A stretch of 29,013 nucleotides of DNA from a virus (IMGVR_UViG_3300020731_000064:1-29013), one strand, 5' to 3'; shown: positions 1 to 29,013, numbered from the stretch's first letter. Made by a program: numbers and translations. The notes: a model not told the origin generated them from the sequence alone.

Positions 1-200
1 ATGTATTGTTCATTAGGGTTGTAAACAATGTTGCAAGTGCTATAAATCCTTGCGGTATAGGGGACTGTTTGCCCATTTACTGTTTGGGTTTGGTCGCTAG
101 TCGCAACGCATTGCCAATGGGCGTTGAACACGCAATCGGGTTGTGGTGTTGTTGGATATGCGTCTAGCGCAGAGATTGTCCATGTGTAAGTGTTTGCCAT
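1..200 (-). CDS. Small tail-region protein, cut by window edge
   Basis: Reading from an ATG at 200 with a GGAG Shine-Dalgarno at 208-211, the frame stays open for 66 codons to the window edge, so the C-terminus is missing. The visible protein begins MANTYTWTISALDAYP and continues with short alternating polar and aromatic stretches. It resembles small conserved proteins found next to tail fibre genes in many phages (from memory of the family, not verified). It lies 2 bases after the tail fibre stop, so it is likely cotranscribed with it. Function is unknown; a role as tail or fibre accessory protein is inferred only from position. Confidence 0.75.
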   Translation of the reverse strand, partial: MANTYTWTISALDAYPTTPQPDCVFNAHWQCVATSDQTQTVNGQTVPYTARIYSTCNIVYNPNEQY

Positions 201-202
201 TA

Positions 203-1945
203 TTAAACTCCTAATTTGGCTTCAAGAGCCGTTACTTTTGCTGATAATTCTTGAATGGCGGCAGTCAATGTTGCCACTAGAAATGATGTATCAATACCTT
301 GGTATTTAGGATTACCTTCTGCGTCTACTGCGTCTTTTTCACCAGTAACGCACTCAGGAACAATTGCTTGCAATTCATGGGCGATAAAACCTTGACTATC
401 AGAGCCATCAGCATTCCATTTAAAAGTTACAGGTTTTAGTTGGGAAACTTTAGCTAAAGCACCTGTCATTGGTGCAATGGTGTTTTTTAAGCGGTAGTCT
501 GATGATGTTGAATAAGAAGTTGCACCGCCAGATACACTTATATAACCAGCCAATGTGCTAGTGCTTGTATACCAAATTCCAACATAATAAGTTGAAGCTG
601 TGCTTTGTGTGCTAATACAAGTTGTACCGCCTGATGTTGGATACAAACTTATTCGACCAGTGCCTTGATTATTTGTAGTCCCCACCAGCAAGTTACCACT
701 ATTATCTAGTGTCATTAATTGTGTTGGCGTGTATGCGGTGTTGGCAGTTAGTCCTGTATTTCCGTAAAAAGATGTGGCTCCATTACCAACAACTATAAAA
801 GAAGCAGATGTTGTATTTAGTGCTTTTGCCCATCCACCAGAAGCTGTATTGTTAATAACTGCCGCACCGCCACTTATATAAATTTGGTTTGCTGTATTTG
901 GTATGCCAATATAACCAGATGCGTAACCAGAGTTATATACTCCAGCGCTCCACATTGATAAAGCCAATCCTTGTTGCCATGCGGAAGTTCCCTCAATAAG
1001 AACTTGCTCACCGTTTGTAACTGCTGAATAAACTGTTGTATTAACAGATAATTTTGAACCCGGCGAACTTGTACCTATACCTAGATAGCCTGCGCTTGTA
1101 AAACGACCCGCTTCAGCACCATTGGATTTAAATATGATTGGATTGGTGCTAACACCTTCAATCTTTAACCCAGCACTATCGGTATATACATATCCTGTTG
1201 AAGTTCCATTTACCCTGAAATCAATTAAACCGCCTGTTGCGTTATTGATTGAAAAAACTTTATAACCACCAACTGATGATGGGGATGTTCCTAAACTTAA
1301 ATTTGTACCATCAAATTGCAATACAGACCCAGTAGCCAAAGCACTTGTAGATGACGCATACACCACACCATTGGCTGTGAATGATGTGAGTCCTGTGCCT
1401 CCATTAGTCGTTGCTAGTGTGCCAGATAAAGTGACTGCGCCTGTTGTTGCGGTGCTTGGAGTGAATCCTGTCGTTCCTGCGCTGAATGAGGATACGTTGA
1501 CTGTTGAGCTGACCTTTACATAATCCGTAGCTGTGACTGAATCATAATAAACAATCGCTGTTTCATTTGGCGCAATACTAACCCCAGTACCGCCTGACTT
1601 CTTGATGACAATCGCAAACCCGCCCGTGGTATTGTTAATAACTACAAATGTTCTACTTGACGCTGGAGCGATGATGTTTCTAATTGCCCCTCTAGCGCCT
1701 GTGCAATTTAATGTACTATACTGAGCAACTGTTGAGTTGGTCGCTGTGGATGTAAAGCTCGATGAGTTGTTTCCGTTACTGACCGAGAGCGTGATGTCTG
1801 AGTCCTGCGTGATATTGTTTGTACCCGCAACCGACATGTCCACAAGGATTGTTAAGCCGTTGTTTACATCATCGCCCCAAACACCAGACTCTGTGCCAGT
1901 AGTGGGTAGAGCTAAACCTAGTAGTGATGTGTTAGTAACTGTCAT
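203..1945 (-). CDS. Tail fibre with C-terminal S74 intramolecular chaperone
   Basis: A 580-residue receptor-binding fibre or spike. The N-terminal two thirds is rich in Ser, Thr, Gly and Ala with short beta-repeat character, typical of trimeric fibres. From about residue 482 it carries a peptidase S74 / endosialidase-type intramolecular chaperone: the SDYRLK motif with Ser482 and Lys487 as the expected self-cleavage dyad, then GFIAHEL, and a C-terminal helix with heptad character (IQELSAKVTALEAKLG). In known members the chaperone trimerises the fibre and cuts itself off just before the Ser. The start at 1945 is supported by AGGA upstream. The protein probably sets host range, and the binding part is not recognisable by eye. 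Confidence 0.9.
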   Translation of the reverse strand: MTVTNTSLLGLALPTTGTESGVWGDDVNNGLTILVDMSVAGTNNITQDSDITLSVSNGNNSSSFTSTATNSTVAQYSTLNCTGARGAIRNIIAPASSRTFVVINNTTGGFAIVIKKSGGTGVSIAPNETAIVYYDSVTATDYVKVSSTVNVSSFSAGTTGFTPSTATTGAVTLSGTLATTNGGTGLTSFTANGVVYASSTSALATGSVLQFDGTNLSLGTSPSSVGGYKVFSINNATGGLIDFRVNGTSTGYVYTDSAGLKIEGVSTNPIIFKSNGAEAGRFTSAGYLGIGTSSPGSKLSVNTTVYSAVTNGEQVLIEGTSAWQQGLALSMWSAGVYNSGYASGYIGIPNTANQIYISGGAAVINNTASGGWAKALNTTSASFIVVGNGATSFYGNTGLTANTAYTPTQLMTLDNSGNLLVGTTNNQGTGRISLYPTSGGTTCISTQSTASTYYVGIWYTSTSTLAGYISVSGGATSYSTSSDYRLKNTIAPMTGALAKVSQLKPVTFKWNADGSDSQGFIAHELQAIVPECVTGEKDAVDAEGNPKYQGIDTSFLVATLTAAIQELSAKVTALEAKLGV

Positions 1946-1948
1946 GTT

Positions 1949-2896
1949 TTATCCTGTTGAAATCACTGTCCAATTCGGCGTTTGATTGTCGTCAATTGTA
2001 GACCAGCCTGGGGTCTGTGCGTCCCCAATATTCTGCCACGAAGGGTTCTGGCTGTCATCAATTAAACTCCAATACACCGCAAACATATTGCCCACTTGAC
2101 CCGTTGCGTTCACCCCTGTCAACTGAGCCGTCCTTGCTCCCATCGTCACGGAACCCACCAAGCCACTCGCCCCAACACCTGTCAAAGCTATCGTGATGTT
2201 TGGCCCAACTGAACCGACATTACCATTTGCCGTTACAGCTCCAAGAGGGACTGATACAGCTCCTATGGCTCCAGTGGCATTATTGCCAGACAAAGCCTGA
2301 CTTGGGTTTGCCGTAACCGATCCAACCGCACCAGAAGCACCAACACCCGAGATGGCTATGGTCAAATTGGCCGTTACTGAACCGGGAGCCCCAATTGCTA
2401 CATTACCAACATCCCCATCGGTATTGTTAGCCACCACCGTACCAACTGCACCAGCACCCTGAACCCCAGAAATGCTGACCGATTTAGCGCCAGTAACTGT
2501 GCCCGTGAACCCACTTGCCAGAACACCAGACAAAGCTGCTGTGTTGCTGACCAATACCGACCCTACACTACCACTTGCTCCTACACCAGATAGGGCAATT
2601 GTGATATTGACTGTTTGAGAACCTACTGCCCCAGTTGCCCCAACACCTGTCAAACTGACCGTGATATTGGACGAAACCGTTCCTGTGTTACCTGCGGCAT
2701 TAACGCCACTTAAACTCTCAGTATCCGCCTCAGTAACCGATCCTACATTACCAGAAGCACCAACCCCTGATAGAGCAACTGTGATATTTGGGGATGCAGT
2801 ACCTACCGCACCAGAAGCAGCGTCACCTGTTAGTGGTAAACCACCATAACCCCAAGTGCCGTTACCCCAAGGGCCACTGCCCCACCCAAATGACAT
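1949..2896 (-). CDS. Glycine-rich repeat protein, probable tail or adhesin component
   Basis: A 315-residue protein in three parts. The N-terminus is Gly/Trp-rich (MSFGWGSGPWGNGTWGYG). The centre holds about a dozen imperfect repeats of roughly 20 residues with the pattern SGVGASGAVGSVTxNxTIAL. The tail contains three copies of a short unit with Asp-Asp/Gln-Asn/Pro-x-Trp (for example IDDSQNPSWQNI, IDDNQTPNWTVI). Low-complexity repeats of this sort form extended beta structures. It sits between the tail fibre and a pair of beta-rich proteins, so a distal tail or adhesin role is likely, but no enzyme motif is seen. Start at 2896 with an AGGTG site. Confidence 0.75.
   Translation of the reverse strand: MSFGWGSGPWGNGTWGYGGLPLTGDAASGAVGTASPNITVALSGVGASGNVGSVTEADTESLSGVNAAGNTGTVSSNITVSLTGVGATGAVGSQTVNITIALSGVGASGSVGSVLVSNTAALSGVLASGFTGTVTGAKSVSISGVQGAGAVGTVVANNTDGDVGNVAIGAPGSVTANLTIAISGVGASGAVGSVTANPSQALSGNNATGAIGAVSVPLGAVTANGNVGSVGPNITIALTGVGASGLVGSVTMGARTAQLTGVNATGQVGNMFAVYWSLIDDSQNPSWQNIGDAQTPGWSTIDDNQTPNWTVISTG
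2060..2840 (-). repeat. Tandem imperfect ~60-bp coding repeats
   Basis: The central part of the glycine-rich gene consists of tandem degenerate units of about 20 codons that share the DNA wording of ACACC(T/A)GxxAxAGCxxT on the plus strand. Copies differ in sequence but keep phase, which shows old duplications kept in frame. Such arrays can change copy number by recombination. Confidence 0.7.
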
Positions 2897-2906
2897 ACGT
2901 CACCTA

Positions 2907-3386
2907 TTAGGTCGTAGACAAACGCAATAAAGCAGTTGTCGTTGTATTGCTAGGCATTGTCAATGTAAATGTACCAGCCGTGATGGTTTGTGATCCAAAT
3001 GTGTGAACTGAAACTGCTTTATTTGATTGTGAAGAGTTATAGATCAACACAGTATCAAATGCAGTTGTCAGCGTTACAGTGGAGTAAACCAAATTGGCTG
3101 AAGGTGTCCAATACCCTACACCAGCCGTTGATGAGCTGTTTGTTGATGTAGGATTGGTTGCGTTAGTAACTGTAATACCACCCGCCGTATAACCTGTTCC
3201 AGATACTTCATTGGTTGCTGAGTATGCTGTTGTGGCCGCATTGATCGTAGCAGTCGTAACATACAAAGCCGCCTTAAATGTATCGGCAGTATTGGCTGTG
3301 TGGGCGGGATTGGCAGAACTAAAGTTGTGCGTAGCGCTCAACAGTTCGCCTAAGAAAGAAGTACACATTGCTTGCTGATTCGCCAT
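2907..3386 (-). CDS. Beta-rich virion-type protein, paralogue of the gene at 3585-4028
   Basis: A 159-residue protein rich in Thr, Ala and Ser with alternating hydrophobic residues and no membrane segment. It shares a clear pattern with the product of 3585-4028: an early HNF, then TFKAALYVTTATINAATTAY matched by a similar block, EVSGTGYTAGG, a YW followed by a beta block, IYNSSQSN, and a C-terminal TFTLTMPS. The shared order over the full length indicates a duplicated gene. Shine-Dalgarno AAAGGAA precedes the ATG at 3386. It is probably a tail or surface structural protein, inferred from position. Confidence 0.75.
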   Translation of the reverse strand: MANQQAMCTSFLGELLSATHNFSSANPAHTANTADTFKAALYVTTATINAATTAYSATNEVSGTGYTAGGITVTNATNPTSTNSSSTAGVGYWTPSANLVYSTVTLTTAFDTVLIYNSSQSNKAVSVHTFGSQTITAGTFTLTMPSNTTTTALLRLSTT

Positions 3387-3396
3387 TTTGGTTCCT

Positions 3397-3588
3397 TTAG
3401 CCTAAAGAGGCAGCAAATAAATCCATGAAGGGTGATTTTTTCAAAGTTACATGAGCCGAGCGGTGTACCAATTCATCATTTAAATAGTACTCAACCCAAG
3501 TCGTGTATTCGTTTTCATCGTCAACAGTGCCCTCTTTCTTTTCAAGAAGAGAGTCATCCATGTCGCCTTTGGTGGTTGTGATAATCAT
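3397..3588 (-). CDS. Small acidic hypothetical protein
   Basis: A 63-residue protein lying between the two paralogous beta-rich genes and overlapping the upstream gene by the start/stop ATGA arrangement. GAGGA precedes the ATG. It has an acidic N-terminal half (DDSLLEKKEGTVDDENEY) followed by WVEYYLNDELVHRSAHVTL, which reads like a short beta-hairpin. Not recognised; small size and position suggest a minor structural or accessory protein. Confidence 0.65.
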   Translation of the reverse strand: MIITTTKGDMDDSLLEKKEGTVDDENEYTTWVEYYLNDELVHRSAHVTLKKSPFMDLFAASLG

Positions 3589-4028
3589 GCGATCCTCATT
3601 ATTGCATTAGTGCTGTTTATGGCAGGCATTGTGACTGTGAACGAGTTAGCACAAGTTTTATCTGCGCCAAAATCCAATAGAAAAACTGAAGCATTATTTT
3701 GACTTGAATTGTAAATCAAAGCACCACGAGCTGTAAACGCCGCTGGGCTCCACACTACATTTGCAAAAGACCAATAGGCCACTGTGCCGCCTGTAGAACC
3801 AGACGTTGGAGCTTGTGTAATTGTTAGTTGTTGTCCGCCCTGCGTGTATCCCGTCCCAACTACCTCCCCAACAAGTTGGGTGGAATACACAGTAGTGGCC
3901 GCATTCAACGTGGCCGCTGACGTAAATAGTGCAATATAAAACGTGTTGGGGCTGGTGGGCCCAAAGTTGTGTAAACCTTGAGCCAACTGCACTTTGAAGC
4001 TAGTGGTAGCCGTTTGAACTATGCTCAT
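3585..4028 (-). CDS. Beta-rich virion-type protein, paralogue of the gene at 2907-3386
   Basis: A 147-residue Thr/Ala-rich protein with the same full-length block order as its neighbour two genes on: LHNFGPTSPNTFYIALFT, NAATTVYST, EVVGTGYTQGG, YWSFANVVW, IYNSSQNN and FTVTMP. The start codon overlaps the stop of the gene at 4025-4894 (ATGA), so it is probably translationally coupled to that adaptor-like gene. No catalytic motif is visible. Probably a tail-associated structural protein. The coding strand contains one CAACTTGTTG site (3869-3878). Confidence 0.75.
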   Translation of the reverse strand: MSIVQTATTSFKVQLAQGLHNFGPTSPNTFYIALFTSAATLNAATTVYSTQLVGEVVGTGYTQGGQQLTITQAPTSGSTGGTVAYWSFANVVWSPAAFTARGALIYNSSQNNASVFLLDFGADKTCANSFTVTMPAINSTNAIMRIA

Positions 4029-4894
4029 GTAACCGCCTGCCTAAATTGAGGCGTTCTATAACTGTCTTGACGCTCCATGCCATCACCAAGACGTTTAGCA
4101 AGAGCCAATGCCTCAATGTACTTTTGATTGTAAAGCGCCATCATGTCTTGCTCACCCTTCATGAAGGTATAAGCCTCGACAAGAGATCCATACAAAAGCA
4201 CGGTATCAAAGTTGTCCCCAAGCCAAGAAGTACCACTTGGGTTGTTAGTGGTATCTGCGATTGAAACTGGGTAATAGTAATAATGCAACTCAGCGGTATA
4301 AGCAGTGTCAGGAGTGGGGCCCAGTATGAAAGACAATTCATTGGTGATTGCCCCGCTAACGACTGCTGGCCCAAACAAAGCATAGTACTGCGGTGTTCCG
4401 TAGGAGTTTGGAAACCCATAGGCTTCACGAATGAAGTTGACGTCTTTGTTGAGTAAATACTGAAACTGGCCTTGGAACGTCACTGTTCCTGATACTGCGC
4501 CAGTGTTGATTGCAGATAATGCTATTGTGGTTCCTGAAATACTCGTCACATACGCATTAGACGCTATACCTGTTCCTTGCGCCAACTGACCTACAACAAT
4601 ACCTGAATTGCTATTTACAGTGATCGTAAGGGCGCCAGAAGAGCCTGTAGCGGTCGTGGATGCAGTTGTGTAGATAGCCAGCGAGTAAGGCGCCAGGAAG
4701 TCCGTAGGAGACGCTAGATATTGGTTGTTGGGGCTTACCGATCCCGTCACGTTTTTACGCAATGATGGGAACTGTACCGAGTTATAAATACGCTGTTCAG
4801 CTTGCTCAACAAACGTAGGAATATCCGCTACGAAAGTAGTTTCGTAGTTTTGCGTGTAGTCCTGAATGTTTTGCTTGAGCTGGGCGTAGTTCAT
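4025..4894 (-). CDS. Head-tail adaptor / tubular-type structural protein with inserted Ig-like domain
   Basis: A 289-residue protein. The helical N-terminus (MNYAQLKQNIQDYTQNYE, then FVEQAEQRIYN) and the C-terminal part (LHYYYYPVSIADTT, DTVLLYGSLVEAYTFMKGEQ) resemble the adaptor or tubular proteins that sit beneath the portal in podovirus-like virions. Residues about 78-141 form a Thr/Ser/Gly-rich beta domain (TGSSGALTITV, then GTGI, VTSISGTTIALS) that interrupts the helical fold. A similar block is found in the gene at 11563-12429. It overlaps the following gene by ATGA. The adaptor assignment rests on overall character and position. Confidence 0.7.
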   Translation of the reverse strand: MNYAQLKQNIQDYTQNYETTFVADIPTFVEQAEQRIYNSVQFPSLRKNVTGSVSPNNQYLASPTDFLAPYSLAIYTTASTTATGSSGALTITVNSNSGIVVGQLAQGTGIASNAYVTSISGTTIALSAINTGAVSGTVTFQGQFQYLLNKDVNFIREAYGFPNSYGTPQYYALFGPAVVSGAITNELSFILGPTPDTAYTAELHYYYYPVSIADTTNNPSGTSWLGDNFDTVLLYGSLVEAYTFMKGEQDMMALYNQKYIEALALAKRLGDGMERQDSYRTPQFRQAVT

Positions 4895-5226
4895 GCCATC
4901 GGGCCTCTGGCCATTACGCCTTTAGTAGCTGCACCTGTACCACGAATCTTGATGCCATCATCTTTAACGCGGTCATCCATCGTGATAGATACACCCATAA
5001 GTGGCACCCAGTTCTTTTTCTTTTGGAACTCTGGCTCAGTAAACGCATCTTTGGGGCCAACAGCTTTGCCTTCCATTGTGTGGGGCTTTGCGTACTCAGA
5101 CGCAGGACGATTGTTTTTAGCCATTTTGGCAGACTCTTTTTTATCCAAGAATTTAACTTTAAATTCTTTATCTCCGCGTTTTTCGGCAGCCTTTAATGCT
5201 GCTACTGCACTTGGATAGTTTTTCAT
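4891..5226 (-). CDS. Small Lys-rich phage protein
   Basis: A 111-residue basic protein starting MKNYPSAVAALKAAEKRG. This AVKAAEKRGDK...VKF block recurs near the C-terminus of the protein from 7958-8557 (SASAAVKAAEKRGDKSITVKF), so the two share a module. The C-terminus is IRGTGAATKGVMARGPMA, a type of tail seen in small phage proteins near connector genes. The start codon lies directly after the upstream stop (TAA-ATG). No enzymatic motif. Possibly a DNA-binding or internal virion protein, by charge only. Confidence 0.65.
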   Translation of the reverse strand: MKNYPSAVAALKAAEKRGDKEFKVKFLDKKESAKMAKNNRPASEYAKPHTMEGKAVGPKDAFTEPEFQKKKNWVPLMGVSITMDDRVKDDGIKIRGTGAATKGVMARGPMA

Positions 5227-5412
5227 TTAACCACCTCTTTGGTTTCTAGCGCGCGCCATGTTACGGCCTACTGCACGCATATCTTTACCTGTGGGGCCAC
5301 CCTTTTTCAACTTGGACAAGTTGGTTTTTTTGCCGGGGTGTTCCTGCTTGTCATGCATCGAAAAAGCTTTTTTGATCAGCTTCTTGTCTTGTTTTAGATC
5401 GTCGTCTTTCAT
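5227..5412 (-). CDS. Very small, strongly basic protein
   Basis: A 61-residue protein with many Lys and Arg (KQDKKLIKKAF, KKTNLSKLKKGG, RNMARARNQRGG). Its stop abuts the next start, showing tight operon packing. It may bind nucleic acid or packaged DNA, but this is only inferred from its charge. The gene contains an imperfect inverted repeat at 5308-5323 that is simply part of the coding sequence. Confidence 0.6.
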   Translation of the reverse strand: MKDDDLKQDKKLIKKAFSMHDKQEHPGKKTNLSKLKKGGPTGKDMRAVGRNMARARNQRGG

Positions 5413-5421
5413 TTCAAACTC

Positions 5422-5811
5422 CTACGTTGTAACTATCGTAACTGTACCAATTTGCACCTGTAGAAGCAAATCATTTTGAGTCAAAGGAACATCAAATTGA
5501 CTGGCACCACCCACAGGGTTCCACCCCCACTGAAATACTCTACTGCCTTCTCCAATACTACCTGTGGACGTTGTGCCAGAAGCGTAATAAGTGGTGTCAG
5601 GACGCGGATCACGCACCCCTTGAGGGTCATCAACAGGGTACATGCCCAATTGCAACTGCGGCTGATCTGGGTCCCAACAAGTTGGGCATACCAACAAGTT
5701 GTAAACCTTGGTTTTTATGATCTCTTTTCTGAGTTCTGTGAGCTTAAATCTGAATCCGCACCGATCACACTGGGCAATCGAGTTCTTGCCAGAGGAAAAT
5801 CGGTTACCCAT
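5422..5811 (-). CDS. Zinc-ribbon structural-region protein
   Basis: A 129-residue protein. Two CxxC pairs near the N-terminus (QCDRCGFRF and VCPTCWD, about 25 residues apart) form a likely zinc ribbon. The C-terminal half is Gly/Thr-rich and ends in a beta-like stretch (LLLQVQIGTVTIVTT). The start overlaps the upstream adaptor gene by one base (TAATG). Zinc-ribbon proteins in this position are common in aquatic phages, and the function is unknown. It contains two CAACTTGTTG sites (5675-5684 and 5692-5701) read in two different frames. Confidence 0.7.
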   Translation of the reverse strand: MGNRFSSGKNSIAQCDRCGFRFKLTELRKEIIKTKVYNLLVCPTCWDPDQPQLQLGMYPVDDPQGVRDPRPDTTYYASGTTSTGSIGEGSRVFQWGWNPVGGASQFDVPLTQNDLLLQVQIGTVTIVTT

Positions 5812-6764
5812 TATGAATAACCCCCACCAATGTACATTCTGCGGGGTACAAACCTCACCGCCGCCTTCTCATGATCCTCTCCAGCAGCCAATTCCCAGGC
5901 TTCATCATACTGAGCTTTTAAAACTTGCAGTCTCTCAAGTGCTCCTGGCACTTTTAAAGCCATATAGTAAGATAGACCAGCTACCAAACAAGGCACAAAC
6001 CTAAAAGGCACGTCTGGGATGTTAGTACCACCGCCGGCATCTTGCATTCTGCGCATTCTCCAGTACACCAGTTGGTATGTATTGGCGCCATCGGGTGTTG
6101 GCCATACTGTTACACTGTTCTTTTGACTGAATAAAACAGAAACTCCAGCTGAATGTGTGCTGGAACTTGTTCCACCTTGACCTCTGGTGCAGTTTAAAAG
6201 GTAAGCAGGGTTACCATTTGCCGCAGATTGAAGCTCGTTATAACCAATTAACTCGTTATCAAGGGTAATAAACCCTGCATTGGGCAGTCCGGTCAATGAA
6301 CTGACCGCAATTTGAGTATCTGTAGCTCCAACAGCAGAGTAAACAGTAACTGCTGTGGGCTGAGTATTGGCTGTAAGGCGTTGTATCCACAATTGAATGG
6401 GTCTGCCTTGTATCAACTTGTTGGGGATCGTGGCATAAGTGGACACACTGATGCGAGTAATCGTCAAATCAGCTTGATTGCTGGGTTGGTTTTGCTGTGT
6501 TCTGATGACGTGCTCGAGCAAATCGACTGTATCATCAGGCAAAACGTATGTTGGCTGGCCCTGGACTAATGTAATGACGTCTTGTTCAAACGTCCACATG
6601 TTGATACCGCGGTTTGCCCAATCTGCAAAAAGCAGGTTCAATGACCTTCTAGCAGTTTTGATGTCATATCCAGTGCGGGATTCGCCCCCGCAACGCTCAA
6701 AAGCCTCCTCGACTAACTCGGGAAGCTGTAAATTGAACGCTGCTACACCAGATGTTTGAACCAT
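5811..6764 (-). CDS. Head-tail connector / adaptor protein
   Basis: A 317-residue structural protein. The N-terminal helical part (LPELVEEAFERCGGESRTGY, then SLNLLFADWANRGINMW) and the C-terminal helices (YYMALKVPGALERLQVLKAQ) are typical of phage adaptor or packaged-DNA-stabilising proteins. In the middle lies a beta domain with DNELIGY and NCTRGQGGTSSSTHSAG, a block often seen in phage structural proteins. It neighbours a second adaptor-like gene (4025-4894), so the two may form consecutive rings below the portal. The start overlaps the upstream stop (TAATG). Confidence 0.75.
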   Translation of the reverse strand: MVQTSGVAAFNLQLPELVEEAFERCGGESRTGYDIKTARRSLNLLFADWANRGINMWTFEQDVITLVQGQPTYVLPDDTVDLLEHVIRTQQNQPSNQADLTITRISVSTYATIPNKLIQGRPIQLWIQRLTANTQPTAVTVYSAVGATDTQIAVSSLTGLPNAGFITLDNELIGYNELQSAANGNPAYLLNCTRGQGGTSSSTHSAGVSVLFSQKNSVTVWPTPDGANTYQLVYWRMRRMQDAGGGTNIPDVPFRFVPCLVAGLSYYMALKVPGALERLQVLKAQYDEAWELAAGEDHEKAAVRFVPRRMYIGGGYS

Positions 6765-7018
6765 TATTTGGCCGCTCTTATGTTATCTACAAGATTTGGG
6801 TGAGGTCTACCCGCCGCTTTTGCAGCTTTCTTTGCGGCAGCCTTTTTAGCGGGGCTTAGTTTCTTGGGTTTTCCTAAACCTTTGGGTCTAGGTTTGTCCC
6901 AAACTTCGCCACCCTTTTTGTAGACAGATACATCGTTCGGATTATCCTTGCGATGTATCGTTTTTCTACCAGGCATTTTGGATGGGTTGATATCACCCAT
7001 TCCGCGACTTGCCATCAT
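6764..7018 (-). CDS. Histone H1-like Lys/Ala-rich small protein
   Basis: An 84-residue protein. The second half is nearly all Lys, Pro and Ala (KGLGKPKKLSPAKKAAAKKA), like the tails of histone H1 and bacterial nucleoid proteins. It probably binds DNA non-specifically, perhaps packaged inside the head or acting on DNA after entry (inference). The start overlaps the stop of the upstream gene, and two adjacent ATG codons are possible starts. Confidence 0.65.
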   Translation of the reverse strand: MMASRGMGDINPSKMPGRKTIHRKDNPNDVSVYKKGGEVWDKPRPKGLGKPKKLSPAKKAAAKKAAKAAGRPHPNLVDNIRAAK

Positions 7019-7251
7019 TTTTTAGCCATCCCGCCACTGCACATTACGATGTGACCTTTGGTGTGTCCCTTCTCGCAACAACCATCAGCACGCTCGCTTG
7101 CACGATGTGCAGAACCACCTTTATTCATGCCACCAGGACGTTTTGCTGCCAACAAAGGGTTGACGGGCATGCGGCCTGCCATAGGCGTTCTGGGGCGCAT
7201 TGGAGCAGCCGCAGGCGCCATTTGATTCATCATCATTGGATTCATTGGCAT
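7015..7251 (-). CDS. Small Met/Pro-rich protein with ADG-TKG tail motif
   Basis: A 78-residue protein. The N-terminus is Met/Pro-rich (MPMNPMMMNQMAPAAAPM). The C-terminus reads ERADGCCEKGHTKGHIVM and matches tails of two other small proteins here (7958-8557: HRDGIAKRGHTKGRMR; 8559-8849: CADGCAIRGLTKGKMV). The common pattern is (A/R)DG-x-x-x-(R/K)G-x-TKG. AAGGAG lies upstream of the ATG at 7251. Function unknown; probably a minor virion or internal protein. Confidence 0.65.
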   Translation of the reverse strand: MPMNPMMMNQMAPAAAPMRPRTPMAGRMPVNPLLAAKRPGGMNKGGSAHRASERADGCCEKGHTKGHIVMCSGGMAKK

Positions 7252-7261
7252 GATAATCTCC

Positions 7262-7471
7262 TTATTTGGATTCTTGGTGCTTATGCATGTGCTCTACGAT
7301 TTCATGATGCTTGTGATGGCCAGCAGCATGCTCTCCGTAGTGGTGATGATGGTGAACATGTCCACCAGCTTCATGTTCCTTCATGTGATGCACATGGTGT
7401 TTGTGCTCATGGGGATGCTCGTGTCCGGCAGGATGAACGTGCTCGTGATGTTCTGGATGATGGTGTTTCAT
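7262..7471 (-). CDS. Extremely histidine-rich small protein
   Basis: A 69-residue protein of which 30 residues are His by my count, arranged in HH, HHH and HHHHH runs separated by Glu, Lys, Gly and Pro. It has no Cys and no membrane segment. Such composition binds transition metals (Ni, Zn, Cu, Co) in known His-rich proteins. The gene lies between two other small genes of the same cluster, and its downstream neighbour in the genome (7479-7958) also has a His-rich stretch. The opposite strand has long open frames here, but they are shadows of the repeated CAC/CAT codons. Confidence 0.65.
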   Translation of the reverse strand: MKHHHPEHHEHVHPAGHEHPHEHKHHVHHMKEHEAGGHVHHHHHYGEHAAGHHKHHEIVEHMHKHQESK

Positions 7472-7478
7472 GGTGTTC

Positions 7479-7958
7479 TCACTTTTTGTGATGGGTTTTG
7501 CCGCCGCGTTTCATAGCTGGGCCTTTGACGTTATACAAAGGACCATTACCAATCGTATTGCCTTTCATTTTCTCTTGCAATGCGCGGGTATGGCCACGTT
7601 CTTGAACCTTGTGTTCACCGTGGGCTTTGATTCCGCCTTCTTTGACTTTAGCCATCTTGGCAGTAGTCATCCCTTTTTTCTCGTCATCGCCATGCATGCC
7701 AGTAGTCATCCCACCAGATGCCATCTTCTTGACGTGACCGCCATGTTTCATCGCCTCTTTCAAGTGATGATGTGCCATGTGCATGTGATGTTCGTGCATT
7801 TCGTTCTTCATATCTCCACCTTTTGAAAAATGTTTGCCTTTGTCGGCGTTGCTAAAATCTTGTCCCACCGATTGTGGAACCCCTACCTTCTTTGCAAACG
7901 CCTTGTTATGGGCAATTGCTTCCATAAAGTTATGCTGTTTTTTGCTGGTACTTGGCAT
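7479..7958 (-). CDS. Basic protein with His-rich segment, internal-virion-like
   Basis: A 159-residue basic protein. It begins MPSTSKKQHNFMEAIAHNKA, a pattern shared by small phage proteins with S-K-x-Q-x-x-F/L-M near the N-terminus. Then comes a His-rich stretch (MHEHHMHMAHHHLKEAMKHG) and several Lys/Gly segments, ending KRGGKTHHKK. The start overlaps the upstream stop by one base (TAATG). It may bind DNA and metal, and an internal or head-associated role is guessed from the neighbourhood. Confidence 0.65.
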   Translation of the reverse strand: MPSTSKKQHNFMEAIAHNKAFAKKVGVPQSVGQDFSNADKGKHFSKGGDMKNEMHEHHMHMAHHHLKEAMKHGGHVKKMASGGMTTGMHGDDEKKGMTTAKMAKVKEGGIKAHGEHKVQERGHTRALQEKMKGNTIGNGPLYNVKGPAMKRGGKTHHKK

Positions 7959-8557
7959 TATCTCATCCTGCCTTTGGTGTGGCCACGCTTTGCAATACCA
8001 TCACGATGATTGAACTTTACTGTGATGCTTTTATCGCCGCGTTTTTCAGCCGCCTTGACAGCCGCAGATGCACTTTTGTAATGCGTGATTTTCCCACCAC
8101 GTTTCTTACCCATTTCTTTGGTTACATTGTCGTAAGCCTCATCGATTTTGGCTTGCTGCAAACGCTCGTCGCGCTCCGCCTTTAGTTGCCGTTCGGTTTC
8201 GGGCGTCATATAATTTGGGCTATTGACTTCAGCTATTTGCGCAGCTGTTGGTCCGCCTTGTCCACCGCGGCCAGCTCCTGCTGTGCTGCCGCCTTGAGCA
8301 TACTTAGTTTTTCCGCCTTTTTTATAGCCTTCGTTTTCGCTTAATTGACCAGTAATTAAGCTATCAGTGTCTACGCCTCTTGCATCAAGCCTATCTTTTG
8401 CCATGCCCGGCCCCATAGATCTGATTCTGCTATATGGTGAATCTTTGCCTACAGCCTGTTCTTTTGTGTAGTACAAATGTTTTTTAATATCAGCAACATC
8501 AGCATTGGTTTGCCTTTGTTTTTTTGCGCTTTCAATATCATCATCATACGTTGCCAT
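7958..8557 (-). CDS. Lys/Gly-rich protein with AEKRGDK and ADG-TKG modules
   Basis: A 199-residue charged protein. It has an N-terminal helical part (MATYDDDIESAKKQRQTNAD), a Gly-rich centre (GGSTAGAGRGGQGGP), a charged helix (ERQLKAERDERLQQAKIDEA), then the module SASAAVKAAEKRGDKSITVKF shared with the 4891-5226 product, and the tail HRDGIAKRGHTKGRMR shared with two other genes in this cluster. The mix of modules suggests shuffling among the small genes. No enzymatic motif is seen. Confidence 0.7.
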   Translation of the reverse strand: MATYDDDIESAKKQRQTNADVADIKKHLYYTKEQAVGKDSPYSRIRSMGPGMAKDRLDARGVDTDSLITGQLSENEGYKKGGKTKYAQGGSTAGAGRGGQGGPTAAQIAEVNSPNYMTPETERQLKAERDERLQQAKIDEAYDNVTKEMGKKRGGKITHYKSASAAVKAAEKRGDKSITVKFNHRDGIAKRGHTKGRMR

Positions 8558-8558
8558 A

Positions 8559-8849
8559 TTACACCATCTTTCCTTTAGTCAATCCTCTGATTGCACAACC
8601 ATCAGCGCAATGCCAAGCCCGTAGGCTTTTGTTAATACGGCTATCTGGATCATTTGCAGTTTTGGCTGACGTTAATTTCTTTTTCATTCCCGTCATTCTT
8701 GCGCAAAAGCTTTTCTTCCTTGATCCGCCCTCGGGTTGGGGAGGCTTTAAATTCATCCCCTCCTTCTTTGCGGATGCCCGACCCTTGGCGTTTAGACCGC
8801 CATTCGGATTCTTCCCTTCTTTGCGTTGCCATGCGGGTGACTTAGCCAT
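8559..8849 (-). CDS. Small basic protein of the 'SPAWQRKEGKNPxGGLN' family
   Basis: A 96-residue protein starting MAKSPAWQRKEGKNPNGGLN, a conserved opening of small phage proteins (I recall the family as DUF6321; not checked). A second conserved block is RKKSFCARMTGMK, and the end CADGCAIRGLTKGKMV is shared with neighbours. I chose the ATG at 8849, which overlaps the upstream stop by 8 bases, because the family begins there; an in-frame ATG at 8873 would add 8 residues. Neither has a strong Shine-Dalgarno. Function unknown. Confidence 0.65.
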   Translation of the reverse strand: MAKSPAWQRKEGKNPNGGLNAKGRASAKKEGMNLKPPQPEGGSRKKSFCARMTGMKKKLTSAKTANDPDSRINKSLRAWHCADGCAIRGLTKGKMV

Positions 8850-9126
8850 AACAGATTGTGCAAGAATTTGCATTGGTTAAAGAAGCATAAACACCGTTAT
8901 AAGCAAGTAAACCCTCGCCGGGCAACAGCACAGGGATTGCTACTACGTTTGCGCCAAAATCAAACTGCCACAAAATGTTACCGGATGCTGCGGATGCATT
9001 ATCATAAAGAATAATTGTTCCAGCAGTGCCGTTGCTATTGAATGTAATTTGTTTTACTCGGCAACGAGTGGTAACCAACGCAGCAGATGTGTTGGTATGC
9101 GCTGACTTAACGTCATATTGCATCAT
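8842..9126 (-). CDS. Small beta-rich virion protein
   Basis: A 94-residue protein with beta-strand character throughout (RVKQITFNSNGTAGTIILYD, then ILWQFDF, IPVLLPGEGLL). It resembles small head-decoration or accessory proteins widespread in aquatic phages. AAAGGAG precedes the ATG at 9126. It begins 26 bases after a terminator-like hairpin, so it is either reached by read-through or has a promoter not seen here. Confidence 0.65.
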   Translation of the reverse strand: MMQYDVKSAHTNTSAALVTTRCRVKQITFNSNGTAGTIILYDNASAASGNILWQFDFGANVVAIPVLLPGEGLLAYNGVYASLTNANSCTICYG

Positions 9127-9151
9127 AATTAATCTCCTTTAGATTCAAAGA

Positions 9152-9169
9152 TGGGGGCCGAAGCCCCCA
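9152..9169 (-). terminator. Hairpin terminator after the 9175-9876 gene
   Basis: On the minus strand a TGGGGGC stem closes on GCCCCCA with a TTCG tetraloop, then ATCTTTG. The stem of 7 pairs is GC-rich and stable, while the following U-tract is short, so termination may be partial. It lies 5 bases past the stop of the structural gene. Confidence 0.7.
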
Positions 9170-9174
9170 GAAGA

Positions 9175-9876
9175 TCAGTCAAAGTTACCGTAGGGGTAAG
9201 TTGTTGAGTTGCCGATGTTCAAGTCAGCCTGTGTATACCTAATGGTAATATTAAACTGTCCTGCGTTAACAGAAGTCAAGCTTGCCACAGTCATCTTTAA
9301 AGTAACCACAACTTGTGAGAACCAAGTAGGCTGTTGACCAGGCTGAATGTTTTGAACATCTTGTAGAGTGCCATTTGCATTATCCAACTGAGTCGCTGTG
9401 TAAGTAGCATTTGTACGACCGGCTGCTGTAATAGCGGCCATCGTTGCATACACTCCAGTTGACGTTGCAAAGCTGTTGGAAATGTACGCTTGTGTAGATG
9501 TAACAGCATTTGTGCCATCGGTAGGTGTTGTACCTTGATCCACAATCACATCAATGATGTTTGAATTGTAAGGAATCAAGAATACTGCGCCGCGATAGTT
9601 AGTGCCGCTTGTATCCGCCGTAGGAGCTGAAGCTACTGTTGGGCCACTTGTGCTGTACACGCCAGACTGGGGAGTCCAGATTGTGCCAGTATTGTTGGGA
9701 ATGTTGTTTGAGCTTACAAACGTACCAGATGCGCCACCATAGTTGGTAGTTCCTGGAGTTGTAACTGAAAAATCTAAAAAAGCATTTTGAACTAATTCAA
9801 CGGTACCAGCATTACGCTGTGAGCCAAATCGTTGTGTCGCGGCCAGAATTGGGCCTTCAAAGGTACTGCGTCCCAT
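9175..9876 (-). CDS. Virion structural protein, own promoter and terminator
   Basis: A 233-residue Thr/Ser/Asn-rich protein beginning MGRSTFEGPILAATQRFGSQ, with a beta-rich centre and end (VVVTLKMTVASLTSVNAG, then FNITIRYTQADLNIG). No enzyme motif. It has a consensus-like promoter upstream and a hairpin terminator downstream, so it can be made as a single abundant message. This fits a high-copy virion protein such as a decoration or head fibre protein (inference). AAGGAA precedes the ATG at 9876. Confidence 0.75.
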   Translation of the reverse strand: MGRSTFEGPILAATQRFGSQRNAGTVELVQNAFLDFSVTTPGTTNYGGASGTFVSSNNIPNNTGTIWTPQSGVYSTSGPTVASAPTADTSGTNYRGAVFLIPYNSNIIDVIVDQGTTPTDGTNAVTSTQAYISNSFATSTGVYATMAAITAAGRTNATYTATQLDNANGTLQDVQNIQPGQQPTWFSQVVVTLKMTVASLTSVNAGQFNITIRYTQADLNIGNSTTYPYGNFD

Positions 9877-9965
9877 GATATTTCCTTATGCAAAAGAACT
9901 CTTGTTAATCGTTGCATCGTCTGCTGGGCCAGTGGCAACAAGAGAAAAAGTCCCAGACAACCTAC

Positions 9966-9993
9966 AATATACACTATACACGCATGGTGTCAA
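9966..9993 (-). promoter_or_regulatory. Sigma70-type promoter for the 9175-9876 gene
   Basis: On the minus strand, TTGACA (9988-9993) and TATATT (9966-9971) are separated by 16 bases. The -35 matches the consensus fully and the -10 in five of six positions. The -35 lies inside the last codons of the HNH endonuclease gene and directly abuts a one-mismatch copy of the CAACTTGTTG 10-mer (AAACTTGTTG). Confidence 0.7.
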
Positions 9994-10552
9994 CAAGTTT
10001 GTTAGACTTTTTTAAATTCTCTTCTTGGGTGATAACACGCAGATTCCAAGGCACATGTAGACCACATACAGACTCTGAGATGAGCGGAATAATATGGTCA
10101 ACTACATACCTTTGCCCAGCTATTTTACTGAGCTCTTGCGCCTTTAAATACAGATTTCGCATGGCCAGCTTTTGTTCTGGCGTTATCCACTTGGGTGTGG
10201 CATTCCTATGTCTGCGCTTGCGTACACTAGTAAGAGCTTTATAGTATTCAGGATTATTTTCTTTGTGTCGTAATTTATATTGGTTTACTTCTTCTTTTGG
10301 ACGTGCATTTGCCCTGGCTTTTACCATGTTTTTATTGCGCTCATAGTATCTACGTCCAGCTTCTTTTGCTGCCTCCGACTTTGGTTTCTCCTTGCGTTTT
10401 TCATTATCAATCTTCCAGTCTTCTTTCATGCACTCTACACACGATCCTTTGGTCTTGCGTAAAGCAATATGCCCACGACTACAGGCAATACCAGTAAAGT
10501 AAAACTTTGCTCCCGTTGATTTAGCTTCTGCGCGATTGTCTGGGTATTCCAT
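9974..10552 (-). CDS. Free-standing HNH homing endonuclease
   Basis: A 192-residue protein with an N-terminal zinc site (Cys24, His28, Cys38, Cys41 in ACSRGH and GSCVECMK) and a C-terminal HNH core: VVDHIIPL with Asp152-His153, then GLHVPWNL with His166 and Asn170, and ENLKKSNK. These residues bind the metal and cut DNA in HNH nucleases. It interrupts the virion operon between the capsid gene and the 9175-9876 gene and has a strong AGGAGGAG site and a TATAAT upstream. Free-standing HNH genes of this sort are mobile and spread by cutting allelic sites. The target is unknown. Confidence 0.9.
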   Translation of the reverse strand: MEYPDNRAEAKSTGAKFYFTGIACSRGHIALRKTKGSCVECMKEDWKIDNEKRKEKPKSEAAKEAGRRYYERNKNMVKARANARPKEEVNQYKLRHKENNPEYYKALTSVRKRRHRNATPKWITPEQKLAMRNLYLKAQELSKIAGQRYVVDHIIPLISESVCGLHVPWNLRVITQEENLKKSNKLVDTMRV

Positions 10553-10580
10553 ATACTCCTCCTGTGTTACGATACAGGGA

Positions 10581-10586
10581 ATTATA
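10581..10586 (-). promoter_or_regulatory. Candidate -10 box for the HNH gene
   Basis: A perfect TATAAT on the minus strand, 28 bases before the HNH start codon. The -35 is weak (CTCACA at a 19-base spacing falls in the terminator hairpin), so this is only a candidate. It lies within an inverted repeat (GTGTTA ... TAACAC, 10564-10590). Confidence 0.4.
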
Positions 10587-10596
10587 ACACATAAAA

Positions 10597-10617
10597 AAGG
10601 GCCCTTGTGAGGCCCTT
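10597..10617 (-). terminator. Rho-independent terminator after the major capsid gene
   Basis: On the minus strand AAGGGCC and GGCCCTT form a perfect 7-pair stem with a 7-base loop, followed by a run of Ts (TTTT directly after the stem). It lies 28 bases after the capsid stop and just before the HNH gene, so it separates capsid expression from the mobile nuclease. Confidence 0.85.
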
Positions 10618-10628
10618 CTTAATCAACC

Positions 10629-10641
10629 TAAGTTGTTGATT
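10629..10641 (-). repeat. 13-mer AATCAACAACTTA, minus-strand copy
   Basis: The same 13-mer lies on the plus strand at 19369 and 20260 (there extended to AATCAACAACTTAC). Here it overlaps an inverted repeat (AATCAAC / GTTGATT, 10621-10641) just after the capsid stop codon. It shares the half-site CAACAA with the dispersed 10-mer. Confidence 0.6.
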
Positions 10642-10644
10642 TTA

Positions 10645-11547
10645 TTAGTATGATCCGTAAATACCTAGTGGGTCGGACCAACCAAAAGAGTAACGTTCTC
10701 TAGATTTGTAGCGAACGTTCCCTGTATCGAAATCTCCATCCATTGAATTCTGGAGAGGTGTACGCTCGAAATGCTTCAAGCCATTTGGCACATCAGTGGT
10801 TAGGAACCAAGCATTGGTAGCTGTCAAGAAGTGGTTAACTGTGTAACCCTCTGGAATCGAACCATTGTTCTTCAACGCGTTGATGTCGTTGTTGTTTGTA
10901 CCAACACGCAATTCTGTGTCGAGCAAACGGGTTGCAACGAACATTAGAGCTGGTGGAACAATCAACTTCTTGGGGCGTGCGGCGATCAAAAGACCACGCT
11001 CGTCTGTCCAAGCTGCGATTTGAATGACGGCATTCTCAAGAGAAGTCTCGTTCAAGTCAGCAGGGGTAGACGCAGTGTTGGAGTTTGTGCCACCGTTCAC
11101 CAAGGGATGAGCAGTATTCAACAAAGATACACCATCACCGCCGACATAAGCGGCGTTGTAAGCATTGTTCAAAACTGCGGCAGCTTTGACTTGCTTGGTG
11201 TATGCCATAGCACGGGCCAAACCTTTGGTGTAACGAGCAGACAAGCTGTCGTACAAGTTATCTTCAATCGCCTCTTCAGTGATTGAGAAACCCAAAGCAA
11301 TGGTTTCGTGGTTATAGCGAGCTGTAAATGCCTCTTGCGCATTGTCGTAGCTGATGGCTGTGCCCTCGGCCTTGACTGGTGCGGCTGAGAAGCCTGACAG
11401 TTTTGTCTCTTCTTCAAAGCTACGCTCTGATTTCTCAGTTTCGTAGATCTCTTTGTGCTCTTCGCCGTAACGGGCGTACTCTAGACCGAACAATGCGTTC
11501 AAACCAGGGAGCAACTCTTTAAGCAGTTGTGCGCGTGAAATAGCCAT
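10645..11547 (-). CDS. Major capsid protein
   Basis: A 300-residue protein with the features of Mu gpT-like / HK97-fold major head proteins: the N-terminal region LLKELLPGLNALFGLEYARY, an E-loop-like acidic segment (ETEKSERSFEEE), GFSITEEAIEDNLYD in the middle, the conserved LLNTAHPLVNGG, then AARPKKLIVPPALMFVATRL, and a C-terminal GWSDPLGIYGSY. AAGGAGC lies upstream of the start, and a strong terminator follows the gene, both fitting high expression. It follows scaffold and putative decoration genes, the standard head order. Confidence 0.9.
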   Translation of the reverse strand: MAISRAQLLKELLPGLNALFGLEYARYGEEHKEIYETEKSERSFEEETKLSGFSAAPVKAEGTAISYDNAQEAFTARYNHETIALGFSITEEAIEDNLYDSLSARYTKGLARAMAYTKQVKAAAVLNNAYNAAYVGGDGVSLLNTAHPLVNGGTNSNTASTPADLNETSLENAVIQIAAWTDERGLLIAARPKKLIVPPALMFVATRLLDTELRVGTNNNDINALKNNGSIPEGYTVNHFLTATNAWFLTTDVPNGLKHFERTPLQNSMDGDFDTGNVRYKSRERYSFGWSDPLGIYGSY

Positions 11548-11562
11548 TTAAGTGCTCCTTAA

Positions 11563-12429
11563 TTAAACGCCAGCAGTGTTAGTCATACCTTGGAATGATT
11601 GATTCCATACGACTAAAACTTCAGGATAACCAACAAAAGAAACTTGTGAACCAGATGCCAAAGTGACAGCGGAATTCACAGTTACCGTAGTTCCACTTAC
11701 AGTCACTACAGAAATATAGTTACCTTGAGCGGAACCTGTGCCTGTTGAACAAATCAACTGCATTCCGGGCTGGATCGCAGTATTGGCCGCAGTCAATGTC
11801 ACAGTTGTGCTTGAACCAGAGGTAGAAGCAGTAGCAGAAACAGAGACGGCAGTATCTTGCACCAAGCTAACTACACGGAAAGGCAACAATGTTGCAATGC
11901 GTGTGTTACCAGAAGTACCAGAACTAACAACTGCACCAGACACGGCCATAGCTGAATCACCAGTAATGGTGTTACCTGCTGTACCTGTTACGGCATAGAG
12001 GTTAGTACCAATAAAGGTGGCGTTAGCATAGCCAACTGTAGAAGCTGTGTTGGACAAGGAAGTACCTTGAGCAACCATCACTGCCTTGAACACAACGCGT
12101 GGATCGTCAATAACGTATCCAACGGCATAGTTAGACGATGTGCTTGCGGGCCAGTACTGACCGCGAACGATCTGACTGGATGAGTTTGTGTACTCTGCAC
12201 CAACAAAAATGCCCAAAGTACCCGCTACTGGAGTAGCAGGCGACGATGCGGCAGACATGGTAGTGGTAACAATAGTACCGCCAGAGAGCTGAACAATGTC
12301 GCCATTGAACAACGATGTGCCATAAGCAGTAGCAATGGGATACATGCGAGTTGACCCTGCGTAGGGTAGACCGCCGAACTCACTGACCGCTTTAAACCCG
12401 TATGGAGCGGGAATAATGGGATATGCCAT
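11563..12429 (-). CDS. Head decoration-type structural protein with Ig-like insert
   Basis: A 288-residue protein directly upstream of the capsid gene in the transcript. It begins MAYPIIPAPYGFKAVSEFGG and has beta blocks (LGIFVGAEYTNSS, VGYVIDDPRVVFK), a pattern of capsid-associated or decoration proteins in aquatic phages. Residues about 196-266 are a Thr/Ser-rich beta domain (TSGSSTTVTLTAAN, then VTVSGTTVTVNSA) that resembles an inserted domain in the adaptor gene at 4025-4894. CAGGAG precedes the start. Confidence 0.75.
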   Translation of the reverse strand: MAYPIIPAPYGFKAVSEFGGLPYAGSTRMYPIATAYGTSLFNGDIVQLSGGTIVTTTMSAASSPATPVAGTLGIFVGAEYTNSSSQIVRGQYWPASTSSNYAVGYVIDDPRVVFKAVMVAQGTSLSNTASTVGYANATFIGTNLYAVTGTAGNTITGDSAMAVSGAVVSSGTSGNTRIATLLPFRVVSLVQDTAVSVSATASTSGSSTTVTLTAANTAIQPGMQLICSTGTGSAQGNYISVVTVSGTTVTVNSAVTLASGSQVSFVGYPEVLVVWNQSFQGMTNTAGV

Positions 12430-12449
12430 TTAAGGACTCCTGAATTAAA

Positions 12450-12893
12450 TTATCTTGCGCCAAATCCAGCACCGCGAGTCGTCGTAGATGTTCTCTCCGA
12501 AAACTTGCGCATCCTGGGATCACTGTCTTTCATGAAACTGTTGTCCACTGATTCCATCTGATCTGCTGCTTGCTTGGCATAATAACGCTTGTAGGCCTCG
12601 AAGTTTTCTACTGTGTTTTTGCACAAAATCAAACCACCGACTTCTACGTTGCCTTCATTATTCCCATCAAGCATCAACTCAGGATGGTCTGCCGCCTTTA
12701 CTGGCTCCCAACCGTCACGTCTCATGCGAGACAATCTGGTGTGATCCGCCTTGCCTAGTATGTGCGTCATAATGTAACGATACACATAACCTGGCTCGGG
12801 TGTAGGGTCCGGCAATTGGCTCGAAGGTTTGTATTCCACACGAACCTCTTTATCACGGGTTTCAATCTCACGAGTTTTCTTAACATCAACCAT
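12450..12893 (-). CDS. Conserved head-region small protein
   Basis: A 147-residue protein starting MVDVKKTREIETRDKEV at an ATG with GGAGG 6 bases upstream; a longer upstream frame is not supported by a ribosome site. It overlaps the scaffold gene by 8 bases. It contains PDPTPEPGYVYRYIMTHILG and RRDGWEPVKAADHPEL, a pattern typical of small proteins found between scaffold and capsid genes in marine and freshwater podovirus-like phages. Function unknown. Confidence 0.75.
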   Translation of the reverse strand: MVDVKKTREIETRDKEVRVEYKPSSQLPDPTPEPGYVYRYIMTHILGKADHTRLSRMRRDGWEPVKAADHPELMLDGNNEGNVEVGGLILCKNTVENFEAYKRYYAKQAADQMESVDNSFMKDSDPRMRKFSERTSTTTRGAGFGAR

Positions 12894-13815
12894 TTTGTGC
12901 CTCCAATTTCTGTTGTTCAAGGTAATACTTCTTGGGATCAAGATTAAATTTCTTCACTAACGCAGCTTGCGTCGGTGTTAATTGAACCTTTTTCACGCCT
13001 GAAGATCGTGACGCTGGAGCAACAACATTCGAAGGACGCTTTGCGGCTTGTGCCGGTTTTTGTTCGCCGAAAACTTCCGGGAACGTGTTTTTGATGCGTG
13101 AATCTATTTGTTGATAGTATTCATCGGAGCGCGGGTCTACACCCGAGTTGACTAGTTTTTGATGCAGCCCTAGCGCAAAGCTGGTAACTTCTTCAAACCC
13201 ATTAGAACCAAACCACTGGTTTTTTGCCTGCCAGCGCAGGGATTTTTCGTCTGGTTGTACAGATTGAGTCTGTCTAGGTTGAGTTTGTACCGTATTTTCT
13301 CGCTCTTGTAAAGCAGGACGGTAATTTTTCAACGATTCAATACGCCATTTGGCATCAGTTAAAGCCTCTTGAGCCGCAATAATGGCATCAGTATCATAGG
13401 CTTCTTGAGCTTCTTTATACTGTTTTCTTGCCGCTATTAGGTCAGATTCAGCTTTCTCTTTAGCAGACGTGGCTATGTATTGATGGCCAGCCTGAACGTT
13501 GCTTTTAAGAGACTTGTTTTCCTCTAAAAGTTGTCGTGTTAGGCTCTCCAGTTCTTGTTTCTCACGCATAGCAGCTTCAGCTTTGCGCCTCTCATCGTGT
13601 CTAGCATGAGTCAATTCTTTGATTCTGCTTTGAACATTCTGTGAGTAACTGGCAATTTCGTCGTCGGTAGGATCGGCAACTTCCTTGTTTAAAGGTTGTT
13701 TGCCTTTGTCCCGGTCGGGTGTGTCATCGACAATTTCAATCTCAACCTCATCATCAATCTCAATTTCGACTGGCTGGGTATCATCGATTTCATCGGGAAA
13801 CTTAAATTCGCTCAT
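12886..13815 (-). CDS. Capsid scaffolding protein
   Basis: A 309-residue protein with a very acidic N-terminus (DDTQPVEIEIDDEVEIEIVD), a long charged coiled-coil (about residues 60-170: RKAEAAMREKQELESLTRQL and following), then a Gln/Pro-rich linker and a C-terminal basic end (KKVQLTPTQAALVKKFNLDP). This layout is that of phage scaffolds, whose C-terminus binds the capsid protein during assembly. It lies just before the capsid genes, as expected. AAAGGA precedes the ATG. Confidence 0.85.
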   Translation of the reverse strand: MSEFKFPDEIDDTQPVEIEIDDEVEIEIVDDTPDRDKGKQPLNKEVADPTDDEIASYSQNVQSRIKELTHARHDERRKAEAAMREKQELESLTRQLLEENKSLKSNVQAGHQYIATSAKEKAESDLIAARKQYKEAQEAYDTDAIIAAQEALTDAKWRIESLKNYRPALQERENTVQTQPRQTQSVQPDEKSLRWQAKNQWFGSNGFEEVTSFALGLHQKLVNSGVDPRSDEYYQQIDSRIKNTFPEVFGEQKPAQAAKRPSNVVAPASRSSGVKKVQLTPTQAALVKKFNLDPKKYYLEQQKLEAQNG

Positions 13816-13824
13816 GATTTTCCT

Positions 13825-14259
13825 TTATGCACGGCTTATGCCGCGTGGGTCTTCAACAACAGCATCGACTTGGTCATCATTGATGAGCCTAAATTCTTTG
13901 CCGAATATTTTAAATCGCGTACCAGAATAGGTACGGGTTAGCACAAAATCTCCAGGTTTACACCACGCACCTGTGGGGTACTTTGCTGGGTCTTTATATG
14001 CGTCGGGACCAACTTTCAACACAAACAATACGGTTGTAGCGTGTTGTTCTTGTGCCGCAAATTGGGATGGGCGTACCAAATCCAGCTCGGTTCCATCGAT
14101 CTTGTCGGAAATGTCTGGCACTCCGCAAAGAATCTTGTAGCCGGTTGGCTCTGGTAGTACAGTGGCCTTCTCTTCATTGGTTGCATTCTCTTGTGGGGCC
14201 TCCACAGGTTGAATGGTTTCTGGCATCGTAACGCCAGGGGGGAGGATGAAATCAGTCAT
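13825..14259 (-). CDS. GroES-like co-chaperonin
   Basis: A 144-residue protein. After a flexible N-terminus of about 40 residues it has TGYKILCGVPDISDKIDGTE, a stretch with QEQHATTVLFVLKVGPDAY, then GAWCKPGDFVLTRTYSGTRF, and ends FRLINDDQVDAVVEDPRG. The block order (VGP, GDFV, then NDDQVDAVVEDP) is the GroES/Cpn10 fold order. Phage versions replace or modify host GroES to fold their capsid protein. It lies between the portal-side small gene and the scaffold. I chose the ATG at 14259 (overlapping the upstream stop by 8 bases); an in-frame GTG at 14271 is possible. Confidence 0.75.
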   Translation of the reverse strand: MTDFILPPGVTMPETIQPVEAPQENATNEEKATVLPEPTGYKILCGVPDISDKIDGTELDLVRPSQFAAQEQHATTVLFVLKVGPDAYKDPAKYPTGAWCKPGDFVLTRTYSGTRFKIFGKEFRLINDDQVDAVVEDPRGISRA

Positions 14260-14446
14260 CGTTTTCTTCACTTTCTTTTAGCAGGTCTAGGAGGTGACGC
14301 TCTGCAATGGCCAGACCCGAAATAAACCCGCAGAGTTTTTGATATTCTTCGAAAGAGCGGCATGCACCACCAGCCATATCATCGGCATAGTTGTTCATGT
14401 CGGTGCGTAATTTTTCGCGCAATACGCGTGCGAAGTCTTGGATCAT
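14252..14446 (-). CDS. Small conserved protein next to the portal
   Basis: A 64-residue mostly helical protein (FARVLREKLRTDMNNYADDM, then FISGLAIAERHLLDLLKESE) whose start overlaps the portal stop (ATGA). Genes of this size and pattern often follow the portal in podovirus-like phages, but the function is not known. No metal or catalytic motif. Confidence 0.7.
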   Translation of the reverse strand: MIQDFARVLREKLRTDMNNYADDMAGGACRSFEEYQKLCGFISGLAIAERHLLDLLKESEENDD

Positions 14447-16965
14447 TGTTTACCTTTGTTGGCCTCTCGCCTTCTCATAGCAAGTTCGGCTTTGTGTTTA
14501 GCAATATCGGCACCGGTTTGTATGCCGATCTGTCTGTCAGCCGCGGCAGTCTGATTTCTGTGTTTTGCAACATCAACAATCGTATTGAGTGCGGCCTGCT
14601 TCTCTTGTGTATCGATTTGGTTTTTGTGTTTGGCCATATCGATACCGGCTTTGTATGCGCCTAGCTGTTGGTCGCCAGCTATTTTTTGTTGCTCTAAGGC
14701 TAGTTTTGCTTGAGCAATTTGCGCTTCCATCTGGGCCTTTTGGGCTTTGATTTGAACTTCTTGTTGTGCAATTTGCAGTTCTTGCTGTTGCATCTGTAGA
14801 ACTGGGTCTTGCGCCTGTTGCTGGGCTTGCTGTTGAGCAGCCATTGCCTGGTGTTGTTGGGCAACTTGTTGGGCTGCTTGTGCCAGCATCCCAGACAATG
14901 CAGTCTCGAGCTGGGGACTCATCTTTTCATCCTCGGGCGGCATTGCCATTCCGAGTTGTTCTTCTACCTGCTGACGATACATATATCCCGCATGCTCGCC
15001 CATGTGCGCCTGAAGAGCCGCCATGATTTGATTGGCTTGGGGATTCTGACCAATAATCGCCATGATCATTGGATCTTGCATCATCGACTGATGAACCTGA
15101 ATATGCGCCTGATGATTTTGGAATAAGAAAGCCTTTAGCGGCTTGCCCTTAAGCGCCGCTTGATTCTCAGATACAGGGTCTGTAGGTTTCTGATCATCTG
15201 GTAAAGGTACGAGTTTGTCCGCATTTTTAATTCCTAAAACATCCAACATTGATCGGTGCAGCTGTGGAAGATCATAGATCTGTGGCGCCATTTGGGCCAT
15301 CTGGATCACTGCTTGATACTGCACTACCCTCTGAGAAAGAGTAGCCGCGTTAGGATCAGAAACCGGAATAATGTCTACTTTATCGTAATCGGCTTTCTTA
15401 GACTTTCTTCCGCCATACTCTGGGTCGTAGGTATAGTCTGGGTCTGTGTAGTCTCGAATGATATTCTTAAGAAGTTTCAGCTCCTGCTTTAAGGCAAAGT
15501 GTGTGCGGGCTTGCACTGCACTTAACACTTTAAGTTGTCTCTCTAGTAGAGCCAGAGTAGTTCCCACGGGTGTCTGGGCAGACATGTCGGACACACTCAT
15601 ATCGGCAGTAGCAGCAAACCTACGGCCTTCTTCTACGATGTTATTGAGTAGTGTATAAAGAACTTGGCTGGGTTCTTTGTAGGGCAAAGGAAGAATAGAG
15701 TCGCGGATATTTCCGGACGCTACGTCTACATCCCTGAACTCTCCCGGAGCAATTGGGGTATCATCGCCCTTAATGCGAAGGCCCCTGGACTTGAGTCCCC
15801 CAGGCAGGTTTGATAAAGTTCCTGCATCAATGAGCTGTCGCATGATGCTAGTGGCAGATTTAGCAAACCCGCCAATGAGGTGGAACAATCCGAACCCGTA
15901 AGCGCCAAAGCCGGGTATGTATTGATAGTGGACAAAATGCTGTCTCTTGAGGTTGAGTTTATCGCCTTCATTCCAATTTCTCCTTATGGATAAAATATCA
16001 TGAGTACCCTTAATTAAGGTGACAACATAAGGAACCATAATTCCTGTTTCATCACCCTTCTCATCAACATCTTCGAAACCTTCTAACTCAAGATCAACGT
16101 GGCACTCATAAAGAGTGTAGCGTTCATCATTCAAATCACTAAACCCAGTCTCCTTATCCTTGGCCATCTGGATATCTTCTCTGGCTCGGCTAGGGTCTGG
16201 CAACTCTATGTCTCTATAGAATCCGGCATTCTGTAGCTTAACAATCTCGTTCTTGGTTTTTCTCATGACGTGCGTCACTCGATAGCAAGTATCCATATCT
16301 GTGGTCCCGTAGGGAAGAATGATATCTTCGGCAGGGATGAACATGGAGACTTGACGGCCTAGATTTGGGTCGTAGTAGACCTTCTTAAAAGCTGAACCCG
16401 TCGCAGGCAAAGACCAAAGCATGCGTTCGTGTTCTGGCCTGAATTCTTTCATGACCTCGGTCAACTCGTTGTTCATGTCGTCTTGGACATTGATCGATAT
16501 CTCGCGAGTTTCATTTGTCTCTTTACCAATGATCTTGCTGCGGACTGGTCCTTGGGCGGGGAAAGTCTCGGTGATCATCTCAGACTGAAACCTGACCACA
16601 GCCTCCGTAATCATGGGGTGAAAGACCCCTGATGCACCGTCCCAGGGTTCTGTTCTTTCTTCTATATGCAGGCCCAACAGTTTAAGACCTTCTGTATAGG
16701 CTTTCTCCCAGTCCTTCCTGGAATTCTTGTCTTGGTCAATACTTTTATCTAAATCTCCAGCCAAGGTGGCCAGGGCAGCCTCACTGATATCATCGGCCAA
16801 GTTATCATCAAAACCCTCATCCTCGCCTGTTTCAATATCAATCTCAAGATCGCCTGCTTTAATATGAACTGCCTCTGGATCTACAATTTCTATTTCCATC
16901 GGCTCCTGATCTTGGGCCAGGCTCTCGAGTCCAGCTGGGGCTTGGTTAAGTGATTTGTCTATCAT
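14443..16965 (-). CDS. Portal (head-tail connector) protein
   Basis: An 840-residue portal of the large podovirus-type class. The acidic N-terminus is followed by the core (DWEKAYTEGLKLLGLHIEER, EPWDGASGVFHPMITEAVVR, LPATGSAFKKVYYDP, IPAEDIILPYGTTDMDTCYR) and VHYQYIPGFGAYGFGLFHLI. The C-terminal 250 residues are a long Gln/Ala-rich coiled-coil (MAAQQQAQQQAQDP, QQQELQIAQQEVQIKAQKAQ) that would form the portal barrel. I chose the ATG at 16965 because AAGGAA precedes it and it follows the upstream stop; an in-frame ATG at 16989 lacks such a site. The protein forms the DNA gate for the terminase. Confidence 0.9.
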   Translation of the reverse strand: MIDKSLNQAPAGLESLAQDQEPMEIEIVDPEAVHIKAGDLEIDIETGEDEGFDDNLADDISEAALATLAGDLDKSIDQDKNSRKDWEKAYTEGLKLLGLHIEERTEPWDGASGVFHPMITEAVVRFQSEMITETFPAQGPVRSKIIGKETNETREISINVQDDMNNELTEVMKEFRPEHERMLWSLPATGSAFKKVYYDPNLGRQVSMFIPAEDIILPYGTTDMDTCYRVTHVMRKTKNEIVKLQNAGFYRDIELPDPSRAREDIQMAKDKETGFSDLNDERYTLYECHVDLELEGFEDVDEKGDETGIMVPYVVTLIKGTHDILSIRRNWNEGDKLNLKRQHFVHYQYIPGFGAYGFGLFHLIGGFAKSATSIMRQLIDAGTLSNLPGGLKSRGLRIKGDDTPIAPGEFRDVDVASGNIRDSILPLPYKEPSQVLYTLLNNIVEEGRRFAATADMSVSDMSAQTPVGTTLALLERQLKVLSAVQARTHFALKQELKLLKNIIRDYTDPDYTYDPEYGGRKSKKADYDKVDIIPVSDPNAATLSQRVVQYQAVIQMAQMAPQIYDLPQLHRSMLDVLGIKNADKLVPLPDDQKPTDPVSENQAALKGKPLKAFLFQNHQAHIQVHQSMMQDPMIMAIIGQNPQANQIMAALQAHMGEHAGYMYRQQVEEQLGMAMPPEDEKMSPQLETALSGMLAQAAQQVAQQHQAMAAQQQAQQQAQDPVLQMQQQELQIAQQEVQIKAQKAQMEAQIAQAKLALEQQKIAGDQQLGAYKAGIDMAKHKNQIDTQEKQAALNTIVDVAKHRNQTAAADRQIGIQTGADIAKHKAELAMRRREANKGKQ

Positions 16966-16973
16966 GATGTTCC

Positions 16974-17552
16974 TTAAATTAATTTCCAATTACCTGATGA
17001 ATAATGTTGCGGCATTGCAACCCCACCGGACTTGTTACCTGAATCTTGTTTCATATAGCTCTTTAATGATTCCAACATTTTGAGTTGGTCTTTGTTGTAT
17101 TTCATTTCATCGTTGGCTTCTTTTGGCCATTGATTTAATAAATATCCTCGCATTGCAGAGTCTGTTCCGTTTTGCACCGCATCTGCGGCTGGCCTGCCTT
17201 CGTCCATTGTTTGTTTAAAGTCACCAGAAACTGTAGCAAGTGTAGCAAGTTGCTTTGCAGTCATTGAATCTATTAAATCTTTTCTAGTTTTATTTGCAAT
17301 GGGATCGACATGCATTAATTCGCCAACCAAGTCGTGATGGGTAAATTCATTAGGTTTGCCTATCATCACTCCGACTCTATCAATGGGAAATTCTTTTGGC
17401 CTTGGAGCGTTTGGAGCGCCGGGCTCGTTTTGAGGCCATGTTTCGGCGTAGTCTTCCCCTGCATTTCCAACCATTACGATAGGATTATGTTTTGCAATAA
17501 ATGGGTATTCTTCAACAGCTTTACTCATTAAATTGTTTATATAATCATCCAT
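16974..17552 (-). CDS. Unknown protein between terminase and portal
   Basis: A 192-residue protein with a mixed composition and Asn/Lys-rich C-terminus. Visible segments are FPIDRVGVMIGKPNEFTHHD followed by LVGELMHVDP. The HH and H residues could be a metal site but I do not recognise a peptidase motif. AAGGA precedes the ATG at 17552. Its AT-rich codons contrast with the terminase and portal genes on either side, so it could be a later insertion. Function unknown. Confidence 0.7.
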   Translation of the reverse strand: MDDYINNLMSKAVEEYPFIAKHNPIVMVGNAGEDYAETWPQNEPGAPNAPRPKEFPIDRVGVMIGKPNEFTHHDLVGELMHVDPIANKTRKDLIDSMTAKQLATLATVSGDFKQTMDEGRPAADAVQNGTDSAMRGYLLNQWPKEANDEMKYNKDQLKMLESLKSYMKQDSGNKSGGVAMPQHYSSGNWKLI

Positions 17553-17560
17553 CTCAATCC

Positions 17561-19057
17561 TTAATAGTATGCGGCACGACGACGATAGGAAGACGGTTCG
17601 TCTTTCTCGTCAGAATTTAATGACAAAAACCCGCCCTTTCTGAATCTCAGCAATGCTTGGGTTGTTGAGTCCACAAGGTCATCATGGTCTGAGTTTGGGA
17701 ATGCGGCCAATTCTTCGATTACTTCATCCGCCCATCTGGTAGGCGGCGCCCAGACCTTTCCGCTTGCAAAAAGATCAGACACTGAATTAATCCTGACCAT
17801 CTTATCATTTCCCCTGCTGGGCGTAAACTCTTGCACCGGGATACCCATCGCCCTTAATTCATAAATAAGAGGCGCTCCGGATGCCTTTGCCTCTACGATA
17901 AATGCATCTGGCTCCCAGTTTCTATATTCTTCCAATGCTACTTGTTTAAGCTCCGGGAATTCCATCCGTCTTTTAAATGCATCTAATAATATGACGTGTG
18001 GATCTCGGACGTTCTCGTTAAGATAGAAAACTCCCCATGTTGTGCATGCAGAGTAATCGCTTCGTTCGTTCTTAGTAAAGGCAGTATCCCAAGACTGGAT
18101 TACATACTCGCATATTGGAACTTTATCCTCTTCCCATATCTTCCACCACTCCCGCTTGACGATAGCCCCTTCCTCCGAGGTTGGGGACTGCATGTACTGG
18201 GCATTCCATTTCGCAACGGGGAGTTCAGACTTGAGGGCTTCTAGTTCTTCTAGCTTCCAGAATTCCGGCCATAGGGGGTTTCCGCTTGGCATAATTGCCG
18301 GTAGCTGTATGACCTCCCACTTCTCCCCATCCCTGTCGATCATGGACTGGATGATCTTACCGGTCAGGTCTTTCTTCGCCCAGCGGGTCATCACCACCAC
18401 AATAGCCCCTCCAGGCTGTAGACGCTGGCGAGGACCAGATGTGTACCATTCGTATACTTTATCGAAGACAGTAGGGTCTCCTTGGGCTAAAGCTGCTTCT
18501 TGTTCCGAGTGCGGGTCATCGATAATAAGCAGGTCGGCACCTTTACCTGTTACTGTACCGCCAACACCGATCGCAAAGTATTCGCCATTCTTATTCGTAC
18601 TCCATCTTCCGGCAGCCTTACTATCTGACCTCAGATTCACAAATGGGAATATCTTATGATAAGTTTCGGAGGCAACCAAGTTCCTCACCTTGCGTCCAAA
18701 TCCAACAGCCAACTCGGCAGTGTTAGAGGTTTGGATGATCTTCTTCCCTGGGTATTTGCCCAAAAACCAGGCCGGCAGCAGATAAGACGCAAACTCAGAC
18801 TTGGTATGTCTAGGCGGCATATTGATAATAAGACGCTTTAATTTACCACTGGCGATCTCTTCAAACTTTTCCGCCATCAACTCATGATGTCTACCATGTA
18901 TAAACCCAGGCCACATCTCCCCAACAAACATCATAAAGTCATCGGCGGCTTTTTCTACGTTGAGGCTCTCTTTGTACACCTCAAACATATCCCACATCTC
19001 CTGCGCCAACTCTGGAGGCATATTCTGTATAGCAGCTTCCATCGCTTCTATATTCAT
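17561..19057 (-). CDS. terL: Terminase large subunit
   Basis: A 498-residue packaging motor. The N-terminal ATPase has a Walker A-like NMPPRHTKS (residues 79-87) and a Walker B LLIIDDPHSEQEA (from residue 176). The C-terminal RNase H-fold nuclease has SWDTAF (Asp323), VEAKASG (Glu388) and FPNSDHDDLVD (Asp458/459), the expected metal ligands. It pumps DNA into the head through the portal and cuts it. The start overlaps the stop of the winged-helix gene by ATGA. Length is normal for the family. Confidence 0.95.
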   Translation of the reverse strand: MNIEAMEAAIQNMPPELAQEMWDMFEVYKESLNVEKAADDFMMFVGEMWPGFIHGRHHELMAEKFEEIASGKLKRLIINMPPRHTKSEFASYLLPAWFLGKYPGKKIIQTSNTAELAVGFGRKVRNLVASETYHKIFPFVNLRSDSKAAGRWSTNKNGEYFAIGVGGTVTGKGADLLIIDDPHSEQEAALAQGDPTVFDKVYEWYTSGPRQRLQPGGAIVVVMTRWAKKDLTGKIIQSMIDRDGEKWEVIQLPAIMPSGNPLWPEFWKLEELEALKSELPVAKWNAQYMQSPTSEEGAIVKREWWKIWEEDKVPICEYVIQSWDTAFTKNERSDYSACTTWGVFYLNENVRDPHVILLDAFKRRMEFPELKQVALEEYRNWEPDAFIVEAKASGAPLIYELRAMGIPVQEFTPSRGNDKMVRINSVSDLFASGKVWAPPTRWADEVIEELAAFPNSDHDDLVDSTTQALLRFRKGGFLSLNSDEKDEPSSYRRRAAYY

Positions 19058-19368
19058 TCAAGCTCCCTAAACTTTATATACACAGGCCGAACACTTCTGT
19101 CTTTATTCGCGAGCTTCTTACAAACACCAATCTTACACAAATTGTTGACTATCCTTACAAGATTAGCCCGCCCCTTATCCCCCGTCCCCCTCATGAGATC
19201 CTCATAGGATGGACCATACCCCATCTTCTTCCAATGCTCATCTATCACTAGGAATACATTCCTCTCTTTAGGCGTCATCTCCATCTCCATACATTCTGTC
19301 TCACTCAACCTACCAGGCCGGGCCATCGCTCTCAACTCTTTTTTAGTGTGGACATATTTTCTCTTCAT
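19054..19368 (-). CDS. LexA-like winged-helix DNA-binding protein
   Basis: A 104-residue protein. After a basic N-terminus it has TPKERNVFLVIDEHWKKMGY, then GPSYEDLMRGTGDKG and VRIVNNLCKIGVCKKL. This matches the LexA N-terminal winged helix order (T-x-K-E-R...G-x-x-PSY-x-x-L). There is no C-terminal protease, so it would not self-cleave. It lies between the terminase subunits; it could regulate the virion operon or bind packaging DNA. The ATG at 19368 was taken since the longer frame would start at TTG. A 10-mer CAACAAGTTG lies 25 bases upstream of this start. Confidence 0.75.
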   Translation of the reverse strand: MKRKYVHTKKELRAMARPGRLSETECMEMEMTPKERNVFLVIDEHWKKMGYGPSYEDLMRGTGDKGRANLVRIVNNLCKIGVCKKLANKDRSVRPVYIKFRELE

Positions 19369-19433
19369 AATCAACAACTTACGATAGCCCCCCAACAAGT
19401 TGACCCCTTTTTTGAAAAAATATACCCCCCACC

Positions 19434-20168
19434 CTATTTTGTTTCAGAGAGTGACGGGGGGGGTTCCAGGTCAACAAGTTGGGGAGGGTCTATGGTATTT
19501 TCTAGGGATTGAATGAGTGGAATAGTATGCGTAGGATCCCCGCCCGCCTCGCTCGCCGGCGCGGGGGGCGGGGCGTGGGTGGGGTCGCGCCCTTCGGATA
19601 TCTCTTCCAGTAACGACCTCCCGCCTGAGCGCGCCGGCTTGGCGTCCACGTCCACCACTGCCTTGATGCGCTCCAGTAGTTGCGCTTTGATGTCTCCGCT
19701 CTTTTGGTGGATGACTGTTGTCTCTTTGCGCTCCATGAAGGCGCCGACATCGTACAGTTTACCGATGAGTTCTAGCGCCTTCATCCGTTGAGCCGGTGGG
19801 AAATCCTCATCAATGGAGTGCTTTACTAGTTGATGAATGAGGAGAGCCTTCAATTCTCTAGGGGTTCGCAGTTTCTCCGCCTCAATCGCCAACTTGTAAG
19901 CGTTCACCTCTTGGATCACGCGTGGATCACTGGCGAGCTTATACGGATCACTGGCAAGCGTATAGTCGCTCCGAGCGTTATACGTCTCTCTATATGCTTG
20001 TCTCTTGCTCATTGTCCCTTCAGCCAGTTTGCGGGCGTACTCGCGCTGTTTATTCGTGAGGGGTTGTTTTGTCCCCAGGATTGACTCTATCGGCGTGCTC
20101 TCCAGTGTTTCCCTTATTTGCGCCCGAGTTAACTTCTTGACTGGCGCGCGCTTTATTGATTCCCCCAT
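19434..20168 (-). CDS. terS: Terminase small subunit
   Basis: A 244-residue protein first in the virion operon. The N-terminal half has the helix-turn-helix style of TerS (KQREYARKLAEGTMSKRQAY) followed by helices (DPRVIQEVNAYKLAIEAEKL). The middle has RMKALELIGKLYDVGAFMER, a common TerS segment. The C-terminal 60 residues are Pro/Gly/Glu-rich and GC-rich, with a duplicated DPTH. The ATG at 20168 has a GGGGAGG site; the frame continues upstream without support. It binds phage DNA and feeds it to the large subunit. Confidence 0.85.
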   Translation of the reverse strand: MGESIKRAPVKKLTRAQIRETLESTPIESILGTKQPLTNKQREYARKLAEGTMSKRQAYRETYNARSDYTLASDPYKLASDPRVIQEVNAYKLAIEAEKLRTPRELKALLIHQLVKHSIDEDFPPAQRMKALELIGKLYDVGAFMERKETTVIHQKSGDIKAQLLERIKAVVDVDAKPARSGGRSLLEEISEGRDPTHAPPPAPASEAGGDPTHTIPLIQSLENTIDPPQLVDLEPPPSLSETK

Positions 20169-20199
20169 ATAACCTCCCCTCAACTTGTTGACTGGTGCA

Positions 20200-20228
20200 A
20201 GTATAAGCGAGAACACCGACCCATGCAA
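20200..20228 (-). promoter_or_regulatory. Sigma70-type promoter of the virion operon
   Basis: On the minus strand TTGCAT (20223-20228) and TATACT (20200-20205) are 17 bases apart, 32 bases before the terminase small subunit start. The -10 matches five of six consensus positions, the -35 three of six. A CAACAAGTTG 10-mer (20181-20190) begins about 4 bases past the expected transcription start, where an operator would lie. Confidence 0.6.
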
Positions 20229-20305
20229 ACACCCCGAAAATCAAATAGTATCCCTTATAAATCAACAACTTACACGCGTTGGCACGATTTTTGTCCCATA
20301 TAAGG

Positions 20306-20333
20306 TATGGGGTACGAAAAAAAGAGCCCCATA
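20306..20333 (+). promoter_or_regulatory. Leader hairpin of the plus-strand island
   Basis: TATGGGG and CCCCATA form a 7-pair stem with a 14-base A-rich loop in the gap between the divergent operons (20169-20363), followed by TTTT. It would lie in the 5' leader of the first plus-strand gene and could act as an attenuator or stabilising stem. No clear sigma70 promoter was found for this strand; a TGGCACG (20280-20286) with TTGT at sigma54-like spacing lies just upstream. Confidence 0.35.
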
Positions 20334-20363
20334 TTTTCAACAACTAACCAAGGAAAACACACT

Positions 20364-20672
20364 ATGTATTCACAATTCAAAACCCTTGAAAATCTAATCG
20401 ATTACCACCTTACCAGTGAACAAACCATGTTCCTTTGCGACTTGACCGGCCTAAGTGTTGACGATCGCGACTTTGACTCGCTTCAAGCGTGGTTTGACCA
20501 AAACGATCCGTTTTATAAATCGGCTTGGGCAATGCGCTCGGGCGGGTCTTTTGCGGGTCATATCGCCGATGCTTACATGGTCGCCGACTCTCACAACCGC
20601 TTGATCTTAATCAACGCCTTCCAAGACCTATTCAAGCGCTTTATGCCCACTAGTGTGACTGAAGAGGCTTGA
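20364..20672 (+). CDS. First gene of the ribozyme island, unknown function
   Basis: A 102-residue protein starting MYSQFKTLENLIDYHLTSEQ; the ATG has AAGGA upstream, and the frame's upstream extension has no ribosome site. It is predominantly helical with FDQNDPFYKSAWAMRSGGSF in the middle. Its last codons (Thr-Ser-Val-Thr-Glu-Glu-Ala-stop) are part of the first hammerhead ribozyme: Ser-Val lies in stem I, Thr-Glu-Glu in the catalytic core, and the TGA stop in loop II. It would be the 5' end of the processed transcript. Confidence 0.75.
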   Translation: MYSQFKTLENLIDYHLTSEQTMFLCDLTGLSVDDRDFDSLQAWFDQNDPFYKSAWAMRSGGSFAGHIADAYMVADSHNRLILINAFQDLFKRFMPTSVTEEA

Positions 20673-20704
20673 TGAGCCGAAACCGGCGAGAGCCGGTCTC
20701 ACAC
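20653..20704 (+). ncRNA. Type I hammerhead ribozyme 1
   Basis: Stem I GTGTGA (20653-20658) pairs with TCACAC (20699-20704). The core CTGAAGA follows (position 7 is A, a tolerated position). Stem II GGCT/AGCC has loop TGATG. GAAA follows, then stem III CCGGC/GCCGG with a GAGA tetraloop (GNRA), and TC closes the GUC site. Cleavage would fall between 20698 and 20699, leaving a 23-nt leader on the next message. The 5' half overlaps the end of the upstream gene. Confidence 0.92.
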
Positions 20705-20721
20705 AACTACTAAGGAAACCA

Positions 20722-21171
20722 ATGAAAAACGAAATCATCTCAGCCCTTCACACCTTTGCACACAAACGCCCACAACTTGAATGGCGCAATTACGGCGACT
20801 CATCCAGTTACCGCGCGGAGGCGCGCTCTATTACAAGAGACTTGCAACACGCACGCGCCCTTCTTCGCAAAGTAGAGGTATCGGGTATCACCGCTCAAGA
20901 TTTGATCAAGGCGAGCTCTGAGGCGTTTTCAGGTCGGTTAACGATTATGCCCGCCAACTCTTACAACGACGAAATTCGAATCGACTACTGCACTGGGCAA
21001 TACTTCGCGACCGAGTACCGCAAAGCAGTTTGCGCAGTATTGGCTCGCGCGCTCTGGAATCATTGGAGAGAAGACCGCAAAGACGGCGCCATCATGACAT
21101 CCGGACAACAACTCCGCGCGATAGCCCGCTCAGAGCTTGGCGCGTCATTGGCGAGAATTTATTTTGGATGA
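20722..21171 (+). CDS. Unknown conserved phage/plasmid-type protein
   Basis: A 149-residue protein. It contains RPQLEWRNYGDSSSYRAEAR, then RDLQHARALLRKVEV and IDYCTGQYFATEYRKAVCAV, followed by ALWNHWREDRKDG. I recall similar proteins in phages and plasmids without known function. AAGGAA precedes the ATG, and the whole leader is created by cleavage of hammerhead 1. The stop codon lies directly before stem I of hammerhead 2 (21172). Confidence 0.75.
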   Translation: MKNEIISALHTFAHKRPQLEWRNYGDSSSYRAEARSITRDLQHARALLRKVEVSGITAQDLIKASSEAFSGRLTIMPANSYNDEIRIDYCTGQYFATEYRKAVCAVLARALWNHWREDRKDGAIMTSGQQLRAIARSELGASLARIYFG

Positions 21172-21221
21172 GCATAACTGATGAGGCTTGATGAGCCGAA
21201 ACCCCTGCGGGGGTCTTATGC
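21172..21221 (+). ncRNA. Type I hammerhead ribozyme 2
   Basis: Stem I GCATAA (21172-21177) pairs with TTATGC (21216-21221). The core is the standard CTGATGA. Stem II GGCT/AGCC has loop TGATG, then GAAA. Stem III CCCC/GGGG is closed by a TGCG tetraloop (UNCG type). TC ends the GUC site and cleavage would be between 21215 and 21216. Stem I begins one base after the upstream stop codon and the next start is 26 nt after the cut. Confidence 0.95.
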
Positions 21222-21241
21222 AACAACAAGGAAACAAAACC

Positions 21242-21889
21242 ATGCGAGTAATTATGTTGAAAAAAGAGGCGAGCGCGCTCACTGGTGGGCTCACCGAAAC
21301 CTCTAAGATGCCGTGCAATTCCTACAGTCTACCGACCGAGGCGTGCGCGACCGGTTTCAAAATGGCTCAAATTGAGGGATCGATCTGTTTTTACTGCTAC
21401 GCTAATTCCGGCTTTTACCTGCTTTATCAAAACACAATAAAACCCGCCCAATTCGCGCGCCTTGATTCAATTAATGATCCCCATTGGGTGGACGCAATGG
21501 TCACTCTAATTGGCGTCGACCCTTATTTTAGGTGGCACGACTCCGGCGACCTTCAGGGGCTCGAGCACTTCAAGAAAATTGTTGAGGTAGCACAATTGAC
21601 GCCAAAAACAAAACACTGGCTACCGACCCGTGAATACTCAATCATTAGGGATTTTATCTCAGCCGGTGGAGTAATCCCCAAAAACCTCATTGTCCGGCTC
21701 TCGGGTATGTATCCTGACAAGGCCGTGAAGGTACCCAAGAGCCTCGAAGGCGTGCGAGGCGTGACAACGTCCAACGTCCACACAAAAAAGCCCTTGGGGC
21801 TCGCCTGTAAAGCCCCAGAGCAAGCCGGCGAGTGTCGCGACTGTCGCGCTTGTTGGACTTCGAAACCGGTATCGTGTTTGATGCATTAG
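21242..21889 (+). CDS. Gp88-family protein
   Basis: A 215-residue protein of the family named after a mycobacteriophage 'gene product 88'. The pattern is KMPCNSYSLPTEACATG, CFYCYANSGFYLLYQNT, WVDAMVTLIG, FRWHDSGDL, HWLPTREYS, then NLIVRLSGMYPD, and a Cys-rich end (CRDCRACW). The Cys residues suggest an iron-sulfur or zinc centre. Biochemical function is unknown. I chose ATG 21242 because AAGGAA lies 8 bases upstream; the frame extends back through the ribozyme, which is not translated in my reading. Confidence 0.85.
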   Translation: MRVIMLKKEASALTGGLTETSKMPCNSYSLPTEACATGFKMAQIEGSICFYCYANSGFYLLYQNTIKPAQFARLDSINDPHWVDAMVTLIGVDPYFRWHDSGDLQGLEHFKKIVEVAQLTPKTKHWLPTREYSIIRDFISAGGVIPKNLIVRLSGMYPDKAVKVPKSLEGVRGVTTSNVHTKKPLGLACKAPEQAGECRDCRACWTSKPVSCLMH

Positions 21890-21940
21890 CATGACTGATG
21901 AGGCCTGAGAGGCCGAAACCCGAGCGATCGGGTCTCATGC
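21889..21940 (+). ncRNA. Type I hammerhead ribozyme 3
   Basis: Stem I GCATGA (21889-21894) pairs with TCATGC (21935-21940). Core CTGATGA, stem II GGCC/GGCC with loop TGAGA, GAAA, and stem III CCCGA/TCGGG with GCGA tetraloop. Cleavage after TC is between 21934 and 21935. The first base of stem I is the last base of the upstream TAG stop. The cut leaves a 22-nt leader with AAGGGAA. Stem I and III differ from the other copies yet keep pairing, a covariation pattern. Confidence 0.95.
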
Positions 21941-21956
21941 AACTACAAGGGAAATT

Positions 21957-22142
21957 ATGAAATACGAAATATGGTTAGACAATGGTGTATCAACGATTTT
22001 TGAGTATTTATCTGATGATTTATCTGATGTGCTAGACGCGTTTTGTAAAGAAGCAGGTTATATCGACCAAGCACATTATGTATCTCAATTTAATTTAACG
22101 GATAGTCCTTTTAACATTAAAAGCATAACCGATGAGTCCTGA
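21957..22142 (+). CDS. Small acidic hypothetical protein
   Basis: A 61-residue acidic protein starting MKYEIWLDNGVSTIFEYLSD. It has an alternating beta start and a helical middle (VLDAFCKEAGYID). Not recognised. Its last six codons (Ser-Ile-Thr-Asp-Glu-Ser) and stop lie in the 5' part of hammerhead 4: stem I reads through Ser-Ile, the core through Thr-Asp-Glu, and the TGA stop lies in loop II. AAGGGAA precedes the ATG. Confidence 0.7.
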   Translation: MKYEIWLDNGVSTIFEYLSDDLSDVLDAFCKEAGYIDQAHYVSQFNLTDSPFNIKSITDES

Positions 22143-22172
22143 TTGGACGAAACCCCGAGAGGGGTCTTATGC
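22123..22172 (+). ncRNA. Type I hammerhead ribozyme 4 with variant core
   Basis: Stem I GCATAA (22123-22128) pairs with TTATGC (22167-22172). The core reads CCGATGA, with C where the conserved U4 is expected, which may weaken or abolish activity. Stem II GTCC/GGAC has loop TGATT, then GAAA; stem III is CCCC/GGGG with a GAGA tetraloop. Cleavage, if it happens, is between 22166 and 22167, 22 nt before the next start. It overlaps the end of the upstream gene. Confidence 0.8.
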
Positions 22173-22188
22173 AACTACAAAGGAAATT

Positions 22189-22356
22189 ATGAAATATTCC
22201 GAATTTGACTATATCCAAGCCGGTTATCTATTTGAGAAAAACCGCATTAAGCTCGCACGATTTGAGCGTATGCTCGCGCGCGAATATCAGGAACACAAAA
22301 ACAAGGCGGTCTTTTTATTCAACCGCGGTCGATTGGAGGCGCGCTCATGTATCTAG
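22189..22356 (+). CDS. Small hypothetical protein
   Basis: A 55-residue basic, helical protein (MKYSEFDYIQAGYLFEKNRI, then ERMLAREYQEHKNKAVFLFN). AAAGGAA precedes the ATG at 22189; an in-frame ATG within the ribozyme is rejected because it would lack a ribosome site after cleavage. The end overlaps the next gene's start by 10 bases, so translation is coupled. No recognisable domain. Confidence 0.65.
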   Translation: MKYSEFDYIQAGYLFEKNRIKLARFERMLAREYQEHKNKAVFLFNRGRLEARSCI

Positions 22357-22529
22357 TTTTTAACCACAATTTTCGCTTTTTGGGCGAGTTTAAAACCATG
22401 CACGAGGCTCAATCCGAGGCCGTGCTTTATATTGGGCAGACCGGCAACCCCGCGCACGTCACAACGCCCAACTTGTTGACAACCGCCGAGCGCGACTCAT
22501 ACGATCAATTTTTGGAGATACACGAATGA
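22347..22529 (+). CDS. Small hypothetical protein
   Basis: A 60-residue protein (MYLVFNHNFRFLGEFKTMHE, then LTTAERDSYDQFLEIHE) overlapping the genes on both sides (10 bases before, ATGA after). No ribozyme separates these genes, unlike the earlier ones. The coding sequence contains one 10-mer followed by AC, giving CAACTTGTTGACA (22469-22481), whose TTGACA with TACGAT 18 bases on could be a weak internal promoter. Confidence 0.65.
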   Translation: MYLVFNHNFRFLGEFKTMHEAQSEAVLYIGQTGNPAHVTTPNLLTTAERDSYDQFLEIHE

Positions 22530-22765
22530 CAACTATAGCAACAAAATACAACTGGGTATTGGTGGACAAGGACGGCGTGGCAGTCCCCAAGGGCGCGATC
22601 ATACGAACCCGCAGGGGTGAAGACTACGAACTCACTGGGGGGCAACCCCCACACCATGAGGGCTCAACTGGGCGCGTTTACGTCAAGGAAGTGGGCGCGG
22701 CGGAGGACGACTGGGGGCGAGAATTTTTCCCGACAGTTTTTGATCTGAAGTGGGAAACAGTCTAA
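22526..22765 (+). CDS. Small conserved phage protein
   Basis: A 79-residue protein with VLVDKDGVAVPKGAIIRTRR, then GQPPHHEGSTGRVYVKE. This GxxPPHxxxSxGRVYV pattern occurs in small proteins of many phages and plasmids (family recalled, no function known). The start overlaps the upstream stop (ATGA). The TAA stop directly abuts hammerhead 5. Confidence 0.75.
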   Translation: MTTIATKYNWVLVDKDGVAVPKGAIIRTRRGEDYELTGGQPPHHEGSTGRVYVKEVGAAEDDWGREFFPTVFDLKWETV

Positions 22766-22814
22766 GCACAACTGACGAGCCCTAATGGGCGAAACCCCGC
22801 AAGGGGTCTTGTGC
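22766..22814 (+). ncRNA. Type I hammerhead ribozyme 5
   Basis: Stem I GCACAA (22766-22771) pairs with TTGTGC (22809-22814), a compensatory change from the GCATAA/TTATGC of copies 2 and 4. The core CTGACGA has C at the free position 7. Stem II is GCCC/GGGC with loop TAAT, followed by GAAA. Stem III is CCCC/GGGG with a GCAA tetraloop. Cleavage is between 22808 and 22809, leaving a 25-nt leader with AGGAGG before the ATG at 22834. Confidence 0.95.
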
Positions 22815-22833
22815 AACATAACAGGAGGCCAAA

Positions 22834-23070
22834 ATGGCACGATTAATTAAGACTGAGAAACAATGGGTTATCCGCGACGAATGGAGCGAGGACGATATCA
22901 CCGACCAGTGCGAGCAGATCGGCGAGGAGCTCACCCTCGAGGAAACCCGCAAAGTGTTGGAGATCATCGTCAAATCACACGATGCCGAGATTGGCATTAA
23001 CTGGAATTCAATCAACTCAGCAATTGATGAGGTCTTGATGCTACGCGATCAAGAGGCCGAAAGGGATTAA
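22834..23070 (+). CDS. Small acidic hypothetical protein
   Basis: A 78-residue protein (MARLIKTEKQWVIRDEWSED, then LEETRKVLEIIVKSHDAEIG). It follows hammerhead 5 and has the strong AGGAGG ribosome site of its 25-nt leader. Helical and acidic, with no known domain. The next gene starts 4 bases after its stop. Confidence 0.65.
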   Translation: MARLIKTEKQWVIRDEWSEDDITDQCEQIGEELTLEETRKVLEIIVKSHDAEIGINWNSINSAIDEVLMLRDQEAERD

Positions 23071-23073
23071 AAA

Positions 23074-23403
23074 ATGACTTGTTCAAAATGTAACTCACCT
23101 ACAAGTAACACTTGGGATTGTGAATGCCAGTATGAAAAGGTAGACCCAATGCTACGGGCTAAGATTTTAGCCAAACTAACACCGCAAGAACTCGATCCAG
23201 AAATGTACTCTGATTCGGACACATGGGGCTCAACTGAGGTCGATGGGGTTATGTATGACCTTAATTTTTGGTTTGATGACGATAAATTCAATATCACCGC
23301 TTACTTTTTAACCGAAGAAGATGGTGTTGTTGTCACGGATAACTGTAGATTTTTTAGGATTTTATCTAAAACTGTCAAGGTAATAGACGAGGAGAATGAA
23401 TAA
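23074..23403 (+). CDS. Small zinc-binding-type hypothetical protein
   Basis: A 109-residue acidic protein. The N-terminus has a four-Cys site (TCSKCN and WDCECQ) typical of a zinc ribbon or knuckle. The rest is mixed (DLNFWFDDDKFNITAYFLTE). Start at ATG 23074, 4 bases after the previous stop; the end overlaps the next start (TAATG). Function unknown. Confidence 0.65.
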   Translation: MTCSKCNSPTSNTWDCECQYEKVDPMLRAKILAKLTPQELDPEMYSDSDTWGSTEVDGVMYDLNFWFDDDKFNITAYFLTEEDGVVVTDNCRFFRILSKTVKVIDEENE

Positions 23404-23597
23404 TGAACAGAGAAGCAATTGACCAAGCATTTTTTGAGATGTATCGCGGATCTATTTCTGAGTGCGATGACGAAACAATTTTGCGCTTTTTGAAGGATAA
23501 CGAATCAGTAGATAGTTTTGAAGGATATACACATTTGATGGATACCTATATTGCATTCGAGGCCGGTATTAAATACGCAAGGGAAAATCCAATATGA
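23403..23597 (+). CDS. Small hypothetical protein
   Basis: A 64-residue acidic helical protein (MNREAIDQAFFEMYRGSISE, then LMDTYIAFEAGIKYARE). The start overlaps the upstream stop (TAATG) and the end overlaps the next start (ATGA). Its upstream gene ends GAGGAGAATGAA, which holds the GAGGAG ribosome site. Not recognised. Confidence 0.6.
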   Translation: MNREAIDQAFFEMYRGSISECDDETILRFLKDNESVDSFEGYTHLMDTYIAFEAGIKYARENPI

Positions 23598-23716
23598 CTG
23601 CACAAGAACTATACGAGGCCTTAGAAAAAGCCGGCATTGACTTTGAGGTTGTCGAGATATTCGAAGGATGCCGGTGGCTTAGATTTGACGTTGAAGAACA
23701 GGAGAATGAAGAATGA
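23594..23716 (+). CDS. Very small hypothetical protein
   Basis: A 40-residue protein, MTAQELYEALEKAGIDFEVV and then EIFEGCRWLRFDVEEQENEE. The start overlaps the upstream stop (ATGA) and its end, CAGGAGAATGAAGAATGA, both gives a ribosome site and overlaps the next start. The phase and overlaps on both sides argue for a real gene despite the size. Confidence 0.6.
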   Translation: MTAQELYEALEKAGIDFEVVEIFEGCRWLRFDVEEQENEE

Positions 23717-23856
23717 TAACCATATTTTTTGAGATCGATGGCCACGTCTTTGAGTCGGCCACATTTGCCAACGAGGGACTTTATATTGCGTGCTACGGAG
23801 CTCTTGAGCACTATGCTCGCCTCAACAACTTTGACATGACGGAGGTGGTGACATGA
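23713..23856 (+). CDS. Very small hypothetical protein
   Basis: A 47-residue protein, MITIFFEIDGHVFESATFAN and then EGLYIACYGALEHYARLNNF, with coding overlap at its start (ATGA) and a GGAG site upstream. Not recognised. It is followed by a TTG-start frame. Confidence 0.6.
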   Translation: MITIFFEIDGHVFESATFANEGLYIACYGALEHYARLNNFDMTEVVT

Positions 23857-23868
23857 TGAGGAGTCAAT

Positions 23869-24027
23869 TTGACTAGATGCGAAGAATTGGGAGTCTGTCA
23901 ATCCATTGGGTGCGCAGACTGCCCGCAACTTGTTGCGGTGGAAGACCTGCAACTTGTTGCGCTTACAGCATTTTTACAAGGCTTTCACCCGCCAACTGAG
24001 ACCCAACCCGAGCCTCAAAATCGTTAA
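23869..24027 (+). CDS. Small Cys-rich protein, TTG start, overlaps primase end
   Basis: A 52-residue frame starting TTG with GAGGAG 5 bases upstream. The N-terminus carries four Cys (TRCEELGVCQSIGCADCP), a probable zinc site, then two QLVA segments encoded by two CAACTTGTTGCG repeats. The last 65 bases overlap the 3' end of the primase gene on the other strand. The ribosome site and Cys pattern support it, but the unusual start leaves doubt. Confidence 0.45.
   Translation: MTRCEELGVCQSIGCADCPQLVAVEDLQLVALTAFLQGFHPPTETQPEPQNR
23923..23959. repeat. Twin near-palindromes containing the dispersed 10-mer
   Basis: Two copies of GCAACTTGTTGCG lie 24 bases apart near the convergent ends of the plus island and the minus replication arm. 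The first extends to CCGCAACTTGTTGCGG, with 7-base arms around a TT centre. They could be protein-binding sites or weak hairpins for transcript ends. Confidence 0.6.
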
Positions 24028-24739
24028 AATCCTCCCCCTCTTCACCTACCCAGTAGCAAGAGGCTATTTTTTGGGCGGTACTCAGGCCGACAGGGTCGTT
24101 GTCCGCAACAACAAGAGGCTCATTTAAGGATTTCGCGATCTCAAGCATATTGGAGGCCGAGAAACAAACGTGTATCTTGTACCTCGCTTTCATTAATTTG
24201 AGAGCCCTGCGCACCGATAAACCGGTCGCGTAGCCCTCCACCAGTATGTCTCGCCCCTTATTGTCGATCACGAGGCTTGCGCCCTTGGTGATCTGCCCCG
24301 ACAGGAACTTTTTGTTGCCGTCTTTATCGATCATCTGGCATCCAACAAGTTGACCCCCCACCCGCATTGTGACCACGAGCAACTCTTTCCACACGAGGCC
24401 TCGATCGGTGAAACCCTTTCGAATTAAGTATGGATGGGTTGACAAGACGCCTGACTTGACAATGTAGACCGCCTTCCGGCGCGCCTCTTCCTGACGATCT
24501 AACCGCTCTTGATTGACTCGAGCGATCTTTGAATGATCGATCACATAAGGCTTATCGGACTTAAATATGGCGTGTTTTTCCATGGTAGCAAAGTTGATGA
24601 CCGCCCCACCCTGTCCATCAAAGACATAGGCGCCGTTCAACTTGTTGGGTTTATCCAAAGTCTTGACTCGAATCCACTTATCAAGAGACAGATTGTCGAT
24701 CACGAGGCCGTGTTCGTAAGCAAATTCCTCGAATCTCAT
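23963..24739 (-). CDS. Toprim-domain DNA primase
   Basis: A 258-residue protein of the phage/plasmid Toprim primase type. The N-terminal part (YVFDGQGGAVINFATMEKH) and YLIRKGFTDRGLVW resemble phage primase-like proteins. The C-terminal Toprim domain has DILVEGYATGLSVRRAL with catalytic Glu168 and VVADNDPVG with Asp213/Asp215. It would make RNA primers with the adjacent helicase. The start overlaps the helicase stop by ATGA, so they are translated together. A zinc-finger region typical of DnaG is not seen, so the protein is a short form. Confidence 0.85.
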   Translation of the reverse strand: MRFEEFAYEHGLVIDNLSLDKWIRVKTLDKPNKLNGAYVFDGQGGAVINFATMEKHAIFKSDKPYVIDHSKIARVNQERLDRQEEARRKAVYIVKSGVLSTHPYLIRKGFTDRGLVWKELLVVTMRVGGQLVGCQMIDKDGNKKFLSGQITKGASLVIDNKGRDILVEGYATGLSVRRALKLMKARYKIHVCFSASNMLEIAKSLNEPLVVADNDPVGLSTAQKIASCYWVGEEGEDFNDFEARVGSQLAGESLVKML

Positions 24740-27036
24740 GCTTTTTGTTGGCTTTTAGCCCACGCTATTTGTCTCGATCTGATCCAGTTCACAGTCTTTT
24801 GTGTGACCGGTATCGGTGTTGGGTCACCGCGAGGCGGGAATGTACCGAATTTCTCTTTGTATTTGTGTGCTGCCCAACCATCTTTATACCCCCGCATACG
24901 AGAATAATACAATAATTCAGAGTAAAACGTCTTGTTGGCCACCGCCGTGGAATTCTGACTGGGAAATAGCTCTTGAAGTTCACCAGGTACGCTTGCAATC
25001 CCGCGAATCGGCCTGGTGTGCCCGCAGTGGACGCAATTGAGCTCGCCGGCCACCCACAACCCACCGCAGGCCGGACACTTCGAGTCTTTCTTCTCTTTTT
25101 CAGTCGGCTCTTTCTTTGCCTTCTCTCCATCTCCATTCTCGAGCTCCGTCACGCCCTCAGTGAAGAGTTTGTCCCAATCGTTTCTGAATCGAAGATAATT
25201 ACCAGAGTGATCCAACCACACGCCAAAGGTTTTGTTGGGTGCCGGACGCATGATCCTGCCCATTTGTTGGACGTGAGAGCTGAATGACTTGGAGAAAGGC
25301 CTCGCCGAGACCCCTATAAGCACGTCAGGGACGTCAAAACCGCGGGTGAGTATGTCTGTAGCTATGAGGCCATGAATGCTTGTATCGGGCTTGCCAAAGT
25401 CCTCAATGATTTCCCGCTTGTAATCGTCGTCTTCGAGGTAAGAGATCGACTTAAAGTTATACCCTTGTTTGGCAAATTGTTGCTCGAGGTCTCTGCCGTG
25501 GGCGACCCCCGCGCAGAACACGACAGTCTTTTTCGGTCCGCCAAAAATCTCATTGGTTTTCTTAATCCACTCTGTGACGATATCCCCTGTGATCTTCATG
25601 CCCCGCTCGGTCACTTGATCCTGCGACCACTCGCCGGCAACCTTGGTCACGCCAGTCATGTCAATCTCTTTTGAGATAAAGATTTTCATTGGCATCAGCC
25701 AACCATTGTCGATCAAACTCTCCGTGGAGCTCGCGCCAACAACATGGGAGTACACGTCGCCGAGCCCCGCGGTGAATGGCGTGGCGGTCAACCCTATCAC
25801 CCTGAGTTCTGGGTTTTCCTCGATGAATTTGACAACACTTCTACGTTGAACATGGCAATTGTGAACTAACTTTCCGTCAGCGAAATAAGAAGGATGTCCA
25901 CTGATTTGAAGGTTGTATACAGATACAGCGCTCGCTCGTTCGATATGCGATATATTGACCAACCGAGGGAAATAAGAAACTCCGTCTTCTTGTGATCCTG
26001 TTCCTTGCGCGCAAGTGTCGTGTGAGACTGGCCATCTATTTCTATTCCCATCATCAGAAAAGGATTTGCTAAGTCCAGCTTGTAGCAACTTGGATAGCCT
26101 GATTGCCGCCCCATTTTTGTGGTCACCGCATACTCCGACTCCCAGTTCTCCCCCAAGGCATGAAGTAGTGCCAATTGTGGCAAAGGCAGCAACTGCCCGT
26201 TCCCTCCACGTTTGATAGGTTTGTGCCGAATCTCGCGTAATTTTGCTTTCATTTTGAGGCGAGACTGATGATTGCTCATGGGGTTCTTTAATTTCTTGGA
26301 GCAAGATATTGAGCAACTGGTTTGCGTATTCCAATTCTGCTCCGGCATTGCTGAAACTATTTTCCCCATTTCGTTTAAATGAATCCAAGGTTTGAAGACC
26401 TTCCCACAACAAGCGCACGCCTTGGATGCCAAATGTATACGCTCCGATCTCCAATTCCCCCGCGGTTTTCCAGCCAAGCTCCGTAAAGAAGGGGTGATTT
26501 CCTGTGCATTCAGTGATTGTTCCATCGTCAAACTCCAGTCTGTATGTTTGTATGGCAGGTTTTATTGAGACAGCCTCAACGATACCAATACCACATTGAT
26601 TATATACAGCATCTCCACAACGCACAAGGTTAATGTTTTTAAGACCAAGTGGAGTCGCTATTTTGGTATCCGCAGTAAAACACTCATCGATGATGAGGTA
26701 ATCAAGATCAGGAAAGGTGTCGCGTTTCTCGAGGGTTTGGGCGGAGCATATTTGGATGCGCTCTGTTGGGCGGTAGCGCCAATGATCGGACTGCATGACG
26801 CCATGTTGAATCTGATACCGCGCAAGGCGTGTACTGGTTTGATTCACCAACACAATGCGATCCATCACCATCGCAACACGTTTGTATTGCTTGGCAATGT
26901 TCTGCATAAGTTGGATGGCGACCTCAGTCTTACCAAATCCTGTTGGAGCATAAAGCAGTTGAGCTCTATGTCCATCAAGAAAGCCCTGATTGATTTTTTC
27001 TACCACCTCAATCTGGTGGGGTCTTAGTTCTAGCAT
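24736..27036 (-). CDS. SF2 DEAD/DEAH-type helicase precursor with intein
   Basis: A 766-residue precursor. The helicase has Walker A APTGFGKT (30-37), motif II DE/CH (Asp117-Glu118, then Cys394-His395 after splicing), motif III GLTATPF (415-421) and motif VI QQMGRIMRP (590-598), with a zinc ribbon near 654-671 (CPACGG, CVHCGH). Removal of residues 119-393 would leave a 491-residue helicase similar to the RadD/YejH group. It pairs with the Toprim primase downstream. GGAG precedes the ATG at 27036. Splicing is needed for motif II to be whole, so the enzyme is inactive until the intein leaves. Confidence 0.9.
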   Translation of the reverse strand: MLELRPHQIEVVEKINQGFLDGHRAQLLYAPTGFGKTEVAIQLMQNIAKQYKRVAMVMDRIVLVNQTSTRLARYQIQHGVMQSDHWRYRPTERIQICSAQTLEKRDTFPDLDYLIIDECFTADTKIATPLGLKNINLVRCGDAVYNQCGIGIVEAVSIKPAIQTYRLEFDDGTITECTGNHPFFTELGWKTAGELEIGAYTFGIQGVRLLWEGLQTLDSFKRNGENSFSNAGAELEYANQLLNILLQEIKEPHEQSSVSPQNESKITRDSAQTYQTWRERAVAAFATIGTTSCLGGELGVGVCGDHKNGAAIRLSKLLQAGLSKSFSDDGNRNRWPVSHDTCAQGTGSQEDGVSYFPRLVNISHIERASAVSVYNLQISGHPSYFADGKLVHNCHVQRRSVVKFIEENPELRVIGLTATPFTAGLGDVYSHVVGASSTESLIDNGWLMPMKIFISKEIDMTGVTKVAGEWSQDQVTERGMKITGDIVTEWIKKTNEIFGGPKKTVVFCAGVAHGRDLEQQFAKQGYNFKSISYLEDDDYKREIIEDFGKPDTSIHGLIATDILTRGFDVPDVLIGVSARPFSKSFSSHVQQMGRIMRPAPNKTFGVWLDHSGNYLRFRNDWDKLFTEGVTELENGDGEKAKKEPTEKEKKDSKCPACGGLWVAGELNCVHCGHTRPIRGIASVPGELQELFPSQNSTAVANKTFYSELLYYSRMRGYKDGWAAHKYKEKFGTFPPRGDPTPIPVTQKTVNWIRSRQIAWAKSQQKA
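25858..26682 (-). mobile_element. Intein in helicase motif II
   Basis: Residues 119-393 of the helicase precursor (275 residues). Block A starts CFTADTKIATPLG with nucleophile Cys119. Block B is ECTGNHPFFTELGW with the expected T-x-x-H. Block F is VYNLQISGHPSYFADG, and block G ends KLVHN with His392-Asn393; the +1 residue is Cys394. No in-frame LAGLIDADG domain is present. The middle, about residues 200-365, has low domain character and is overprinted by another gene. The insertion splits the DECH box, a conserved and thus safe homing site. Confidence 0.92.
25866..26525 (-). CDS. Vsr/EDxHD-like homing endonuclease overprinted within the intein
   Basis: A 219-residue protein on the same strand as the helicase but in another frame, wholly inside the intein DNA. 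A zinc motif (CACC at 37-40 and CSISC at 71-75) is followed by KLDLANP, then GIEIDGQSH with Glu162, Asp164 and His168, QDHKK with Asp177, and FLISLGWSIYRISNE. This order is that of Vsr/DUF559-type (EDxHD) homing nucleases. GGAG lies 7 bases before the ATG at 26525, so it can be translated alone. It likely spreads the intein. Its last 20 codons overlap splicing blocks F and G. Confidence 0.85.
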   Translation of the reverse strand: MEQSLNAQEITPSLRSLAGKPRGNWRSERIHLASKACACCGKVFKPWIHLNEMGKIVSAMPEQNWNTQTSCSISCSKKLKNPMSNHQSRLKMKAKLREIRHKPIKRGGNGQLLPLPQLALLHALGENWESEYAVTTKMGRQSGYPSCYKLDLANPFLMMGIEIDGQSHTTLARKEQDHKKTEFLISLGWSIYRISNERALYLYTTFKSVDILLISLTES

Positions 27037-27066
27037 TTAAAAACTCCGATGGGATAGTGCCCAACT

Positions 27067-27828
27067 TCACTTTGATTTTTCTGCGCGACGCTTCCAATAT
27101 TTAATCTGATTGATAGCGTCAGCAGCCTTCTGTTGAAAGTCATTTCTGCTGATAGTCATGGCTTCCAATAAAGATTGTAAACGAGAATTCTCAGCACGCA
27201 ATGATTCTATGGTTTCTTGTATGGTTATTTTTTCTTCATCATCAACCTCAAGAACGCCAATTGCCATTTGATCTCTGAGTTTTGTATTCTCTGTGAGTAA
27301 TGCTTGGTTCTCCGTGCGTAGCTCATGCACTTCATCCTGAACATACTCTTCAACCTCAACTACCGGAGCGGTCTTGGGCTTCTTCTTAACTTCTTTTAGT
27401 AGCTCCAGCTCTTTGCGAATGCGACCGATTGTCATGTCTGATACATCGCATATCTTTGCGAGTTCAATGTTTGATTTATCACACAACTCAATATCATTGA
27501 GAGCGCGCATCACGCTTCTGCGCTTGTCTTCGTTTGATCTTGGTAGGCCGTGTTTACCATTTGCTTTCAAAGAATACAGCCACGCATCCCGCTTTGTGCC
27601 GTTGGAAATATCGGCCTCAATCGTGTTGATCTTTGCACGCTTATGCGCAAAATATCTGTGAAATCCATCGGCCAACCACCAGTCTTTTCCGTCGTAAATT
27701 ATCTTGATGGCCGTGAACGCCTCGCCATCCAATAGTTTCTCGGTGTACTCCTGTACTGTTGCTTCTTTGAGTGATTCCCTTGATTGTGTGTCGCCGTCAA
27801 TTCTGATTTTTTCTAAATTAATTTTCAT
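27067..27828 (-). CDS. ParB-like nuclease-domain protein
   Basis: A 253-residue protein. The N-terminal ParB/Srx-type domain has IDGDTQSRESLKEATVQEYT, then WLADGFHRYFAHKRA (the GFHR motif matches ParB G-x-x-R box) and GLPRSNEDKRRSVMRAL. A helix-turn-helix follows (IELAKICDVSDMTIGRIRKE), then a coiled-coil C-terminus. No ParA gene is visible. I chose ATG 27828, which overlaps the upstream stop by 11 bases with AAAGAG before it. Possibly a DNA-binding regulator or nuclease of replication. It may be a candidate reader of the 10-mer. Confidence 0.8.
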   Translation of the reverse strand: MKINLEKIRIDGDTQSRESLKEATVQEYTEKLLDGEAFTAIKIIYDGKDWWLADGFHRYFAHKRAKINTIEADISNGTKRDAWLYSLKANGKHGLPRSNEDKRRSVMRALNDIELCDKSNIELAKICDVSDMTIGRIRKELELLKEVKKKPKTAPVVEVEEYVQDEVHELRTENQALLTENTKLRDQMAIGVLEVDDEEKITIQETIESLRAENSRLQSLLEAMTISRNDFQQKAADAINQIKYWKRRAEKSK

Positions 27829-28069
27829 ATTCTCTTTCGTCCCATTCTGGATCATCAAAACAAATCACCGGTGTATCAATACCGATGTATGCACCTATCA
27901 CATTAAACTCAAGAAATTCATGAGCATCTTCTTCGTCCATGTCATCTCGCGTCATTAAAAGATCAATCATCTTATCGCCACTGTAGACTAATACCTCAAC
28001 AGTCATTTGGTCTCGCCAGATGCAGGCGGTGCCAATGACGCAATCGTCAAACCCGTACCACTTTTTCAT
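27818..28069 (-). CDS. Small acidic hypothetical protein
   Basis: An 83-residue acidic protein (MKKWYGFDDCVIGTACIWRD, then MTRDDMDEEDAHEFLEFNVI). I chose the ATG at 28069 because it overlaps the upstream stop (ATGA) and has GGAG 8 bases before it; a longer frame from 28102 is possible. Similar small proteins occur in phage early regions. Function unknown. Confidence 0.7.
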   Translation of the reverse strand: MKKWYGFDDCVIGTACIWRDQMTVEVLVYSGDKMIDLLMTRDDMDEEDAHEFLEFNVIGAYIGIDTPVICFDDPEWDEREYEN

Positions 28070-28266
28070 GTATTGCGCTCCATTAAAATTTTCTCTGCCC
28101 ATCTTGCGCCATGAATGAAATCAAAGTTGTGTGTCCTCTCATCTTTCATATCTTCAGCGGTCAGTCCTACCCATTTTGTATGGTCACGCCACCGTGCCTC
28201 TTTAACACGACCAGTCTCTTTGCACTTGGCTGCAATGCGTTCAAACTCTTCATCTTCTTCAGTCAT
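28066..28266 (-). CDS. Small hypothetical protein
   Basis: A 66-residue charged protein (MTEEDEEFERIAAKCKETGR, then DFIHGARWAEKILMERNT). The FxxGARWAE-type helix recurs in small phage proteins. The upstream gene's end, LKDKN, encodes its ribosome site (AAGGATAAGAATC before ATG). Function unknown. Confidence 0.65.
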   Translation of the reverse strand: MTEEDEEFERIAAKCKETGRVKEARWRDHTKWVGLTAEDMKDERTHNFDFIHGARWAEKILMERNT

Positions 28267-28489
28267 GATTCTTATCCTTCAGTTTTTCAATGGCCGCATG
28301 AAACCCTTTGTCCCAAGCCTTTGCCCAACAGATACTCCATAGATCATAATACGCACCATTCAAAGGAAAGCTAAATTCCTTGTCATCCAGAAACATTTTT
28401 TTAACGTCCTTGCGTTTGATGAAAGCCTCCCATGCTTGGTCTCTTTCTTTATTGCACAAAGGTACGTCATCGAGTAGTCCTTTATTCAT
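28259..28489 (-). CDS. Small hypothetical protein
   Basis: A 76-residue charged protein (MNKGLLDDVPLCNKERDQAW, then WSICWAKAWDKGFHAAIEKL) ending LKDKNHD. The Trp-rich GFHAAIE-type helix is common in small phage proteins of unknown role. The start overlaps the upstream stop (ATGA), and its end overlaps the next start by 8 bases. Confidence 0.65.
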   Translation of the reverse strand: MNKGLLDDVPLCNKERDQAWEAFIKRKDVKKMFLDDKEFSFPLNGAYYDLWSICWAKAWDKGFHAAIEKLKDKNHD

Positions 28490-28788
28490 TGGTTGCCCTC
28501 CGTTGTAATGTCTTCTGTTCTATGTCGAGTGCAAGCCTTACCGCAATTCTCATCCCAGTTCTTCTGCGTTGTTACCTTGTCACCGCATTTTGTAATGTAG
28601 TGATACTCCCTATCCCAAAACCTATACACCTTACAGTTATCAAATGTTTGTATAACTTGCATGGCGTGGTCTTTTGCAATCGCCTCATCGCTTGGGACAA
28701 AACAAAAATTAATTAAAAAAAGAAGTCCCGAAACAGAAAACCCAATCAACAAAACAAAAGCTACTCCCCTTTTTTCATAGCTATCCAT
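28486..28788 (-). CDS. Single-pass membrane protein with Cys-rich tail
   Basis: A 100-residue protein. Lys6-Arg7 precede a membrane segment at about residues 9-31 (GVAFVLLIGFSVSGLLFLIN). The rest, with Cys52, Cys68, Cys82 and Cys86 and an acidic C-terminus, would lie outside the cytoplasm by the positive-inside rule. Segments such as CKVYRFWDREYHYITKC recur in small phage membrane proteins. It has no lysis motif that I recognise, but an envelope function is plausible. AAAGGAG precedes the ATG. Confidence 0.7.
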   Translation of the reverse strand: MDSYEKRGVAFVLLIGFSVSGLLFLINFCFVPSDEAIAKDHAMQVIQTFDNCKVYRFWDREYHYITKCGDKVTTQKNWDENCGKACTRHRTEDITTEGNQ

Positions 28789-28984
28789 TGTTTTTCTCCT
28801 TTAGTTGATTTAACGCCCAATCAAGCCATTCTTTTGCGTCCATTTCGTAATAGCCAACAGGCCCGACAGATGCCAACTCTTCACCAAGCCTGATTGCGGC
28901 TTTATGCCACTGCTCATTTTGGTAATTATCAGCCCACGCATTTAGTTCATCAATGGTGTACCAAGGGCGTGTATTTTCATCCAT
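28781..28984 (-). CDS. Small hypothetical protein
   Basis: A 67-residue protein (MDENTRPWYTIDELNAWADN, then AKEWLDWALNQLKEKNNG). The end LKEKN resembles the ends of two other genes here, and encodes the ribosome site of the next gene. The start overlaps the upstream partial gene by 8 bases. Function unknown. Confidence 0.65.
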   Translation of the reverse strand: MDENTRPWYTIDELNAWADNYQNEQWHKAAIRLGEELASVGPVGYYEMDAKEWLDWALNQLKEKNNG

Positions 28985-29013
28985 TGTTCTTATCCTTCAG
29001 CTTGGCTTCAATG
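28977..29013 (-). CDS. C-terminal fragment of a gene cut by the window edge
   Basis: Only the last 11 codons are visible (IEAKLKDKNNG-stop). They match the ends of 28259-28489 (KLKDKNHD) and 28781-28984 (QLKEKNNG), so the missing gene is probably a relative of those small proteins. The AAGGATAAGAA before its end is the ribosome site of the next gene. Confidence 0.55.
   Translation of the reverse strand, partial: IEAKLKDKNNG

Follow-up and report, generated by a model that had tools for sequence, protein, structure and literature searches.

Hammerhead ribozymes that lie between genes of phage DNA have described precedents. Clusters of hammerheads that flank single genes were found in prophages by Perreault et al. 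2011 (PMC3088659), one example being the triple array around ardA in Agrobacterium; for a triple array, cleavage was demonstrated both in vitro and in E. coli, and the authors proposed processing into gene-length mRNAs. The HHphage ribozyme of the haloviruses HF1/HF2 (PMC3088659) belongs to a lytic virus and precedes a start codon by 13 nt, and a 5' end has been mapped close to its cut. A review (PMC6155905) noted that hammerheads close together flank small ORFs, remarked on the link to phages, and treated the role of prokaryotic hammerheads as an open question. Given these two publications, the kind of system considered here is already known, and the statement in the original prediction that phage hammerheads are known as isolated copies is contradicted by the clustered prophage copies.

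The array described below fits the cluster definition of Perreault et al., namely at least two same-strand hammerheads flanking single genes or short blocks in phage DNA, and it resembles the prophage clusters in that several hammerheads flank single genes. Those clusters come from prophages of cultured bacteria, comprise three copies in the tested array, mix hammerhead types and often contain pseudoknots, whereas the phages considered here are environmental and apparently lytic, carry 4–9 copies, use one compact type I fold and follow a rule in which stop codon, cut and start codon succeed one another. In contrast to the single HHphage copy with its core insertions, the core here is standard and the copies form arrays. 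As far as the open-licence literature shows, preprints aside, what is new is the occurrence of 4–9-copy arrays in apparently lytic phages and the stop-cut-start rule, and also the compact fold with its swapped tertiary pair, the wide recurrence, and the absence from Rfam annotation.

The window, by which we mean the whole stretch of DNA analysed, is an IMG/VR virus record of 29,013 bases. Close relatives reach 58–60 kb and one of them, of 60,480 bases, is largely collinear with the window, so that the window probably represents about half of a phage genome. Its source is a freshwater phage. The minus strand carries genes for terminase, portal, major head and tail fibre proteins as well as helicase, primase and ParB-like genes, and an island of small genes occupies the plus strand from about 20.36 to 23.86 kb. 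Its features are as follows, with cuts as predicted.

20364..20672, plus strand: gene A (unit 1), 102 aa; TGA stop inside hammerhead 1 (stem II)
20653..20704, plus strand: hammerhead 1; stem I GTGTGA/TCACAC; core CTGAAGA; cut after 20698
20722..21171, plus strand: gene B (unit 2), 149 aa; start 23 nt past cut 1
21172..21221, plus strand: hammerhead 2; stem I GCATAA/TTATGC; core CTGATGA; cut after 21215
21242..21889, plus strand: gene C (unit 3), 215 aa; start 26 nt past cut 2
21889..21940, plus strand: hammerhead 3; stem I GCATGA/TCATGC; core CTGATGA; cut after 21934
21957..22142, plus strand: gene D (unit 4), 61 aa; start 22 nt past cut 3; stop within hammerhead 4
22123..22172, plus strand: hammerhead 4; stem I GCATAA/TTATGC; variant core CCGATGA (U4C); cut after 22166
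22189..22765, plus strand: genes E, F and G (unit 5), 55, 60 and 79 aa; start of E 22 nt past cut 4
22766..22814, plus strand: hammerhead 5; stem I GCACAA/TTGTGC; core CTGACGA; cut after 22808
22834..23856, plus strand: genes H onward (unit 6), small ORFs; start of H 25 nt past cut 5

The product of gene C matches the Pfam GP88 family (E 6.9e-21) and that of gene A gave no match in a family search. Genes E, F and G overlap at their junctions and have no ribozyme between them, and the TAG stop of gene C overlaps the first base of hammerhead 3. A blastn comparison of the island with isolated phages gave no match. A retrozyme or satellite-type circular RNA element was considered for this locus and rejected, as neighbouring stems differ and the units are ordinary ORFs of a dsDNA phage.

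A structural descriptor for the type I hammerhead, run over the whole window, identified exactly five hammerheads, all on the plus strand and all in the small-gene island, compared with one match in total in 200 Markov shuffles (one strand). Their cores start at 20659, 21178, 21895, 22129 and 22772. These are precisely the five type I elements of the original prediction, with identical cut sites, and its description of a CTGANGA core with one variant, a GUC site and three stems proved accurate. Every copy has a stem I of 6 bp, a stem II of 4–5 bp, a stem III of 5–6 bp and a GUC site; the core reads CUGANGA in copies 1, 2, 3 and 5, the variant being copy 4. The U4C change of this copy is also kept in two relatives (L089 and L097), and in a viroid hammerhead the same change lowered activity in vitro while leaving the viroid infectious. 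The minimum-energy structure is the hammerhead for all five copies (z -2.8 to -4.6), and in these folds and their pair counts three helices surround the core, with stem I open-ended and stems II and III closed by loops. Neither the descriptor nor the covariance model R2 described below found further or degraded hammerheads elsewhere in the window. Judged from their sequence, the five elements belong to the type I hammerhead ribozymes, and self-cleavage is predicted for them.

The original prediction had proposed a search with the Rfam models as its check, and taken literally it fails there: over the window no family in Rfam attained its gathering score. Sub-threshold hammerhead matches of about 24–27.5 bits occurred at three of the five copies, the best being HH9 with 27.5 bits, where the threshold is 52, and no hammerhead reached the gathering score over 12 other loci rich in these elements. 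The elements themselves were nevertheless recovered by R2, a covariance model built from 60 copies in contigs of other phages, none of them from the window or its close relatives, which found exactly the five copies in the window at 64–70 bits (E about 1e-14 to 1e-15) and nothing else. The miss thus reflects a limit of the Rfam models, and the gathering score is a limit of homology modelling, not a chemical criterion of the hammerhead class. Since the family falls below these thresholds, most phage genomes that carry it probably lack an annotation for it. The family shares the core, the three-stem topology and the 6-bp stem I with Hammerhead_1 (RF00163), HH9 (RF02275) and the Schistosoma and sTRSV hammerheads, but lacks the looped extension of stem I, mostly has U (loop II):A1.7 in place of A:U1.7, and in all copies tested scores below the Rfam gathering scores.

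The covariation of the stems that had been noticed within this one genome holds and extends to a family of 217 distinct copies collected from phages, in which two-sided covariation is strong in all three stems and stem I is exactly 6 bp in 203. Among 51 distinct copies there were 214 two-sided changes versus 55 ± 6.5 in shuffled controls, and 99.9% of cells were paired compared with 33–39% when the partners were slid; a separate test on 60 copies from other phages gave 271 two-sided changes versus 76 shuffled. The length of stem I is not a product of the search, as a non-circular test requiring only the core and stems II and III gave a stem I of exactly 6 bp in 50 of 50 distinct candidates. 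A pattern of 20 fixed bases, which leaves the outer four pairs of stem I free, was also scanned over IMG/VR and found at least 120 stretches; among the matches listed, stem I was at least 6 bp long in 133 of 134 distinct matches and exactly 6 bp in 126. H17 is C in 51/51 copies of the first set (NUH site), and the pairs G10.1-C11.1 and A15.1-U16.1 are invariant in 51/51 and 60/60 copies. The stem III hairpin is GC-rich, with a loop that is commonly of the GNRA type.

Across the family, the last base of loop II covaries with the base 3' of stem I (position 1.7), the combinations being U:A in 159 copies, A:U in 24, G:C in 3, G:A in 23 and A:A in 6 (Fisher p 7e-12 with one copy per contig), and several genomes carry more than one type of pair. 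Chi et al. 2008 (PMC2553840) described a loop II A with the U beside residue 1.6, a contact seen in crystal structures, as a conserved tertiary Hoogsteen pair of full-length hammerheads, and loop II of the Schistosoma and sTRSV hammerheads likewise contacts the base after residue 1.6. By its position and pattern, the covariation seen here is this known tertiary contact of fast hammerheads, with the base pair mostly swapped. We infer that the family consists of extended, fast hammerheads that lack a looped stem I. Copies 4 and 5 of the window have U:A at these positions and copies 1–3 have G:A or A:A, which are not the standard pair, so the contact is uncertain in those three. A Watson-Crick pseudoknot between loop II and the 3' flank, of the kind reported by Perreault et al., was considered as well and rejected, pairing being no higher than with shuffled partners.

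The position of the elements relative to the genes is equally regular. An upstream stop in or beside stem I is followed by the cut, a leader of about 19–30 nt and the next start codon, so that cutting would leave both neighbouring reading frames whole. An upstream stop together with a same-strand start 17–46 nt past the cut was found for 84% of 215 distinct copies, as against 2.8% in the antisense and 3.9% at random places. The 22–26 nt anticipated between cut and start in the window were confirmed, at 23, 26, 22, 22 and 25 nt for copies 1 to 5; leaders are mostly 22–26 nt in the window clade and nearer relatives, and mostly 20–24 nt in arrays of unrelated phages. The stop is confined to a small set of places: it directly precedes stem I or falls within stem I, CUGA or loop II, and from copy to copy its position is -3, -2, +3, +7 or +17.

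We consider it most probable, with a likelihood of roughly three in four, that these compact type I hammerheads are active and punctuate one sense transcript into six separately translated and decaying units. The accessory-gene island of a tailed phage of about 60 kb would be transcribed as one sense RNA, in which each hammerhead would fold during transcription, aided by the tertiary contact of loop II with the nucleotide that follows stem I. Each would make a single cut in the RNA, at the junction of two genes. Of the two products, the upstream piece would retain its stop codon and terminate in the hairpin of stem III, its end carrying a 2',3'-cyclic phosphate, and the downstream piece would begin with a 5'-OH and a leader of 22–26 nt carrying the ribosome-binding site; five cuts would yield six units, independently translated and decaying, without the action of a host or phage RNase. 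RNase E prefers a 5'-monophosphate and 3' exonucleases prefer a free 3'-OH end, and for this reason both pieces may be expected to be relatively protected from decay. Actual cleavage and end protection, as well as a benefit through gene-by-gene control of stability and translation, are inferred. A single promoter would also be needed, and since promoter-like sites in the window did not exceed chance (five, compared with 5.1 expected), the single transcript is an assumption. The early polycistronic message of phage T7 is divided between genes at RNase III sites, which leaves 3' hairpins and fresh 5' leaders. The role proposed here resembles that system in placing cuts between the genes of a phage message, but the hammerheads are not part of it and differ in that the cuts would be RNA-catalysed and would leave 5'-OH and 2',3'-cyclic phosphate ends.

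The same boundaries could serve mainly at the level of DNA, as gene joints of about 55 bp with built-in stops, cut and leader across which a recombinase swaps cassettes of small genes. In sister phages the hammerhead boundaries persist while the small genes differ, gene D and hammerhead 4 are present or absent as one block among relatives, collinearity breaks at the hammerheads, and a relative encodes an ERF annealing recombinase. However, gene borders are the usual sites of insertion and deletion and coincide with the ribozymes, so the position of these breakpoints is confounded. In 112 of 217 copies the first 40 nt hold a stop in each of the three frames, compared with 8% of shuffles, an excess that is partly forced by CUGA in the core and by the AA fixed in the search pattern. 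Joints of this kind predict neither base-pair covariation, nor a tertiary pair, nor a conserved catalytic core, and may be a by-product of the RNA function, which the RNA-level covariation shows to be the selected one. The elements may additionally act as gene joints, but we regard a mainly DNA-level role as unlikely.

A somewhat smaller likelihood attaches to regulated switching, in which a bound factor, or ribosomes translating the upstream gene into stem I and the core, would set whether each ribozyme cuts and so tune the neighbouring genes. Upstream stops lie in the ribozyme or within a few bases of it, and a terminating ribosome would therefore cover stem I and part of the core. The stop positions vary between copies, though, loops II and III are minimal with no added sensor domain, and the ribosome-binding site lies outside stem I and would therefore be free both before and after the cut.

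Hammerheads can ligate as well as cleave, and tandem type I copies that flank unit-length segments could in principle give retrozyme-like circular RNAs of single-gene units. This is very improbable, as neighbouring copies differ in stem I and the ends of one unit would consequently pair poorly, and Perreault et al. sought circular products of their arrays and found none (PMC3088659). That the elements are inactive relics or passively spread repeats without function is hardly credible either: many related phages lack hammerheads, but near-perfect pairing with fast turnover of the stems, a near-invariant core and tertiary covariation require ongoing selection.

With punctuation of the transcript as the preferred reading, a broader one is possible, though held only tentatively and at somewhat less than even odds: that arrays of this compact family, overlooked by present RNA annotation, provide a general, protein-free means of cutting accessory polycistrons into single-gene mRNAs with standardised ends in many lytic phages, the same modules of stops, cut and leader acting also as plug-and-play joints for cassette exchange. 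An array with so strict an order of stop, cut and start, selected in one phage after another, opens a specific function, mRNA punctuation, to direct testing, and the family shows that the two bases of the hammerhead tertiary contact can mostly change places. For synthetic biology, the array offers a natural model of an operon split by ribozymes.

In all, 160 loci were gathered by using the terminase and the GP88-family product of gene C as queries, and hammerheads recur among them as arrays of 4–5 in the same layout. Of 49 long records in the same terminase group 18 have hammerheads and 31 do not, which implies that the function is dispensable; the closest isolates by terminase (HTVC027P, 023Pt_psg01 and DSL-LC04) have none. 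The density of the window array, thought unusual when it was first noticed, is not the maximum, since other phage contigs carry 7–9 copies. Among the matches listed, arrays on unrelated phage contigs reach nine copies, with nine on a 51-kb contig (G056, L323), 8–9 on L325 and at least seven on L285. The 20-base pattern is nearly absent from bacterial and archaeal genomes, with four stretches in 257 Gb (85,000 genomes), two of them on MAG contigs with several copies. The array phages are apparently lytic, judging from this rarity in host genomes and from the scanned proteins, which include no obvious integrase. Single copies occur in the Pelagibacter phages HTVC019P, HTVC131P and Jormungand, Agrobacterium phage OLIVR1 and Flavobacterium phage elemoB, and of these HTVC019P and OLIVR1 offer growable isolates with copies. 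The single-copy Pelagivirus isolates do encode an integrase.

The small genes lying between the hammerheads (window 20722-23400) show rapid turnover among sister phages, where collinear blocks of 80-93% identity are broken by unrelated or inserted genes. This turnover marks the hammerhead island as a putative accessory-gene exchange region. The motif CAACTAACCAAGGAAAA in the leader of gene A (window 20340-20364) is also that of the relatives' post-hammerhead leaders; gene A is first in the operon and has no ribozyme upstream despite this hammerhead-type leader motif.

The core of hammerhead 4 carries a substitution that recurs at two loci of relatives, L089 and L097:

Window 22129-22135, plus strand: U4C core variant of hammerhead 4; same variant at L089 4550 and L097 4230

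The retention of U4C in both relatives, while the stem II loop was altered in one of them, suggests that selection acts on hammerhead 4 as a ribozyme whose variant core is tolerated or makes it slower.

Large arrays, of 8-9 hammerheads each, are found in two unrelated phage contigs:

L323, 4447-8719: hammerhead array
L325, 534-4572: hammerhead array

Leaders in both arrays are A/U-rich, 20-24 nt long and without an obvious Shine-Dalgarno sequence. A longer hairpin, common to both contigs, substitutes for stem III in two copies per array. The Pelagivirus isolates (Pelagibacter phage loci L315-L317) have one hammerhead, upstream of the genes for a MarR regulator, an integrase and an RNA polymerase, and in Jormungand ardA, a gene associated with hammerheads by Perreault et al. 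(PMC3088659), also lies nearby.

Two nested features were identified in the helicase region of the window:

Window 24736-27036, minus strand: helicase gene with intein
Window 25866-26531, minus strand: DUF559/MTES_1575 endonuclease ORF, 221 aa (ORF list, family match)

The intein is predicted from the Pfam Intein_splicing match and from the length of the helicase ORF, 766 aa in the window versus 491 aa in the largely collinear 60-kb relative. The intein-coding DNA fully encloses the separate endonuclease ORF, which is read from the same strand in a different frame.
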